A DNA stretch of 64,000 bases from Janthinobacterium sp. GW458P (GTDB lineage: Bacteria; Pseudomonadota; Gammaproteobacteria; Burkholderiales; Burkholderiaceae_D). The stretch is from NCBI RefSeq assembly GCF_002127585.1, contig NZ_NEGZ01000001.1, positions 403,774-467,773 of the forward strand. The letters are read 5' to 3'. Positions within the stretch are counted from its first letter, which is position 1. Each line of letters opens with the position of its first letter. Position numbers and translations under genes: made by a program. Below, one piece after another: positions 1 to 64,000 of the stretch. The notes beneath the pieces are model-generated. The model worked only from the letters and a program-made list of their open reading frames with translations. It was not told the DNA's origin and did not search any database.

Positions 1-690
1 CTGGAAACACTGGACATGGATTGCTACAAGATCGCCTCGTTTGAGAATACCGATCTGCCATTGATACGCCGCGTGGCCGCCACTGGTAAACCATTAATTA
101 TCTCGACCGGCATGGCCAGCATCGCAGAACTGGATGAGACGGTGCGCGCTGCGCGCGAAGCCGGTTGCAAGGACTTGATCTTGCTTAAATGCACCAGTAC
201 ATATCCTGCTACGCCGGAAAATACTAATATTCTGACGATTCCACATTTACGCGCGATGTTTGATTGCGAAGCTGGCTTGTCTGACCATACCATGGGCGTG
301 GGCGTGTCGATTGCCAGCGTGGCACTTGGTGCAACTGTGATTGAAAAACACTTCACGCTGAACCGGGCCGATGGTGGTGTTGACTCATCCTTTTCCATGG
401 AACCGCACGAAATGCAATCGCTGGTCGTTGAAACGGAGCGCGCCTGGCAGGCACTGGGCAAGATCAGTTATGGCGTCACCGAAAAAGAAAAGAAATCGTT
501 AATGTTCCGCCGCTCCTTGTACATTACCAAAGACATGAAAGCTGGCGATATCCTGACGCCGCAGAACCTGCGCGCTATTCGTCCGGGACTGGGCTTGCCA
601 ACCAAGCACTATGAATTAGTGATGGGACAACCCGTCAAACACGATGTGAAGGCCGGCACTGCGCTTAATTGGAACATTATTTTGGGATAG
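1..690 (+). CDS. pseI: Pseudaminic acid synthase / NeuB-family nonulosonate synthase, 3' part only
   Basis: The frame is open from base 1, so the true start lies upstream and only about 229 C-terminal residues are present. The family condenses phosphoenolpyruvate with a hexosamine-type sugar to give a nine-carbon nonulosonic acid (pseudaminic or sialic) in the cytoplasm. Visible hallmarks are the barrel segments YKIASFE, IISTGMA, LLKCTSTYPA, GLSDHT and IEKHFTL, then a C-terminal SAF (antifreeze-like) domain from about FRRSLY to the end. FRRSLY and IRPGLGLPTKHYE look more like PseI than NeuB, but legionaminic or sialic acid synthase cannot be excluded without the N-terminus. It begins the polysaccharide genes read on this strand, so the surface glycan probably contains a nonulosonic acid. 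The family call is firm and the exact product moderate. Confidence 0.85.
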   Translation: METLDMDCYKIASFENTDLPLIRRVAATGKPLIISTGMASIAELDETVRAAREAGCKDLILLKCTSTYPATPENTNILTIPHLRAMFDCEAGLSDHTMGVGVSIASVALGATVIEKHFTLNRADGGVDSSFSMEPHEMQSLVVETERAWQALGKISYGVTEKEKKSLMFRRSLYITKDMKAGDILTPQNLRAIRPGLGLPTKHYELVMGQPVKHDVKAGTALNWNIILG

Positions 691-710
691 AGTTTCGTGA
701 TCTACAGTAA

Positions 711-750
711 TACTGCAGCCGAGGCGAAGAATTCTGCCTCGGCTGCAGTA
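711..750. terminator. Perfect 15-bp inverted repeat after the nonulosonate synthase gene
   Basis: Arms at 711-725 and 736-750 are perfectly complementary (TACTGCAGCCGAGGC and its reverse complement), with a 10-base loop. It starts 20 bases after the stop codon at 690, where a transcript end or attenuator would be expected. No T run follows directly, so a simple intrinsic terminator is not proven. The rest of the 691-867 gap is AT-rich and I see no gene in it. Confidence 0.5.
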
Positions 751-867
751 TCTGATGACTTGTCCGCATATTTTTCTTTCCGCGCTATTTTTATCTGGTA
801 GTGAGGGGCCTAAATATAGAAACTACGAGTAAGTTGCGCAATGTGATGAAAGATGGCATTTTAAAAT

Positions 868-2103
868 ATGAGTGAAATCAGATCTGGTATGTTTTCCATG
901 GCCATTCATGGTGGTGGGTTGGCAATACGTCTTGGTTTCATGCTGCTTTTATTGCGTTACACGAGTCCGGCAATCATGGGGCTATACGGACTGGCTGTCG
1001 CCATGGAATCTGTTGCCATTTACATGGCAGGATTGGAGTTTCATACTTTTACATCAAGGCGATTTGCGCGCAGTGCGAGTCAGCAGCGGCTTAAGGTACT
1101 AATGCGTGTTCACCGCCGTTTGTTGACATTCACGGCGCCATTGGCCACATTGTTGGGACTACTAGCTGCGCATATATTGAACTTTACGACAGATACCTTA
1201 AGTTTACTGTACTTGGGTATTTTGTTGTTTAGCGGAACAATAATGCAGGAAATATCGCGTTATCTGATACTAAACAGGCAGCCCGTGCACTCGATATTTA
1301 TCGGTTTCCTGCGTACGGCGGCTTGGCAGCCTATTGCATTCTTTTTCCTGCATTCCAACGAAAATGTGCTGCGCGACATTTTATTTTTATGGGCCATATT
1401 TTCCTTGTTGGGTGTTATTTGGGGTGTTTGGATACTGAGAGAGTTGATTGTATGCAAGTGCAGGCCAAGAAAAAATTATCTTTTTCGTGGTTTGTATAAT
1501 GCGCGCGCCTATTATTTTATTTCCGCTGCAACTGTTCTGCAGGGAAATTTGGAGCGGTTTATTTTGCAAATGCTGCTTGGGCCAAGCTCGGTTGGCGTAT
1601 TTTCATTTTTTCAGACCCTCGCCAATACGCTGGGTTCTGTTGCGCAAACGGTGGTAACAAATATTGCGCTGCCAGAGTTATTGATGCGATTTGGACAAAA
1701 ACTCAAGGGAAGGCGGGAATACATGCAGCACGTAATGAAGCGATTGCTGATTTGTTGTGTGGGGCTGTCTGCTGCTATCTGCGTGACCGCGTGGCCACTC
1801 ATTTTATTGTTGTCACGGCAGGAATATACCGACAAACTGTGGATGTTGCCGTTTCTGTTGCTGGGCCAGGGATTCGTTGTGTGGACTCAACCGATTCATT
1901 TGGCGCTATATGCCGGACATAAGGATTGGATCTTATTGATCATGATGGGCGGGGCTCTGTTGGCGTCCATATTGGCAAATTTGCTTTTCATCGAGCTTTT
2001 TGGAATTGCCGGAGCGGTCGTATCCCCCTTGGTGATAGCAATACTGATTTCCGCGGTAAGAAAGTACTGGTTCGATCGTCTTAGTGAAAATGGTGAATTG
2101 TGA
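868..2103 (+). CDS. Wzx-like oligosaccharide flippase (polysaccharide biosynthesis protein)
   Basis: A 411-residue, strongly hydrophobic protein with about 10-12 predicted membrane spans along its whole length, as in the MOP/PST flippase superfamily. It would move an undecaprenyl-linked O-unit across the inner membrane. The N-terminal half has the usual pattern of paired helices with short basic loops (for example TSRRFARSASQQR). The assignment rests on topology, length and context between a nonulosonate synthase and a polymerase rather than on a sharp motif. The start is ATG at 868. The stop TGA overlaps the GTG start of the next gene, which suggests translational coupling. Base composition is AT-rich compared with the core genes downstream. 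Confidence 0.75.
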   Translation: MSEIRSGMFSMAIHGGGLAIRLGFMLLLLRYTSPAIMGLYGLAVAMESVAIYMAGLEFHTFTSRRFARSASQQRLKVLMRVHRRLLTFTAPLATLLGLLAAHILNFTTDTLSLLYLGILLFSGTIMQEISRYLILNRQPVHSIFIGFLRTAAWQPIAFFFLHSNENVLRDILFLWAIFSLLGVIWGVWILRELIVCKCRPRKNYLFRGLYNARAYYFISAATVLQGNLERFILQMLLGPSSVGVFSFFQTLANTLGSVAQTVVTNIALPELLMRFGQKLKGRREYMQHVMKRLLICCVGLSAAICVTAWPLILLLSRQEYTDKLWMLPFLLLGQGFVVWTQPIHLALYAGHKDWILLIMMGGALLASILANLLFIELFGIAGAVVSPLVIAILISAVRKYWFDRLSENGEL

Positions 2104-2645
2104 AGAAAATAGTTAATGGATTGATTGCCGGGCTGGCCACCTCCGGCTTAGGTAAGTGCTCTTACAAGATAAGCAGTCTTGTCTGTGAATTGATATTGCG
2201 TGCCTGTTCACTGGCCAAGGGTGCGGCTCTCTTTCCCGATGCTGGCGATTTGAGCTTGGACATTCGAACGGATTTGAAATATCCTGAAAATATTTCCATC
2301 GGTAGTAATGTCATTATAGGTGCCGATTGTCAGATCGGAGCGATGGCGCCGGTCGTTTTGGGAAATTATGTACGGATATCACGTGGTGTGACAATTGAAA
2401 CGGCTACACTTGATTTAACCGCTGCCTTGCCGTATCCACATATCGCCAAGCCAATTTTCATCGGTAACGGTGTTTGGTTGGCGGCCCATGTTACGGTATT
2501 GGGTGGAGTGCGTATTGGCGATGGCGCCATTATCGGTGCTGGGGCTGTGGTCAGTCGTGACGTTCCCGCAGGTGCCATTATTGTGGGATGTGCAACGCGT
2601 GAGTTAAAACAGAAGTCGAAAATAGTTGAGGAGTGGAAATCGTGA
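2100..2645 (+). CDS. Hexapeptide-repeat acyltransferase (O-acetyltransferase type)
   Basis: 181 residues with a left-handed beta-helix built of hexapeptide repeats, for example IGSNVIIGADCQIG near residue 65 and IGDGAIIGAGAVVSRDVPAG near residue 140. This is the fold of CatB/WbbJ/serine acetyltransferase-like enzymes that use acetyl-CoA to acetylate sugars. It starts with GTG inside the stop of the flippase gene (GTGA overlap) and ends in the same kind of overlap with the next gene. In this setting the likely role is O- or N-acetylation of a sugar precursor or of the O-unit. The acceptor cannot be told from sequence. Confidence 0.85.
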   Translation: MKKIVNGLIAGLATSGLGKCSYKISSLVCELILRACSLAKGAALFPDAGDLSLDIRTDLKYPENISIGSNVIIGADCQIGAMAPVVLGNYVRISRGVTIETATLDLTAALPYPHIAKPIFIGNGVWLAAHVTVLGGVRIGDGAIIGAGAVVSRDVPAGAIIVGCATRELKQKSKIVEEWKS

Positions 2646-3514
2646 AACTGTTGGCGATTGAAAAAAAAGGTGTTCAGCCGAGGTTGATCACCCGTGCTTG
2701 GCATCGTGTACAGGAACGCATACGCAATCCGGTAACGCGTAGCCGTCTCGCGAACATGGTTACTTGGCTGCGCCCGCGTGGTGTACCAGCTAACACCGAT
2801 ATTGGAATCACAGAGTTAAGAAAATACGGCGTATGTATGATGCCGGGATTTATGAGTGAAACAGAGATTGCCAAGTTGCGCATGGCCTTGTCTGAGTTCA
2901 ATTGCTTTGATCCCTGGCGTGTGCAATTGGGCGAGTTTCGCCATGATCAAATTCCGCAAGGAACTCATGTGGCACAGATTCCCTGTGCCGCACAAATCGA
3001 ACAACTGCATGCTATTGCCTACGACCGACGGCTAATTGATCTGGTTACAGCCTATTTTGGCTGTCGGCCCTACCTGGACAGTATTCAGGCGTGGTGGTCG
3101 GTATCCGGCAACGAAGAGCCAGAAGAGGCGGAGAATTTCCATAGGGATAACGATTCTATTCGTTTTTTGAAATTCTTTTTGTATGCTACCGAGGTGGGAG
3201 AAGAAAATGGGCCTCACGTTTTTGTGGCCGGTTCACACACGCAAAATACTTTAACCGAGCATCGTCGATTGTCTGACGCTGAGGTTGAAGCTGCATTTGG
3301 AGTGGAACGGATACGTATCATGACTGGAAGAGCTGGTGATGCGTTCATGGAAGATACCTTTGGAATACACAAAGGACAGTTGCCAAAAGCAGGTAAACGG
3401 TTATTGATACAGCTCCGTTATTCCGTAACTGAATCTATTTTTCGCTCTCCATTGATTGTGGCTCCGGCATCGAATGTGCAGCCAGATCTGGCAACATCAT
3501 TAATAAATGACTGA
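2642..3514 (+). CDS. Phytanoyl-CoA dioxygenase (PhyH)-like Fe(II)/2-oxoglutarate oxygenase
   Basis: About 290 residues. The jelly-roll iron site is visible: an HxD pair in FHRDND (about residues 167 and 169), a distal histidine in FGIHKGQ (about 243), and an arginine in LLIQLRYS that could hold 2-oxoglutarate. Family members hydroxylate or otherwise oxidise small substrates. A role on a sugar or lipid substrate of the polysaccharide is inferred only from position. I chose GTG at 2642, which overlaps the previous stop (GTGA) and has a GAGGAG ribosome site at 2628-2633. A GTG at 2633 in the same frame would overlap that site. It overlaps the next gene by 8 bases. Confidence 0.78.
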   Translation: MKLLAIEKKGVQPRLITRAWHRVQERIRNPVTRSRLANMVTWLRPRGVPANTDIGITELRKYGVCMMPGFMSETEIAKLRMALSEFNCFDPWRVQLGEFRHDQIPQGTHVAQIPCAAQIEQLHAIAYDRRLIDLVTAYFGCRPYLDSIQAWWSVSGNEEPEEAENFHRDNDSIRFLKFFLYATEVGEENGPHVFVAGSHTQNTLTEHRRLSDAEVEAAFGVERIRIMTGRAGDAFMEDTFGIHKGQLPKAGKRLLIQLRYSVTESIFRSPLIVAPASNVQPDLATSLIND

Positions 3515-4991
3515 TATTATTTTGAAAAAGAAAACTATTTTATGCCTGATTAATGCAGCAGCATATTCGCGCGCATATTTTGAAGAATTAGCTCCCCAGC
3601 TGATAGCTGAAGGTTATCGTGTAGTTTTTGCTTTGGATTCTCATCTTTCTGATGTCTTGTACGCGGAAAGTTGCAGTTTGAAGGAAGCATGGTATTTTAC
3701 CGATTACCTTAAAAGCAAGCTGCCGCTTGGTGAAACCGCATTGCAATCGCAGAAAAGCTGGGCATCGTTGTATTCTGATTTCGATCGTTTTCTGACCATG
3801 AATATTGCCCCACCGCTCAAAACCAATGGTCCTGTACAGTATCACGATATCCCCGAAATGTTGGCGCGATTTTTTGCGGAAATTTTCATCGAAGAAGAAG
3901 TCACGGCTGTCCTGTACGAACCGGTCAGCAATAGTTTCGCCATTGCTGCTTTTGAACAGGCGCAAGCTGTTGGCTTGCCATTTCTTAGCCTTAGCCCATC
4001 GAGAATACCCGGACGCATTGAGTTGAGCAGCACTGGCGCATTGGCAGATGATGTCACCATTGGAAATCTATTTGCGCGTAGGCTTACTGGTGGCATATCG
4101 GAGGAGTCGCGACAAATTGCGGCTCAATATGTTGCGCATATTGACCATAGTATTCCTGACTATATGAAGATAAATGGCCTCGACCAGATCAGTTTGTTGG
4201 GGAAATATTTTAAGATTGACAAAATTCAGCATTTTCTGCGTGGTTGGCGCTATAGCCGCCAGTATCGTGAAGATTGTGCATTAGCGTACCAGCATGGTGA
4301 TCCGGTCAAGCTTTCTATTGCCTATTTTAAGCGCTCATTATCTCGTCGCCTGAAATTAAATCGAGCGATGAAGGAATATGCAGTTACAACCAAGGATGAA
4401 CCGTATTTGCTCTATCCATTGCATTTTCATCCAGAAGCTTCCACTTCCGTGTTGGCGACTGATTATGTTGATGAGATGAGCACCATTAAGGCTATTGCTT
4501 TTCGTCTGCCTGTGGGCGTAATGCTGTATGTGAAGGAGCATCCTTCCGCCGTAGCATTGCAACCGCTGTCCTTCTATCGGCAGCTCAATGCTTTGCCGAA
4601 TGTAAGGTTACTGGCAGCGCATCTGCCGACCAAAGAAATAGTGCGACGTAGCCGCGGGGTTATCACCTTGACGAGTACTGTAGGATTTGAGGCGGCAGTC
4701 TTGAACAAGCCTGTTATTGCCCTTGGAACGGTGTTTTACAGTTACTTTCCGAACGTTCAGCGAGTATACGATTTCTCCGAGCTGAGGCCTGCACTGGAGC
4801 GCCTGCTTAGCTATCAACCTGTTCAGAAAGAGATCTTGATCGACGCCACCGCTGCGTATGTTGAATTTGGTACGCCTGGTTCATTTGATTTCCGTAATAG
4901 TCTAGGTAATACGGCTGCATTAAGTGGTGTAGCCCGGTTGGTTCATCTTAAGTTGGATGCGCTGTTCGCCGCGAACGAAAAGGTGGGATGA
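3507..4991 (+). CDS. Capsule-type polysaccharide biosynthesis glycosyltransferase-like protein
   Basis: 494 residues, cytosolic or peripheral, with no signal peptide. The C-terminal half carries YPLHFHPEAST, YVKEHP and GVITLTSTVGFEAAVLNKPV, which resemble the nucleotide-sugar binding half of the capsule synthesis/Kdo-transferase-like (GT-B) families. The N-terminal part (INAAAYSRAYFEELAPQL) looks like the first Rossmann domain. It would transfer a sugar to the growing glycan at the inner membrane. Donor and linkage are unknown. It sits between the oxygenase (8-base overlap) and the Wzy-like gene (3-base gap), so it is part of the same transcript. Confidence 0.65.
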   Translation: MTDIILKKKTILCLINAAAYSRAYFEELAPQLIAEGYRVVFALDSHLSDVLYAESCSLKEAWYFTDYLKSKLPLGETALQSQKSWASLYSDFDRFLTMNIAPPLKTNGPVQYHDIPEMLARFFAEIFIEEEVTAVLYEPVSNSFAIAAFEQAQAVGLPFLSLSPSRIPGRIELSSTGALADDVTIGNLFARRLTGGISEESRQIAAQYVAHIDHSIPDYMKINGLDQISLLGKYFKIDKIQHFLRGWRYSRQYREDCALAYQHGDPVKLSIAYFKRSLSRRLKLNRAMKEYAVTTKDEPYLLYPLHFHPEASTSVLATDYVDEMSTIKAIAFRLPVGVMLYVKEHPSAVALQPLSFYRQLNALPNVRLLAAHLPTKEIVRRSRGVITLTSTVGFEAAVLNKPVIALGTVFYSYFPNVQRVYDFSELRPALERLLSYQPVQKEILIDATAAYVEFGTPGSFDFRNSLGNTAALSGVARLVHLKLDALFAANEKVG

Positions 4992-4994
4992 TTC

Positions 4995-6197
4995 ATGCTG
5001 GCTAGCAGAAGTTGGGTAGTGATCGCATTGTTTTTGATCATTACCGTTGCTCAAAAAATGATGGAGCCGATGTATAACGGCTACTTCTTTGCTTTTTGTA
5101 CATTATCCCTCATGGTTGCCTGGAAATGTAGGTATTCGCGCTTTATCAAAGCACCAGAGTTGAACGTAGATTTTTTTGCAATTTTCCTGGTGCTAACCTT
5201 TTCCGTCTTTCTTGCGATAAAAATGCATCAAGATGCAAGGGATATTTTTCGAGATATTGGTGCGATATTTGCTTTTATAATAGGGCGCTATGCCATACCC
5301 TTGTGGGTTGGGCGGGGGAATGTCAAGCTTCTGTTGCAGACCTTGTCGGACATTGGTGTGGCAATATCGGTGATCACTATCATGTTTGCCTTTATAGCAT
5401 ATCTCGATGGAGCGGATGCCTATCATTGGCGAGGTGCTTATGTTCCGCTTTCGCATGGTTGGCTCCCTTATTTTTTGATCGTTAATATTGCCTTGCTGCG
5501 ACAAACGCCACAACATACCTCCCATTATGGCTATCGGATATTTCTCTGCGTTGGCGGTACGATTGCTGCGCTATCACGCACCGATGTACTGATTGATTTG
5601 TTTATCGGTCTGGTGTTGCTATTGACAATAGGACGGTATCTCTTCAGCAATGTTCGAATCATGCGGAAGTTATTTCTTATTAGTATTATTGTTGTTGTCT
5701 TTATGCCCAAGATCGTCGAGTTGGACGTGGTACAGCAGCGTTTGACCAGCAATGCCGAGGATGCCGATCCTTCACTTGGATGGCGATACATCGAAAATCA
5801 GGCTTTATTTGATTATTTCGACGAAGGCGGGGCTTTGCCTGTTATCGTTGGTTATGGCCTGGGCGCACGTATTCCATTGCCAGATGGTGTACTGGATTTC
5901 GATGGCAATGACACGATACCGCTGTTGCACAATAGTTATCTGACGATCGTGCTGAAATTCGGGCTGCTTGGGCTGTGCTTTTTTGCACTGTATATTGTGA
6001 GGAAAATCCGTGTCTGGATGGCATTGCGTAAGACTCCGCATGCGATATATGCATGGACCGGCAGCTGGATCATGTTGATTGTGTTGGCGAAAGGAATCAT
6101 ATTGCAAGGGCTGACGGAATGGAGCCATGTCCTTTTCTTCGGCCTGGCTTGTATGCTGCTGTCTTTTGATACTTATAAAAAAGAATCGAATAAATAA
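4995..6197 (+). CDS. Wzy-like O-antigen polymerase
   Basis: 400 residues with about 10-11 membrane spans and a large periplasmic loop around residues 250-310. The loop ends in LLHNSYLTIVLKFGLLG, a pattern common in Wzy/O-antigen ligase family proteins just before the last spans. It would polymerise O-units on the periplasmic side. The ATG at 4995 has AAGGTGGG upstream. The neighbouring flippase and glycosyltransferases support a Wzx/Wzy pathway. A ligase role is less likely because a separate ligase-like gene exists at 27227-28495. As usual for Wzy, conservation is low and the call leans on topology and context. Confidence 0.75.
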   Translation: MLASRSWVVIALFLIITVAQKMMEPMYNGYFFAFCTLSLMVAWKCRYSRFIKAPELNVDFFAIFLVLTFSVFLAIKMHQDARDIFRDIGAIFAFIIGRYAIPLWVGRGNVKLLLQTLSDIGVAISVITIMFAFIAYLDGADAYHWRGAYVPLSHGWLPYFLIVNIALLRQTPQHTSHYGYRIFLCVGGTIAALSRTDVLIDLFIGLVLLLTIGRYLFSNVRIMRKLFLISIIVVVFMPKIVELDVVQQRLTSNAEDADPSLGWRYIENQALFDYFDEGGALPVIVGYGLGARIPLPDGVLDFDGNDTIPLLHNSYLTIVLKFGLLGLCFFALYIVRKIRVWMALRKTPHAIYAWTGSWIMLIVLAKGIILQGLTEWSHVLFFGLACMLLSFDTYKKESNK

Positions 6198-6199
6198 AT

Positions 6200-7330
6200 A
6201 TGATGAAGATTGTTTTTTGCCATTTACTCAACGATTTTTCAGGTAGTCCAAAGGTGTTGCGTGACACTATTTCAGCATTGAAAGGTGAAGCGAAAAACGA
6301 GAAACTGTATGTTTCTGGCAATACTGACGGATTTCTTTCTGATTGTCAGATTTCACGAGGTAGGTACTGGTATATTCGATCACAGAATAAATTTGTCACT
6401 TTATTTACCTTTTTTTTTAGTCAAGTATGTTTGTTTTTTAAACTTCTTTGCGATAGGAGTATTGCTTCAGATGCAATTATTTATGTAAATACTTTGCTTC
6501 CATTTGGCGCAGCCATCTATGGGAAATTGACAGGACGTTTGGTTATTTATCATGTTCATGAAATTTCGATCCGGCCAGCCCCTCTCAGATATTTTCTGGT
6601 GAGCTTGGTAAGATGGACATCATCTTTGAACATGTATGTATCCAAGGCACATATGCAATTGTTGCCAATTCCTGGAGTGAAAAGTCGTTGTATCTACAAT
6701 GCACTGGATCATTTTTTTGAGGAAAAAGGCTGGAGCTCCGTTTACCAGTCGCACCGTCAAGGTGTCTTCAATATATTGATGATCGCATCGCTGCGTGATT
6801 ACAAGGGAATAGTGGAATTAATTGCGCTGGTTAACTCGCTGTCTGGACGGATTGATATTCATTTTGATCTGGTCATTAATGGAGATCAGTGTGAAATCGA
6901 TGCATACTTTTCGGATACGTCTTGCCCGTCGCAATTGACGGTGCATCCCAGAACGCTGAATACACCGGCATATTATGCCGAAGCGAGTCTGGTATTGAGT
7001 CTTGCGCGTGTTGATCTCTGGCAGGAAACTTTTGGCTTGACGGTGCTGGAAGCGATTACATTTGGCATTCCTGTGATTGTTCCCCCAGTAGGAGGGCCTG
7101 CGGAAATCATTCGTGATGGAGTCGAGGGCTTTCTTATCGATTCGCGTGATACTGACAGGGTGCGGACGCATGTCTTGCGTCTGGTCGACGACGCGGTACT
7201 GTGCCACAGGATGTCCGAGGCTGCCCGCTTGCGCGCTAAAGATTTCATGCGTGACAAATTTATCGCTGAAATGAACGCCGTGATCATGGATATACGTGCA
7301 AGTCGCAGTGCGACTATTCGGAATGAATAG
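6200..7330 (+). CDS. GT4-family glycosyltransferase
   Basis: 376 residues. The C-terminal Rossmann domain shows the retaining GT-B signature ETFGLTVLEA (EX7E) followed by GIPVIVPPVGGPAEIIRDGVEG, which binds the nucleotide sugar. The N-terminal half has NDFSGSPKVLRD and HVHEIS, typical acceptor-domain elements. It begins 2 bases after the polymerase stop. Sequence from about 6360 to 6660 is strongly AT-rich, the lowest GC of the whole window, which suggests foreign origin. The sugar donor is not predictable. Confidence 0.85.
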   Translation: MMKIVFCHLLNDFSGSPKVLRDTISALKGEAKNEKLYVSGNTDGFLSDCQISRGRYWYIRSQNKFVTLFTFFFSQVCLFFKLLCDRSIASDAIIYVNTLLPFGAAIYGKLTGRLVIYHVHEISIRPAPLRYFLVSLVRWTSSLNMYVSKAHMQLLPIPGVKSRCIYNALDHFFEEKGWSSVYQSHRQGVFNILMIASLRDYKGIVELIALVNSLSGRIDIHFDLVINGDQCEIDAYFSDTSCPSQLTVHPRTLNTPAYYAEASLVLSLARVDLWQETFGLTVLEAITFGIPVIVPPVGGPAEIIRDGVEGFLIDSRDTDRVRTHVLRLVDDAVLCHRMSEAARLRAKDFMRDKFIAEMNAVIMDIRASRSATIRNE

Positions 7331-7398
7331 AAGTATTGGTCGTTTTTTTGTAATTTTTAAATTGCACAATATTTACAGTGGAAAATTGGTTGTCATTT

Positions 7399-8475
7399 AT
7401 GTTGAAGAAAATCGCAATTGTTGGTTCTGTTGGACTTCCTGCGCGTTATGGCGGTTGGGAGACCCTGGTCGATCATCTGACCAGACATTTAGCCACACGG
7501 TATGAATTTACGGTGTACTGTAGCGCGAAGAAATATGATGAAAAGCTGAGCAGTTATAATGGCGCAAAACTGGAATATATCGATCTGGATGCCAACGGCG
7601 TGCAAAGTATCCCTTATGATGTGGTCTCTATGCTGAAGGCCTGCCGTTTTGCCGACGTAATTGTGGTTCTTGGTGTCTCTGGATGCATTTTTTTGCCTTT
7701 TATTAAGCTTATCACCAAGAAAAAGATCATTGTTAATATCGATGGCCTTGAATGGCGTCGTGCTAAATGGAGCAAGTTTGCCAAATGGTTCCTAAAAAAG
7801 TCCGAGGCGGCTGCCGTGCGTGCGGCTGACGTGGTGGTAGTGGATAACCAAGCCATTCAGGCCTACGTCCAGAGCCAGTACGGACGCACGGGAGTTTTGA
7901 TCGCATACGGCGCTGATCATGCGCAGCATCGTAATCTTGCCATTGATGCGCTACAAAAGTACGCCTTTGCATCCCGGCGCTATGCGTTCAAGGTTTGCAG
8001 GATTGAGCCGGAAAATAATATTGATATTATCTTGGAATGTTTCTCGATGTATTCTGATATGGATATGGTTATGATAGGAAACTGGAATAACAGTTCTTAT
8101 GGTGAAGATTTACGCAAGAAATACTCACACCTTCCACATCTGCACTTGTTGGATCCTATTTATGATCCCGAGATACTCAATCAAATTCGCGGGAATTGCC
8201 ATATTTACATCCATGGACATAGCGCGGGTGGCACCAACCCTTCGTTAGTCGAGGCCATGTATCTGGGGCTGCCGATTGCGTATTTTGACTGCGACTTCAA
8301 TCGCTTTACGACCCATGGTGCAGGACTGCCTTTTGCGGATGCCGCGGGGCTGAAAGTGATACTTGAAACAAGTTCCGCTGAACAGCTCACGGCCATCGGT
8401 GTGCAGATGCAAGCCCTGGCAGGGGAGTTTTATACCTGGGATCGTATCGCGAACCAATATGCACAGTTGTTTTGA
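7399..8475 (+). CDS. Glycosyltransferase with DUF1972 N-terminal domain (rhamnosyltransferase-like)
   Basis: 358 residues from the ATG at 7399. The N-terminus GSVGLPARYGGWET is the hallmark of DUF1972, the acceptor domain of a GT4-like group that includes several rhamnosyl- and galactosyltransferases. The C-terminal domain has SAGGTNPSLVEAMYLGLP, the usual donor-binding segment. A GTG at 7378 would add seven residues, but homologous proteins start close to the KKIAIVGS strand, so the shorter form is preferred. A 68-base AT-rich gap precedes it. Its stop overlaps the next start (TGATG). Confidence 0.8.
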   Translation: MLKKIAIVGSVGLPARYGGWETLVDHLTRHLATRYEFTVYCSAKKYDEKLSSYNGAKLEYIDLDANGVQSIPYDVVSMLKACRFADVIVVLGVSGCIFLPFIKLITKKKIIVNIDGLEWRRAKWSKFAKWFLKKSEAAAVRAADVVVVDNQAIQAYVQSQYGRTGVLIAYGADHAQHRNLAIDALQKYAFASRRYAFKVCRIEPENNIDIILECFSMYSDMDMVMIGNWNNSSYGEDLRKKYSHLPHLHLLDPIYDPEILNQIRGNCHIYIHGHSAGGTNPSLVEAMYLGLPIAYFDCDFNRFTTHGAGLPFADAAGLKVILETSSAEQLTAIGVQMQALAGEFYTWDRIANQYAQLF

Positions 8476-9455
8476 TGCTCTCGCTTGTGGAACACAGAAT
8501 GCCCGATAAAATACTCGTTACAGGCGCAAGCGGTTTTGTTGGCGCGGCTTTGTGCGCGCATCTGGACGCGCTCAATATGTCTTATGTAGGAAGCGCGCGC
8601 CAGGCGTCTGGTTTACCTTCGCGTGTGTTGGTGGGAGCGTTGACTGCGCAAACTGATTGGTCTGTGGCATTGTCTGGTTGCGACGTAGTGGTTCATCTGG
8701 CTGCACGGGTCCATGTCATGGATGATCAATCGAGTGACCCGCTGTCGGCATTTCGCGCTGTGAACGTGGATGCTACTTTGAACTTGGCCCGGCAGGCTGT
8801 GCGCAGCGGCGTGCGGCGCTTCATTTATGTCAGTAGTATCAAGGTGAATGGCGAGGCTACCCACGGTACACCGTTTACTTCGCAGGATCAGCCAGCGCCA
8901 TTGGATCCTTATGGCTTTTCCAAGCTGGAGGCTGAGCGTGGTTTGCAGGTGCTGGCGCAGGAAACCGGTCTGGAATTGGTTATTGTGCGTCCGCCGCTGG
9001 TGTACGGTCCCGGTGTCCGCGCCAATTTCCAGCGCTTGATGCAGTTGCTAAGGAAGGGGATTCCCTTGCCATTGGGGGCGGTACATAATCGTCGTAGCAT
9101 GGTCGGCCTTGATAATTTGGTCGATTTGCTAACCGTGTGTTGCAGCCATCCGCGTGCATCTGGCGAAGTTTTTCTGGTTTCCGACGATCATGACTTGAGT
9201 ATTACCGAATTGTTGCGTTCCTTGTCTTTTGCCATGGGTAAGACGCGGCCCCTTCTGTTTTCGATGCCCGCGGGAGTGCTGACAGGCGTCGCTGGTGTGC
9301 TGGGAAAATCTGCCGCCGCTAGCCGCTTGCTTGGATCTCTGCAAGTGGACATTGCGCATACCCGCACGACGCTCGACTGGGTGCCGCCGGCAAGTGTCGA
9401 TGACAGCATTCACAAGACAGTAGCGCATTTTTTATCTTTAGCTGATCGGTTGTAA
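8475..9455 (+). CDS. SDR-family NAD(P)-dependent sugar reductase/epimerase (WbpV/WreQ-like)
   Basis: 326 residues, extended short-chain dehydrogenase fold. Visible are the Rossmann motif GASGFVG near the N-terminus, the SSIKVNG strand, the catalytic YGFSK (YxxxK) and PPLVYGPGVRANF. Placed directly before an initiating sugar-phosphate transferase and a WbpM-type 4,6-dehydratase, it most likely reduces UDP-4-keto-6-deoxy-N-acetylglucosamine to the quinovosamine or fucosamine form, as WbpV and Rhizobium WreQ do. The substrate is inferred from context. ATG 8475 overlaps the previous stop; ATG 8499 (MPDKILVTG) is also possible. Confidence 0.82.
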   Translation: MLSLVEHRMPDKILVTGASGFVGAALCAHLDALNMSYVGSARQASGLPSRVLVGALTAQTDWSVALSGCDVVVHLAARVHVMDDQSSDPLSAFRAVNVDATLNLARQAVRSGVRRFIYVSSIKVNGEATHGTPFTSQDQPAPLDPYGFSKLEAERGLQVLAQETGLELVIVRPPLVYGPGVRANFQRLMQLLRKGIPLPLGAVHNRRSMVGLDNLVDLLTVCCSHPRASGEVFLVSDDHDLSITELLRSLSFAMGKTRPLLFSMPAGVLTGVAGVLGKSAAASRLLGSLQVDIAHTRTTLDWVPPASVDDSIHKTVAHFLSLADRL

Positions 9456-10016
9456 ATGAAAAGAGTATTTGATCTTTGTTTTGTTTTATTTTCCCTGGCG
9501 ATTTTTTGCGTGCCCTTGCTACTGGTGGCGGTTGTCGTCCGCTTGACTTCGCGCGGACCAGTCCTGTACTGGTCGGATCGCGTGGGGCGCCATAATCGCA
9601 TATTCAAGATGCCGAAGTTTCGCACCATGCGTGTTGATACGCCGGCAGTGGCTACCCATTTATTGAAGAATGCGGCGCAGTTCTTGACCCCGCCAGGTTC
9701 TTTCTTGCGCAAATCTAGTCTCGATGAGTTGCCGCAGTTGTGGAGCATCCTACGTGGGGATATGAGCGTCGTTGGCCCTCGTCCTGCTTTGTTTAATCAG
9801 GATGATCTGATTGCCCTGCGTACGCAGCATAGCGTCGATGCCTTAAGGCCGGGCTTGACTGGTTGGGCCCAGGTCAACGGACGTGATGATTTGCCTATTC
9901 CGCAGAAGGTCAAGCTGGACATGGAGTATGCGCAGAGACAGTCACTGGTATTCGATATGCAGATCATCTTCATGACATTGTTTAAAGTACTGCGGCGTGA
10001 TGGCATCAAACATTGA
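9456..10016 (+). CDS. Initiating sugar-1-phosphate transferase (PglC/WreU-type bacterial sugar transferase)
   Basis: 186 residues, the minimal monotopic form of the bacterial sugar transferase family. One N-terminal re-entrant hydrophobic segment (about residues 7-30) is followed by the conserved blocks KFRTM, SSLDELPQLW, MSVVGPRP and PGLTGWAQVNGRD. It transfers a sugar 1-phosphate from UDP-sugar to undecaprenyl phosphate and so starts the O-unit. The large N-terminal domain of WbaP/WcaJ is absent. It starts directly after the TAA of the SDR gene with no spacer. The sugar is probably a 6-deoxy-HexNAc made by its two neighbours. Confidence 0.9.
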   Translation: MKRVFDLCFVLFSLAIFCVPLLLVAVVVRLTSRGPVLYWSDRVGRHNRIFKMPKFRTMRVDTPAVATHLLKNAAQFLTPPGSFLRKSSLDELPQLWSILRGDMSVVGPRPALFNQDDLIALRTQHSVDALRPGLTGWAQVNGRDDLPIPQKVKLDMEYAQRQSLVFDMQIIFMTLFKVLRRDGIKH

Positions 10017-10121
10017 TGCAAAGAAAGGGTTTCTTGCTGTAACGCGACCTGAACCCGGTGCTGTAGGTATGCATGGATTGCGTGCTGGATTGATAGTGTA
10101 GTTCTTTTACTGGATGTCTTA

Positions 10122-12059
10122 ATGAAGCTGTTATTGGAATTTCCCCGCAGACGCAAGCAAATCGTCGCAGTGACGACGGACTTGATTTTTCTGCCACTGA
10201 CTTTTCTTGCGGCCATTTTTCTGCGTTTCGATAGCGTTGGACCCGACGTAATTCGCCCCTATCTGTGGCTGATCATGGCTGCGCCATTAGTCTCGATTCC
10301 GATCTTTATTCGCTTGGGTTTGTACCGGGCAGTTATCCGTTTCATCGATTACAAGATTATTTATGTGGTGCTGTTTGGTGTCACGCTTTCGGTGGCAATA
10401 CTGCTCGCCGTAACTGCGTTTGCCACCAGTATGATTGGTCTTTCTCGCGGGGTATTTGGTATTTATTGGGTCAGCGCCATTATGTATGTCGCTGCAAGCC
10501 GCTTTATTGCGCGGGGCTATTTTTCGCATGCAAGCAGAAAAATGGACAGCGTTCGTGTTGCCATTTATGGCGCCGGAGTCTCTGGCAACCAGCTGGCTCA
10601 AGCCCTGAGCCATGCTGGAGAGTATCGTCCTGTCGTGTTTATTGACGATAAGAAGGAATTGCGGGGCGCCACGATTGCTGGTATTACCGTGTATCCGTCC
10701 GACGCTTTGGCTGATTTGATTGAATCCAAGGAGATTTCCAAAATTGTCTTGGCGATGCCGTCCCTGTCGAAGGCGCAGCAACGCCTTATTCTCGACAAAC
10801 TGGAGCCACTTAAGGTGAAGACGCTGGTGGCGCCTCCGATCAAGAATTTGATCAATGGATCTGCGCGCATTCAGGATATGCGGGAAGTCGAAATTGAAGA
10901 TTTGCTGGGACGTGATGCCGTTGAGCCAAATCAAGATCTGATGGCAATGTGTATTACTGGTAAGGTTGTTATGGTTACCGGAGCGGGTGGATCAATCGGT
11001 TCTGAACTGTGCCGCCAGATTTTGAATCAGCGCCCGGCGCAAATGATTTTGTTGGAAATGTCGGAGTTCGCACTTTACTCTATTGAACAGGAGTTGCAAG
11101 GATTATTACGCCTGCGGAATATTCAGGTGCAATTGATGCCATTTCTCGGTTCTGTACTCGATACCGAGAAATGTGAAAAAATTCTGTGCACTTTTGGTGT
11201 TGAAACGCTGTATCACGCTGCCGCCTACAAGCATGTGCCTTTGGTGGAACATAATCCGATCGAAGGTATACGTAACAATGCGTTTGGCACATTGAGCATG
11301 GCGCGTGCGGCCATTGCCGCCAATGTTAAGCGCTTTGTGCTGATTTCCACAGACAAGGCAGTACGGCCAACAAATGTCATGGGATCCACCAAACGTCTGG
11401 CGGAACTGATCCTGCAGGCTTTTGCTCGCGAACAGGACAAGACACGGTTTTGCATGGTTCGTTTTGGAAACGTACTGGGATCTTCCGGCTCAGTAGTTCC
11501 CTTGTTCCGCAAGCAGATTATTGCTGGGGGACCCATTACGATTACCCACCCTGAAATTACCCGCTATTTCATGACGATTCCAGAGGCAGCGCAATTGGTG
11601 TTACAGGCCGGTGCCATGGGGGCTGGCGGCGACGTTTTTGTTCTGGATATGGGGGCGCCGGTGAAAATTGTCGACTTGGCCAAGCGTATGATCCATTTGA
11701 GTGGCTTGGACGTCAAAAGTGAGTTAACGCCCAATGGCGCGATAGAAATCCAGCATGTAGGTTTGCGGCCTGGCGAAAAACTGTATGAGGAACTTCTGAT
11801 CGGGGATAATGTGGAAGGAACCGAGCATCCATTGATTATGCGCGCGCAGGAGGCCGAAATTCCATGGGCTAGACTCGATGGCATGTTGCAGGAGTTGGGG
11901 GCCGCCTGTGATCAATTTGATCATGTCGCCGTACGCGCCTTGTTGCTGCGCATTGTGATGGAGTATGAGCCGCAATGTGATATCGAAGACCTAATCTGGT
12001 GCGCCAATGATCTGTCGTCGCGCGATAGCCAGTCCGGGCTCAAGTCTTCACTTCATTAA
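10122..12059 (+). CDS. WbpM/FlaA1-type UDP-GlcNAc 4,6-dehydratase, membrane form
   Basis: 645 residues. The N-terminal 130 residues hold four membrane spans. A first nucleotide-binding domain begins at about 146 (IYGAGVSGNQLAQ) and a catalytic SDR domain at about 285 (VTGAGGSIGSELCRQ). The catalytic region LISTDKAVRPTNVMGSTK (about 407-424) has methionine at 420 in place of the usual SDR tyrosine, with lysine at 424, as is typical for WbpM-type enzymes. The product, UDP-4-keto-6-deoxy-GlcNAc, would feed the reductase at 8475. A 105-base gap without a gene separates it from the transferase. It is the last gene of the cluster on this strand. Confidence 0.92.
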   Translation: MKLLLEFPRRRKQIVAVTTDLIFLPLTFLAAIFLRFDSVGPDVIRPYLWLIMAAPLVSIPIFIRLGLYRAVIRFIDYKIIYVVLFGVTLSVAILLAVTAFATSMIGLSRGVFGIYWVSAIMYVAASRFIARGYFSHASRKMDSVRVAIYGAGVSGNQLAQALSHAGEYRPVVFIDDKKELRGATIAGITVYPSDALADLIESKEISKIVLAMPSLSKAQQRLILDKLEPLKVKTLVAPPIKNLINGSARIQDMREVEIEDLLGRDAVEPNQDLMAMCITGKVVMVTGAGGSIGSELCRQILNQRPAQMILLEMSEFALYSIEQELQGLLRLRNIQVQLMPFLGSVLDTEKCEKILCTFGVETLYHAAAYKHVPLVEHNPIEGIRNNAFGTLSMARAAIAANVKRFVLISTDKAVRPTNVMGSTKRLAELILQAFAREQDKTRFCMVRFGNVLGSSGSVVPLFRKQIIAGGPITITHPEITRYFMTIPEAAQLVLQAGAMGAGGDVFVLDMGAPVKIVDLAKRMIHLSGLDVKSELTPNGAIEIQHVGLRPGEKLYEELLIGDNVEGTEHPLIMRAQEAEIPWARLDGMLQELGAACDQFDHVAVRALLLRIVMEYEPQCDIEDLIWCANDLSSRDSQSGLKSSLH

Positions 12060-12098
12060 TTCGACATTCGCAGGCTGCGTCAGCTGCCTGCATCGCAA

Positions 12099-13010
12099 TC
12101 AAGCTTGGCTATGCCGATGGTAGCAATGCGGGCATGACACCTCGTACACATATTCCGGCGCCAGTTGCTGGCGTGGCGTGACGACGGCGCGGCAGACGAA
12201 GCACTGCACGGTTTCCGTCGGTTCCAGTTTCGGGTTCAGGGCCGTGCGGTAGTCGAAGACGAAGCAGTCGCCCGTGTAGTGGTCGCCGCCCACTTCCTCG
12301 AAATACTTCAAAATGCCGCCATCGAGCTGGTACACGCTGTCATAGCCGATTTCCTTCATGTGGATGGCGGCCTTTTCGCAGCGGATGCCGCCGGTGCAGA
12401 AGGTGACGACGGTCTTGCCTTCCAGTTCGTCCTTGTGCGCGGCGGCCACGGCCGGGAATTCCGTAAACTTGTCGATACGATAATCGAGCGTGTTGTTGAA
12501 CGAGCCCACGTCCACTTCAAACGCGTTGCGCGTTTCCATCATGACCACCGGTTTGCCCGCATCGTCGACGCCGGCGTCAAGCCAGCGCTTGAGCGTGTGC
12601 GCATCGACGGACGGGGCGCGGCCCAGTTCCGGTTTGATCAGCGGCATGCGCATGGTGATGATTTCTTTTTTCAGCTTGACCAGCATGCGCTTGTGCGATT
12701 GCTCGTTCGACAAGCTTTCCTTCCATTCCAGGTCCGCCAGGCGGGCGTCCAGGCGCACCCATGCGAGGAAGCTGTCGATATGCTCGCGCGTGCCCGACAG
12801 GAACATGTTGATGCCTTCCGGCGTCAGCAGGATCGTGCCCTTCAGGCCCAGCGCCAGGCATTGCTCCTGATACAAGGGACGCATGGCTTCCGTATCGGCC
12901 AGCGTGATGAATTTATACGCTGCAATATTGACAAAAGTCATGGCGGGTGTGGCGGCCAGGGGGCTGGCGGCGGCGGAAACGGCGGGTGTTGCTTGGGTGA
13001 TGGCTTGCAT
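12099..13010 (-). CDS. trhO: tRNA uridine(34) 5-hydroxylase TrhO (rhodanese-like, UPF0176/YceA)
   Basis: 303 residues from the ATG at 13010. An N-terminal acylphosphatase-like part (residues 24-120) is followed by a rhodanese domain whose active loop reads [12 protein letters not shown], with the catalytic cysteine at about 205. The C-terminus has two Cys pairs (CFVC at about 270-273, CPHC at about 293-296) that may bind metal. The enzyme family makes 5-hydroxyuridine at the tRNA wobble base using oxygen. The frame is open up to 13229, but that extension would cover the divergent dnaE promoter and has no family match that I can see, so the shorter start is used. Confidence 0.9.
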
Positions 13011-13169
13011 GATGGCGATCGGCTTAGACTGAACAGCCGATATTATAAGCCCGGCTGGCCAGGCGGGATACCCGCCGTGCCGCGTATTGCCATGCCGTCT
13101 GGCTGCGCAGGGCGGTAATTTCTTGCCCGCAGCGTGAGCCGGCAACGCCGGTCCGGGGCCGCGACGCGG

Positions 13170-13175
13170 TAGAAT
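13170..13175 (+). promoter_or_regulatory. Candidate -10 element upstream of dnaE
   Basis: TAGAAT lies about 37 bases before the ATG at 13212 in the divergent trhO-dnaE gap and fits the usual -10 of betaproteobacterial housekeeping promoters. No convincing -35 was found at 16-18 bases upstream, so this is a weak call. Confidence 0.3.
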
Positions 13176-13211
13176 AGACCCCATTGAATTTTGCACGAAA
13201 CGGTACACAGG

Positions 13212-16200
13212 ATGGAAATGGTAATGCAAGAGGCCGGCGCTCCGGCAGGTTCACAGCAAGCGGTGCCGCAGGGCCCCGCATTCGTCCACTTGCGCGTGCA
13301 CTCGGAGTACTCGATCGTCGATGGCCTGGTGCGCATCGACGACGTGGTCAAGGCGGCGGCCAAGGACAAGCAGGTGGCGCTGGCCGTCACCGACTTGTCG
13401 AACCTGTTTGGCATGGTCAAGTTCTACAAGGAAGCGCGCGGCAAGGGTATCAAGCCCATCGTTGGCGTCGATGTGTGGATCACGAATGACGACAACCGCG
13501 AAAAACCGTCGCGCCTGCTGCTGCTGGCGAAGAACCGCATGGGCTATCTGCAGTTGTGCGAACTGCTGTCGACGGCCTGGCTAACGAACCAGTACAAGGG
13601 CCGCGCCGAGCTGCGCATCGAGTGGCTGCAGGCGCTGGCGACGAATACCTACGACCTGTACCCGGGCGAGAGCGCGGCCAATGGCTTGATCGCGCTGTCC
13701 GGCGCGCATTTTGGCGATGTCGGCATCGCCATCGAGAATGGCAACCTGGCCCTGGCCGAGCGCAATGCGCAGCGCTGGGCCGAGATTTTCCCCGGCCATT
13801 TCTATGTCGAGATCCAGCGCGGCGGCCAGGCCAACCAGGAAGCGCAGGTGCGCCACGCGGTGGCCCTAGCGGCCAAGCTGGGCTTGCCCGTGGTGGCCAC
13901 GCATCCCGTGCAATTTATTTCCCCTGAAGAATTTATTGCCCACGAAGCCCGCACCTGTATCGCCGAAGGCGAAATGCTGGCCAACGCCAAGCGTGTCAAA
14001 CGCTTCAACGACAGCCAGCGCTTCCTGTCGCAGGCCGACATGGCGGAATTGTTCGCCGACCTGCCGGCCGCGCTGGCCAATTCCGTGGAAATCGCCAAGC
14101 GCTGCAACCTGACTTTGACCCTGGGCAAGCCGCAACTGCCGAATTTCCCCACCCCGCCGGGCATGACGATCGACCAGTTCCTCGTCGCCGAATCGCAGGC
14201 GGGCCTGGAAAAGCGCCTGATCCAGCTGTATCCGGACCCGGAACGGCGCGAAAAGGAGCGCCCGCGCTATGAATCGCGTTTGAAATTCGAGACGGACACG
14301 ATTTGCAACATGAAATTCCCCGGCTACTTCCTCATTGTGGCCGAATTCATCCAGTGGGCCAAGGAAAACGGCGTGCCTGTCGGTCCGGGCCGCGGTTCGG
14401 GCGCCGGTTCGCTGGTGGCGTATTCGCTGCTGATTACCGATCTTGATCCATTGCAATACAACCTGCTGTTCGAGCGCTTCCTGAATCCCGAACGCGTCTC
14501 GATGCCCGACTTCGATATTGACTTTTGTCAGGAAGGGCGCGACCGCGTCATCCAGCACGTCAAGGATCTGTACGGCAAGGAGGCCGTCTCGCAGATCGCC
14601 ACCTTTGGTACCATGGCGGCCAAGGGCGCGATCCGCGACGTGGGGCGCGTGATGGATTTCGGCTATAACTTCTGCGACGGCATCTCCAAGCTGATCCCGT
14701 TCAAGCCCGGCAAGCCCGTGTCGATCGCCGACGCCATCGAAGAGGAGCCGCTGCTCAAGGAGCGCCTGGAAAACGAGGAAGAGGTCAAGCAATTGCTGGA
14801 TCTGGCGCAGCAAGTCGAAGGCATCACGCGCAATATCGGCATGCACGCGGGGGGCGTGCTGATCGCCCCGGGCAAGCTGACGGATTTCTGCCCGCTGTAC
14901 ACGCAGGGCGGCGACTCCGGCGTCGTGTCGCAGTACGACAAGGATGACGTGGAAGCCGTCGGCCTCGTAAAGTTCGACTTTTTGGGTTTGACGACGCTGA
15001 CGATTCTCGACCGCGCCGTGCGCTACATCAAGCAGCTTGATCCTGCGCAAGCTAATTTCGATCTGGCAACATTGCCGCTGAACGACAAGCCGTCGTACGA
15101 CCTGCTGACCAAGGCCAAGACGGTGGCCGTGTTCCAGCTGGAGTCGCGCGGCATGCAGGGCATGCTGAAAGACGCGCGTCCCGACCGCTTCGAAGACATT
15201 ATCGCGCTCGTGGCGCTGTACCGTCCGGGGCCGATGGACCTGATTCCCGATTTTTGCAAGCGCAAGCACGGCGAACGCTTCGATTATCCCGATCCGCGCA
15301 CGGAATCGATTCTGTCCGAAACCTACGGCATCATGGTGTATCAGGAGCAGGTGATGCAGATGGCGCAGATCGTCGGCGGCTACTCGCTGGGCGGCGCCGA
15401 CATGCTGCGCCGCGCCATGGGCAAGAAGAAGGCCGAAGAGATGGCCGAGCACCGCGAGATCTTCCGCGCCGGTGCGGCGAAGGACGGCTTGACGGCGGAA
15501 AAGGCCGACGAGATCTTCGACTTGATGGAAAAGTTCGCCGGCTACGGTTTTAACAAATCGCACGCTGCCGCCTACGCCCTGCTGTCGTACCACACGGCCT
15601 ATTTAAAAGCGCACCACACGGCCGCCTTCATGGCCGCCAACTTGTCGCTGGCCATGGACGACACGGACAAGATCAAGATTCTGGTGGAAGATTCGCTGGA
15701 AATCTGCAAGCTGACCTTGTTGCCGCCAGACATCAATGAGTCCGATTACCGCTTCACGCCGAGCGGCGCGCCGCCATCCGTGAGCGGCAAGAAAGTCACG
15801 CAGATCCGCTATGGCCTGGGCGCCGTGAAGGGTTCCGGCCAGAACGCCATCGAAGCCATCATCGCCGCGCGCGAGGCAGGCGGTCCATTCACGAGCCTGT
15901 TCGATTTCTGCAAGCGTGTTGATAAAAAGCAAATCAACCGCCGCACCATCGAGTCCCTGATCCGCAGCGGCGCCTTCGACTGCCTGAAGGTCGACCGCGC
16001 CATCCTGCTCGCATCCGTGGCGTTCGCCATGGAATGCGCCGACCAGGCGGCCAAGGCGGCGAATCAGGTGAGCCTGTTCGGCGGCGATGACAGCGACATG
16101 GTGGCGCCGCCCGAGTACGTGAAGGTTCCCGTGTGGACGGATAAACAGCGCCTGACGGAAGAAAAGATTGCGCTGGGCTTCTATTTGTCCGGCCACCTGT

Positions 16201-16763
16201 TCGATTCGTATGCACCCGAGGCGCGCCGTTTTGCGCGCACGAAATTGTCGGAACTGTCGCCATCGCGCGAACCGCGCATGATGGCGGGCGTCATCACGGG
16301 CTTGCGCACGCAGATGACGCAGCGCGGCAAGATCCTCATCGTCACGCTCGACGACAAGAGCGGCACGGTGGAAGTGACGGTATATGGCGAATTGTTCGAA
16401 GCCAACAAGAAAATCTTCAAGGAAGATGAATTCCTCGCCGTCGTGGGCAAGGTGTCGGAAGACCGTTTCTCGGGTGGCTTGCGCATCACGGCCGAGAGCG
16501 CCTTCGACATCATCGCCGCGCGCGTGCAGTATGGCCGCCAGTTGGGCCTGACTCTGCCCACGACGCTGGACATGAAACGCATCAGCGACGTGATCATGCC
16601 GCACCGGGCTGAAGACGGATTGCCGATCGCCGCCAAGGTCAGCCCGCAAGGCGTCAGCTGCGTGCTGCAATTCGGCGATGCGTGGCGCGTGGCGCCGTCC
16701 GACGAGTTGCAGACGGCGCTCGAGCAGGTGCTGGGCGCGCAAGAGGTGGCGGTCGAGTACTGA
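13212..16763 (+). CDS. dnaE: DNA polymerase III subunit alpha
   Basis: The replicative polymerase, 1183 residues, the usual length for DnaE1. In order: PHP domain from the N-terminus ([13 protein letters not shown]), polymerase core with [16 protein letters not shown] and the palm aspartates in MPDFDIDF (about residue 433), a fingers/tau-binding region, helix-hairpin-helix and an OB fold ([21 protein letters not shown]) near the C-terminus. Possible starts are TTG 13191, ATG 13212, 13218 and 13224. AGGA at 13209-13212 would best serve 13218 or 13224, so the exact start is uncertain by a few codons. A strong terminator follows. Confidence 0.97.
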
Positions 16764-16789
16764 CCGGCAACGGTCCAGCTCGTAAAACA

Positions 16790-16826
16790 AAGCCAAACCG
16801 CAGATATTCAGGTTTGGCTTTTTTCG
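16790..16826. terminator. Bidirectional intrinsic terminator between dnaE and a convergent small gene
   Basis: Arms AAGCCAAACC (16790-16799) and GGTTTGGCTT (16811-16820) form a 10-bp stem with an 11-base loop. A T run follows on the plus strand. On the minus strand the bases after the stem are also T-rich (complement of AAAACA). It sits 26 bases after the dnaE stop and next to the stop of the convergent gene at 16828, so it may serve both. Confidence 0.88.
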
Positions 16827-16827
16827 T

Positions 16828-17058
16828 TTACATGTCTTTCAGGCCCGTGATCGCATAGCCCTTGGCGGCGATCTGCTGGTGCGGCTGTTCGATATGGTAG
16901 TCGGGCAAGATTTCGGCATCGTCGGCCACTTCGCTGGCGCGTACTTCGAGTTGCCAGTCGGTGTTGGTCACCTCTTCAGGAATGATCTTTCCTTCCGGCA
17001 CGGCGAGGTAGGAAAAAATGCCGTCGTGCTCGGCCCGGCGGTAGATGTCTACGCGCAT
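16828..17058 (-). CDS. Small conserved protein of unknown function (DUF6139-like)
   Basis: 76 residues beginning MRVDIYRR, acidic, without signal peptide or membrane span. From memory it resembles short Oxalobacteraceae proteins labelled DUF6139; this was not checked. The start is decided by a perfect AGGAGG site 6 bases upstream of the ATG at 17058, so the 13 residues of open frame before it are not used. It is transcribed alone: the gene upstream on this strand ends after a gap of about 180 bases, in which I see no gene. No function can be assigned. Confidence 0.75.
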   Translation of the reverse strand: MRVDIYRRAEHDGIFSYLAVPEGKIIPEEVTNTDWQLEVRASEVADDAEILPDYHIEQPHQQIAAKGYAITGLKDM

Positions 17059-17239
17059 GACTTGCCTCCTAGTAAGCGTTTGGGGAAACCGGCGCACCCG
17101 AAGTGCCTACCGATAGTGCTAGCGTAACAGGATTACGCCCCAGACGGATTGTGCAAGTGTGCTACAGGGAAGAACGGCGGATGGCAATGGCGGCGGGCCG
17201 GGACGCAGGGGCGGGGCGTCATGCACTGGCCATCCCGCG

Positions 17240-18253
17240 TCAGGCGATGGCGGAGGCGTAATCGTCGTCGTCGAGATCGGCAAACTGGCGTGTATCGTTG
17301 GTCGCTGCCGCGGCGCCGGCTGAGGCCAGCTGGATCTGGCAGCGATGGGAGTCGAGGCCGCTGCGCAGGCTGGCGATCATCGCCAGCGTCAGCTCATGGC
17401 GCTTGCGTGCTTCCGAGCGCTTTTTGGAAGGAATTTCTTCCAGTGCCGGCAAGGGCAGGTTTTCGCATGGCAACTCAAAATCACCGTCCTGGCGTACTTG
17501 TGCTCCCAGTTCTTGCCACAATGCATTGTAGTCGGCGAACAAACGTCCTTTCTTTGCGGAATGGTGCACGGCGCGGTTGATATTGCCGACAAGAAGCATC
17601 TTGCTGCAGCCATGTTCGTATCCCAGTTGGCGCACCAGGCGCACCATCAGGGTCTTGGGACGCATGCCATGCAGGTCGCGCGTGGCCTCGCGCACGCGGT
17701 GCACGCTTTCCTGCCCCTTCGGACCTTGCACGCAGCCGACGCTCACGCCCAGGGTGGCACGCAGCTGGCTACCGAAGAAGGAGAAGGCGATCGAATAGAG
17801 CACGTCGTCGTCATGCATCAGTTGCAGCACCATCTCGCCTTCGCGGTCCATCGGATGCAGCGAACACAGTTGCAGGTGGTAGGGAGCGCCCGATTTGCCG
17901 TGCACCGTGCCGAGGCGCACGGGGCCGCGGGCCGCTTGACTCATCAGCTTGCCCCAGCCTTGCTGCAGGATGAAGTGGTAGTGTTCGGCCAGCAACTCCA
18001 CACGCTGGCGGCAATTCAGTGTAAGGCTCAGGTAGGGGCGGTAGACCTTGTGGATCATGTGCGGATACGCCTGTACCAGCTCATGAAAAACCGGATTCGA
18101 GTTCAGCAGTTGCAGCCAGAGGCGGGTTTGGCGCTGTTGCACGCGGGCGCGCAGATGCAGTTTGAGCATTTCACGCCAGCGGCGTAGGCCGCTCGGCATC
18201 GCCATCAAGCCGTCTGACAGGGTAATAGTTGGCATCATCGTGCGCATGTCCAT
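17240..18253 (-). CDS. VirK/YbjX family protein (DUF535)
   Basis: About 337 residues. The C-terminal two thirds match the DUF535 pattern: YHLQLCSLHPMDREGE, LYSIAFSFF, VGCVQGPKG, LLVGNINRAVH and the ending DYNALWQELGA, LPALEEIPSKKRSEARKRHE. Members in enteric bacteria (VirK, YbjX, Somamer-like) are linked to outer-membrane integrity and resistance to host peptides; the mechanism is unknown. The open frame continues upstream into the stress-protein gene at 18285, so I place the start at the ATG cluster 18238-18253 (MDMRTMMPT). No good ribosome site decides between these. A gap of about 30 bases to the upstream gene suggests co-transcription. Confidence 0.8.
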   Translation of the reverse strand: MDMRTMMPTITLSDGLMAMPSGLRRWREMLKLHLRARVQQRQTRLWLQLLNSNPVFHELVQAYPHMIHKVYRPYLSLTLNCRQRVELLAEHYHFILQQGWGKLMSQAARGPVRLGTVHGKSGAPYHLQLCSLHPMDREGEMVLQLMHDDDVLYSIAFSFFGSQLRATLGVSVGCVQGPKGQESVHRVREATRDLHGMRPKTLMVRLVRQLGYEHGCSKMLLVGNINRAVHHSAKKGRLFADYNALWQELGAQVRQDGDFELPCENLPLPALEEIPSKKRSEARKRHELTLAMIASLRSGLDSHRCQIQLASAGAAAATNDTRQFADLDDDDYASAIA

Positions 18254-18284
18254 GGTAAAGAGAGAACGTCGAAGCCGTTTCGGC

Positions 18285-18872
18285 TCAGACGGGTACCGGG
18301 CTGCTGACGCCCTCGTGGTTTGCCAGCAGGATGGTGGCGCAGCGGCTGGCACGCGCCAGCTTGCCGGCCAGCCCGCCCGAAAAATGACGCGGCCAGCCGC
18401 TATGCCTGTGCGTTGGCAAGATAACTTCGTGGCATCCCAGCAGTTCTGCCGTATCGAGTATCGTGAACAGCAGTTCGCCGGCGAAAATGTGGGTGCTGAA
18501 ATCAATATACGAACGGCTCAGGTACAAGCCCGCCTCGTGCATCATCTGTTGGGTGGCAGCATCGAGCATGCTGCCCACGCCGTCGCCGGCGCTTTGCTGC
18601 GGCACTCCCTTCGCCTGCCGGGACGGCGCCGGCGTCACGTGCAGCAGGCTGACGCGGACCTTGATGCCCCATTCCTGCATCCGCCTGGCGTAGCGCGCGC
18701 CGTAGATGATGTCGCTGGTATGCTTGACGGGCAGGAGCAGCTGCAGCGTCGCCTGGCCCGGCTGGCCGCAAGTTCCCGCGGCGCTGTCGGGAGCGCGGGT
18801 ACGTTGCGGGACAAGGCGCGATGCATGCATGGACGGGGGGCAGTGGAGGGAAAACCATGTCATCTTATCCAT
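18285..18872 (-). CDS. Universal stress protein (UspA) family protein
   Basis: 195 residues with one Usp domain: strand LQLLLPVKHTSD, KVRVSLLHVTP, a middle helix with AGELLFTILDTAELLG, CHEVILPTHRH and the terminal LARASRCATILLAN. It is longer than typical single-domain Usp proteins by about 40 N-terminal residues that show no clear fold, so the start may lie further in. The ATP-binding G-2x-G-9x-G(S/T) signature is only partly recognisable. It lies between the VirK-like gene and the MipA-like gene on the same strand. Stress-related ATP or small-molecule binding is the family role; nothing more specific is seen. Confidence 0.7.
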   Translation of the reverse strand: MDKMTWFSLHCPPSMHASRLVPQRTRAPDSAAGTCGQPGQATLQLLLPVKHTSDIIYGARYARRMQEWGIKVRVSLLHVTPAPSRQAKGVPQQSAGDGVGSMLDAATQQMMHEAGLYLSRSYIDFSTHIFAGELLFTILDTAELLGCHEVILPTHRHSGWPRHFSGGLAGKLARASRCATILLANHEGVSSPVPV

Positions 18873-18932
18873 GCCCTCAAGCCGTGTAAATTGGCGAAAC
18901 AGCGTACGGGTTTCCCTTATGCCGCGCCCGTT

Positions 18933-19754
18933 TTAATAGCGGTAAGTGACATACACGGCGCCGATCGGCGATGTCTTGCGCTGCACGATGGGGCTCTTGG
19001 CCGCGTCGCCCAGACGGCTCTCGACGCCGATCAGCGTATTGACGCCCCAGCGCGCATCGATGCGGTGCTCCCAGTTGACGGTGGCTTGCGCTTCATAAAA
19101 GCCGCCTTTGGGCGTGTATTGCTTGAACGAGGTATTTGCCGCCTGGGCCGCCGTCACGCCATACATGGTCTGCACGTACTTGCGCTCGCCCCAGCCCAGC
19201 TGCCCGCCGATGGTCACGCTGTCCTGCTGTACGCCCTTGGCGTCAGCCCTGCCGTAGACCTGGCCGCTGGCGCCGAAATGCACGTTCGCGCCATTTTCGC
19301 GATTCGACAGGGGGATGTCGCTCGAGACGCTCAGCGACACGCCCGGCATGGGGGAGTAGGCGGCGCTCAGCAGGGCGCTGGCGTTGCCCTTGACTTCGCC
19401 CATGCCCTTCAGGTAGTCGCTGCCGCCCCAGCCGTTGACGCCCTTGCGCTTGTGGTCTTCGCGGTTGCCGCGGTAGCCCAGCGCGGCGCTGTAGCTGAAG
19501 GGGCCGGCCTGGCCGCCGTAGCCGATGCCGCGCGAAGTGCTGAAGAACAGGCCGTTGGCCATGGCGTAGTCGAGAATGACCAGCGGCGAGGCGGACAGCT
19601 TGTCGGAGCCGGAATAGCTGGACACGGCGGCAACGCCGCCGCCGATGGTGAAGACATTTTCCGGGGCGGGTTCGGCGGCGGCTGCGGCCAACGGGTTCAG
19701 GGTCAGGCCGCAGGCCAGTGCCAGCGAGGTCAACAGGGTAGTAGGTGCGTGCAT
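18933..19754 (-). CDS. MipA/OmpV family outer-membrane protein
   Basis: 273 residues with an N-terminal signal peptide cleaved near residue 26 (ALAAAAA region). The mature part is a beta-barrel rich in alternating hydrophobic residues, ends in VYVTYRY with a terminal aromatic, and has the family features GGGVAAVSSYSGSD and SRGIGYGG. MipA-type proteins are barrels tied to murein enzymes or to small-molecule and antibiotic responses. Here the gene is divergent from a QseBC/OmpR-type two-component system and shares a 157-base control region with repeated sites, a common arrangement in which the sensor system controls the barrel gene. Confidence 0.88.
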   Translation of the reverse strand: MHAPTTLLTSLALACGLTLNPLAAAAAEPAPENVFTIGGGVAAVSSYSGSDKLSASPLVILDYAMANGLFFSTSRGIGYGGQAGPFSYSAALGYRGNREDHKRKGVNGWGGSDYLKGMGEVKGNASALLSAAYSPMPGVSLSVSSDIPLSNRENGANVHFGASGQVYGRADAKGVQQDSVTIGGQLGWGERKYVQTMYGVTAAQAANTSFKQYTPKGGFYEAQATVNWEHRIDARWGVNTLIGVESRLGDAAKSPIVQRKTSPIGAVYVTYRY

Positions 19755-19824
19755 GGAGGTTTCCGTCAGGTGGAGAACCGAGGCCGGAGTGGCTCGATTG
19801 ACTGCGGCTAGTATCGGCCTGTGT

Positions 19825-19865
19825 CATGAAGGAAAAATGAGCCCTTTATGAAGATTGCATGAAGG
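19825..19865. promoter_or_regulatory. Four direct repeats with 11-bp spacing, likely response-regulator sites
   Basis: CATGAAGG at 19825, AATGAGCC at 19836, TATGAAGA at 19847 and CATGAAGG at 19858 start exactly 11 bases apart. OmpR-type regulators bind tandem half-sites on one face of the helix with this spacing. They lie between the MipA-like gene and the regulator gene at 19912, so control of both is likely. Confidence 0.6.
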
Positions 19866-19911
19866 CTGCTTCTTTACCTATTCTTCAGCTAGCGGTGGTT
19901 TAATACGATGC

Positions 19912-20598
19912 ATGAAGATACTGCTGATTGAAGATGATATGGACCTGGGCAATGGCGTGCGCATCGCCCTGCGTGACCAGGGCATGCAAGTAGTCTGGGT
20001 GCGCAGCCTGGACGATGCGGTGCGCAGCCTGGAGCACGACAGCTGCGAGCTGGTACTGCTGGACCTGGGCTTGCCCGACGGCGATGGCCTCGACCTGCTG
20101 GCCAGATTGCGCACGGCCCGCCTGCCGGTGCTGATTCTCAGCGCCCGCGACACGCTGGAGCAGCGCTTGCGCGGGCTGGACGCCGGCGCCGATGATTACC
20201 TGGTGAAACCGTTCGTGCTGGCCGAGCTGCTCTCGCGCGTGCGCGCGCTGGCGCGCCGCAGCTACGGCTTCGACGGCGATACCATCGAGCTGCGCGGCCT
20301 GCTGCTGCAAGTGCCCACGCGCCGCGTCAGTGTCCACGGCCGTCCCGTGGAGCTGACGGCCAGCGAATATGCGCTGCTGAAAACCTTGCTGATGCGCGCC
20401 AACCGCGTCATCACGCGCCGCGTGCTGGAGGAACACATCCTGCCGGGCGGCCTGGCCAATGCCAGCAATACCCTGGATGTACATATGGGTAACCTGCGCC
20501 GCAAGATAGGCGAAGGCTATATCCGTACCGTGCGCGGCGTCGGTTATGTGATCGACCAGCAGGGCGATACGCCCGCTCAGCCTGGCGCCGGCACATGA
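19912..20598 (+). CDS. OmpR-family response regulator (QseB/TctD-like)
   Basis: 228 residues. The receiver domain has acidic residues IEDD near the N-terminus, phospho-acceptor aspartate 51 in LLDLGLPDGDG, and lysine in YLVKPF. The C-terminal winged helix is of OmpR type (LTASEYALLKTLL, NTLDVHMGNLRRKIG, IRTVRGVGYVI). The ATG at 19912 begins MKILLIEDD; open frame continues to 19855 but would cover the repeated sites. Its stop overlaps the ATG of the kinase gene (ATGA), so the two are coupled. Likely targets are its own operon and the divergent MipA-like gene. Confidence 0.95.
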   Translation: MKILLIEDDMDLGNGVRIALRDQGMQVVWVRSLDDAVRSLEHDSCELVLLDLGLPDGDGLDLLARLRTARLPVLILSARDTLEQRLRGLDAGADDYLVKPFVLAELLSRVRALARRSYGFDGDTIELRGLLLQVPTRRVSVHGRPVELTASEYALLKTLLMRANRVITRRVLEEHILPGGLANASNTLDVHMGNLRRKIGEGYIRTVRGVGYVIDQQGDTPAQPGAGT

Positions 20599-21983
20599 TG
20601 GGGCGTTTCTGGCGCATGTTGTGGCGCCCCACGCTGGTGCGCCGCCTGATGATGGCGCAAATGCTGATGCTGACAGTGTTGTGGAGCCTGGCGGTCGCGT
20701 ATGTGCTGATCGAGGGCACCGGCGAAGCGAGCAATGTGAGCCGCGGCGTGCTGCGCGCCATCATCAGCGTGGCCGACAATCTGGCCGACCAGCCGCAGCG
20801 ACAGCAGCACAGCCTGCGTGCGATCGATGAAGCCTTGCGCGAGGAGTTTGAAATGGGGCAGTTGCCGGAGCTGGCGCCGCGCATTCTGGTCTGGCGTGAC
20901 GGCAAGCTGGTCTACAAGTCGCCCGACGCGCCCAGCGGTATCCGCAGCGCCGGCCCGGAGCAGATGGAAGTGGTGTATATCAAGGGCCAGGCCTGGCGCA
21001 GCCGCAGCCTGGTCGAGGGCGTCACGCGCGTGACCGTGCTGGAGGCGGGCGGCGCCTGGCAATTCTTCGTCACCATCAATTCACATGGTTATTACTTGCT
21101 GCCGTTACTGATCAGCTTGCCTTTTCTGCTGTTGCCGGCCTGGCTGTCGATCCGTCTGGCCATGCGCCCGTGGCGCAAGGTGGCGCAGGAGGTGGCGGCG
21201 CGCGGCCCGCAGGATTTGCGTCCGCTGACGTTCAAGCCGCCGCACGGCGAACTGGCGGCGCTGGTCGACAATATCAATGCGCTGTTGCAGCGCGTCGACA
21301 CGAGCGCCGCGCGCGAGCGCAGCTTCATCGCCGACGCCACGCATGAACTGCGCACGCCGCTGGCGGCCATGCGCGTCAATGTCGAGGCCCTGCAGGGCCA
21401 GACGCATGACCCACGCCAGCAGGAGTTGCTGGACGGCATCCTGAACAGCGGCAACCGCGCGGCGCGCCTGGTGGGCCAGTTGCTGCAACTGACGCGCAGC
21501 GAGGTGCAGGCGGAGGCGGGTGAGCAACTCCGGCTGCAGGCGCTCGATACCTTGCTGCAAGACCGTCTGGCTGCCCTGTCCGGCCTGGCACAAGCGGGCG
21601 GCATCGAACTCGAGCTGCAGGCCAGCGTGTCGCTGCGCGTGCCAGGCCAGCGTGAAAGCCTGGTATCGCTGATCGACAACCTGGTGGAAAACGCCATCAA
21701 GTACAGTCCGCGTGGCAGCAGCGTGACGGTGTCGCTGCACGCGGAACGGGGCCACGCCGTCGTGCATGTGGCCGATCAGGGGCCAGGCATCGCGCCGGCC
21801 CTGTATGAGCGCGTGTTCGACCGTTTCTTCCGCGCGCCGCAGCAGCCGCAGCCGGGCAGCGGCCTGGGCTTGTCCATCGTTGCCTCGGTAGTACGCCAGC
21901 ATGGCGGCACGATTCAGTTGCACCGTGGCAATGGTGGCCTGGGCTTGCTGGTGGAGGTACGGTTGCCGCTGGCCGATGCCTGA
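20595..21983 (+). CDS. Sensor histidine kinase (QseC-like)
   Basis: 462 residues, inner-membrane sensor. Span 1 at about 20-40, a periplasmic domain of roughly 125 residues (41-163), span 2 at about 164-186, then a linker, HisKA with phospho-histidine 250 in DATHELRTPLA, and a HATPase with NLVENAIKYSPRGS, DQGPGIAP and GSGLGLSIV. It phosphorylates the regulator encoded immediately upstream, with which it overlaps by 4 bases. The periplasmic domain has no motif that reveals the signal. Confidence 0.95.
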   Translation: MMGRFWRMLWRPTLVRRLMMAQMLMLTVLWSLAVAYVLIEGTGEASNVSRGVLRAIISVADNLADQPQRQQHSLRAIDEALREEFEMGQLPELAPRILVWRDGKLVYKSPDAPSGIRSAGPEQMEVVYIKGQAWRSRSLVEGVTRVTVLEAGGAWQFFVTINSHGYYLLPLLISLPFLLLPAWLSIRLAMRPWRKVAQEVAARGPQDLRPLTFKPPHGELAALVDNINALLQRVDTSAARERSFIADATHELRTPLAAMRVNVEALQGQTHDPRQQELLDGILNSGNRAARLVGQLLQLTRSEVQAEAGEQLRLQALDTLLQDRLAALSGLAQAGGIELELQASVSLRVPGQRESLVSLIDNLVENAIKYSPRGSSVTVSLHAERGHAVVHVADQGPGIAPALYERVFDRFFRAPQQPQPGSGLGLSIVASVVRQHGGTIQLHRGNGGLGLLVEVRLPLADA

Positions 21984-22095
21984 CTGCGCGTCTTGTGGTA
22001 TTGCATGAAGATTATTTTATGTGTATATAACGCAAGATGGCATGGCGTGGCGCACGCCTGCGATGCATAATGCGGGACAGTCAGAAAACACCGTT

Positions 22096-23691
22096 ATGCG
22101 CCCATTCCTGTCCCGCTACCTGCCGTATCCCGCCTTTGTCGGCCTGTACCTGCTGTTCGACTGGGCCACATATATCGACCCGATGTATGGACTGAACATC
22201 ACGCCCTGGAATCCGGATCCCGCGCTGGGCCTGGTTTTTTGGCTGATCCATGGCCGCAAGGCGGCGCTGCCCTGGTTTATTGCGCTGCTGGCCGGCGAGG
22301 TGCTGGTGCGCGGCATGCCCGCCGGCCTGCCATTGACCGTGCTGTGTTCGGCGTGGCTGGTGCTCGGATATGGCGGAATCGGTACTGCCCTGCGCCGCAG
22401 TTTCAGCAGCAGCGATATCTTCGATAACCGGCGCCGGCTGGTCACCTGGGTCGCCATCGTCTTGCTTGGCACCATGTTCAACGCCTTCGGCTATATTTCG
22501 CTGCTGTCGCTGACAGGGCGTATCCCGGCCGGCGAGTGGGGGACGGCGGTGTGGCGTTTCGGCATCGGTGACACGGTAGGCATGGTCGTGTCGATGCCGC
22601 TGATATGGGTACTGTTCAGCGAGCGGGGACGCGAGCGCCTGAGGGCCGCCGTCTGGCGCTGGGAAACCCTGGCTTATCTGGCCCTGGCCAGCTTCGTGCT
22701 GTGGAGCGTCTTCGGCTCCATCGTGCGTTCGGAATACAAGCATTTCTATTTCCTGTTTCTTCCCGTGATCTGGGCCGCCTCGCGCCAGGGTTTGCATGGC
22801 GCCGTACTGGCCGTGTTTGTGCTGCAACTGTGCATCATCACCCTGGTGAAATGGTCGCATGCGGTCGATATCCAGTTTTATGAATTGCAGATGCTCGATG
22901 CCGTGCTGGCGCTGGTGGGGTTTTTTATCGGCATCGTCGTCGATGAAATGCGCCAGGTGGCCGATGAACTCAAGCACACGATGCGCCTGGCGGCCGCCGG
23001 CGAGATGGCCGCTGCCCTGGCGCATGAGCTGAACCAGCCGCTGACGGCCTTGTCGACCTATGGCAAGGCGTGCGAATACCTGCTGGAGCGTGGCGAGAAC
23101 GGCGCCTTGCTGCAAAGCGCGGTCGGCCATATGATCGTCGAATCGGGACGCGCCGCGGAGGTGGTGCGCCGCCTGCGCGACTTCTTCCGCACGGGCGCGA
23201 TGCAGCTCGAAGCGGTGGAGGCGAGCGCCCTGATCGATGGCATGGCGCGCCAGTTTACGCCGCTATTCCATGAACACGGCATCGAACTGGTGCTGGCGCC
23301 GCCGTCGCCGCTGGCTGTGAACGCCGACCGCCTGCAGATCGAACTGGTGTTGCGTAACCTGCTGGCCAATGCGCAGGATGCGGTGCTGGGCCAGCCGCGC
23401 GGCCAGCGTCGCATCACGGTGTCGGCCGAGCGGCTTGAAGGCGGGCGGCTGCGCTTGTCCGTGGAGGATAGCGGGCCCGGCATTTCCAACAGCCTGGCGG
23501 CGCGTCTGTTCGAGCCCTTTGTGTCTTCCAAGGCCAGTGGCCTGGGGTTGGGCCTGGTGCTCAGCCGCGCCATTGTTGAAGCGCATGGCGGCCAGCTATG
23601 GGCCGAAGTGGGCAAGCATGGTATTTTTCGTTTTGTTCTGCCCCTGGCGCGCGCCAGCACGGCCGTTACTGGAGAGTATGGTGACAAGTAA
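22096..23691 (+). CDS. MASE1-type membrane sensor histidine kinase (FixL/NtrB class)
   Basis: About 531 residues. The N-terminal 285 residues form 8 or so spans like a MASE1 sensory domain (NITPWNPDPALGLVFWL, FGIGDTVGMVVSMPL). No PAS domain is seen between it and the kinase core. Phospho-histidine is about 310 in LAHELNQPLTALS, the form found in FixL-like kinases. The ATPase shows LLANAQDAVLG, EDSGPGIS and GLGLGLVLSRAI. The start is uncertain: ATG 22096 is used, and GTG 22021 with two internal ATGs is also open. The gene for the partner regulator overlaps its 3' end. Confidence 0.88.
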   Translation: MRPFLSRYLPYPAFVGLYLLFDWATYIDPMYGLNITPWNPDPALGLVFWLIHGRKAALPWFIALLAGEVLVRGMPAGLPLTVLCSAWLVLGYGGIGTALRRSFSSSDIFDNRRRLVTWVAIVLLGTMFNAFGYISLLSLTGRIPAGEWGTAVWRFGIGDTVGMVVSMPLIWVLFSERGRERLRAAVWRWETLAYLALASFVLWSVFGSIVRSEYKHFYFLFLPVIWAASRQGLHGAVLAVFVLQLCIITLVKWSHAVDIQFYELQMLDAVLALVGFFIGIVVDEMRQVADELKHTMRLAAAGEMAAALAHELNQPLTALSTYGKACEYLLERGENGALLQSAVGHMIVESGRAAEVVRRLRDFFRTGAMQLEAVEASALIDGMARQFTPLFHEHGIELVLAPPSPLAVNADRLQIELVLRNLLANAQDAVLGQPRGQRRITVSAERLEGGRLRLSVEDSGPGISNSLAARLFEPFVSSKASGLGLGLVLSRAIVEAHGGQLWAEVGKHGIFRFVLPLARASTAVTGEYGDK

Positions 23692-24289
23692 TTTGACGGT
23701 GTTTATCGTAGATGATGACCCCGCTGTGCGCGATGCGCTGGGTTTGCTGCTGGGTGTCCGTGGCTACCGCACGGCCCTGTTTTCCTGCGGCGAGGATTTC
23801 CTGCACAGCTGGCGGCGCGAGTGGGCCGGTTGTTTGCTGATCGATATCCGCATGTCGGGCATGGATGGCTTGAGCCTGCAGCGTCGTTTGCTGGAGCTGA
23901 AGTGCATGTTGCCCATCATCATCATCACGGGACATGGCGACGTGGCCCTGGCGCGCCAGGCGTTCAAGGCGCAGGCCAGCGATTTCCTGGAAAAGCCATT
24001 CGACCACGACAAGCTGCTGGCCGCTATTGAGGAAGCGTTTTCGCGCGAGGCGCACGCACGCGGCCAGCTGCTGCGCCAAGTCGAGGGACAGGCCTTGCTG
24101 CGCGCCCTGACGCCGCGCGAGCGGGAAGTGATGCAATTGGTGGTGACGGGGCAGCATAACCGGGACATTGCCCCGGCGCTCGGTATTTCCGTGCGTACCG
24201 TGGAAGTGCACAAGGCCAGGTTGATGGACAAGCTGGGCGTCGATAACGTGGCCGACCTGGTGCGCATCAGCATGCTGGGCCCAGGCTAG
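23678..24289 (+). CDS. FixJ-type two-component response regulator
   Basis: About 203 residues. The receiver has IVDDD at residues 10-14, phospho-aspartate 56 in LIDIRMSGMDGL and lysine in FLEKPF. The LuxR-type helix-turn-helix follows (LTPREREVMQLVV, SVRTVEVHKARLMDKLG). It overlaps the end of the kinase gene by 14 bases. GGAG at 23671-23674 is only 3 bases from ATG 23678 but 6 bases from GTG 23681, so the real start may be the GTG. It would act with the MASE1 kinase; target genes are unknown. Confidence 0.93.
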   Translation: MVTSNLTVFIVDDDPAVRDALGLLLGVRGYRTALFSCGEDFLHSWRREWAGCLLIDIRMSGMDGLSLQRRLLELKCMLPIIIITGHGDVALARQAFKAQASDFLEKPFDHDKLLAAIEEAFSREAHARGQLLRQVEGQALLRALTPREREVMQLVVTGQHNRDIAPALGISVRTVEVHKARLMDKLGVDNVADLVRISMLGPG

Positions 24290-24304
24290 CCGCGGCTGAG
24301 GGCT

Positions 24305-25405
24305 CTAAGCGATGGCCTTCAATACCTGATCGCTTGAAATCGCCTTGACCCAGTCGCTGCGCCGCGCCACCGTGATGACGGTGCTGTTGGCGCTGTCGAA
24401 GGGCGCCCATTCGGGATTTTTCTTGCGCATCAATGCCACCACGGGCACATGCACGGCGTTCGCCAGATGCATGATCGATGTTTCCACCGAAATAATCAGG
24501 TCGCATTGGGCCAGCATGGCCGGCAGCTGGAAAAAGTTGTCGACGGCGCTGAAGGCCTGCGTGCGGGGCAAGTTGCGCGCCTGCACGACGGCATCCACCT
24601 TGGCCAGTTCCTGCGGCATGGCATTGATCAGGAAGCAGGCATGCTGCCATTTCGGCATCGCCTGCATGCGCGCGATCAGCTCGGCAATGCGTTCCAGCGG
24701 CCAGCCGCGCTTGTGCGACTTGGCGAATGGATTCAACAGGACGAGCGGCCCCTGGCGCGGTGCAAAGCCCCAGGCGGTCAACTGCTCCTGCGCCTGCTGC
24801 AGCGCATGTTCGGGAATGTGCACGAAGGGATAGCGTTCGGCCACGGGAATCTCGAGTCCCGTCAATTGATGGAACCAGTCTGCATACACGCTGCTGATAT
24901 GGTGCTCGCCCGCATCCTGTCCCGCATACGACGCCAGCACGGCGTCGATCTTGCGGTAGGCCAGATAATGCCAGGGACGTAGCGGGCTGAACGGCTTGCG
25001 CGTGCCGATCACCAGCCCGTGCGGACTGATTTCGCGGGCAAGATCCGCATACTGCTGTGGCCGCACGTGGGCCAGCGAGACGACGACCGGATACTGTTCT
25101 GCCCGGGCCTCTTGCAGAGACTCCTCGTACAGGGCCGGGCTGTAGGTCTTGCGGTAGACCTTGGCGAACAGACCCGACTGTTCGACCCAATCGTACAGCG
25201 AATAGGTGCGCAAGCCTTCCCATTGCCTGGCGTCCGACGTGCGCCGGACCTCATCGACCCACAGGTGGATTTTAATATGCGGGTAGGCCGCGGCAAAGGC
25301 GCGGAAGCCATTTTGCAGATAGGTGAAGTCTCCCAGCGCCAGATGGGCGATGAAAAGAATTTTGTCCGACTTTTGTAGAAGTTCGGCGGGAATCAAAGGC
25401 GTCAT
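24305..25405 (-). CDS. Glycosyltransferase family 9 (heptosyltransferase-like)
   Basis: 366 residues, GT-B fold. Visible elements are IAHLALGDFTYLQNGFRAF at the N-terminus, the linker GPLVLLNPFAKSHKRGWPLERIAELI, and the C-terminal AQCDLIISVETSIMHLANAVHVPVVAL, which corresponds to the GT9 donor-binding D-T-x-x-x-H-x-A region. These enzymes add ADP-heptose or related sugars to the LPS core. It is last of three same-strand genes with msbA and an O-antigen ligase-like gene, which supports a role in LPS core completion. The exact acceptor is unknown. Confidence 0.85.
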   Translation of the reverse strand: MTPLIPAELLQKSDKILFIAHLALGDFTYLQNGFRAFAAAYPHIKIHLWVDEVRRTSDARQWEGLRTYSLYDWVEQSGLFAKVYRKTYSPALYEESLQEARAEQYPVVVSLAHVRPQQYADLAREISPHGLVIGTRKPFSPLRPWHYLAYRKIDAVLASYAGQDAGEHHISSVYADWFHQLTGLEIPVAERYPFVHIPEHALQQAQEQLTAWGFAPRQGPLVLLNPFAKSHKRGWPLERIAELIARMQAMPKWQHACFLINAMPQELAKVDAVVQARNLPRTQAFSAVDNFFQLPAMLAQCDLIISVETSIMHLANAVHVPVVALMRKKNPEWAPFDSANSTVITVARRSDWVKAISSDQVLKAIA

Positions 25406-25441
25406 GTATCAATACGATTTCAGGGTATTCATTCGATGGTG

Positions 25442-27178
25442 TCAAATTACTTGCTGGGAAAATTGCAGGCGATGCAGATTGGCATACGCGCCGTTGGCAT
25501 CCAATAATTGTAGGTGACTGCCCGTTTCCATTATTTTCCCGTGTGACAATACCACGATACAGTCCGCACGTTCAATTGTTGATAGTCGATGAGCAATAAC
25601 TAAGGTGGTTTTACCCTGCATCAGGTGCTCCAGCGCCGCCTGCACGGCCCGTTCCGCCTCCGTGTCCAGTGCCGAGGTGGCTTCATCGAGGATCAGGATG
25701 GGCGCATCCTTGTAAATGGCGCGGGCGATGGCCACGCGCTGGCGTTGGCCGCCGGACAGGCGCGAGCCGTTGTCGCCGAGGCGCGTTTCGAGTCCGTCGG
25801 GCAAGCCATCGATCACGTCGGACAGGAAGGCGGCTGCCGCTGCCGCTTCGATGCGCTGCCGGTCCGGCGCCGCGTCGCCATATGCGATGTTGGCGGCCAG
25901 GGTATCGTCGAACAGCACCACTTGCTGGCTGACCATGGCGATCTGCTTGCGCAGGCTCGTCAGGGCGATATCATCGATATTCTGTCCGTCGAGCAAAATC
26001 TGGCCGCCGGTAGCCGAGTAAAAGCCCGGCAGCAGGCTGACCAGGGTCGATTTGCCCCCGCCGGACATGCCGACAAAAGCCACCGTCTGTCCAGGCGCGA
26101 TGCTCAGATTTATGTGTTGCAAGGCCGGTTCCGGATGGCCAGGGTAGGTAAAGCTCACGTCCTTGAATTCGATGTGCCCGCTGCAGCGGCCAGCCAGGGG
26201 CTTGCCGCCCGTGCGTTCCGGCGTCTTGTCTATCAGCAGAAAGACTTCCTCGGCGGCGGCCATGCCGCGCTGCAGCGGGCCATTGACTTCGGCCAGCTGT
26301 TTCAGCGGCGTCAGCAGCATCAGCATGGCCGTGATGAAGGAAACAAAGCCACCTACGGTGATTTGTCCGTGCTCCGACTGGAACAGGGCCATCACGATGA
26401 CCAGGGCCACGGCGGCGGCCGTGATCACCTGGGTAATGGGCACGGTGGCGGAAAAGGTGGTGGTCATGCGCATGCTGTAGCGGCGCAATTGTTCGGCGCG
26501 CTCTTCGAAGCGCGACTTTTCGTAGTCCTGGCCGCCGAAGATCTTGATCACTTGCTGCGCGCGCGTGGTTTCCTCGATGACCTGGGTCAGCTCGGCATTG
26601 ACGGCCAGCGAGTCGCGGTTGAGTTTTTTCAGGCGCTTGCCCGTGGTGCGCACCACGATGGTCAGCACGGGAAGCAGCACCAGGGTCACCAGGGTCAGGG
26701 CCCAGTTCAGGTACAGCAGCCAGGCCAGCAGGCCCAGCACAGTCAGCGAGGAGCGCACGATCGAGGTAAACACCTTGGTCACCATCTCGATGATCTGCTG
26801 TACCTCGAACATGATGGAATTGATGACCTTGCCGACCGTATGCGTGTTGTAAAAGTCGATGGGCAGGTTGAGCATGCTGGCAAACATCCGCCGCCGCAGT
26901 TCGTTGAGGATGCGTGTGGAGACATAGCTCATCAGGTAACTGCTGGCAAACGTCGAGGCGCCGCGCATGGCAAAGATGCCGACGACGATCAGCGGCACCA
27001 GCCAGAACGAGAAATTGACCTTGCCGCCGAAGCCATTGTCGAGCAGCAACTTGAGTGCATAGGGCAACAATGGTTCTGTCGCCGCCGTGACGACCATCGC
27101 CAGCAGGGCCAGGGCCAGATGTTTTTTATACGGCGCGTGCAGCGCGGTGAGGCGCTTCAGGTCGGGCGTGAGCATCAA
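25442..27178 (-). CDS. msbA: Lipid A export ABC transporter, permease/ATPase
   Basis: 578 residues, a half transporter with six spans in residues 20-300, then an ATPase: Walker A GMSGGGKST (370-378), Q-loop VSQQ (417), signature LSGGQ (475-479) and Walker B ILILDEATSALD (494-505). Length and layout match MsbA, which flips lipid A-core across the inner membrane. Its neighbours are a GT9 transferase and an O-antigen ligase-like gene, both LPS functions. The gap to the upstream gene is about 48 bases, so it is probably co-transcribed. Confidence 0.9.
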   Translation of the reverse strand: MMLTPDLKRLTALHAPYKKHLALALLAMVVTAATEPLLPYALKLLLDNGFGGKVNFSFWLVPLIVVGIFAMRGASTFASSYLMSYVSTRILNELRRRMFASMLNLPIDFYNTHTVGKVINSIMFEVQQIIEMVTKVFTSIVRSSLTVLGLLAWLLYLNWALTLVTLVLLPVLTIVVRTTGKRLKKLNRDSLAVNAELTQVIEETTRAQQVIKIFGGQDYEKSRFEERAEQLRRYSMRMTTTFSATVPITQVITAAAVALVIVMALFQSEHGQITVGGFVSFITAMLMLLTPLKQLAEVNGPLQRGMAAAEEVFLLIDKTPERTGGKPLAGRCSGHIEFKDVSFTYPGHPEPALQHINLSIAPGQTVAFVGMSGGGKSTLVSLLPGFYSATGGQILLDGQNIDDIALTSLRKQIAMVSQQVVLFDDTLAANIAYGDAAPDRQRIEAAAAAAFLSDVIDGLPDGLETRLGDNGSRLSGGQRQRVAIARAIYKDAPILILDEATSALDTEAERAVQAALEHLMQGKTTLVIAHRLSTIERADCIVVLSHGKIMETGSHLQLLDANGAYANLHRLQFSQQVI

Positions 27179-27226
27179 TACGGTTCCTTGCAGGGGACAG
27201 CAAAAACGGTTGGGCGGAAAACGAAC

Positions 27227-28495
27227 TCAGGTAGTACGTTCTTGATGGCGCAGCATGGACCACAGTATCACCATCGGGAAGACCAGCATGATGATGCCAA
27301 TGTTCAAAGTTAGCGAGCTCGTCGTCAGGCCAAAAATCATGTAGCAGGTGCACAGTACCACGCCGGCCAGCGCATACGGCTGGGCTGGGCTGGCGCTGTG
27401 GCGCAAGGCGCGGGCAAACAGGGCCAGCGGCGCAAGGAAGAGCAGCAACAGGGCCAGCAGGCCAGTGATGCCGCGTTTGACCAATGTGTCGAGATAGTCA
27501 TTGTGGGCATTGGTATAGTTACTGATGACGTCGCTCATTTTTCCTTCTGCCACCATGATGCGTTTTTCCTCCAGATAACCAGTACGGCCGATGCCCATCC
27601 ACACGTGCTCGCTTGACATCAGCAGGGCCGTGCGCCACATCTCAAGACGTTGGCCGACGGACGACCACTTGAGGTCAGCGCCGTATTCAAAATCTTGCAT
27701 CTCATTGACAGCGATATCCATCCGTTTGCGTATCTGGGAGTTGGGCAATGCGTAGGTAAGCGAGCCCAGTGTGATGATGATGACAATGACCGCTCCTATG
27801 ATATAGCGTTTGTCATGTGTTTTTGCATGGTGCAGTGCAATGATCCCCGTACAGACAGGCAAAACCAGCCAACCGCCGCGACTGCCACTGACGATGGAAC
27901 CGAGGACGCCAGCCAAGGTGCCTGCGAGGATTAATAATGTCCATGTCGTACGATTGCGTTGTTCACGAGCCCAGCCCAAGCCGCAAAGGAGTAGCATGCC
28001 TAGCAACATGCTGGCATTGCCGTAGTGAATAGCATTGCTGGTTGCCGCTTGTGGACGCTCCAAATGCAGGACGATCAATTGCCAAAACGCCAGTGCAGCG
28101 CTTGCGATTGCCCCGATGGCAACTCCACTCCACCACGCTGCGGGGCGAGGCGGATAGGCGAGCAGTAACAGCAGTACCGGTGCTGCCAGTAGCGCGCGCA
28201 GAGGGATGTCGAGTTCGCGCGTCGGATCGGCGTGGTACAGCATGTTTGCCGTGAAAACGAAGAAATACAATAGTAGCGTGCCCAGCAGCAGATAATCCTG
28301 GCGCTGCAGATTCAGGCGGGGCCGTTTCCATAGCAGACAGGTGCTGGCAAGCAGAAGGGGTAAAGCCCCGAATGAGTATCCGCTGGTAACTGCCAACGAC
28401 AATGCAGAAAAAAGAAATATACAAATAGAAGTCAGACCGAGCATGAATATCCTTGGTAACGCATATCGTCGCCAATCTGGCAACTGTAGCAACAT
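27227..28495 (-). CDS. O-antigen ligase family protein (WaaL-like)
   Basis: 422 residues with about 11 spans and a large loop near residues 240-330. The loop ends in YTNAHNDYLDTLVKRGITGLLALLLL, which contains the conserved histidine region of the O-antigen ligase/polymerase family. Next to msbA and a GT9 gene, ligation of O-antigen to lipid A-core is the best guess, whereas the polymerase candidate is in the cluster at 4995. Its 5' half is more AT-rich than the genes on either side. The start is ATG 28495 (MLLQLPDWRR); ATG 28441 would remove part of the first span. Confidence 0.8.
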   Translation of the reverse strand: MLLQLPDWRRYALPRIFMLGLTSICIFLFSALSLAVTSGYSFGALPLLLASTCLLWKRPRLNLQRQDYLLLGTLLLYFFVFTANMLYHADPTRELDIPLRALLAAPVLLLLLAYPPRPAAWWSGVAIGAIASAALAFWQLIVLHLERPQAATSNAIHYGNASMLLGMLLLCGLGWAREQRNRTTWTLLILAGTLAGVLGSIVSGSRGGWLVLPVCTGIIALHHAKTHDKRYIIGAVIVIIITLGSLTYALPNSQIRKRMDIAVNEMQDFEYGADLKWSSVGQRLEMWRTALLMSSEHVWMGIGRTGYLEEKRIMVAEGKMSDVISNYTNAHNDYLDTLVKRGITGLLALLLLFLAPLALFARALRHSASPAQPYALAGVVLCTCYMIFGLTTSSLTLNIGIIMLVFPMVILWSMLRHQERTT

Positions 28496-28590
28496 AAAGT
28501 AGCCGTCATTGTAATCGAAGGTTTATGCAAAAATACCTTCAGATAATTTCATTGTTGGCAACTATCCAGGATAGACCAAGGGGAAGCGAG

Positions 28591-28620
28591 AAAAACCATG
28601 GTTTTTGGCCATGGTTTTTT
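28591..28620. terminator. Symmetric intrinsic terminator downstream of the malic enzyme gene
   Basis: AAAAACCATGG (28591-28601) pairs with CCATGGTTTTT (28609-28619) around a 7-base loop. T runs follow the stem on both strands. It lies 60 bases past the malic enzyme stop and would end that leftward transcript. The 28496-28679 gap holds nothing else that I recognise. Confidence 0.75.
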
Positions 28621-28679
28621 TGTAAGCAATGGTAACTTGCTATGGTTTTGCTAAGGGCAGAGCGTCTTTCTCATGCGCT

Positions 28680-29936
28680 TCAGGCAGTCGCCGGCACGCG
28701 CGTGGCCACGCCGGTGGCGATTGCCGCTTGCGAGACGGCCGGGGCGACCCAGCTGCGCAGGCGCTCGTCGAACGGCGATGGTATCAGTTGCAGCGGCGTC
28801 AGCGCGCTGGTTTCGTGGCCTGGCAATGGTTCCTTGGCCAGTGCGGCGATGGCGCGCACGCAGGCCAGCTTCATTTCTTCATTGATGGTGGTGGCGCCCA
28901 CGTCGAGCGCGCCGCGGAAGATGTAGGGGAAGCACAGCACGTTGTTGATCTGGTTCGGGTAGTCCGAGCGGCCCGTGGCGACGATGGCGTCGTCGCGCAC
29001 GGCGTGCACTTTTTCCGGGGCGATTTCTGGATGCGGATTGGCCAGGGCGAAGATCAGCGGCTTGGCGGCCATCGATTCGACCATCTGCGCGCTCACCACG
29101 CCGCCCTTCGAGACGCCGATGAAGATGTCGGCGCCGACCATGGCGTCAGCCAGGTCGCGGTCGCTCGTGTCATTCGCGTAGCGTGCCTTGTTCTCTTCCA
29201 TGTTGGCGTCGCGGCCCGGATAGATCACGCCCTGGCTGTCGCAGACCTTCAGCAGCGACTTGTTCAGGCCGAGCGAGACGAGCAGGTCCAGGCAGGCGAT
29301 CGAGGCGGCGCCGGCGCCCGAGACGGCCACCTTGACGTTGCCGATATCCTTGCCCACCAGTTCCAGGCCGTTCAGGATGCCGGCCGCGACGATGATGGCC
29401 GTGCCATGCTGATCGTCATGGAAGACGGGAATGTTCATGCGCTTGCGCAATTGTTGCTCGATATAGAAGCAGTCGGGCGCCTTGATGTCTTCCAGGTTGA
29501 TGCCGCCGAAGGTCGGCTCCATGCGCACCACGGTGTCGATGAACAGGTCGGGATCGTTTTCCGCCAGTTCGATGTCGAACACGTCGACGTCGGCAAACTG
29601 CTTGAACAGGCAAGCCTTGCCTTCCATCACGGGTTTGCTGGCCAGCGGGCCGATATCGCCCAGGCCCAGTACGGCCGTGCCGTTGGTGATCACGGCCACC
29701 AGGTTGCTGCGCGAGGTGTAGGTGCCGGCCGTGCGCGGATCGTCCACGATGGCTTCGCAGGCGAACGCCACGCCCGGCGAGTACGCCAGGGTCAGGGCGC
29801 GGGCATCGCCCAGCGGTTTGGTTGGCGTGACGGAAATCTTGCCTGCGCGCGGTTCGGCGTGATAGGCGAGGGCGGCTTCTTTCAGGTTGAAAGTTTCGCC
29901 GTTCTGGTCGGCGTGCTTGCTGTGGGAAGTAGACAT
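28680..29936 (-). CDS. NADP-type malic enzyme, short form without phosphotransacetylase domain
   Basis: 418 residues. Oxidative decarboxylation of malate to pyruvate. The malic N-terminal domain shows [14 protein letters not shown] and [19 protein letters not shown]; the NAD(P)-binding domain has [36 protein letters not shown] and [11 protein letters not shown]. Proteobacterial MaeB proteins usually carry a C-terminal phosphotransacetylase-like domain of about 330 residues, which is absent here, as in the shorter bacterial type. Start MSTSHSKH at 29936. Two LacI-type operators lie upstream in the gap shared with a divergent LacI-family regulator. Confidence 0.92.
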
Positions 29937-29989
29937 AGGAATTCTGGGAAGGGCATACAGGGCCCGAGTGGTCAATCTGAGCCATGTTA

Positions 29990-30003
29990 TGCAAGCGTTT
30001 GCA
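29990..30003. promoter_or_regulatory. LacI-family operator 1
   Basis: TGCAAGCGTTTGCA fits the LacI/PurR-type operator pattern TGnAAnCGnTTnCA at every fixed position, with the central CG typical for regulators that insert a hinge helix. It lies 54 bases upstream of the malic enzyme ATG. Confidence 0.75.
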
Positions 30004-30067
30004 CGCTGTCAAGGCTCGTTTGAGGGGAAGTCGATCAAAACCGCTTTGGGCGAGGGCTTTATTTCAA

Positions 30068-30081
30068 TGCAAGCGTTTGCT
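30068..30081. promoter_or_regulatory. LacI-family operator 2
   Basis: TGCAAGCGTTTGCT repeats the first operator with a single change at the last base. It starts 78 bases from operator 1 and 76 bases before the regulator ATG at 30144, placed to act on the regulator's own promoter or, by looping, on both. Confidence 0.7.
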
Positions 30082-30143
30082 CGGTTTTTGACGGGATGGG
30101 GATTTTTTGCGATAAAATCGCGGTATTGCGATCCGGGAAGCCC

Positions 30144-31175
30144 ATGACAAACAAGAACCCCACCTTAAGCGACGTAGCGCGGGCCAGCGGCGTGCATTTT
30201 TCCACCGTCTCGCGCGTGATGAATCCGGCAACGCGGCAAATGGTCAGCGCCGAAGTGGCGGCACGCGTGCTGGCCGAGGCGGGACGGCTGGGCTACCGGC
30301 CAAACCGCGCCGCTTCCACCTTGGTCACGCGCAAGTCGCGCATCATCGGCGTGGTCTTGCCGGATATCACGAATGCCGTGTTCCCCCCCATCCTGCTGGG
30401 CATCGAGGAAGGCTTGCGCAAGCATGGCTACCTGGCCATCGTCGCCAATGTGGGCGCCGACGAGGAAGAGCAGTTGTTTGTCATTAACCGCCTGCTGGGG
30501 CAGCAGGTCGATGGCCTGATCCTGGCCACGGCGCGTCGCGATGATCCCGTCATCAAGATGTGCATCGACCAGAACGTGCCCGTGGTCACCGTCAACCGCA
30601 GCGACGAGACGGGCGTCGCTTCCTGCGTCGTCAGCGATGACGTGGTCGGCATGCGCCTGGCCGTCGAGCACCTGCTGGCGCTGGGCCACCGCCATATCGC
30701 GCACATTGCGGGACCGGAAAACCTGTCCACGGGCCACGTGCGCCGCCTGGGCTTCCTGGCCGCCATCCAGGCCAGCGAACTCGATCCGTCGCAGGCGTTC
30801 GTCTTCGAGAGCAGCGGTTACTCGCGCGAATGCGGCAAGGCGGCCCTGCTGGAACTGCTGCGCCAGTCGCCGCAGACGACGGCCGTGGTGGCCGGCAGCG
30901 ACCTGGTGGCCATCGGCTGCTATGACGCCATCCGCGAGCTGGGCTTGAGTTGCCCCGAAGATATTTCCGTGGTGGGCCACAACGATATGCCCTATATGGA
31001 CATGATCCGTCCGCCGTTGAGCACCATCCGCATCCGCCATCATGGCATCGGCACGGAAGCGGCGCGCCTGATCCTGCAAACCATCGATACACCCGATGCC
31101 GCCGTGCTGGACGTGCGCCTGAAGCCGGAACTCGTGGTGCGCGAGTCGACGGCGCCGCCGCGCGCTTGCCGCTGA
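30144..31175 (+). CDS. LacI-family transcriptional regulator
   Basis: 343 residues. The N-terminal helix-turn-helix PTLSDVARASGVHFSTVSRV is followed by the hinge region and a periplasmic-binding-like effector domain (IIGVVLPDITNAVFPPIL, VVTVNRSDETGV, LGHRHIAHIAGP, TTAVVAGSDLVAIGCYDAI). Divergent from the malic enzyme gene with two matched operators between, so it very likely controls that gene and itself. The ligand is unknown; an organic acid or a sugar linked to malate metabolism would fit. The ATG at 30144 gives the proper distance to the HTH. Confidence 0.93.
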   Translation: MTNKNPTLSDVARASGVHFSTVSRVMNPATRQMVSAEVAARVLAEAGRLGYRPNRAASTLVTRKSRIIGVVLPDITNAVFPPILLGIEEGLRKHGYLAIVANVGADEEEQLFVINRLLGQQVDGLILATARRDDPVIKMCIDQNVPVVTVNRSDETGVASCVVSDDVVGMRLAVEHLLALGHRHIAHIAGPENLSTGHVRRLGFLAAIQASELDPSQAFVFESSGYSRECGKAALLELLRQSPQTTAVVAGSDLVAIGCYDAIRELGLSCPEDISVVGHNDMPYMDMIRPPLSTIRIRHHGIGTEAARLILQTIDTPDAAVLDVRLKPELVVRESTAPPRACR

Positions 31176-31209
31176 TTGCGCTTGTTTTGCTTGAGTATGT
31201 TTAAATCTT

Positions 31210-31228
31210 GATATTGATAATGATCAAG
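31210..31228. promoter_or_regulatory. Possible Fur-like box
   Basis: GATATTGATAATGATCAAG matches the 19-base Fur consensus at about 14 positions. It is 62 bases before the start of the unknown gene at 31290. The sequence is short and AT-rich, so chance similarity is possible. Confidence 0.35.
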
Positions 31229-31289
31229 ACAAAACCATGCAGATGACAGGCAAGCAACAACAGCGGCGCTCGCCTCGGCGGGGCAGCTG

Positions 31290-31757
31290 ATGCCGAAGAA
31301 TTTCGGCATGCCCGGCAATGCCTGGCGCTATGCGCTGGGCAGCGACTATGGCTATTGCTCTCCCTTGCTCGAAGGCATAGAGTTTGAAAACGAGTGGGTG
31401 ACGATACGCGAATCGGCGATCCGCATCCGCGCCGGCTATGCCTGGGATGGCTGTTCGCCCTGCATCAGCGTGCTCGGCCTGTTTTACGTGGGCACGCCCG
31501 ATGGCGCGCAGCACCTGGGCCTGCCGGCGACCTATCATGCCAGCCTCGTGCATGACGTGCTGTGCCAGTGGCGCGCCGATATTCCCGTGACCCGCGCGCA
31601 GTCGATCGCCATTTTCCATCAATTGCTCAAGGAAGTACGTTTTCCCCTGGCGGGACTGTATGCGGGCGCTGTTTTCCTCTTCGGGCCGCGGCGCGCTTTC
31701 ATGCCGCCCGCCGCGCGCGCCGCGGCCCTTGCACCATCGCGTTCCCACCCGACGTAG
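31290..31757 (+). CDS. Unknown protein, DUF1353-like pattern
   Basis: 155 residues. IRIRAGYAWDGCSP, GTPDGAQHLGLPATYHASLVHDVLCQW and a final FGPRRAF resemble the arrangement seen in DUF1353-type and phage-associated hypothetical proteins (a W-D-G-x-S element followed by an ASxxHD element). The match is by eye only. One possible hydrophobic segment lies at about 120-133. The start codon overlaps the stop of a 17-codon reading frame at 31237-31290. A possible Fur box lies upstream. Function unknown. Confidence 0.55.
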   Translation: MPKNFGMPGNAWRYALGSDYGYCSPLLEGIEFENEWVTIRESAIRIRAGYAWDGCSPCISVLGLFYVGTPDGAQHLGLPATYHASLVHDVLCQWRADIPVTRAQSIAIFHQLLKEVRFPLAGLYAGAVFLFGPRRAFMPPAARAAALAPSRSHPT

Positions 31758-31841
31758 CAGGAAAGCGCCGGCAAGGCATGCCGGCGCTGTCGCAAGGTGT
31801 TAAACTGGCGCCCCTCATCGTTTCTCTTGCCCTCTATCGCC

Positions 31842-32381
31842 ATGACCAAAACCAATACGCCATCCCCCAAACGCCGCGAAGAGGGCGTCGCCAAGCTGAC
31901 CGTCAATCCCTTCCTGGACGCCGAGTTTTATGCGCGCATGCGCGATTACACGGAACGCGATGCGGCCATCATCAAGGAACTGAAAGCGATCGCCGAGATT
32001 CGCGCTGGCAACAAGCAGCCCGATCCGCGTCTGGCGCCGTCGCTGACCGCCCTGCGCAGCACCGTCAAAAAGGGCCTGACTTTCGGCGAGATGCTCGACC
32101 GCATGGCCGCCGGCAAGGAAAAAGGCCTGTGGGAACCGTGGATGACGACCTTCGGCATCGAGATCCGCGCCGTCAACTACGGCGCCGGTCCGCGCAACGC
32201 CTGCCTGGTGCTGGACCTGGCGGCCAACGCCCCTGCACACGCGATGTTCGCCAAGGCGGGCATCCAGAACTGGCGCAGCCTCGCCGCCGACGACTGCTCC
32301 GTCGTGCGTTCGGAAAAGGCCACGGAGACCACACCGTTGAAAGTGTATGCCGTGTTTTACCTGGACCCGCTGCCCGCCTGA
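31842..32381 (+). CDS. Hypothetical protein
   Basis: 179 residues from ATG 31842 (MTKTNTPSPKRR). Lysine-rich N-terminus, then a mixed alpha/beta region with no signal peptide or membrane span; YARMRDYTERDAAIIKEL looks helical and ACLVLDLAANAPAHAMF strand-like. I recognise no family. Codon use is the same GC-rich style as the surrounding core genes and the frame is intact, which supports a real gene. It ends 4 bases from the end of the convergent LysE-type gene. Confidence 0.6.
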   Translation: MTKTNTPSPKRREEGVAKLTVNPFLDAEFYARMRDYTERDAAIIKELKAIAEIRAGNKQPDPRLAPSLTALRSTVKKGLTFGEMLDRMAAGKEKGLWEPWMTTFGIEIRAVNYGAGPRNACLVLDLAANAPAHAMFAKAGIQNWRSLAADDCSVVRSEKATETTPLKVYAVFYLDPLPA

Positions 32382-32385
32382 TCCG

Positions 32386-33015
32386 TCAGACACTGCTGCT
32401 GGCGACATTTACCAGCAGCAGCACCGCCAGCACGATCAGCATCACGCCCGATAGCCGCTCCAGGCTCGGCAGCGCGCGCGCGAAGCGCTGCCGCAGCGTG
32501 CCATTGCCGATGGCCAGCGCCACCGCCATGTCCCACGCCAGCACGGCACACACCATCCACACGCCATACAGCACGACCGAGCCGCTGTCCGTTTGCCGGC
32601 TGGCGACGACGGACGCCAGACTCACGTAGAACAGCGCATTCTTCGGATTCAGGATGGCAGACAGGAAACCCATGCCCAGGCCGTTGCGCCAGTGCGCCTT
32701 GCCGGGCGTGGCGGCCGGCGCTGCCGTCAGCGTCGTGGTGCCCGCATGGCGCAGGAATAGCCCGCCGAGGTACAGCAGATAAGCGCAGCCCGCCAATTGC
32801 ACGGCGATAAACAGGGGACTGCCCGGATGCAGCACGGCGACGCCGCCAAACGCCGCCACGATGAACACGCCATTGGCCAGTGCGATGCCGATGCACGCTG
32901 GCATGGCGCCGCGCCAGCCGTGCGCCAGCGCGCTGCGGGCGACGAGGAAAAAATCGGGCCCCGGCGACAGCAGCGCGAGGAAGTGGGCGGCGGCGATAAG
33001 GAGAAAATCCTGCAT
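32386..33015 (-). CDS. LysE/RhtB family amino-acid exporter
   Basis: 209 residues with about six spans. The family signature is at the N-terminus: FLALLSPGPDFFLVARSAL, followed by GIALANGVFI and NPKNALFYVSLASV in the middle. Exports amino acids or related small molecules across the inner membrane. Start MQDFLLIAAAH at 33015; open frame continues upstream but lacks family similarity and reaches the AraC gene. That regulator gene lies 79 bases upstream on the same strand and may control it. Confidence 0.9.
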   Translation of the reverse strand: MQDFLLIAAAHFLALLSPGPDFFLVARSALAHGWRGAMPACIGIALANGVFIVAAFGGVAVLHPGSPLFIAVQLAGCAYLLYLGGLFLRHAGTTTLTAAPAATPGKAHWRNGLGMGFLSAILNPKNALFYVSLASVVASRQTDSGSVVLYGVWMVCAVLAWDMAVALAIGNGTLRQRFARALPSLERLSGVMLIVLAVLLLVNVASSSV

Positions 33016-33094
33016 GAAACGCGACTCCGGCAATGGCGATGCGCGAGTATGCGGGGGGACGCTCCGGTCTGTATTGAAGAAAATTGCAGGCGCT

Positions 33095-33877
33095 TCAGCC
33101 GCGATAGCGTCCCGGCGTGATGCCGGCATGCGCCTTGAAGACGCGCTGCAGGTGGCTCTGGTCGGCAAACCCCAGCTCACAGGCGATGTCGGCCAGGGCG
33201 TTGCCCGCCTGCAAGCCGCTGCGCGCGCGGTTGACGCCCAGATTCAGCTGGTAGGCATGCGGCGTCATGCCGGTGGCGGCGCGGAAGGCGCGGATCAGCT
33301 GGTAGCGGCTCATGCCGGCCAGTTCGGCCAGTTGCGCCAGGCTGGCCAGCGGTTGAGACTGCAGCTGCTGCACTACCGGGCGTAGTTGCATCGGGATGCG
33401 GGCAGCGTGCGAGGGGAGGGGGATTGCCCCGCAGGCATCGGCACAGGCGTGTAGCAAGGCCAGCAGGGCCTCTTGCTTGGCGGCCGCGGCTGCGGGCGAG
33501 AACAGTAGCGCATTCATGGCACAGAACTGCGCATACAGGACAGGTTCGTGCAGTACGCTGGCGCTGCTTGCATCCAGCTGCGGCACGTGGCTATGCAGCC
33601 ACTGCGCATCGAGATGCAGCATCTGGTAGCTCCAGACGGCGTCAGGCAGGGGATTGCAGGCGTGCACGCAGCCGGCCGGCACCAGCACCAGGCTGCCATT
33701 GCCAAGAGCCACCTTGCCCTCATTGCTGCCCGTAAAGATGCTGCCGCCCGAATCGACGGCGCCGATGGAAAACGTGGGATGGCTGTGCGGCTTGTAGCAC
33801 GCCCGGCTGTGGCACGCGCGCCGGCTTTCCACGTGGGGTAGAAGCGGATCGCGCCAGAAGGTCGTGCTGCCGGGCAT
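33095..33877 (-). CDS. AraC-family transcriptional regulator
   Basis: 260 residues. N-terminal cupin-like sensor part (KPHSHPTFSIGAVDSGG, LVLVPAGCVHACNPLP) and a C-terminal double helix-turn-helix (LAQLAELAGMSRYQLIRAFR, ALADIACELGFADQSHLQRVFK, ITPGRYRG). This layout matches AraC regulators that often sit beside LysE-type exporters, as here. It begins 2 bases after the end of rng and may be read from the same transcript. Confidence 0.92.
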   Translation of the reverse strand: MPGSTTFWRDPLLPHVESRRACHSRACYKPHSHPTFSIGAVDSGGSIFTGSNEGKVALGNGSLVLVPAGCVHACNPLPDAVWSYQMLHLDAQWLHSHVPQLDASSASVLHEPVLYAQFCAMNALLFSPAAAAAKQEALLALLHACADACGAIPLPSHAARIPMQLRPVVQQLQSQPLASLAQLAELAGMSRYQLIRAFRAATGMTPHAYQLNLGVNRARSGLQAGNALADIACELGFADQSHLQRVFKAHAGITPGRYRG

Positions 33878-33879
33878 GA

Positions 33880-35343
33880 CTACATCAAAATCACGTCGTA
33901 CTGCTCCTGGTGGTAGGCATTTTCCACCTGCAGCGAAATTTTCTTGCCGATGAAATCACCGAGCATGGCCAGGTGCTGCGATTCTTCCTCTAAAAACAAA
34001 TCGACGACTTCCTGCGAGGCGAGGATGCGGAATTCGCGCGGGTTGAACTGCTTCGCTTCGCGCAGCAGTTCGCGCAGGATTTCATAGCAGATCGTGCGCG
34101 AGGTCTTGACTTGGCCCTTGCCGGCGCAGGCGGGGCACGGTTCGCACAGGATGTGGGCGAGCGACTCGCGCGTGCGCTTGCGCGTCATTTCCACCAGGCC
34201 CAGCGGGGAGAAATTGCTCACCGAGACCTTGGTGCGGTCGCGCGACAAGGTGCGTTTCAGTTCGGCCAGCACGGCGTTGCGGTGCTCGGCATTGTCCATG
34301 TCGATGAAGTCGAGGATGATGATGCCGCCCAGGTTGCGCAGGCGCAGCTGGCGCGCGATGGCGTGCGCCGCTTCCAGGTTGGTCTTGAAAATCGTGTCGG
34401 CGAAATTGCGCCCGCCGACAAAGCCGCCCGTGTTGACGTCGATGGTGGTCATCGCTTCCGTCTGGTCGACGATCAGGTAGCCGCCCGATTTCAGGTCGAC
34501 CCGGCGCCCCAGCGCGCGCAAAATTTCTTCTTCCACGCCATATAAATCGAACAGCGGGCGCTCGCCCGTGTAGTGCTGCAGGCGCGTCAATTCGCTGGGC
34601 GTGTAGATTTCCGCGAACTCGCGCAATTTCACGTAGTTTTCGCGCGAATCGACCTGGATGGTGGCCGTTTCATCGCCGACGAAGTCGCGCAGCACGCGCT
34701 GCGCCAGGTTCAAGTCCTGGTGCAGCAGGCTGGTGGCGGGACGCGTGCGCGCGCCGTGCGTGATCGTGCTCCAGGTTTTTCTCAGGTAGTCGACGTCCGC
34801 CTTCAGGTCCGCGTCGGACGCGTCCTCGGCCATGGTACGCACGATATAGCCGCCCTTTTCGTCGGGCGGCAGCAGGCTTTGCAGGCGCACGCGCAACTGC
34901 TCGCGTTCCGCTTCCTTCTCGATTTTCTGCGAGATGCCGATGTGTTTGTCTTGCGGCAGGTAGACCAGCATGCGTCCGGCGATGGAAATCTGCGTCGACA
35001 GGCGCGCGCCCTTGGTGCCGATCGGGTCCTTGATCACCTGCACCGTCAGCACCTGGCCGTCAAACAGGATTTTTTCGATCGGCGCCGGCGTGGCGTTCTG
35101 GCCGTCGTGGCCGCGCGCTTCCCAGATGTCGGCCACGTGCAAAAAGGCCGCGCGTTCCAGGCCGATGTCGATGAAGGCCGACTGCATGCCCGGCAATACC
35201 CGCACCACTTTGCCGGAATACACATTGCCGGCCAGGCCGCGCGTGAGCGTGCGCTCGATGTGCAGTTCCTGCACGGCGCCCTGCAGGATGAGGGCGACGC
35301 GGGTTTCTTGCGGCGTGATATTGATCAGGATGTCTTCGTTCAT
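33880..35343 (-). CDS. rng: Ribonuclease G
   Basis: 487 residues, the length of RNase G rather than RNase E (no long C-terminal scaffold). N-terminal S1 domain (NVYSGKVVRVLPGMQSAFIDI), catalytic metal-binding aspartates at about 302 (TTIDVNTGGFVGG) and 345 (IIILDFIDM), and a Zn-link CPAC at about 403-406. It cuts the 5' end of 16S rRNA precursors and degrades some mRNAs. Follows maf by 43 bases at the end of a long housekeeping operon. Confidence 0.95.
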   Translation of the reverse strand: MNEDILINITPQETRVALILQGAVQELHIERTLTRGLAGNVYSGKVVRVLPGMQSAFIDIGLERAAFLHVADIWEARGHDGQNATPAPIEKILFDGQVLTVQVIKDPIGTKGARLSTQISIAGRMLVYLPQDKHIGISQKIEKEAEREQLRVRLQSLLPPDEKGGYIVRTMAEDASDADLKADVDYLRKTWSTITHGARTRPATSLLHQDLNLAQRVLRDFVGDETATIQVDSRENYVKLREFAEIYTPSELTRLQHYTGERPLFDLYGVEEEILRALGRRVDLKSGGYLIVDQTEAMTTIDVNTGGFVGGRNFADTIFKTNLEAAHAIARQLRLRNLGGIIILDFIDMDNAEHRNAVLAELKRTLSRDRTKVSVSNFSPLGLVEMTRKRTRESLAHILCEPCPACAGKGQVKTSRTICYEILRELLREAKQFNPREFRILASQEVVDLFLEEESQHLAMLGDFIGKKISLQVENAYHQEQYDVILM

Positions 35344-35386
35344 GGAGGCGCGGGAGTGGAGGCAACGAATGACATCATACCCGTGT

Positions 35387-36007
35387 TCAGGGCAAGGGCA
35401 AACCTGCCAGCCGTAGCAACTGTGCAGTTTCGTACAGGGGCAGGCCCATGATGCCGGAATGGCTGCCTTCGATGTGCTCGACGAACAGCGCGGCGCTGCC
35501 CTGGATGCCGTAGCCGCCGGCCTTGTCGTAGGGTTCCGGCGTGGCGCAATACGCAGCGATGGAGGCGGGCGAGAGTACGCCGAAGCGCACTTGCGACACC
35601 TGCGTGCGCTGCTCGGCGAAATCCTTGTAGTGTACGGCGATCGAGGTGAGTACTTCGTGCGTGCGTCCCGACAGCTGCTGCAGCATGGCCACGGCTTCCT
35701 CCCGGCCCGCCGGCTTGCCGAGGATGACGCCGTCGATGGTGACGGTGGTGTCGGCCGCCAGCACGGGGCGCGGCGTCAGGTGGCGGCGGCGCACGAGGTC
35801 CCAGGCAAAGGCGGCTTTTTCATTCGCCACGCGGGCCACATAGTCGAGCGCAGACTCGCCATCGAGGACTTCCTCGGTGACGTCGGCGCCGCGCGGGCCG
35901 TCGCTGCGCAGCAGCAGCAATTCGAAATCGATGCCGATCTGGCGCAGCAGTTCGCGCCGGCGCGGGCTTTTGGAAGCGAGATAGATCTTGTTATCAGCCG
36001 GTTTCAT
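35387..36007 (-). CDS. maf: Maf-like nucleoside triphosphate pyrophosphatase (YhdE type)
   Basis: 206 residues beginning MKPADNKIYLASKSPRRRELL. The SKSPRR element near the N-terminus, ADTTVTIDGVILGKP and YDKAGGYGIQGSAALFVEHIEG are the conserved Maf blocks. Members hydrolyse dTTP/UTP or modified nucleotides to monophosphates. It starts 8 bases after the end of rlmH; the longer frame upstream overlaps rlmH and is not used. Confidence 0.93.
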   Translation of the reverse strand: MKPADNKIYLASKSPRRRELLRQIGIDFELLLLRSDGPRGADVTEEVLDGESALDYVARVANEKAAFAWDLVRRRHLTPRPVLAADTTVTIDGVILGKPAGREEAVAMLQQLSGRTHEVLTSIAVHYKDFAEQRTQVSQVRFGVLSPASIAAYCATPEPYDKAGGYGIQGSAALFVEHIEGSHSGIMGLPLYETAQLLRLAGLPLP

Positions 36008-36015
36008 GGGGAAGT

Positions 36016-36486
36016 TCAGACGCGGTGATAGGGATGGTTTTGCGTGATCGACCAGGCGCGGTACAACTGCTCGGCAAGGATCACACGCACCACGCCGTGC
36101 GGCAGGGTCATGCTGGAAATGCGCAGCATGCCTTCGGCACGTGCCTTGAGTTGCGGATCGAGGCCGTCGGCGCCGCCGATCAGGAAAGCCGTATCGCGGC
36201 CATCCTGCTGCCACGCCATCAATTGCTGCGACAGGCCGACGCTGGTCAGGTCCTTGCCGCGTTCGTCGAGGGCGATGATGCGCACGCCCTTGGGCAAGAC
36301 GGCTTCGATGCGTTCACGTTCCAGCGCCATCGCCGTGGCGGCGGTCTTGCTGCCGGAACGCTCCACCGGCTTGATTTCCTTCAGCACGATGCGCAATTCC
36401 GGCGGCATGCGCTTCGCGTATTCCGCGAAGCCCGTCTCTATCCACGCCGGCATTTTATGGCCGACTGCAGCGATGATGAGCTGCAT
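36016..36486 (-). CDS. rlmH: 23S rRNA (pseudouridine1915-N3)-methyltransferase
   Basis: 156 residues, full length for RlmH, a SPOUT-type methyltransferase acting on assembled 70S ribosomes. [15 protein letters not shown] at the N-terminus, [25 protein letters not shown] (SAM-binding knot) and the terminal [15 protein letters not shown] are conserved. It follows rsfS by 6 bases, a very common pairing. Confidence 0.97.
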
Positions 36487-36492
36487 CGATGC

Positions 36493-37182
36493 TTACGCTT
36501 CGACTTTTTTGATACGCTTGATCACGGTTTTTGCCGGTGCAGCATCGGCTGCCGGCTTGGCCGCGCGTGGGGCGCGTACTTTTTTCTCCGGCAGCGCTTT
36601 CAGTGCTTTCACTGCGGCCGCTTCGGTCTTGGTCGGCGCGACTTTCACGGTCTTGCCGACAGCTTTGGGCGCGGCGGCTTTTTTCGCCGGAGCTTTCTTG
36701 GCGGCGGTGGCAGCCGTGGCCTTCTTCGCTGGCGTTTTCTTTTCGATCACGGGCGAAGCTTCCACATTGGCCTTGCTTGCCGCCAGATGGCCGCTGACCT
36801 TTTTCGGCTCGTCGCCGGCCGCTTTTTTCGGCGCGCGCTTGGCGGCACCCAGCTTGACGGGGGTGTCGCCCCAGATTTCTTCCAGGCGGTAGTAGGCGCG
36901 GATAGGCGCTTGCATGATGTGGACGATCATGTCGCCCAGATCGACCAGCACCCATTCACCGGTGTCCTCGCCTTCCATGCCGATGATCTGGCCGCCGGCA
37001 TCCTTGACCTTGTCGCGCACCGAGGCGGCCAGCGCCTTGGTTTGGCGGTTCGAGGTACCGGAGACGATCGCGATGCGGTCGAACAGGCTGGTCAGGTGAC
37101 TCGTTTCGAAGACGGCGATGTCTTGACCTTTGACGTCTTCAAGGGCGTCAACGACGAGGGTTTGCAGTTTTTTGATGTCCAT
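36493..37182 (-). CDS. rsfS: Ribosome silencing factor with long Lys/Ala/Pro-rich tail
   Basis: 229 residues. Residues 1-115 are a normal RsfS domain (VDALEDVKGQDIAVFETS, SNRQTKALAASVRDKVKD, GEWVLVDLGDMIVHIM, YYRLEEIWGD), which binds ribosomal protein L14 and blocks subunit joining under starvation. Residues from about 120 to the end are a low-complexity histone H1-like tail with repeated PAKKA and APAKKA units. The usual protein ends near 110-130, so the tail doubles its size. It lies between nadD (no gap) and rlmH (6-base gap). Confidence 0.93.
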   Translation of the reverse strand: MDIKKLQTLVVDALEDVKGQDIAVFETSHLTSLFDRIAIVSGTSNRQTKALAASVRDKVKDAGGQIIGMEGEDTGEWVLVDLGDMIVHIMQAPIRAYYRLEEIWGDTPVKLGAAKRAPKKAAGDEPKKVSGHLAASKANVEASPVIEKKTPAKKATAATAAKKAPAKKAAAPKAVGKTVKVAPTKTEAAAVKALKALPEKKVRAPRAAKPAADAAPAKTVIKRIKKVEA

Positions 37183-37866
37183 TTAGCTTTTGTATAAATT
37201 ATGTTGTTCAATATAGTCTAGCACTAGCGGGGAAACAAGCGAGTTTGCCCGATTCCCTCGTTGTAATGCCGCACGTATTTCGGTGGCGGAGATATCCACC
37301 GCGAAGTCCTGTGCCAGATAAGTCAGACCGTGCGGCGTGTTGCGGATGCTGTCCAGAGACCCCAGGCGGCGCGAAAATTCGTCGGCGACCACTTGCGGTA
37401 CTGCTGTGTCATTCAGCGCGAAGCCGGGGCGGGCCGCGACGCAGATATGCGCGTATTCAAATAATTGCTGCCATTCTCGCCATGTCGCAAGCCGCTGCAG
37501 CTGGTCCGCGCCCATCAGGAAAACGATGGAAGCGCGCGGTCCCAGTTCGGCGCGTACCTTGCGCAAGGTATCGATGGTGTAGCTGGCCTGGCCATGCTCG
37601 CTGCGCTCGATCTCCTGGCGGTCGATCACCACGGGCAGGGGCAGGCCGGCGAAGGCCAGGCCGGCCATCTCGGCGCGCTGCTGGCCGGTGGCGCCCAGCT
37701 TGCCCTTTTGCCAGGGCGCGCCGGCCGGAATGACGCGCAGTTCATCGGCGTGCAGCAAACTGGAAAAATGCGTGCCCAGCGCGACGTGGCCACAATGGAC
37801 CGGATCGTAGCTGCCGCCCAGCAGCGTCACGCATGCCGTGCTACCCGCCGTACGACCTATTGTCAC
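37183..37866 (-). CDS. nadD: Nicotinate-nucleotide adenylyltransferase
   Basis: 227 residues. The nucleotidyltransferase motif [17 protein letters not shown] near the N-terminus and the [10 protein letters not shown] motif near the C-terminus are those of NadD, which makes nicotinate adenine dinucleotide in NAD synthesis. Its start overlaps the stop of hemF by 4 bases and its stop abuts the rsfS start, so it is within the operon. Confidence 0.95.
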
Positions 37867-38777
37867 GCCTGCAGCCAGTCGCGATGCACTAGGAAGTCAG
37901 TATACAGCGCCGCTTCGGGACTGCCCGCCTCCGGGTGCCAGTCGTAGCGCCACTTGACCACGGGCGGCATCGACATCAGGATCGCCTCGGTGCGGCCGCC
38001 TGACTGCAGCCCGAACAGGGTGCCGCGGTCGAACACCAGGTTGAACTCGACATAGCGCCCGCGCCGGTAGCACTGGAAATCGCGTTCGCGTTCGCCGTAG
38101 GGCGTGTCCTTGCGCCGCGCCAGCACCGGCACATACGCATCGATGAATGCGTCGCCCACGCTGCGCAGCATGGCGAAACTGTCGTCAAAGCCCAGGGCAT
38201 TGAAGTCATCGAAGAAGATGCCGCCGGCGCCGCGCGCTTCGCGCCGGTGCTTCAGGTAGAAATAATCGTCGCACCACTGTTTGAACTTCGGATGCAGCTG
38301 TGCGCCAAACGGCGCCAGCGCATCATGGCACACCTGGTGGAAGTGCTTCACATCGCCCGCATCGCCATAATACGGCGTCAGGTCCATGCCGCCGCCGAAC
38401 CACCATACGGGTTCGCCGTTCGCATTCACAGTGCTGAAAAAGCGCACATTCATGTGCACCGTGGGCGCATACGGGTTACGCGGATGCAGCACCAGCGACA
38501 CGCCCATCGCTTCCCACGCCTTGCCGCCGAGTTCAGGGCGCGCGGCTGCGGCCGATGGCGGCAATGCCGCGCCGGTGACGTGCGAAAAATTCACGCCGCC
38601 CCGTTCGAACACATTGCCTTCTTCGATCAGCCGCGAAATGCCGCCGCCGCCCTCGGGGCGCTGCCAGGTATCGGTCAGGAAGGGCTTGCCGTCCTGCGCT
38701 TCGAGCGCCTGCACGATACGGCTTTGCAAATCAAGCAGATAGGCTTTGACGGCCGAAGGAGAGGGAGTTGACGACAT
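37863..38777 (-). CDS. hemF: Oxygen-dependent coproporphyrinogen III oxidase
   Basis: 304 residues, the standard HemF length. Conserved blocks include [24 protein letters not shown] (seen in parts), [30 protein letters not shown] and [12 protein letters not shown]. It converts coproporphyrinogen III to protoporphyrinogen IX with oxygen in heme synthesis. It is the first gene of the nadD-rsfS-rlmH-maf-rng block. The sequence around its start and upstream region is duplicated in diverged form at 40621-40718. Confidence 0.96.
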
Positions 38778-38838
38778 CGCGTGGGCCGACGAGGCCGAAA
38801 TAAAAAAGTAAGGACGGATTGTACCCTGTTACGCGTTT
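38742..38838. repeat. hemF start and upstream region, copy related to 40621-40718
   Basis: This stretch covers the first dozen codons of hemF and about 60 bases upstream. It aligns with 40621-40718 at roughly three quarters identity, including GGGCCGAC, AAGGAC, TGTACCC and ACGCGTTT blocks in the same order. A possible hemF -10, TACAAT on the minus strand, lies at 38818-38823. Confidence 0.75.
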
Positions 38839-38918
38839 TTGTGATAGGGCGGCGCTGGCGCTGTGGTTTTGCGGCCGGCGGCGGGCACTGTCCGTGGCCA
38901 GCACCCTGCCGGCATCCT

Positions 38919-40469
38919 CTACAGCATGCGCAATTGCTGCAGTACGGGGAGTTTGTCCCGCATGAACTCATCGATGGCGGCGTTGAGCAGCTGCCGGTGC
39001 GCCGCCTCGTCGGCGCATGCGGCACCTTCCTTGAGCAGGCGGCGCCCGTACTGCGCCATGCCGCTGGCCGCCTGCGCCCGCAGGGTGGCCAGGTCCGGCT
39101 GCTCCCGCTCGGGGATCAGCAGCGAAAACAGCAGCCGGTCGATGAATTCCGTGTCGATACCGCTGCCCGTCAAGGGCGAGCACAGGACGCGGTAGTCGTC
39201 GCCATAGCGCAGCTGCGCGACGATGGACTGGTTCAGGCGATGCGCGGCAGCGCCGTCGCTCTCGCACTGCGCCGCATCCGGAAAATACATCACGACCTGG
39301 CTGCCGGTGACCAGCATGGCCGCCACCTCTGCCAGGCTTTGCACGCTCTGTCCGGGCAAGGCGGGCAGTGCGGCCAGTTCGACCAGGCTGTGCGGGCGTA
39401 TGGCCAGCGCGTCGCAGACGGCGCCGTAGACTTGCTCGTTGCCTGTCACCACGCCAGCCTTGGTCTGGAAGGTAAAGGCCATTTTTGCGCGCGGTACCAG
39501 CATGGCCAGATGCACGTCGGCCAGGCACTCGGCCTGACGCACCGTCCCCATGCGGCGCGCGCCACGTACCAGCACATCCTTGCGGAAGCTGGTATTGAGA
39601 AAATAATCCTTCATCATTTCGCGCATGGCCGCGTCAGGCAGCAAGTCGATGGTGGCTTGCTGGTCGGCGTTCAGATACAGCTCGGGAAAGGCAAAGGGCA
39701 GGTCGGAAGAGCCGGCAAAATCGAGCTTGGCGCCCGCCACGTCGCGCATCACGTCGGTGTGGTACAGCGGCTCCCAGTCCTGATTCAGGTATTCATGCAC
39801 GCTGTAATGAGGATCGCTGTTCACGAGTGCGTTGAGGCGCGGCGCGAGTGCGGGATTGTCCGCGATATAGCCGGCCTGCAGGCTCTGCAACTGCTGCACA
39901 TAGGCGATGCCGGCTTGCATCTGCAAGTCGCTGCGGCCGGGGAAGCTGGCGGCAAACTCGAGCAGCAGGCGTTGCAGGGGCAGGGCGCAGCTCCATCCGG
40001 GCATGGCGTTATAGCTGAGCGAAACGATGCCGCCCGGTTTCAGATAGCGGGCGATGAAGTCAACGATATGCTGGCGGTTCTCCCGGCTGACCCAGGTATA
40101 GATGCCGTGCAGGGCAATGAAGTCGAACTGCGGCAGGCCCGATACGCGGCCCTGGGCCAATTCTTCAAAGCTGTATTCCAGCAGGGTCAGATTGTTCAAC
40201 TGTGCCGATGCCGCCAGGGCGCGTGCGCCTGCGACATGCGCCGGATTGAAATCGTTGCCGTAGAACTGGCCGTTGGCATTGGCCGCCGCCAGTATGTTGA
40301 GCGTCTGGCCGCGGCCGAAGCCCAGTTCAAAGTAGGTGTAGGGCTGATCCAGGGGCACCGGTTCGATACCGTTGAGGATGCAGCTGAAATTGAGGTGATG
40401 CGGACTGAGGTCGCTGTAAAAGCCGTTGGTGTACTCGATATCCGACACGTATCCTTCGTTCCAGGCCAT
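38919..40469 (-). CDS. SAM-dependent methyltransferase with methyltransferase regulatory domain
   Basis: 516 residues. The N-terminal class I methyltransferase has motif I YFELGFGRGQTLNILAAAN (about 46-64) and NDFNPAHVAGARALA. The middle part (about 200-310) fits the methyltransferase regulatory domain found in a group of bacterial methyltransferases, and a 190-residue C-terminal part follows. Substrate unknown; relatives are often near surface or peptide-modifying genes. It has been placed between purD and hemF, bordered by a diverged duplicate of their junction, so it is probably an accessory gene of an integration hot spot. Confidence 0.85.
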   Translation of the reverse strand: MAWNEGYVSDIEYTNGFYSDLSPHHLNFSCILNGIEPVPLDQPYTYFELGFGRGQTLNILAAANANGQFYGNDFNPAHVAGARALAASAQLNNLTLLEYSFEELAQGRVSGLPQFDFIALHGIYTWVSRENRQHIVDFIARYLKPGGIVSLSYNAMPGWSCALPLQRLLLEFAASFPGRSDLQMQAGIAYVQQLQSLQAGYIADNPALAPRLNALVNSDPHYSVHEYLNQDWEPLYHTDVMRDVAGAKLDFAGSSDLPFAFPELYLNADQQATIDLLPDAAMREMMKDYFLNTSFRKDVLVRGARRMGTVRQAECLADVHLAMLVPRAKMAFTFQTKAGVVTGNEQVYGAVCDALAIRPHSLVELAALPALPGQSVQSLAEVAAMLVTGSQVVMYFPDAAQCESDGAAAHRLNQSIVAQLRYGDDYRVLCSPLTGSGIDTEFIDRLLFSLLIPEREQPDLATLRAQAASGMAQYGRRLLKEGAACADEAAHRQLLNAAIDEFMRDKLPVLQQLRML

Positions 40470-40555
40470 GGTTTCCCCGCAGTGGTGGCAAAACGGCAGT
40501 ATGCCATCAGTGCCAGCGGCGCGGGGATGTCGGGCGTGTCAAAAACGATGAATCC

Positions 40556-40718
40556 GTGCTTCAGGTCGCGCCCGCCGATGTCATCGCGGTACTGCGCACC
40601 GGCGCAGCGGCTTTCTTCGCCGGATTTGACGGCATGAGGGGCGGGTATTGCTGCCATCGCGCGGGCCGACGTGGCCGGAAAAAAGCAAGGACAGAATGTA
40701 CCCGGCGACGCGTTTCTG
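40556..40718 (-). pseudogene. Chimeric scar: hemF 5' end fused to purD 3' end
   Basis: Read on the minus strand, 40718-40621 matches the hemF upstream region and first codons (MAAIPAPHAVK against [11 protein letters not shown]). About 15 bases later, 40604-40556 matches the last codons of purD (GAQYRDDIGGRDLKH against GAQYRRDIGWRGLKH). The two parts are in one open frame but the purD stop is lost. Identity to the intact copies is about 75-80 percent. This is what remains when a second purD-gene-hemF segment is placed beside the resident one. Not expected to be functional. Confidence 0.75.
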
Positions 40719-40742
40719 TGAGGGCGGGCCTTGCGTTACGGC

Positions 40743-41558
40743 TCAGGGTGCCGGCGGCGCGGCGCCTTCCTGCACGACGGTGATGGACAGGTCCGGCCCG
40801 GCGCCGGGTGCGCGCGCACTCTCCACGGCCTGTGCGGCGCGCTGCCGCAGGTCGTGCCGCTCGACGCCCGGCTCAGTGATGGCGGCGACCGGGGCTGCGG
40901 CGGGAGCGGACGCCTGCCTGGAAACGATGGCGCGGCCGGCAAAGGCCAGTACGACCAGTAGCAGCGCGGCCATCACCCAGGTTCCCTGGCGAGCATGGAA
41001 AGGGCGCTCCCGCCGAGCCTGGCGCGCGGCGCCGTCGACGATGATGCGCGCCAGCTCCGAGCCGTGCTGGCGCTGGCGCATGGCCTCGAATTGCTGCCCG
41101 GACAAGGTGCCCTGCCTGAGCATGTCGCGCAGAGCGGCGATGGGCGAAGCGAGCAGGCGGTCCTCGGGCAAGCTGGCGTGCGCGGCGTCGCGCTGCCACT
41201 GGTTGATCAGGTCTTCGTCGTACAGGGTGTCGATGGCCAGGCGGTTGACGTGCCGCAGCGCCTCGGCGGTCAGCTGCTGGCGTTCGAGCAGGGCCGCGCC
41301 GCCATGCCGGCGCGGCAGGTCGTGCACGCGCCGCAGGAAATCCTCCTGCGGCAGCAGGTCCGTGAGCAGCAGCCATGCCAGCGCATCGGCGGCACTCGCG
41401 CCGGCCGCCAGTTCCGGCGCCGCGACGTCGTCATCCGAGGGATGTGCGCGTTCGAAAGCGACGATGTCCAGTTCGGCGATGGCGTCGTCGAGTTCATTGT
41501 CCGTGATCAGGCCGAGCTGGCGTACCTGGGCGAGGGCGGGATGGGAGTGGCTGGTCAT
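40743..41558 (-). CDS. Unknown single-span membrane protein
   Basis: 271 residues. Acidic, helical N-terminal 170 residues (LGLITDNELDDAIAELD, DLINQWQRDAA, LRDMLRQGTLSGQQFEAM) followed by a basic stretch and one membrane span at about 193-211 (WVMAALLLVVLAFAGRAI). The tail is Ala/Pro-rich and presumably periplasmic (N-in, C-out by the positive-inside rule). No family recognised. It stands between purD and the chimeric scar, so it is the second accessory gene of this site. Intact frame and normal codon use support a real gene. Confidence 0.65.
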   Translation of the reverse strand: MTSHSHPALAQVRQLGLITDNELDDAIAELDIVAFERAHPSDDDVAAPELAAGASAADALAWLLLTDLLPQEDFLRRVHDLPRRHGGAALLERQQLTAEALRHVNRLAIDTLYDEDLINQWQRDAAHASLPEDRLLASPIAALRDMLRQGTLSGQQFEAMRQRQHGSELARIIVDGAARQARRERPFHARQGTWVMAALLLVVLAFAGRAIVSRQASAPAAAPVAAITEPGVERHDLRQRAAQAVESARAPGAGPDLSITVVQEGAAPPAP

Positions 41559-41683
41559 GGACTCTCATTTTGTCAGGAAGGCAGAATCTTAGCGCAAAGT
41601 CCGATTTCCTGGCACGCGAATGACAACAGGGCCGGGGCGGAGAAGCTCCGCGCCGGCCCTGCCGTGCGCCACAGAGTGGCCGA

Positions 41684-42952
41684 CTAGTGCTTCAAGCCGC
41701 GCCAGCCGATGTCGCGGCGGTATTGTGCGCCATCGAAATGGATTTTTTCCACGGTTTCATACGCCTGCTTCTGCGCCATCTTGATGCTGTCGCCCAGGCC
41801 GACCACGCACAGCACGCGCCCGCCGTTGGTGACCAGGCGCTCGCCCTCGATGCGGGTGCCCGCATGGAAGGTGACGGAGTCGGCGGTTTCGGCCGGGATG
41901 TCGCCGATGGGCGTGCCCTTGACGGGATCGTCCGGGTAGCCGGCGGCGGCCATGACGACGCCAACGGCCGTGCGGCGGTCCCATTCCAGTTCCACGGCGT
42001 CCAGGGTGCCGTTGACGGCGTGCTCCATGACGGTGACCAGGTCGGTCTTCAGGCGCGCCATGATGGGCTGCGTTTCCGGGTCGCCCATGCGGCAGTTGAA
42101 TTCCAGCGTCTTTGGCGTGCCCTTGTCGTCGATCATCAGGCCGGCGTACAGGAAGCCCGTGAACGTGATGCCGTCCTTGGCCATGCCCTGGATGGTCGGC
42201 ACGATGATCTCGCGCATGACGCGCGCATGCATGGCCGGCGTGACGATCGGCGCCGGCGAATACGCGCCCATGCCGCCCGTGTTCGGACCCTGGTCATGGT
42301 CCTTCAGGCGTTTATGGTCCTGGCTGGTGGCCAGCGGCAGGATGTTCTTGCCGTCGCACATGACGATGAAGCTCGCTTCTTCGCCGGCGAGGAATTCCTC
42401 GATGACGATGCGCGCGCCGGCGTCGCCGAACTGGTTATCGGACAGCATCATGTCGACCGCCTGGTGCGCTTCTTCCAGGGTCATGGCAACGACCACGCCC
42501 TTGCCGGCGGCCAGGCCGTCGGCCTTGATGACGATAGGCGCGCCCATGGCGTCGACGTAGGCATGCGCGGGAGCGACGTCTGAAAACGTCTGGTAGGCCG
42601 CCGTCGGGATGCCGTGGCGCTGCATGAAGGCCTTGGCGAAGTCCTTCGACGATTCCAGCTGCGCCGCTTCTTTGGTCGGGCCGAAGATTTTCAGGCCGCG
42701 CGAGCGGAACAGGTTGACGATGCCGGCTGCCAGTGGCACTTCCGGGCCGACGACGGTCAGGCCGATGTGTTCCTGCTGAACGAAATCGGCCAGCAATTGC
42801 GGGTCGCTGATGTCGAGATTGACCAGGCGCGCATCGCGCGCGGTGCCGCCGTTGCCCGGCGCGACATACACCATCTGTATGCGTTCGGACTGGGCCAGTT
42901 TCCAGGCCAGGGCGTGTTCGCGGCCGCCAGAGCCGACTACCAGAATTTTCAT
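41684..42952 (-). CDS. purD: Phosphoribosylamine-glycine ligase
   Basis: 422 residues, standard length. N-terminal KILVVGSGGREHALAWKLAQ, ATP-grasp region IKADGLAAGKGVVVA, PNTGGMGAYSPAP, and LEFNCRMGDPETQ near the metal site. It makes glycinamide ribonucleotide in purine synthesis. The last codons (YRRDIGWRGLKH) are also present in diverged form at 40556-40604. A 60-base gap with a GGGCGGC/GCCGCCC hairpin (42981-42997) separates it from yebC upstream. Confidence 0.97.
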   Translation of the reverse strand: MKILVVGSGGREHALAWKLAQSERIQMVYVAPGNGGTARDARLVNLDISDPQLLADFVQQEHIGLTVVGPEVPLAAGIVNLFRSRGLKIFGPTKEAAQLESSKDFAKAFMQRHGIPTAAYQTFSDVAPAHAYVDAMGAPIVIKADGLAAGKGVVVAMTLEEAHQAVDMMLSDNQFGDAGARIVIEEFLAGEEASFIVMCDGKNILPLATSQDHKRLKDHDQGPNTGGMGAYSPAPIVTPAMHARVMREIIVPTIQGMAKDGITFTGFLYAGLMIDDKGTPKTLEFNCRMGDPETQPIMARLKTDLVTVMEHAVNGTLDAVELEWDRRTAVGVVMAAAGYPDDPVKGTPIGDIPAETADSVTFHAGTRIEGERLVTNGGRVLCVVGLGDSIKMAQKQAYETVEKIHFDGAQYRRDIGWRGLKH

Positions 42953-43012
42953 AGGGACCGTTCGTTCAGTGTGGGTTGCAGGGCGGCGCTGCCGCCCTTG
43001 TGTGCAGAGTGA

Positions 43013-43738
43013 TTAATTCTCAATGAGGGCGTTGGTGAACACTTCCTGGACATCGTCGAGCAATTCCAGCGCATCGATCAGCTTTTGCATCTTGATGGCG
43101 TCTTCGCCCGCATACACGGTTTCCGTCGCCGGCTTCATGATGACTTCGGCCACTTCGGCCTTGAAGCCGGCCGCTTCCAGCGCTTCCTTGACGGTGGCGA
43201 AATCGTGCACGGGGGTCAGCACTTCGAAGCCGCCTTCCTCGTCGGCGATGACGTCTTCGGCGCCCGCTTCCAGGGCCGCTTCCATCAGCTTGTCTTCGTC
43301 GGTGCCCGGCGCGAACAGCAGCTGGCCGCAGTGCTGGAACATGAAGGCCACCGAGCCCTCGTTGCCCATGTTGCCGCCATTCTTGTTGAAGGCGTTGCGC
43401 ACTTCGGCCACCGTGCGTACGCGGTTGTCGGTCATGCATTCGACGATGACGGCCGCGCCGCCCACGCCGTAGCCTTCGTAGCGCACTTCTTCGTAGTTGG
43501 CGCCATCAACGCCGCCGCTGCCGCGGTTGATCGCGCGCTGGACGTTGTCTTTTGGCATGTTCGCGTCAGCCGCCTTGTCGACCGCCAGACGCAGACGCGG
43601 ATTGGCCGCGATATCGGCGCCGCCCATGCGGGCCGCCACCGTGATTTCCTTGATCAGGCGCGTCCAGATTTTGCCGCGCTTGGCATCGGTGGCAGCCTTT
43701 TTATGCTTGATGTTGGCCCATTTGCTATGTCCTGCCAT
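43013..43738 (-). CDS. yebC: YebC/PmpR family DNA-binding regulatory protein
   Basis: 241 residues beginning with the family signature [15 protein letters not shown]. Three-domain acidic protein with NIQRAINRG-type (here [13 protein letters not shown]) and [14 protein letters not shown] blocks. Family members act as transcription regulators or, as shown for some, relieve ribosome stalling on proline stretches. An AAGGAA ribosome site precedes the ATG at 43738. Probably the first gene of a transcript with purD. Confidence 0.95.
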
Positions 43739-43814
43739 GTCGAATCTTCCTTAGACGGGTGTTCAATTGTGGCCGACATTTTAGCATATCGGCCCCCTGC
43801 CAAGCGGCATGCTC

Positions 43815-43833
43815 CCGTCATCAAGCGGACACA
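43815..43833 (+). promoter_or_regulatory. Possible Pho box upstream of the PhoD-family gene
   Basis: CCGTCATCAAGCGGACACA agrees with the double PhoB half-site at about 14 of 19 positions. A -10-like TAAAGT begins at 43843, about 10 bases after the box, which is the distance expected when the box replaces the -35 element. The gene 43882 is of a family often in the Pho regulon. Confidence 0.4.
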
Positions 43834-43881
43834 ATCTGTTGCTAAAGTGACGCGCTTTCACCATATTGAGGGCGCGACATC

Positions 43882-46365
43882 ATGGCAAGTCAAATGGACA
43901 GGCGGCAATTTCTGAAATTGGGCGGCTTTATTACGGTTTCCGTGGCCACCGTCGGCCTTGCCGCCTGCGGCAGCACCGATTACAGCGATCCTGGCGTGCC
44001 GCTGGCGTCGGGCAGCGACTGGAAATTCCCGCAAAGCGTAGCCTCGGGCGACCCGCGTCCGGATAGCGCCATGCTGTGGACGCGCGTCGTGCCAGCCAGT
44101 TTCGATGCCGTCGCGCCTGCCGTGGCAGGCAAGTCGGACGTCGCCGTGCGCCTGATCGTCAGTTCGGCCGACAATACGGCCGGCCTGGGCGGCAACGCGG
44201 CCCTGGCCGGCACGCCCATCGTCGATGCGAAATTGCCTCTGAAAGCCGACTTTGACAACACGCTGCGCCACAAGGTGACGGGCCTGCAGCCGGGCCAGGT
44301 GTATTTTTACCAGTTCATCGCCGGCGACGTGCGCTCGAACGTGGGCCGCTTCAAGACGGCGCCTGCCGCGACCAGCGACGTGCCGCAGCTGCAGTTCGCC
44401 TATCTGACGTGCCAGGACTGGAGCATCAACCACTGGGGCGCGCTGTCGCACATCGCCGCCAATGAATCGCTCGATTTCATCGTCCACCTGGGCGACTACA
44501 TCTATGAAACGGTGGGCGAAGCCTTCCAGAGCGGTGCCGTGGAAAGCCGCCACGACCAGCTGAAATTGCCTGACGGCACGTACAAAAGCGGCAACGCCGG
44601 CGCAAAATATGCCACCACAGTGGCCGATTACCGCTACCTGTACAAGAAATACCGCACCGATACGCGCCTGCAAGCCGTGCACGAACGCTTTGCCTTCATC
44701 GCCATCTGGGATGACCATGAATTCACGGACGACGCCTGGCAGGATGCCTCCACCTATGAAGGCATCGCGGCAACGGATGGCAGCGACCTGCACCAGCCGG
44801 CCCGCCGCCGCAGCGCCAACCAGGCGTGGTTCGAATACATGCCGGCCGACGTCACGTTCGATAGCGCCGCGACAACGTTCCAGAACATCCAGATCTACCG
44901 CGATTTCCAGTTCGGCAAACTGATGCAGCTGGTGATGACGGACGAGCGCCTGTACCGCGCCGACCATGCGATCGCCGAGTCGACCATCAACCCGGCCACG
45001 GGCAAGCCGCTGGGCAGCATCGGCAGCCGCTACCTGGTGCCGCAAAGCCTGTTCGACAGCGTGGAGGGGCAGAAAATGGCTGCCGCCACGAAAGCCGGCA
45101 CTGACCCGCTGGCCGCTGTCGGCATGCTGGGCAGCACGCAGCGCGACTGGTGGAAGGGCAAGATGAAGGCGGCGACCTCGACCTGGAAGCTGTGGGGCAA
45201 TGAGGTGTCATTGTTGCGCATGGGCTTGAACGGCACGGATGCGATCGCCACCTTGCTGGCATTGAGCGCCATGTCGACAGTAGGCCAATCCATCGCCACG
45301 ACCTTGCCGCTGGTGGGCGGCAGCGTGCCGCTGGCGTGCGCCATCGTGGCCGCCTCGACGGCCGGCGCATCGCAGTCCGTGGCGCAGGCGGCGGCCATGG
45401 CGATCGCCGGCGCGGCAGCCAACGCCAGCGCGCAGGGCGCAGCGGCCGTGGGCGCGGGCTTGAGCGCGGCCCAGGCCGGCATCGCGGTGGCTGCCTACAA
45501 CAGCGCCACGCCTGCGGCCGCCGCGCAAGTGATCGCCTTTGGCTGGATCAAGCCAGACGTGCAGGCCAAGGGCGCGGCGTCCAGCTTTGTCGCCGCTTCG
45601 GGCCAGCAAGCGGCGCTGGCGCCGTTCTTCACGCGCTTCCTGCTCAATTGCGACCAGTGGGACGGCTACAACAGCGAGCGCAAGAATCTGATGGCGCACC
45701 TGAAAACAAATGCCATCGGCAACGTGGTGGCCATCACGGGGGATATCCACTCGTTCTTCGCCGGCACGGTCAGCGACGACTTCGACGCGGCCGGTGGCGG
45801 CACGCCCGTCATGGTGGACCTCGTCTCGGCCGGCGTCAGCTCGGATTCCTTCTTCAGCTACCTGAAGTCGGCTGCCGGCAGCATGGGTGACATCGGCACC
45901 CTCGTCAGCTACCCGCTGGCCATTCCCGTCACTGGTCTGGGCACGGTCAATCTCGACGTCAACCTGCTCGACTACACCATGGGCAAGGCTGTGCCCACCG
46001 TCGACAGCCTGCTGGAGCAATTGCGCGTGCAACTGCGCGGCGCCCTGGCCGCCAAGGGCGTGCCGGAAGCGCAACTCGACGCGACGGTGGCGGCCGTGCA
46101 GGCTGGCTTGAAAGCAAGCACTGACTTCAGTGCGACTCTGCTGGGCCTGGCGCAGCAATTGTCCGGCCTGGGCAACAACCCATGGATCAAGCATCTGAAC
46201 ACGGATGCGCAGGGCTACACGGTGGTCACCTTGACGCCGGGCAAGCTGGTGGCGCAGTTCAAACAGGTGAATAAACTGATCGGCACGGCGGCGCCTTCGA
46301 ACGTGATTGCGCGCGTGACGACGGCCACTGTGGCGGCCGGTACGGTGGGAGTGAATATTTCCTGA
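43882..46365 (+). CDS. phoD: PhoD-family alkaline phosphatase/phosphodiesterase with large insertions
   Basis: 827 residues. The N-terminus has a Tat motif DRRQFLKLGG and ends in GLAACGS, a lipobox, so export by Tat and lipid anchoring are likely. The PhoD core is seen in SVASGDPRPDSAMLWTRV, VHLGDYIYE, AIWDDHEFTDDAW, DQWDGYNSERKNLM, ITGDIHSFFAG and WIKHLNTDAQGY. Two Ala-rich insertions (about residues 445-585 and 665-760) make it 250-300 residues longer than common PhoD. It would release phosphate from phosphodiesters or monoesters outside the inner membrane. GAGGGC 8 bases before the ATG supports the start. Confidence 0.88.
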   Translation: MASQMDRRQFLKLGGFITVSVATVGLAACGSTDYSDPGVPLASGSDWKFPQSVASGDPRPDSAMLWTRVVPASFDAVAPAVAGKSDVAVRLIVSSADNTAGLGGNAALAGTPIVDAKLPLKADFDNTLRHKVTGLQPGQVYFYQFIAGDVRSNVGRFKTAPAATSDVPQLQFAYLTCQDWSINHWGALSHIAANESLDFIVHLGDYIYETVGEAFQSGAVESRHDQLKLPDGTYKSGNAGAKYATTVADYRYLYKKYRTDTRLQAVHERFAFIAIWDDHEFTDDAWQDASTYEGIAATDGSDLHQPARRRSANQAWFEYMPADVTFDSAATTFQNIQIYRDFQFGKLMQLVMTDERLYRADHAIAESTINPATGKPLGSIGSRYLVPQSLFDSVEGQKMAAATKAGTDPLAAVGMLGSTQRDWWKGKMKAATSTWKLWGNEVSLLRMGLNGTDAIATLLALSAMSTVGQSIATTLPLVGGSVPLACAIVAASTAGASQSVAQAAAMAIAGAAANASAQGAAAVGAGLSAAQAGIAVAAYNSATPAAAAQVIAFGWIKPDVQAKGAASSFVAASGQQAALAPFFTRFLLNCDQWDGYNSERKNLMAHLKTNAIGNVVAITGDIHSFFAGTVSDDFDAAGGGTPVMVDLVSAGVSSDSFFSYLKSAAGSMGDIGTLVSYPLAIPVTGLGTVNLDVNLLDYTMGKAVPTVDSLLEQLRVQLRGALAAKGVPEAQLDATVAAVQAGLKASTDFSATLLGLAQQLSGLGNNPWIKHLNTDAQGYTVVTLTPGKLVAQFKQVNKLIGTAAPSNVIARVTTATVAAGTVGVNIS

Positions 46366-46445
46366 CCTGTCGCTGGAGTCGGGGCTGGCGGCCGGCCTGG
46401 AATGGCCGGCCCGGCAAACTTGTGCTTATCCATTACAATCTGGGC

Positions 46446-47366
46446 ATGAGCTCCAGTTCCCCGCAAGCATCCCCCGCACCGATTCCCCGTTCCGTCTACC
46501 TCGGTGGCCTGGCCATCGCCGTGGGCGGGGCGGTGTTGTTTTCCACCAAGGCCATCGTCGCCAAGCTGCTGTACCGCTACCAGATCGACGCCGTCACCCT
46601 GATCGCCTTCAGGATGATTTTTTCGCTGCCCGTGTTCGCCGTCATTGCATGCTGGAAAATGCGCACGGAGCCGCCCCTGTCAAACAGCGACCGCTGGCGC
46701 CTGGTCGGGCTGGGACTCGTCGGCTATTACCTGTCCAGCTATCTGGATTTTCTTGGGTTGCAATACATTTCCGTGGGCCTGGAGCGGCTGATTCTGTTCC
46801 TTACGCCCACTTTCGTGCTCCTGATAACCACCGTGTACTTCAAGCAGACCATCAGCCGCCTGCAGTGGCTGGCCTTGCTCACCTCATATTGCGGCATCGT
46901 GCTGGTGTTCGTGCATGACTTGCAGGGCGGCGCCAGCAATGTGGCCCTCGGTTCGACCCTCGTGCTGGGCTCGGCCTGCTCGTATGCCGTGTACCTGCTG
47001 GGTTCAGGCGAACTGGTGAAACGCATCGGCTCGATGCGCCTGGTCAGCTACGCGATGTGCGTGGCCAGCTTTGCCTGCATCTTGCAATTTTTCATTTTGC
47101 GCCCTGTCGAGCTGCTGATCCAGCCCATGCCCGTGTATGGCTTGTCCTTGCTCAATGGCATCTTTTGCACGGTGATGCCCGTCTTCATGACGATGATCGC
47201 CGTCGAGCGCATCGGCGCGCCCGTCGCCTCGCAGGCAGGCATGATCGGCCCCGTGTCGACGCTGTTCCTCGGTGCCATGATTCTCGATGAGCCGATTACC
47301 AACTGGCAGCTGGCTGGCACCAGCCTGGTATTGGCCGGTATTTACTTGCTGTCGAAAAAGAAATAA
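46446..47366 (+). CDS. EamA/DMT-family transporter
   Basis: 306 residues with ten spans in two EamA repeats: [18 protein letters not shown] in the first and [21 protein letters not shown] in the second. These inner-membrane carriers export metabolites such as amino acids; the substrate is unknown. ATG 46446 is preferred to GTG 46422. It is followed closely by mgsA on the same strand. Confidence 0.88.
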
Positions 47367-47383
47367 TTCCTTCACTCACTGAA

Positions 47384-47785
47384 ATGGCCCGCACCATGAA
47401 AACACGCATCGCCCTGATTGCCCACGACAAGAAAAAAGATGACATGATTACCCTGGCGGGCGAATACCTGGATTTCCTCAAGGGTTGCGAACTGTCGGCC
47501 ACGGGCACCACGGGCGGCCGCCTGATCAACGAGCTGGGCTTGCAGGTCGAGCGCAAGCATTCCGGCCCGTTCGGCGGCGACTTGCAGATCGGCTCGCTGC
47601 TGGTGGAAGGCTTGATCGATTGCGTGATTTTCCTGCGCGACCCGATGACGCCGCAGCCGCACGAGCCGGACATCAACGCCCTGGTGCGCGCCTGCGACGT
47701 GCACAACGTGGCGTGCGCAACGAATCTGTCGTCGGCGCACCTGGTGCTGTCGCAACTGCAGGCGCGGGCCGTCGCGGCAGTCTGA
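47384..47785 (+). CDS. mgsA: Methylglyoxal synthase
   Basis: 133 residues, cytosolic. [13 protein letters not shown] at the N-terminus, the phosphate-binding [10 protein letters not shown], the catalytic aspartate region [11 protein letters not shown] and [12 protein letters not shown] near the end match MgsA. It turns dihydroxyacetone phosphate into methylglyoxal as a bypass of lower glycolysis under phosphate stress. It lies one gene downstream of a phosphatase with a possible Pho box. ATG 47396 is an equally good start. Confidence 0.95.
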
Positions 47786-47818
47786 CGTTTTTCCCGATTC
47801 TTCTTCAAGGAGCATATT

Positions 47819-48808
47819 GTGAGCGCAACGATTACCACCAAAGCCATCCGCGTACAGCGCGTGGGCGGCCCGGAAGTGATGGAATACGTGGATGTGGAAC
47901 TGCCGCCGCCCGGTCCTGGCGAGGCGCGCGTCAAGCACGAGGCCATCGGCCTGAACTTCATCGACGTGTATTTCCGCACGGGCCTGTACCCGCAGCCGCT
48001 GCCCAATGGCTTGGGCGTGGAAGGCGCGGGCATCGTCGAGGCGGTGGGCGAGGGCGTTACCGAAGTGAAAGTTGGCGACAGGGTGGCGTATGCGGCGCGC
48101 ATCAATGGCGCGTATGCGCAGCAGCGCAATCTGCCTGCGGCCCTGCTGCTGGTGCTGCCCGAGCGTATCGCTTTCGATACGGCCGCCGCCATGATGCTGC
48201 AAGGCTTGACGGTGCAATACCTGTTCCACCGCACGGTGGCCCTGAAGGCGGGCGACACGGTGCTGTTCCACGCGGCCGCGGGCGGCGTGGGCCTGATCGC
48301 CTGCCAGTGGGCGAAAGTGCTGGGCGTGAACCTGATCGGCACGGCCGGTTCCGATGAAAAGGCGGCCCTGGCCAAGGCGCATGGCGCGGCCCACGTCATC
48401 AACTACAACACGGAAAACTTCGTCGAGCGCGTGCGCGAGATCACGGGCGGCAAGGGCGTTTCCGTGGTCTACGACTCCATCGGCAAGGATACGTTTACGG
48501 GTTCGCTCGACTGCCTCGCGCCGCTGGGCATGATGGTCAGCTTCGGCAATGCGTCCGGTCCCGTGCCGGCCTTCACCCTCAGTGAGCTGGCGTCGCGCGG
48601 TTCACTCTTCATCACGCGACCGGCCCTGTTCAGCTATGCCTCGAACCGCGCGAACCTGGAAGAGATGGCGGCCTCGCTATTCGGCGTCGTCAGCAGCGGC
48701 GAAGTGCAGATCGAGATCAATCAGCGCTACAGCCTGGCCAATATCGCCCAGGCCCACGCGGACCTGGAAGGGCGCAAGACGACCGGCTCGACCATCATCG
48801 TGCCATGA
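47819..48808 (+). CDS. NADPH:quinone oxidoreductase, zinc-free MDR type
   Basis: 329 residues. IGLNFIDVYFRTGLYP, GVEGAGIVEAVGEGV, LQGLTVQYLFHRT, the nucleotide site AAAGGVGLIACQWAKVLG and NYNTENF match the quinone oxidoreductase (QorA) branch of the medium-chain family, without the zinc ligands of alcohol dehydrogenases. A GTG start at 47819 is supported by AAGGAG at 47807-47812. It could detoxify quinones or act on reactive carbonyls, in keeping with mgsA upstream. Its stop overlaps the start of a 39-codon gene. Confidence 0.93.
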   Translation: MSATITTKAIRVQRVGGPEVMEYVDVELPPPGPGEARVKHEAIGLNFIDVYFRTGLYPQPLPNGLGVEGAGIVEAVGEGVTEVKVGDRVAYAARINGAYAQQRNLPAALLLVLPERIAFDTAAAMMLQGLTVQYLFHRTVALKAGDTVLFHAAAGGVGLIACQWAKVLGVNLIGTAGSDEKAALAKAHGAAHVINYNTENFVERVREITGGKGVSVVYDSIGKDTFTGSLDCLAPLGMMVSFGNASGPVPAFTLSELASRGSLFITRPALFSYASNRANLEEMAASLFGVVSSGEVQIEINQRYSLANIAQAHADLEGRKTTGSTIIVP

Positions 48809-48924
48809 GCGGCGGCAGCGAAAGAGACGGCACGCCGAAGTTCGGCCGCCTGCTGATCGTGCTGTTATTGGCCGTGGCCCTGATCGGCGCGCTGACCTTT
48901 GCCGCCGAGGCGTATTATTCATAG
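48805..48924 (+). CDS. Small single-span membrane protein, 39 residues
   Basis: ATG at 48805 overlaps the stop of the quinone oxidoreductase gene (ATGA) and the frame ends at TAG 48922-48924, followed directly by a strong terminator. The product has a charged N-terminus (MSGGSERDGTPKFGR) and one span (LLIVLLLAVALIGALTF), ending AAEAYYS. N-in topology is expected. Placement, coupling and sensible hydrophobic pattern argue that it is translated. No function known. Confidence 0.6.
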   Translation: MSGGSERDGTPKFGRLLIVLLLAVALIGALTFAAEAYYS

Positions 48925-48945
48925 GCATAAAACAGACATGAAAAA

Positions 48946-48983
48946 ACCGGCTGGCACATTGCTGCACCAGCCGGTCTTTTTTT
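48946..48983 (+). terminator. Strong intrinsic terminator
   Basis: ACCGGCTGG (48946-48954) pairs with CCAGCCGGT (48967-48975) around a 12-base loop and is followed by CTTTTTTT. It ends the mgsA-oxidoreductase-small protein transcript. Confidence 0.93.
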
Positions 48984-49002
48984 AAATTACTCCGGACTTC
49001 TC

Positions 49003-49120
49003 GCGCCTGACAAAACCGTAGCGAGCGGAAGGGAGCTGCGGTCGAGAAGCGCAACTGTACGAAGGTACAGTGAGCATCGCAGGCCGTAGATCGCGACGCG
49101 CAGTAGGTTTTGGCTGGCGC
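49003..49120. repeat. 118-bp imperfect palindromic element
   Basis: Paired blocks are symmetric around 49062: GCGCC/GGCGC (49003 and 49116), CAAAACC/GGTTTTG (49011-49017 and 49106-49112), GCGAGCG opposite CGCGACGCG, CTGCG/CGCAG, and at the centre ACTGTAC-GAAG-GTACAGT (49054-49071). It fills the space between a terminator and the end of the DUF4136 gene. The form is that of a dispersed, non-coding repeat or a structured RNA; only one copy is in the window. Confidence 0.6.
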
Positions 49121-49122
49121 TT

Positions 49123-49752
49123 TCAGTCTATCTTGACTTCGACCTTGCGCGGCACGCCGCTCTGACCGGGGAAATCGGCAAAGGCGCTGGCCACCATGGC
49201 CGGCATCACTTGCGACGTGGCGCGCTTGTTGCTTGTCGATTGCACGGTCACGTCGTACAGTTTCTTGCCGCTGCGGTCATTGATCGTCACGCGCAATTCG
49301 CGTTCGTACTTATGGCGTACGCTCTCTTCCATTTCCAGCGGGCCATACCAGTAGGGGTTATAGCCAAAGCGGCCATAGCCTGGCCAGGCGCCATAGCGAT
49401 ATCCGTAGCGGCCTGGCCAGTAGCCGGGGCCATACCAGAATGGGTCCGAAGCTTGCAGTACGCGCTCAGGATAGTCGACGGTGGAAAAATTCATGGCCAC
49501 GCGCAAATTGGCCGCCGCAGGGCCCGAAGCTTCGCCGAAGCCGTGTTTGGCCAGTTCCGCGCGCACCAGGTTCTGGTAGCTGCGATACTCCAGGGTGTCG
49601 TCTTCCGCCACTGGCGCCTCGAATACATATGATTTGTCCTGCAACTGTGCGGGCCATTCGTGGAAGGCCGTCACGTCGCTGCGTATGGTGGTGGCGCAGC
49701 CGGTCAGCAACACGGTCAATGCGGCCATCATAATGGTGAGATATCGTTTCAT
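49123..49752 (-). CDS. DUF4136 lipoprotein
   Basis: 209 residues. Signal peptide with lipobox LLTGC, cysteine at about 19, so an outer- or inner-membrane lipoprotein. The domain includes YRSYQNLVRAELAKHGF, ANLRVAMNFSTVD and the terminal FPGQSGVPRKVEVKI typical of DUF4136, with a central Gly/Tyr/Trp/Pro-rich stretch (about 103-139, WYGPGYWPGRYGYRYG). Role unknown. It is divergent from pepN; the 217-base gap is AT-rich and carries a -10-like TAAAAT at 49932-49937 facing pepN. Confidence 0.88.
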   Translation of the reverse strand: MKRYLTIMMAALTVLLTGCATTIRSDVTAFHEWPAQLQDKSYVFEAPVAEDDTLEYRSYQNLVRAELAKHGFGEASGPAAANLRVAMNFSTVDYPERVLQASDPFWYGPGYWPGRYGYRYGAWPGYGRFGYNPYWYGPLEMEESVRHKYERELRVTINDRSGKKLYDVTVQSTSNKRATSQVMPAMVASAFADFPGQSGVPRKVEVKID

Positions 49753-49969
49753 TGCATGATCTCCTTAGATAAGCTGCAATTCATTGTTGGTAGACGCAAT
49801 TCATCGCCTAGTATTATAAGAATAGTTCTATTTGTTTCCATTCATTATTACAGAATGTTACCTGGTATGTCGGCGTGTAAGGGAATCCAACATTCCTGAG
49901 CCGAATCGCGACTATCGGGGTCGGGTGTTGGTAAAATAGGCTTTTGCCTCCGCTCCCACCCAAATCCCT

Positions 49970-52624
49970 ATGCGCACAGACAGCCCTCAGACGATTTACC
50001 GCAAAGATTACACGCCGCCCAGTTTCCTGGTTGACAGCGTCGAACTTGGTTTCGATCTCGATCCCGCCCGCACAGTGGTGGCGAGCCGGATCCGCATGCG
50101 TCACAACCCGGCCAGCACCAGCCGCAGCATCGAATTGCACGGCGAACACATCGAACTGGTGATGGTGCGCCTGAACGGCAAGGTATTGAAGCCGTCGCAG
50201 TACAAGCTGACGGCCGGCATGCTGACTATTCCGAAGGCGCCCGACGAGGTGTTGCTCGATATCGAGACCGTGCTGGCGCCGCAGGACAATACCTCGCTGT
50301 CCGGCCTGTACGTGTCGAACCATAATTTCTTTACGCAATGCGAAGCGGAGGGCTTCCGCCGCATCACCTTCTTCCCGGACCGCCCGGACGTGATGGCCAA
50401 ATATACGGTCATGTTGCGCGCCGACAAGGAACGGTATCCGGTGCTGCTATCGAACGGCAACCTGATCGAAGAGGGCGACCTGGGCGACGGACGCCATTAC
50501 GCCAAGTGGGAAGACCCGTTCAAGAAGCCATCCTACCTGTTTGCCCTGGTGGCGGCGCGCCTGGTGTGCCAGGAAGAGCGCTACACGCTCAAGTCCGGCC
50601 GCGAAGCGCTGCTGCAAGTGTGGGTGGAGGACGGCAACCTCGATAAAACCGACTACGCCATGCAGTCGCTGAAGAATTCCATCCGCTGGGACGAGGAACG
50701 CTTTGGCCTGGAACTGGACCTGGACCGCTTCATGATCGTCGCCGTGGGCGATTTCAACATGGGCGCCATGGAAAACAAGGGCCTGAACATTTTCAACACC
50801 AAGTACGTGCTGGCCAATTCGCGCGTGGCCACCGACGTTGACTACGCGGGTATCGAAGCGGTGGTGGGCCACGAATACTTCCATAACTGGACGGGCAACC
50901 GCGTAACGTGCCGTGACTGGTTCCAGCTGTCGCTGAAGGAAGGCTTGACCGTGTTCCGCGACCAGGAATTCTCGGCCGACATGATCGGCACGGACACGGG
51001 CCGCGCCGTCACGCGCATCGACCAGGTGCGCACCTTGCGCCAGGCGCAGTTCCCGGAAGACGCGGGCCCGATGGCCCATCCCGTGCGTCCCGATTCTTTT
51101 GTGGAAATCAATAACTTCTATACGGTCACGATCTACGAGAAGGGCGCCGAAGTGGTGCGCATGTACCAGACCCTGGTGGGCCGCGACGGTTTTCGCAAGG
51201 GCATGGACCTGTATTTCGAACGCCACGATGGCCAGGCCGTGCAGTGCGACGACTTCCGCGCCGCCATGGCGGACGCGAATGGCCGCGACTTTACCCAGTT
51301 CGAGCGCTGGTACAGCCAGGCCGGCACGCCCATCGTCACCGCTGCCACGCGCTACGACGCCGCCAGCCGGACGTTCGAGCTGACCCTGACGCAAAGCTGC
51401 CCCGCCACGCCGGGCCAGCCGGAAAAGCTGCCCTTCCACATCCCCGTCACCGTCGGCTTGCTGGCTGCCGATGGCCGCGACCTGCCGCTGCACGTCGATG
51501 GCCTGGCGACCAAAGGCGCCACCAGCGTCGTGCTGGAGCTGACCGAGGCGACGCAGACGTTCCGCTTCACGAATGTGACGGAAGAAGCCGTGCCATCGCT
51601 GCTGCGCGACTTTTCCGCGCCTGTGGTGCTCGAATACGACTATACCGACGCCGAGCTGCTGCACCTGTTCCGTCACGACAGCGATCCGGTCAACCGCTGG
51701 GAAGCGGGCCAGCGCCTGGCCATGGAGCGCCTGCTGAAACTGACCGGCGCCGTCGCCGCCGGCGAGACCCTGGCGCTGGACGACACCTTCATCGCCGCGC
51801 AGCGCGCCCTGCTGGCCGATGACACGCTCGATCCCGCCTTCCGCGAGCTGGCCCTGATCCTGCCGTCGGAAACCATCATCGCCGAGCGCATGGCGCAAGT
51901 CGACCCGCAGGCGATCCATGCGGCGCGCCAGTTCATGCGCCGCACCATCGCCGCGGCGCTGAAACCTGAATTGCTGGCGCAATACCATGCCAACCAGACG
52001 CCGGGCGACTACAGCCCCGACGCCCTGTCGGCCGGCAAGCGGGCCTTGAAAAACCTAGCCCTGTCGTATCTGCTGATCGCGCCCGAAGCGGCGGAGCTGG
52101 ACCTGGCGCGGCTGCAGTTCGACAATGCCGGCAACATGACGGACCGCGCCGCAGCGCTGGCGGCCCTGATTCATTCCGGCTCGCAGCCGCATGCGCAGGC
52201 GGCCTTGAGCAGTTTCTATGCCGACTTCGAGAACGAGGCGCTGGTGGTCGACAAATGGTTCGCCATGCAAGCATCCGCGCCGACGACCGATGTGCAGGCC
52301 GTGCGCCAGTTGATGACGCATCCGGCTTTTACCTTGAAAAATCCGAACCGCGCGCGCAGCCTGATTTTCAATTTCACCAACGGCAATCCGTCCCAGTTCC
52401 ATGCTGCTGACGGCAGCGGCTACGCCTTCTGGGCCGAGCAAGTCATCGCGCTCGACGCCCTGAACCCGCAAGTGGCCGCGCGTCTGGCGCGCTCCATGGA
52501 CCGCTGGCGCCGTTACGTGCCGGCGCTGCAAAACCATATGCGCGACGCGCTGGAGCAAGTCGCCGGCCAGGCCAGCCTGTCGAACGACGTGATGGAAGTG
52601 GTTTCCAAGGCATTGGCCAACTAA
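49970..52624 (+). CDS. pepN: Aminopeptidase N (M1 family)
   Basis: 884 residues, the usual PepN length. The substrate motif GAMEN is at 265-269 and the zinc site HEYFHNWTGNR at 301-311, with the third ligand glutamate about 19 residues later in LKEGLTVFRDQEFS. C-terminal helical domain as in E. coli PepN. It removes N-terminal residues from peptides in the cytoplasm. A palindromic element lies 5 bases past the stop. Confidence 0.97.
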   Translation: MRTDSPQTIYRKDYTPPSFLVDSVELGFDLDPARTVVASRIRMRHNPASTSRSIELHGEHIELVMVRLNGKVLKPSQYKLTAGMLTIPKAPDEVLLDIETVLAPQDNTSLSGLYVSNHNFFTQCEAEGFRRITFFPDRPDVMAKYTVMLRADKERYPVLLSNGNLIEEGDLGDGRHYAKWEDPFKKPSYLFALVAARLVCQEERYTLKSGREALLQVWVEDGNLDKTDYAMQSLKNSIRWDEERFGLELDLDRFMIVAVGDFNMGAMENKGLNIFNTKYVLANSRVATDVDYAGIEAVVGHEYFHNWTGNRVTCRDWFQLSLKEGLTVFRDQEFSADMIGTDTGRAVTRIDQVRTLRQAQFPEDAGPMAHPVRPDSFVEINNFYTVTIYEKGAEVVRMYQTLVGRDGFRKGMDLYFERHDGQAVQCDDFRAAMADANGRDFTQFERWYSQAGTPIVTAATRYDAASRTFELTLTQSCPATPGQPEKLPFHIPVTVGLLAADGRDLPLHVDGLATKGATSVVLELTEATQTFRFTNVTEEAVPSLLRDFSAPVVLEYDYTDAELLHLFRHDSDPVNRWEAGQRLAMERLLKLTGAVAAGETLALDDTFIAAQRALLADDTLDPAFRELALILPSETIIAERMAQVDPQAIHAARQFMRRTIAAALKPELLAQYHANQTPGDYSPDALSAGKRALKNLALSYLLIAPEAAELDLARLQFDNAGNMTDRAAALAALIHSGSQPHAQAALSSFYADFENEALVVDKWFAMQASAPTTDVQAVRQLMTHPAFTLKNPNRARSLIFNFTNGNPSQFHAADGSGYAFWAEQVIALDALNPQVAARLARSMDRWRRYVPALQNHMRDALEQVAGQASLSNDVMEVVSKALAN

Positions 52625-52628
52625 TTTT

Positions 52629-52655
52629 GGGGTCAGACCCGCCGGGTCTGACCCC
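52629..52655. repeat. GGGGTCAGACCC palindromic repeat
   Basis: Arms GGGGTCAGACCCG and CGGGTCTGACCCC are perfectly complementary with a 1-base centre, followed by a third partial copy (CTGACCCCAA at 52658-52667). No T run follows. This motif recurs as an intergenic REP-like element in many betaproteobacteria (from memory). It lies between pepN and fbp. Confidence 0.7.
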
Positions 52656-52715
52656 AGCTGACCCCAACTATTACCTTGGGTTAAGCAAAGAAATACCATT
52701 AAAAAAAGGGGTTTC

Positions 52716-53717
52716 ATGAAACGCATCAGTCTTACGCAATACCTGGTTGAAGAGCAGCGCTCGAACAACAGCATTCCGGCCGAACTGCGCCTGCTGATCG
52801 AAGTCGTCGCGCGCGCTTGTAAGACCATCAGCCACGCCGTCGGCAAGGGCGCCCTCGGTGAAGTGCTGGGCACGGCCGACACGGAAAACGTGCAGGGCGA
52901 GGTACAGAAAAAACTCGACATCATCTCCAACGAGATTTTGCTGGAAGCGAATGAATGGGGCGGCCACCTGGCGGCCATGGCGTCGGAAGAGATGGAATCG
53001 ATCCATCCGATTCCGAACCGCTATCCGAAGGGCGAATACATGCTGCTGTTCGACCCACTCGATGGCTCGTCGAACATCGACGTCAACGTCTCGATCGGCA
53101 CCATTTTCTCCGTGCTGAAGGCGCCGGACGGCATGGGACAGCCGACGGAGCAGGACTTCATGCAGGCGGGCAGCAAGCAAGTGGCGGCCGGCTATGCCGT
53201 GTACGGCCCGCAAACCATGCTGGTGCTGACCTTCGGCAATGGCGTGAACTGCTTTACCCTGGACCGCGAAATGGGTTCGTGGGTGCTCACGCAAAGCAAT
53301 ATGCAGATTCCGCCGACGACGAAGGAATTTGCCATCAATATGTCGAACGCGCGCCACTGGCATCCGCCCGTGAAGCGCTATGTCGACGAACTGCTGGCCG
53401 GCGACACGGGCCCGCGCGGCACCAACTTCAACATGCGCTGGATCGCCTCGATGGTGGCCGACGTGCACCGCATCCTGAACCGCGGCGGCATCTTCATGTA
53501 CCCGGCAGACCTGCGCGACACCTCGATGCCGGGCAAGCTGCGCCTGATGTACGAAGCGAACCCGATGGCCTTCATCGTCGAGCAAGCCGGCGGCGCCGCC
53601 ACCGACGGCCAGCAGCGCATCATGGACATCGCCCCGCACAAGCTGCACCAGCGCGTGCCCGTCTTCCTCGGCTCGAAGGACGAAGTGGCCCGCGTGACGG
53701 CCTACCACGCGGAGTAA
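52716..53717 (+). CDS. fbp: Fructose-1,6-bisphosphatase, class I
   Basis: 333 residues. The metal site [24 protein letters not shown] is visible (in parts), together with [34 protein letters not shown] and [11 protein letters not shown]. Converts fructose-1,6-bisphosphate to fructose-6-phosphate in gluconeogenesis. AAAAAAAGGGG before the ATG may hold the ribosome site. The gene is single, followed by a tRNA gene. Confidence 0.97.
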
Positions 53718-53832
53718 ACCTCGCACTTTTCCACGATTTTCAGCGGCCCGCAGCCGGGCCGCTAAAAAAAATGAAAAAAGTTCGCGTTGACACTAGCAAA
53801 TTTTGTGCATTGTTTGTAGAATGTGGGTCTTC

Positions 53833-53908
53833 GCCGTTGTAGCTCAGTTGGTAGAGCAGCACATTCGTAATGTGAAGGTCGCCAGTTCGATTCCGGCCAA
53901 CGGCACCA
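53833..53908 (+). tRNA. tRNA-Thr (anticodon CGT)
   Basis: A 76-base cloverleaf with encoded CCA. Acceptor GCCGTTG/CAACGGC, D arm GCTC/GAGC, anticodon loop TTCGTAA with anticodon CGT reading ACG, T loop TTCGATT. The T stem GCCAG/CCGGC has one A-C mismatch at the 52-62 pair. Anticodon-stem end pair G-A is also seen in E. coli tRNA-Thr(CGT). Confidence 0.96.
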
Positions 53909-53928
53909 AGTATTCGTTGTAGAAAAAA

Positions 53929-53957
53929 ACCCACCGCTCAAACGGTGGGTTTTTTTT
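53929..53957 (+). terminator. Intrinsic terminator after tRNA-Thr
   Basis: ACCCACCG (53929-53936) pairs with CGGTGGGT (53943-53950) around CTCAAA and is followed by seven T residues. A-rich bases before the stem extend the pairing. It starts 20 bases after the tRNA. Confidence 0.93.
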
Positions 53958-54008
53958 CGCCTGCAGCATTCTCGCCCGCCAGCCTGCGCCGGCGAGTGGC
54001 GCATCCGT

Positions 54009-55409
54009 CTAAATGACAAATTCCCGGCTCACGGCCGGCTTGTGCGCCAGCAGCAGTGATAATTTTTTTAATGCGTTGGCCAGGCGCGCGCGGTCGCGGA
54101 TGCTGCCCAGCGAGATGCGGATGGCGTTCGGCGGGCGGTTGTCGTAGAAGGCGTCGGAAGCCGTCACGGCCACGCCTTGCGTGCGGGCAGTGGCGGCCAG
54201 TTCGCGCGAGGTCCAGTAGCTGGGCAGCGAGAACCATACGTGGATGCCGTCGCTGCGCGGGTGGCTCGTGCCGGTGAGGATGGTGCGGATGACGTCCTGG
54301 CGCGCGGCTGCTTCGCTGCGTACGCCGGCCAGCAGCTCGTGCGCCGAGCCGTCGTGTATCCATTGCGTCGCCAGCGCCGTCGTCAGGGGCGTGGCCATCA
54401 GGCTGAAGGAACGCAGGGCCTGCACGAAGCGTTCGCGCCGTTGCACGTCGGGCACCAGCGCATAGGCCATGCGCAGGCCGGGCGCCAGGCATTTCGACAG
54501 GGTGGCGATGTGGGACACGTGGCCTGGCGCGTAATGGGCCAGCGGCGGCGGCGCGTCGCTGGCCAGCAGCCAGTACGGGTCGTCCTCGATGATGTGCATG
54601 CCGCAGCGGGCCGCCACTTCCGTGATGGCCAGGCGCCGCGCGTCCGGCATGGTGTGCGCCGTGGGGTTTTGCAGGGTCGGATTCAGGTAGATCAGGCGTG
54701 CATGGTGCTTGCGCCAGGCTTTTTCCAGCGCTTCGGGCAGCATGCCGTCCGCATCCGTTTCCACGACGATGAGCTTGCGGTTCAGCTGCCCCGCCGCCGA
54801 GCGCAGGCCCGGATACACGGCCGCCTCCGTCAAGATGGTGTCGCCGGGCCGGCTCAAGGTCAATATCAGCGCCGCCAGCGCCGCCTGCGCGCCAGGACAG
54901 GCCACCACGTGCTGCGCATCGACGTCGCCAAACATGGGCGCCAGCCAGACGGCGCCCGCCGCGCGGTCGGCTCTGCCACCGCCGCCCAGATGATAGCTCA
55001 TCAACAAGTCGCTGTCCGTGCGCATCAGCACCTGCGCCACGCCCTGTTTCAGCAGGTCATTGAAATCGACGCCCACGGGCGGCGGCGGGATATTCATGCT
55101 CAGATCCAGCAACTGCGTCAATTCCACCTTCGGCGCGGCCACGTAGGTGCCGCGCGCGCCCTGTCCCTCCAGCAGGTTGCGGCGCTTGGCCTCGTCGTAT
55201 GCGCGGGTTACCGTCGTCAGGTCGACCCGGAGCAGCTCGGCCAGGCGGCGCTGCGGCAGCAGGCGGTCGCCGGGACGCAGACTGCCGTCCGACAGCGCGC
55301 GCTCGAGCATGTCGGCGATCTGCAGGTAGCGCGGGCCGCCATGTTGCACGAACGGCGTGACCCATGCGCTGGCCTGGCTTTCTTCTTGTATGGATTTTGA
55401 TTTGGACAT
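54009..55409 (-). CDS. MocR-type regulator (GntR helix-turn-helix fused to aminotransferase-like domain)
   Basis: 466 residues. N-terminal GntR winged helix (ADMLERALSDGSLRPGDRLL, LAELLRVDLTTVTRAYDEAK) at about 28-90, then an aspartate-aminotransferase fold type I domain with VVACPGAQAALAAL, YLNPTLQNPTAHTMP, DDPYW and PLP lysine at about 306 in ATLSKCLAPGLRMAY. MocR proteins use PLP or its amino adducts as signal and usually control a neighbouring gene. The lysine is kept, so PLP binding is likely. The upstream region has nested inverted repeats that may be its operator. Target unknown. Confidence 0.92.
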   Translation of the reverse strand: MSKSKSIQEESQASAWVTPFVQHGGPRYLQIADMLERALSDGSLRPGDRLLPQRRLAELLRVDLTTVTRAYDEAKRRNLLEGQGARGTYVAAPKVELTQLLDLSMNIPPPPVGVDFNDLLKQGVAQVLMRTDSDLLMSYHLGGGGRADRAAGAVWLAPMFGDVDAQHVVACPGAQAALAALILTLSRPGDTILTEAAVYPGLRSAAGQLNRKLIVVETDADGMLPEALEKAWRKHHARLIYLNPTLQNPTAHTMPDARRLAITEVAARCGMHIIEDDPYWLLASDAPPPLAHYAPGHVSHIATLSKCLAPGLRMAYALVPDVQRRERFVQALRSFSLMATPLTTALATQWIHDGSAHELLAGVRSEAAARQDVIRTILTGTSHPRSDGIHVWFSLPSYWTSRELAATARTQGVAVTASDAFYDNRPPNAIRISLGSIRDRARLANALKKLSLLLAHKPAVSREFVI

Positions 55410-55418
55410 TTTGCCTTC

Positions 55419-55475
55419 ATGTATGGGTATTGCTTCCCGTTATTATGGGAAAATTCCCCATAAAAATCCATACAT
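55419..55475. promoter_or_regulatory. Nested inverted repeats upstream of the MocR-type gene
   Basis: Outer arms ATGTATGG (55419-55426) and CCATACAT (55468-55475) enclose inner arms TTATGGG and CCCATAA (about 55443-55463). All four contain the same ATGG/CCAT core. Ten to 65 bases before the regulator start, this is a likely autoregulatory operator. Confidence 0.55.
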
Positions 55476-55864
55476 TTGTGTGTGCAACCCCTGTATCTCA
55501 AGCAAAAGACGATGCATAGCCCATCGTTGTTAGCGCCACGATGCCTGGTCGCTGCAGGGCGTTTTCTGTGCCGCAGCGCACTTGCGATAGCTCCGCAATC
55601 CCTGTCCGTTCCACCAGGCCGGCGGCGTTTGTTATTTTGTCATTTCCAATAGGAATTTAAGTCTGCGCTTCAAGGTGTGGCAGCGCACGGTGGCGCGCGG
55701 CGGGCGCGGTTAAGGTGGTGTCAACAGCTTGCTGCTGATCCAGAGTTTGATATGGCTCAGCCCGGCAGCGTTTAGCCGCTTCTTTTTTCCCGGAAGCGAG
55801 GAGAATCATGATTCGGTCACGGCATCGAGCATGGTTGATTTATTCACCTTTGAAGGAAACCATC
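55476..55864. other. 389-base intergenic stretch without a recognised gene
   Basis: Between the MocR operator and the ElaB/YqjD-like gene. Mixed composition, with stop codons in all frames at short distance. An AT-rich segment near 55627-55660 could hold a promoter for the stress genes downstream. A short frame from 55808 joins the next gene in frame, but the AAGGAAA site favours the start at 55865. Confidence 0.5.
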
Positions 55865-56218
55865 ATGAACGCGATTGAAAAAGCCAGCTCCGATTTGAAC
55901 GGTAACACTCAGGAGACCCGCCAGGACTTGCACCGCACCATCGATAAGGTGGCAGACCAGGCCCAGCCTCTGATCGACAAGGTCGCCACGCGTGCCCACG
56001 AGGGCGTGGACCAGGTGGGCGAGCGCATCGAGAAGGTCAGCGACAGCATGTCGAAAGCGTCCGAACGCCTGATGGCGCGCGGCAAGCAATTGGGCGCCGC
56101 CTGCCAGCGCGCCGGCGAAACGGGCCGTGATTATGTACGCGAGCGTCCGGCCGTGTCGCTGCTGGTGGCCGTGGCGGCCGGTTATGGCCTGTCGAAACTG
56201 CTGGGTTCGCGTAAATAG
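55865..56218 (+). CDS. ElaB/YqjD/DUF883-family membrane-anchored ribosome-associated protein
   Basis: 117 residues. The first 90 are a charged amphipathic helix (DLHRTIDKVADQAQPLIDKV, VDQVGERIEKVSDSMSKASE), followed by one C-terminal span at about 98-112 (SLLVAVAAGYGLSKLLG) ending in SRK. This layout and the glycine-rich end match YqjD/ElaB proteins that tether ribosomes to the inner membrane in stationary phase. ATG 55865 with AAGGAAA upstream. It is followed by a small hydrophobic peptide gene and HPII catalase, both stress-type functions. Confidence 0.85.
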   Translation: MNAIEKASSDLNGNTQETRQDLHRTIDKVADQAQPLIDKVATRAHEGVDQVGERIEKVSDSMSKASERLMARGKQLGAACQRAGETGRDYVRERPAVSLLVAVAAGYGLSKLLGSRK

Positions 56219-56256
56219 TAAGTAGCCGTCGGTTTACGCATTCCTGCCGAGTAGTT

Positions 56257-56317
56257 CTCGTGGGCGCCTGCCCGCTTCGCCATCATGGCGAACTGAGCCG
56301 GCGCCCACGCGCACGAG
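56257..56317. other. Two-tier hairpin between the YqjD-like gene and a small peptide gene
   Basis: Outer arms CGTGGGCGCC (56259-56268) and GGCGCCCACG (56300-56309) enclose an inner hairpin TTCGCC-ATCAT-GGCGAA (56276-56292). A second choice of outer pairing exists (CTCGTG 56257-56262 with CACGAG 56312-56317). There is no T run. It may be an mRNA stabiliser, processing site or attenuator. Confidence 0.55.
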
Positions 56318-56349
56318 GTAGTGGTAGCAGGCAGTAAGGAGGGTGGAAC

Positions 56350-56424
56350 ATGCGCTCCATTTTGTTGTGGTTGATTGGTGTACCTATTCCCATCATTATT
56401 TTGATTGCCCTGTTCGTGCGCTGA
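56350..56424 (+). CDS. Small hydrophobic peptide, 24 residues
   Basis: ATG 56350 to TGA 56422-56424. The ribosome site AAGGAGGG at 56336-56343 is among the best in the window. The product begins MRSILLWLIGVPIPII and is hydrophobic throughout, ending FVR, so it must sit in the membrane. Very similar short peptides are, from memory, found in many proteobacteria next to stress or general membrane genes. The Pro-Ile-Pro centre suggests a kinked helix. Function unknown; a role together with the YqjD-like protein or catalase is only suggested by position. Confidence 0.68.
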   Translation: MRSILLWLIGVPIPIIILIALFVR

Positions 56425-56476
56425 ATGAGGGAGTTGTAGCGTTACTTCCCGGGGCAGACTACTCACAGGAGATGTA

Positions 56477-58888
56477 ATGGCTACCAACAAGAAAACGCCG
56501 TCCACGGACGGTGCGGGTTCCGTATTGAGCAGCATGTCCGGCCCATCCGAGGCCGATCCGCCGCAGAGCCTGGGCAGCGACCACGCCGCGGCCCAGGCGC
56601 TGCTGAAGAAAGCCGCCGCCGGACAGGCGCTGTCGGCCGCCATGCCCGACAATCCGAATGTCGCTGGCCAGTATGGCGAGGCGGCGCGCGCGCCGGCCGA
56701 AGGCGTGCACGTGACGTCGGGCGAAGCGCTGGCCTCGGCCAGCACGACGGGCGAAACGACGCCCTCGCCGAAGGTGGGCGACGGGCAGCCGGCCTTGGGC
56801 GAGAATGCGCGCAATGCCTCGCTCGACGGCGCCCGTAGCGATGACAGCGGCTGCGTGCTGACGACCAACCAGGGCGTGCCCGTGGGCGACAACCAGAACT
56901 CGCTGAAGGCGGGCTTGCGCGGCCCCACCCTGATGGAAGATTTTATTTTGCGTGAAAAGCTCACGCATTTCGACCATGAGCGTATCCCCGAGCGCGTCGT
57001 GCATGCGCGCGGCTCCGCCGCCCACGGCTATTTCGAATGCTACAAGGAGCAAAGCAAGCTGACGCGCGCCGCGCCGTTCGCCAAGGCGGGCAAGCGCACG
57101 CCCGTCTTCGTGCGCTTTTCCACCGTGGCCGGCGAGCGCGGCTCGACCGACACGGCGCGCGACGTGCGCGGCTTTGCCGTGAAGTTTTATACGGACGAAG
57201 GCAACTGGGACCTGGTCGGCAATAACATTCCCGTCTTTTTCATCCAGGATGCGATGAAGTTCCCCGACCTGATCCACTCCGTCAAGCCCGAGCCGAACAA
57301 CGGCATCCCGCAGGCCGCCAGCGCGCATGACACCTTCTGGGACTTCGCCTCGCTGTCGCCGGAAATCACGCACATGCTGATGTGGGTCATGTCCGACCGC
57401 GCCATCCCGCGCAGTTTCCGCATGATGCAGGGCTTCGGCGTGCACACCTTCCGCCTCGTGAACGCCAAGGGGCAGTCCGTCTTCTGCAAGTTCCACTGGT
57501 CGCCCTTGGCCGGCACGCATTCGCTCGTCTGGGACGAAGCCGTGAAGATCAGCGGCGCCGATTCCGACTTCCACCGGCGCGACCTGTGGGAAGCCATCGA
57601 GTGCGGCGAGTATCCCGAATATGAATTGTCCTTCCAGGTCTTCACGGAAGAACAGGCCGAAGCGTTCCCCTTCGACGTGCTCGACCCCACCAAGCTGATT
57701 CCCGAAGAACTGGTGCCCCTGATCCCTGTCGGGAAAATGGTCTTGAACCGCAATCCCGATAACTTCTTTGCCGAGACGGAGCAGGTGGCCTTTTGCACGG
57801 CGCACATCGTGCCCGGCATCGATTTCAGCAACGATCCGCTGCTGCAGGGCCGCATTCACTCGTACGTGGACACGCAGATCACGCGCCTGGGCGGCGCCAA
57901 CTTCCATGAAATCCCCATCAATTCGCCGCTGGCACCGCTGCACAACAACCAGCGCGACGGCATCCACCGCCAGGCCATCAACCGGGGCCGGGTCGCCTAC
58001 GAACCCAATTCGCTGGCGGGCGGCTGTCCGTTCCAGGCGGGCGCGAAGGGGTTCAACAGTTTTCCCGCCCCCACCGAGGGCGACAAGGTGCGCGGCAAGC
58101 CCGAGAAATTCGCCGAGCACTATGGCCAGGCGCGGTTGTTCTGGATCAGCCAGACGCCGGTCGAACAAGACCATATTGTGCATGCGTTCCGCTTTGAACT
58201 GAGCAAGGTGCAGACGGTGGCCATCCGCAAGCGCGTCGTCGCCATGTTGCGCAATGTCGACGAAACCCTGGCGCAGCGCCTGGCCGATGCGCTGGGCCTG
58301 GCGCTGCCGCCCGTCATGCCGCCCGTCGCCATGCTGCCGATCCCTAGCTATCCGCCGTCGCCGGAACTGTCGCTGTTTTTCCGACCCGGCAAGACGGGCA
58401 TCCACACCCTGCGCGTGGCCATCCTCGTGGGGCCGGGCAGCGATGGCGCGCAGGCGCGCAATATCTATGCGTCCCTGCTGGCCGACGGCGCCGTGCCGCG
58501 CCTGGTGGGCAGCCACCTGGGCAAGGTCGACACGAGCGGCGGCGCGCCGCTGGCCGTGGAAATCTCGCTGGAAACGGGGCCGTCCGTGTTGTTCGACGCC
58601 GTCGTGGTGCCGGACGGCGAGGGCGCCGTGCAGCAGCTGGGCAGCGATGCCAATGCGCTCGACTTCCTGCGCCTGCAGTACCGCCACTGCAAGCCGATAC
58701 TGGCCGTCGGCGCGGGCAAGGGCTTGCTGGACCAGGCTGGCGTGCCGACGACCCTGCCCGACGGCAAGCCCGATCCCGCCGTCATCGTCGCGCCGTCCGC
58801 CGATGTCGTGAAAGCCGTGGCGGCCTTCAAGAAGCTGCTGGCCGCCCACCGTTCGTTCGCGCGCGAGACGGACCCGCCGCGCGTGTGA
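56477..58888 (+). CDS. katE: Catalase HPII (large-subunit, with C-terminal flavodoxin-like domain)
   Basis: 803 residues. An extended N-terminal arm of about 145 residues, then the catalase core with active histidine about 176 ([15 protein letters not shown]), distal asparagine about 249-250 ([13 protein letters not shown]), and the proximal tyrosine in [13 protein letters not shown]. The C-terminal 150 residues form the DJ-1/PfpI-like domain of large catalases ([13 protein letters not shown]). Decomposes hydrogen peroxide in the cytoplasm, typically under stationary-phase control. Preceded at 52 bases by a small peptide gene, with GGAG before the ATG. The arm is longer than in E. coli KatE. 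Confidence 0.95.
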
Positions 58889-58899
58889 TGACGTGAAGT

Positions 58900-58924
58900 G
58901 GGCCAGGCCTGCCGGGCCTGGCCC
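58900..58924. terminator. GC-rich hairpin after katE
   Basis: GGGCCAGGCC (58900-58909) pairs with GGCCTGGCCC (58915-58924). It starts 12 bases past the katE stop. No T run follows, so it may stabilise the mRNA end or act with Rho. Confidence 0.4.
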
Positions 58925-59121
58925 TGGATCTGCATGGTCTGCTTGCCCATCGCCTTCAGCGCAGCCTTGTTTTTCTCCTTGGCAACACCATCGATCAATT
59001 TAACCAATCAAAACCTGCTGCGGTGATATGCTGCGCATGAGAACTGTTCATATGCAACTGTTTGCTTAACAACAGCAAAGCAGCAAAGAACGGCTTCAGC
59101 AAACCAGATCGTGATTGCCGC

Positions 59122-60816
59122 ATGGACAAGTACACACCACGGACCTGGGGGCCGGGCGAACGCCCGAACTTGCCCGGGTCGCCATCGACGCCCGAACATT
59201 CGACGCCCAGGCGCGTCGCGTATTTCATCGTCGGCCTGATCGTCGCGCTGACGGGGGGGCTGGGTAATGGCCTGGTGACGGCCAACCTGCTGAATCTGCA
59301 AGGTTCGCTGGCCGCCTATGCCTACCAGATGCAGTGGCTGCCGGCCGCCTATGTGATGACCATCGTGTCCATGAATCTGCTGCTGGTGAAATTCCGCCAG
59401 CAGTTCGGCCTGCGCCTGTTTACCGAATTTTTCCTCGTGCTGTACGCGCTCGTCACCTTCGCCCACCTGTATGCGAATACCTTGCCGTCGGCGATCGCCG
59501 TGCGCGCTGCACACGGCATGGTGGGCGGCGCGCTGGGCGTGCTGGGGCTGTACTACACCTTGCAGGCGTTTCCCGCGCGGCACCGCCTGAAGGGCGTGGT
59601 GCTGGGCCTGGGCTTTGCGCAACTGGCGCTGCCGCTGGCGCGCATCTTCACCTCCGAACTGCTGCAGATCGGCGAATGGCACGGCCTGTACCTGTTCGAG
59701 CTGGGCCTGGCCCTGCTGGCGCTGGGCTGCGTGCTGGCCCTGAAACTGCCGCCGGGCGACCGCGTGCAGACCTTCGAGCCGCTCGACTTCCTCACCTTCA
59801 TCCTGTTCGCCCCCGGCGTGGCCCTGTTGTGCGCCGTGCTGGCGCAGGGACGCACGGCGTGGTGGATGGAGGCCGAGTGGGTAGGCGTGTGCCTGGCGGG
59901 CTCCATCGTGCTCATCGCCGCCTCGCTGGCCATCGAGCATAACCGCGCGCGCCCGCTGCTCAACACGCGCTGGCTCACCACGGGCAAGATCGCCAAGCTG
60001 TTTTTATCGGTGCTGCTGTTTCGCATCGTGCTGTCCGAATCGACGGGCGCCGTCGGCTTCCTGCAGGCGCTGGGCCTGAACACGGACCAGATGCAGAACC
60101 TGTTCGTCGTGGTGCTGCTGGGCAGCGTGGCAGGTTTGGTGGTCAGCGCCCTGACGATCAACCCGGCCACCACCCACCGCTCGCTGATGTTCGCGCTGCT
60201 GCTGATCGCTGCCGGCGCGTTGATCGACGCGCACGCCACCAGCCAGACGCGCCCCGTCAACATGTACGTGAGCCAGTTCCTGCTGGCCTTCGGCGGCACG
60301 TATTTTCTCGGCCCCACCATGGTGTCCGGCATGGGCGCCGTGATCGCCGAACCGCGCAACCTGGTCAGCTTTTCCGTGATGTTTACCATGACGCAGAACC
60401 TGGGCGGCTTGCTCGGTTCGGCCATCGTCGGCACCATCCAGACGGCGCGCGAAAAATACCATTCCAGCTATCTGGTCGAACACCTGACCATGCTCGACCC
60501 GCAGGTGGCTGCCCGCCTGCAGTCGGGTGCAGCGGCCTATGGCGGCGTGCTGGGCGACCCCGCGCTGCGCAGCGCCCAGGGCGTGGCGCGGCTGGGCGCC
60601 ATCGCCACGCGCGAAGCCAATGTACTCGCTTATAACGACGTTTTTCTGATGATCGCCGGCGTCGCCCTTGCCACCTTGCTGTGGATGCTGGTCAGCCAGT
60701 CCTGGACCCGCATCACCATGGGCGCGCGGCGCCTGGTCGGCCCCGTGCGCGACGCGCAAACGGCCATGGCCATCGTCCCCATTACCAATTCGGAACCGAG
60801 CAATGACAGAAAATAG
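59122..60816 (+). CDS. MFS efflux transporter (DHA2/EmrB-like)
   Basis: 564 residues with about 14 spans. YFIVGLIVALTGGLGNGLV opens span 1 and QWLPAAYVMTIVSMNLLLV the next; the motif C-like region PARHRLKGVVLGLGFAQLALPL is present. The C-terminal part has a periplasmic loop around 455-510. With the HlyD-type adaptor and NodT outer-membrane channel genes that overlap behind it, this forms a tripartite pump across both membranes. Substrates could be drugs, aromatic acids or other amphiphiles; none can be named. ATG 59122 (MDKYTPRTWGPG) is preferred to an upstream ATG at 59062. Confidence 0.88.
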   Translation: MDKYTPRTWGPGERPNLPGSPSTPEHSTPRRVAYFIVGLIVALTGGLGNGLVTANLLNLQGSLAAYAYQMQWLPAAYVMTIVSMNLLLVKFRQQFGLRLFTEFFLVLYALVTFAHLYANTLPSAIAVRAAHGMVGGALGVLGLYYTLQAFPARHRLKGVVLGLGFAQLALPLARIFTSELLQIGEWHGLYLFELGLALLALGCVLALKLPPGDRVQTFEPLDFLTFILFAPGVALLCAVLAQGRTAWWMEAEWVGVCLAGSIVLIAASLAIEHNRARPLLNTRWLTTGKIAKLFLSVLLFRIVLSESTGAVGFLQALGLNTDQMQNLFVVVLLGSVAGLVVSALTINPATTHRSLMFALLLIAAGALIDAHATSQTRPVNMYVSQFLLAFGGTYFLGPTMVSGMGAVIAEPRNLVSFSVMFTMTQNLGGLLGSAIVGTIQTAREKYHSSYLVEHLTMLDPQVAARLQSGAAAYGGVLGDPALRSAQGVARLGAIATREANVLAYNDVFLMIAGVALATLLWMLVSQSWTRITMGARRLVGPVRDAQTAMAIVPITNSEPSNDRK

Positions 60817-62002
60817 GAATCCACCGCCAGCACCGGCAACGCCTCCAGCCGCATCCGCGCCGGCGCCCGCCACTACTTCAGCCTCGGCGCAGCCGGACCG
60901 GCGCCACCAGTGGCTGTCCGCGCTGGCCTTTGCCGCCGTGGCCCTGGTGGGCGTGCTGATCGTGCTGTATGCGTGGCGTTTGCCGCCGTTCACCAGTCCC
61001 ATCGTGACGACGGAAAACGCCACCGTGCGGGGCCAGGTGACCATCATCGGCACGCAGCTATCGGGCTATGTGGTGGAAGTGACGGTGCAGGATTTCATGG
61101 ACGTCAAGGAAGGGCAGTTGCTGGTGCGCATCGACGACCGCATCTACCAGCAGCGCTACGAGCAGGCGCAAGCGCAACTGGCGGCGCAACAGGCGGCGCT
61201 GTCGAACTGGGCGCAGCAGAAGGCCAGCGCGCAAGCCGGCATTTCCGTCAGCGAGGCGGCGCTGGCCAATGCGGAAGCGCAGGCGCGCAAGGCCAGCGCC
61301 GACTTGAACCGGGTGGAGCAGCTGGTGGCGGACGGTTCGTTGTCGCAGCGCGAACACGACCAGTCGCGCGCCACGCAGGCGCAGATGGCGGCCGCGCTGG
61401 CGCAAGCCCGCGCCAACCTCGACATCGCCCAGCAAAGCGTGCATTCCGTGGTGGTCAACAGACAGGCGCTGGAAGCGGCCGTGGCGAACGCGCAGGCGGC
61501 CGTCAAGGCGGCCAGGATCGACCTCGATAACACGCGCATCGTGGCGCCGTCCGATGGCCAGCTGGGACAGGTGACGGTGCGCCAGGGCGCGTACGTGAAT
61601 TCGGGCGCGCAGCTAATGGCGCTGGTGCCGCGCCAGATGTGGGTGATCGCCAATTTCAAGGAAACCCAGATGAACGGCGTGCAGGAAGGGCAGAGCGCCA
61701 CCTTCCACGTCGACGCGCTCGATGGCGCCGTGCTGACGGGCCAGGTCGAGCGCATCTCGCCGGCCACGGGTTCCGAGTTTTCCGTGCTGCCGGCCGATAA
61801 CGCGACGGGCAATTACCTGAAAATCGCCCAGCGCATTCCCGTGCGCATCCGCATCGATCCGGGGCAGGGGAATGCGCGCCGCCTCGTGCCGGGCATGTCG
61901 GTGGTGGTCAGTGTCGATACCTCCGCCGTGCTGAATGACTCGGCGGAGAATCCCGCGCCGCCGCCCCCGTCGAAGAAGGCGTCCGCGAAGGCCAAGCCAT
62001 GA
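60803..62002 (+). CDS. HlyD/EmrA-family periplasmic adaptor protein
   Basis: 399 residues. A Pro/Ala-rich cytoplasmic start, one span at about 37-57, then biotinyl-lipoyl half (TTENATVRGQVTIIGTQLSG), a long helical hairpin (about 100-230, rich in QAQAQLAAQQAAL and ANAEAQARK) and the beta-barrel part with NTRIVAPSDGQLGQVTVRQG. It joins the MFS pump to the outer-membrane channel. ATG 60803 lies 13 bases inside the end of the MFS gene; its stop overlaps the next start by 4 bases. Confidence 0.93.
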   Translation: MTENRNPPPAPATPPAASAPAPATTSASAQPDRRHQWLSALAFAAVALVGVLIVLYAWRLPPFTSPIVTTENATVRGQVTIIGTQLSGYVVEVTVQDFMDVKEGQLLVRIDDRIYQQRYEQAQAQLAAQQAALSNWAQQKASAQAGISVSEAALANAEAQARKASADLNRVEQLVADGSLSQREHDQSRATQAQMAAALAQARANLDIAQQSVHSVVVNRQALEAAVANAQAAVKAARIDLDNTRIVAPSDGQLGQVTVRQGAYVNSGAQLMALVPRQMWVIANFKETQMNGVQEGQSATFHVDALDGAVLTGQVERISPATGSEFSVLPADNATGNYLKIAQRIPVRIRIDPGQGNARRLVPGMSVVVSVDTSAVLNDSAENPAPPPPSKKASAKAKP

Positions 62003-63396
62003 CACGCCGCCGATTACTGATGGCCGCTGCGCTGGCGCTGGCCGGCTGCGCCGCCAAGGCGCCGCCACAGCCCGCATCGACCTTGCAGCTGCCGTCCGGC
62101 TGGCGCGCGCCGGCCGATGCCGCGACGTCGCCGGCGAACGGCGCCCATGTGGAGCTGCTGTGGTGGCAGGCCTTCGGCGACCCTGTTTTAAGCAATCTGG
62201 TGGGCGAGGCGCTGGCGCGCAATGGCGACTTGCGCGTGGCGCGCGCCCGCGTGCAGGAATACCGCGCGCGCCTGGCGCAGGCCGACGCCAACCGCGCGCC
62301 CAACCTGGCCTTCGACGGTTCGCCCACGCGCACGCGCACCCTGGCGTCGAGCGGCAAGCCGTATGTGACGAACGTCTTCCAGGCCGAACTGCAGGCCAGC
62401 TATGAAATCGACGTGTGGGGCCGGCTGGCCAGTCTGAGCGATGCAGCCGGCGAGAGCTACCGCGCCGAGCAGGCCAGCCTCGATGCGGCGGCCCTGTCGC
62501 TTGCCGCCAGCGTGGCGACGAGCTACCTGAACCTGCGCGGCCTCGATGCCCAGCTGGAGCTGATCCAGTCGACCCTGCAGCTGCGCGAACAGTCGCGCGA
62601 GCTGGCGCGCAAGCAGTTCGAGGTGGGCTACAGCTCGCGCCTGGAATGGCTGCAGGCACAATCGGAATACCATGCGGCGGCCGAACAGGTACCGCAGCTG
62701 CAGCGGCAGATATTCGAGCAGGAAAATGCGCTGGCAGTCCTCGTCGGCGGCAATCCCGGCCGCATCGCGCGCGGCTTGCCGCTGGCGCAACTGAATGCAC
62801 CCTCCGTGCCGGCTGGGCTGCCATCCGAACTGCTGCGCCGCCGGCCCGACATCGCGCGCGCGGAACACAATCTGGCGGCCGCCAATGCCAGCCTGGCCGC
62901 CACGCGCGATCAGCTGCTGCCCTCGTTCAAGCTGACGGCCGTCGGTGGCGGACAAGCCACCACCTTGACCGACTTCCTGCATGCGCCCACGGCCCTGTGG
63001 CGCCTGACGGCGCTGGCGGCCGGCCCCCTGTTCGACGGCGGGCGGGTGCAGGCGCAGACGGAGGCCGCCGGCGCGCAGCGCGACCAGCTCGTGTACGCGT
63101 ATGAAAACGTGGTGCGCAACGCGTTCGCCGAAACGGAGAACAGCCTTGCGGCCATCTACCGGCTGCAGCAGCAAGCCGTGGAAAACGACGCGCGCCGCGC
63201 CGCGGCGGCGGACACCCTGCGCATTGCGCACAACCGCTACCGCAATGGCTACGCCTCTTACCTGGACGAACTCGATGCCCAGCGCACCCTGTACAGCGCC
63301 GACGTGGGCTTGCTGCAGCTGAAAACCCGCATCCTCGTTTCCTCCGTCGACCTGTACCGCGCCATGGGCGGCGGCTGGTCGGCCAGGGGCCAGTAA
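61999..63396 (+). CDS. NodT-family outer-membrane efflux lipoprotein
   Basis: 465 residues. Signal peptide with lipobox ALAGC (cysteine about 17), then two OEP repeats with WWQAFGDPVLSNLVGEALARN, YEIDVWGRLASLSDAA, SSELLRRRPDIARAEHNLAAANA-type element (here LPSELLRRRPDIARAE) and YRNGYASYLDELDAQRTLY. It forms the TolC-like exit duct of the pump. Overlaps the adaptor gene by 4 bases. Last gene of the three; a 104-base gap without a gene follows. Confidence 0.94.
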   Translation: MTRRRLLMAAALALAGCAAKAPPQPASTLQLPSGWRAPADAATSPANGAHVELLWWQAFGDPVLSNLVGEALARNGDLRVARARVQEYRARLAQADANRAPNLAFDGSPTRTRTLASSGKPYVTNVFQAELQASYEIDVWGRLASLSDAAGESYRAEQASLDAAALSLAASVATSYLNLRGLDAQLELIQSTLQLREQSRELARKQFEVGYSSRLEWLQAQSEYHAAAEQVPQLQRQIFEQENALAVLVGGNPGRIARGLPLAQLNAPSVPAGLPSELLRRRPDIARAEHNLAAANASLAATRDQLLPSFKLTAVGGGQATTLTDFLHAPTALWRLTALAAGPLFDGGRVQAQTEAAGAQRDQLVYAYENVVRNAFAETENSLAAIYRLQQQAVENDARRAAAADTLRIAHNRYRNGYASYLDELDAQRTLYSADVGLLQLKTRILVSSVDLYRAMGGGWSARGQ

Positions 63397-63500
63397 CGCC
63401 GGCATGCCCGACGCGGCGGTTTGCCGCGGCCGGTGTAATATCTCGCTGGGGAAAGCGGCGGCATGGTGCCAGCTGCTCCCATTACGAACGAGGTCGCGGC

Positions 63501-64000
63501 ATGACGATTTTTGGCATAGGCATCCACATCCTGATCGCGGTATTTTTTGCGATTCACGTGGTGCGCAACGGGCAGCAGCTGTACTGGCTGCTCATTTTAT
63601 TCATGTTTCCGCTGCTGGGCAGCGTGGTGTATTTCTTCGCCATCTACCTGCCCAATTCGCGCCTGCAGCAAGGCGCGCGCAAGGTCGCATCGGTGGCCGT
63701 GCAGGTACTCGATCCGAACCGCGAGCTGCGCGAGGCGAAGGCCGCCTTCGAGTACACGCCGACGGCGCAAAACCAGATGCGCCTGGCCAGCGCGCAGCTG
63801 GAGGCGGGTGATGCGCAGGAAGCCGCATCGACGTACGAAGCCTGCCTGCGGGGAGCGTTTTCATCGGACCTGGAAATTCGGCTGGGCGCGGCGCGCGCCT
63901 ATCTGGAATGCGCGCGCGGCGCCGAAGCGCTGACGCACCTGGAATTCATCCGCCGCACGGATATCCATTTCCGTCCCGAGATGGTGTCCCTGCTGACGGC
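63501..64000 (+). CDS. Membrane protein with PLDc_N-like segments and TPR-like region, 3' end outside the window
   Basis: Open from ATG 63501 to the window end (166 codons seen). Two spans at about 1-17 (MTIFGIGIHILIAVFFA) and 27-48 (LYWLLILFMFPLLGSVVYFFAI), a layout like the phospholipase-D N-terminal domain found at the start of many small membrane proteins. After about residue 80 the sequence turns to helical repeats (AQLEAGDAQEAASTYEACLR, GAARAYLECARGAEALTHLE) resembling tetratricopeptide repeats. The rest is missing. It may be a membrane-anchored scaffold; no specific role is known. Confidence 0.75.
   Translation, partial: MTIFGIGIHILIAVFFAIHVVRNGQQLYWLLILFMFPLLGSVVYFFAIYLPNSRLQQGARKVASVAVQVLDPNRELREAKAAFEYTPTAQNQMRLASAQLEAGDAQEAASTYEACLRGAFSSDLEIRLGAARAYLECARGAEALTHLEFIRRTDIHFRPEMVSLLT

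Follow-up and report, generated by a model that had tools for sequence, protein, structure and literature searches.

In the 64,000-nucleotide stretch of Janthinobacterium sp. GW458P DNA analysed here (the window), the gap between a mipA-like gene and a divergent response regulator gene is predicted to hold two promoters. The OmpR/PhoB-family regulator encoded next to the gap would bind a separate box at each of them and activate both. We give this reading, drawn from sequence comparison, a probability of roughly 0.8. The half-sites composing the two boxes are predicted with high confidence to be binding sites of the adjacent regulator, while the prediction that its effect is activation is made with good, if somewhat lower, confidence.

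A divergent MipA and two-component unit

The mipA-like gene (18933..19754, minus strand) encodes a MipA/OmpV outer-membrane protein of 273 aa (Pfam PF06629, E 4.1e-34), and from its start at 19754 an intergenic gap of 157 bp extends to the start, at 19912, of the gene for an OmpR/PhoB-family response regulator of 228 aa (19912..20598, plus strand; Pfam PF00072 and PF00486). It is followed on the same strand by a sensor histidine kinase of 462 aa (20595..21983; Pfam HisKA and HATPase_c). As the kinase start and the regulator stop overlap by 4 bp, identically in 45 of 45 loci, regulator and kinase genes are one operon. The sites described below thus adjoin a gene for a protein with the receiver and winged-helix Trans_reg_C domains that a box of the OmpR/PhoB family calls for.

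The regulator falls below every listed NCBIfam equivalog cut-off. Its best NCBIfam match is PmrA (216.6 bits against a cut-off of 330), so that it does not qualify as a PmrA orthologue, nor, with 161.4 bits against 345, as an orthologue of QseB. The kinase is QseC-like at 200 bits, below the cut-off of 475. Among solved structures, the top matches of the regulator are the BasR chains 4s04 and 8jo2.

Phased half-sites and two predicted back-to-back promoters

Four half-sites facing mipA on the minus strand lie at exact 11 bp steps, as a preliminary description of this DNA had reported. Given in plus-strand letters, these are half-site 1, next to mipA (CATGAAGG, 19825..19832; core CTTCAT on the minus strand), half-site 2 (AATGAGCC, 19836..19843), half-site 3 (TATGAAGA, 19847..19854) and half-site 4 (CATGAAGG, 19858..19865), all resting on the sequence and on alignments. 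Half-site 2 deviates from the core, and half-site 3 reads ATTAAG in most loci of the genus. The four copies score 22 of 24 against ATGAAG at a period of 11, and 12-14 at periods 8-10 and 12-14. None of 400 dinucleotide shuffles of the gap equalled this score at any period from 8 to 14 on either strand, the consensus having been derived from the array itself; a self-similarity score free of any consensus was never equalled in the 400 shuffles at period 11, and a single one of them equalled it when periods 9-13 were allowed. For 11 paralogous regulators encoded by the window's genome, the best 11 of 90 other matches, the upstream regions reach at most 15 of 24 as compared with 22 for the array.

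The opposite strand carries a second set, absent from the preliminary description, which points toward the regulator gene. It consists of half-site 5 (TTCTTTA, 19870..19876, plus strand) and, 11 bp from it, half-site 6 (TTCTTCA, 19881..19887, plus strand), the upstream and downstream halves of a regulator-promoter box that reads CTTYA-N6-CTTCA in 46 of 46 orthologous loci. With four half-sites on one side and two on the other, repeated directly in tandem at 11 bp or about one helical turn, the arrangement is of the type that the preliminary description had ascribed to OmpR-family regulators, and the phasing across orthologous loci bears this out. Among the TGAAG spacings of up to 60 bp in the 46 upstream regions, only 11, 22 and 33 recur in three or more loci; relaxing the motif to TGA[AG][GC] adds 48 (7 loci).

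Read toward the gene it faces, each set is built on the core CTTCA and closes with CTTCAN-N10 before a hexamer resembling a -10 element. The predicted mipA -10 hexamer (19810..19815, minus strand; AGTATC on the plus strand, GATACT on the minus strand) lies 10 bp from the nearest half-site, and the predicted regulator hexamer TTTAAT (19899..19904, plus strand) begins 10 bp after CTTCAG and ends 7 nt before the ATG. As each set ends 10 bp before such a hexamer, we interpret the gap as a pair of class II promoters placed back to back, in which the site lies over the -35 position at a fixed distance from the -10. Judged by sequence, this geometry recurs on the mipA side in 42 and on the regulator side in 43 of the 46 loci, the regulator hexamer being TTTAAT, TTAAAT or TCTAAT in those 43. 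The distance from this hexamer to the ATG is just 7 nt in the window and stays within 6-8 nt across the 46 loci, which is why the regulator mRNA is predicted as likely leaderless. No ribosome-binding site is evident between the predicted -10 and the ATG (19899-19912).

The same boxes could serve repression of mipA, of the regulator operon or of both by a regulator that blocks RNA polymerase at the -35, since they cover that position and an OmpR-family regulator is able to repress a porin gene, as an excerpt on CzcR states (PMC7380067). We consider this unlikely. The distance from box to -10 is nearly invariant in both promoters, where a repressor site would tolerate shifts, and it is near that of class II PhoP-activated promoters of Salmonella as excerpted from PMC3335776; in addition, the mipBA operon of Pseudomonas aeruginosa is activated by ParR according to the cited part of PMC10936184, a precedent which positive control of mipA fits. 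Activation of both promoters is therefore the preferred reading.

As to the joint control of mipA and regulator proposed in the preliminary description, the control itself finds support, in the form of two separate boxes instead of a single common element, since the four repeats belong to mipA and the regulator has a box of its own.

Conservation across orthologous loci

The 46 orthologous loci comprise 33 from the genus, 12 from four other genera of the family and one from Kosakonia quasisacchari; L043, which duplicates L046, was left out, and L177, which came to light later, stands outside this count. The right pair is present in all 46, as CTTTA/CTTCA in 36 and as CTTCA/CTTCA in 10, at 41-43 nt before the start codon throughout. 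It scores at least 12 of 14 in 41 loci and in none of 996 control windows taken from the rest of 45 of the loci, of which two score 11 and 56 score 10; the remaining five loci score just 10-11, a level that 58 of the 996 control windows reach. In the orthologous gaps, on the conservation of which the preliminary description had made its proposal depend, TGA[AG][GC] phased at 11 bp is kept in 43 of the 46. The mipA -10 (AGTAT or ATTAT) stands at its fixed spacing in 42 loci, in three of them as measured from a fifth half-site on the mipA side, and is missing at that spacing in L056-L058. This fifth phased half-site, the reference point for those three measurements, can be seen by eye in L037, L038 and L041, in a more degenerate form in the latter two. 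In an alignment of 14 array sequences, for which windows were chosen by the best ATGAAG score and three weaker rows were excluded, all 15 invariant columns fall within half-site cores.

Within the genus, conservation amounts to 0.96 for the left half-sites, 0.90 for the left spacers, 0.91 for the mipA leader and 1.0 for the right half-sites. As the whole gap is well conserved there, conservation in the genus by itself is weak evidence, and the other genera with their changed spacers are more telling. The strong conservation of the gap, spacers included, would suit repeats that are an incidental by-product of the general constancy of a short gap and have no regulatory role; this explanation is nevertheless hardly credible, given that four other genera and, judged by eye, Kosakonia keep the pattern with their spacers changed, that arrays also occur at the unrelated hydrolase promoters described below, and that shuffling fails to produce the pattern (0/400; 1/400 for the consensus-free score over periods 9-13).

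The Kosakonia quasisacchari locus (L058:1458-4566) has a regulator 69% identical to the one in the window and an adjoining MipA 44% identical. In this gammaproteobacterium the same divergent unit is seen, with TGAG/TGAAG sites in phase and TTCTTCA as a pair, and the MipA/regulator-kinase unit was possibly transferred between lineages. While the array is clear by eye, the array model R1 scores it at just E 0.449, within the range of chance hits: in six of seven other genomes scanned beside Kosakonia the best R1 matches lie at E 0.056-0.8.

Co-occurrence with the regulator

The regulator is present in 33 of 40 genus genomes (E 1e-70), and the array (R1, E 0.01) in 32 of these 33 and in none of the seven without the regulator. 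These counts are to be read with the facts that nine of the 32 array-positive genomes contributed rows to R1, that three of the seven regulator-less genomes are only 82-88% complete, and that R1 scored only 150 candidates in each genus genome out of some 700-2,100 and missed sites which a pattern search found. The single exception among the regulator-bearing genomes, G023, has no MipA match and has lost the left array, and it keeps the right pair. This case would be expected if the two sets were read by different OmpR-family regulators with the right pair alone autoregulatory, which we hold to be quite improbable: both sets share the CTTCA core, the 11 bp period and the 10 bp spacing to the -10, and the array was not found in the seven regulator-less genus genomes, among them G003, which codes for a 42% identical MipA. 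A single regulator acting on both sets remains the favoured account. Outside the genus, the array is still present in L049, L050 and L053, where mipA is missing, reduced to a remnant or truncated, which suggests that mipA was lost next to a regulator-kinase pair that stayed conserved.

In wider searches at E 1e-62, three genomes of the 349 from the order and one of the 369 from the class have the regulator, the window's own genome counted in each, and the plasmid collection gave no match at E 1e-60. At L177, from another family, a degenerate four-copy phased array is visible by eye, with no MipA match adjoining.

Further candidate targets

A second array was detected by R1 in eight of the 40 genus genomes, in seven of them before genes of one alpha/beta-hydrolase family; the eighth (G019) has neither a hydrolase match nor the AGTATC hexamer. 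A search for a three-copy pattern with up to two mismatches gave 22 matches in 11 of the 40 genomes, compared with one for the reversed control pattern, and added four hydrolase loci missed by R1 (G004, G016, G026 and G027). Hydrolase arrays hence occur in 11 of 40 genus genomes (L146, L147, L211-L213, L215, L216, L219 and L223-L225), each reading AGT[AG]TC-N10-ATGAAG, with AGTATC in nine and AGTGTC in two. The L147 hydrolase matches PF00561/PF12697, and the ten others are 58-79% identical to it. The sites at these promoters argue that the array is a predicted target acted on in trans, beyond a merely conserved gap. The N-termini of several of the hydrolases resemble lipoprotein signals by eye, and a YheO-like regulator gene lies opposite the hydrolase gene in L146 and L147. 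The window's genome has no close copy of the hydrolase (best match 34% over 114 residues).

The same genome carries, at G000:C1:260375-260402 (L148, L222) and so outside the window, ATGAAG in three exact copies with an 11 bp period. This three-copy array without mismatch is unique among the 40 genus genomes, and no counterpart of the site was matched in the other 39 at up to two mismatches; the corresponding place in G001 has no more than two copies in phase, and one of these is ATTAAG. It is directed toward a gene with an H-NS C-terminal domain (PF00816) and reads CTTCAT-N10-TAAATA about 110 bp before the gene start, which makes the H-NS-like gene a candidate target by its sequence. L148 is a weak R1 match (E 0.352) despite its exact array. 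With a promoter model of two half-sites (R2), which is weak and whose alignment is shifted by one column in the upstream half-site, the two best matches in the window's genome are the two known promoters (E 3.5e-4 and 0.019), all others having E >0.6. Two further pattern matches, G004:C1:4520596 and G039:C84:1698, have neither a hydrolase match nor such a -10 and are left unexplained.

The preliminary description had also suggested that a single related half-site, CATGAAGA, which is indeed present at 22004, could connect the second kinase system with this one. This link finds no support: the half-site has no 11 bp partner, and of the 19 genus loci (from 45 loci) that could be anchored at this position by the downstream TAACG[CT]AAG[AT]T, eight retain TGAAG while the other 11 lack it. 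The window reads CATGAAGATTATTTTATG at 22004-22021, before the second, FixL/FixJ-like system. A dyad-like element CATGAA-N5-7-TTCATG, found in five of the 19 anchored genus loci and not in the window itself, may be an operator of that system.

Proposed mechanism

The phosphorylated regulator would bind head-to-tail, one dimer per two half-sites, and in the -35 position the dimer would act as a class II activator by recruiting RNA polymerase. At the right pair, one dimer would give positive autoregulation of the regulator-kinase operon, while two tandem dimers at the left array would give a stronger or more switch-like response of mipA. The signal would be envelope stress, with MipA feeding back on it; our confidence in this part is lower than in binding or activation.

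A broader and tentative picture, which we think possible and would not expect to hold in full, is that of a compact, partly transferable envelope-sensing module. Its regulator would be a relative of PmrA with a half-site shifted from CTTAAT to CTTCAT (with His195 to Gly/Ala and Glu199 to Arg in the recognition helix), expressing its own operon leaderless from one dimer and MipA from two; the hydrolase would have been recruited in some species and the H-NS-like gene in this strain, and MipA and hydrolase would be envelope co-sensors feeding back on the kinase.

Comparison with known systems

The open-licence PMC literature yielded nothing on Janthinobacterium combined with a two-component system and MipA, and, on direct repeats in response-regulator promoters, no CTTCAT among the matches listed. 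The closest known box is that of PmrA (BasR) in enterobacteria, where, as here, an OmpR/PhoB-family regulator is paired with head-to-tail hexamers repeated at 11 bp. In Klebsiella, PmrA binds the two head-to-tail half-sites CTTAAT and CCTAAG with 5 bp between them, as the cited passage of PMC3973317 has it; the spacing fits the present sites, but their sequence is CTTCAT and not of the CTTAA type. Of the PmrA residues, Asn188, Asn196 and Arg210 read bases (excerpt of PMC4660055), and Asn188, Val192, His193, Asn196 and Arg210, with roles taken from the cited parts of PMC4660055 and PMC3973317, are kept in the regulator alignment, whereas Ser, Gly and Arg replace Thr187, His195 and Glu199, changes which could accompany the CTTCAT half-site. 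The targets found likewise differ from those of PmrA, being mipA, the hydrolase gene and possibly the H-NS-like gene, with lipid A modification genes lying outside the search.

In its promoter geometry the unit is similar to the architecture-I (class II) promoters of Salmonella PhoP, in which the box takes the place of the -35, some 12 nt ahead of the -10 (PMC3335776, as excerpted); there, a single PhoP box is present, here, four phased half-sites at mipA. BesRS of Burkholderia thailandensis, a two-component system for envelope stress, includes a MipA/OmpV-family gene in its regulon, and its cis element at penL is described in the cited extract as TGCG/CGCA inverted repeats with a 4 bp direct repeat, unlike the 11 bp TGAAG repeats found here (PMC9426598). 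In P. aeruginosa, the cited portion of PMC10936184 reports that ParR directly binds and activates the promoter of the MipA-encoding mipBA operon and that MipA is proposed as a polymyxin co-sensor. The likeness is a two-component regulator at the promoter of a MipA gene, with the difference that mipA stands behind mipB there, whereas here mipA and the regulator gene are direct neighbours in divergent orientation. In the co-sensor reading, MipA and hydrolase would be analogous to MipA and the beta-lactamase-fold lipoprotein MipB of P. aeruginosa, an idea that becomes testable in another lineage.

Cumulatively, a regulator outside the listed NCBIfam equivalogs gains a defined candidate for its binding code, together with a few predicted targets. 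After ParRS-mipBA and BesRS, the unit would be another case in which a MipA-family protein is tied into a two-component system for envelope stress, and its regulatory boxes are well supported as a familiar kind of switch with a distinct half-site.
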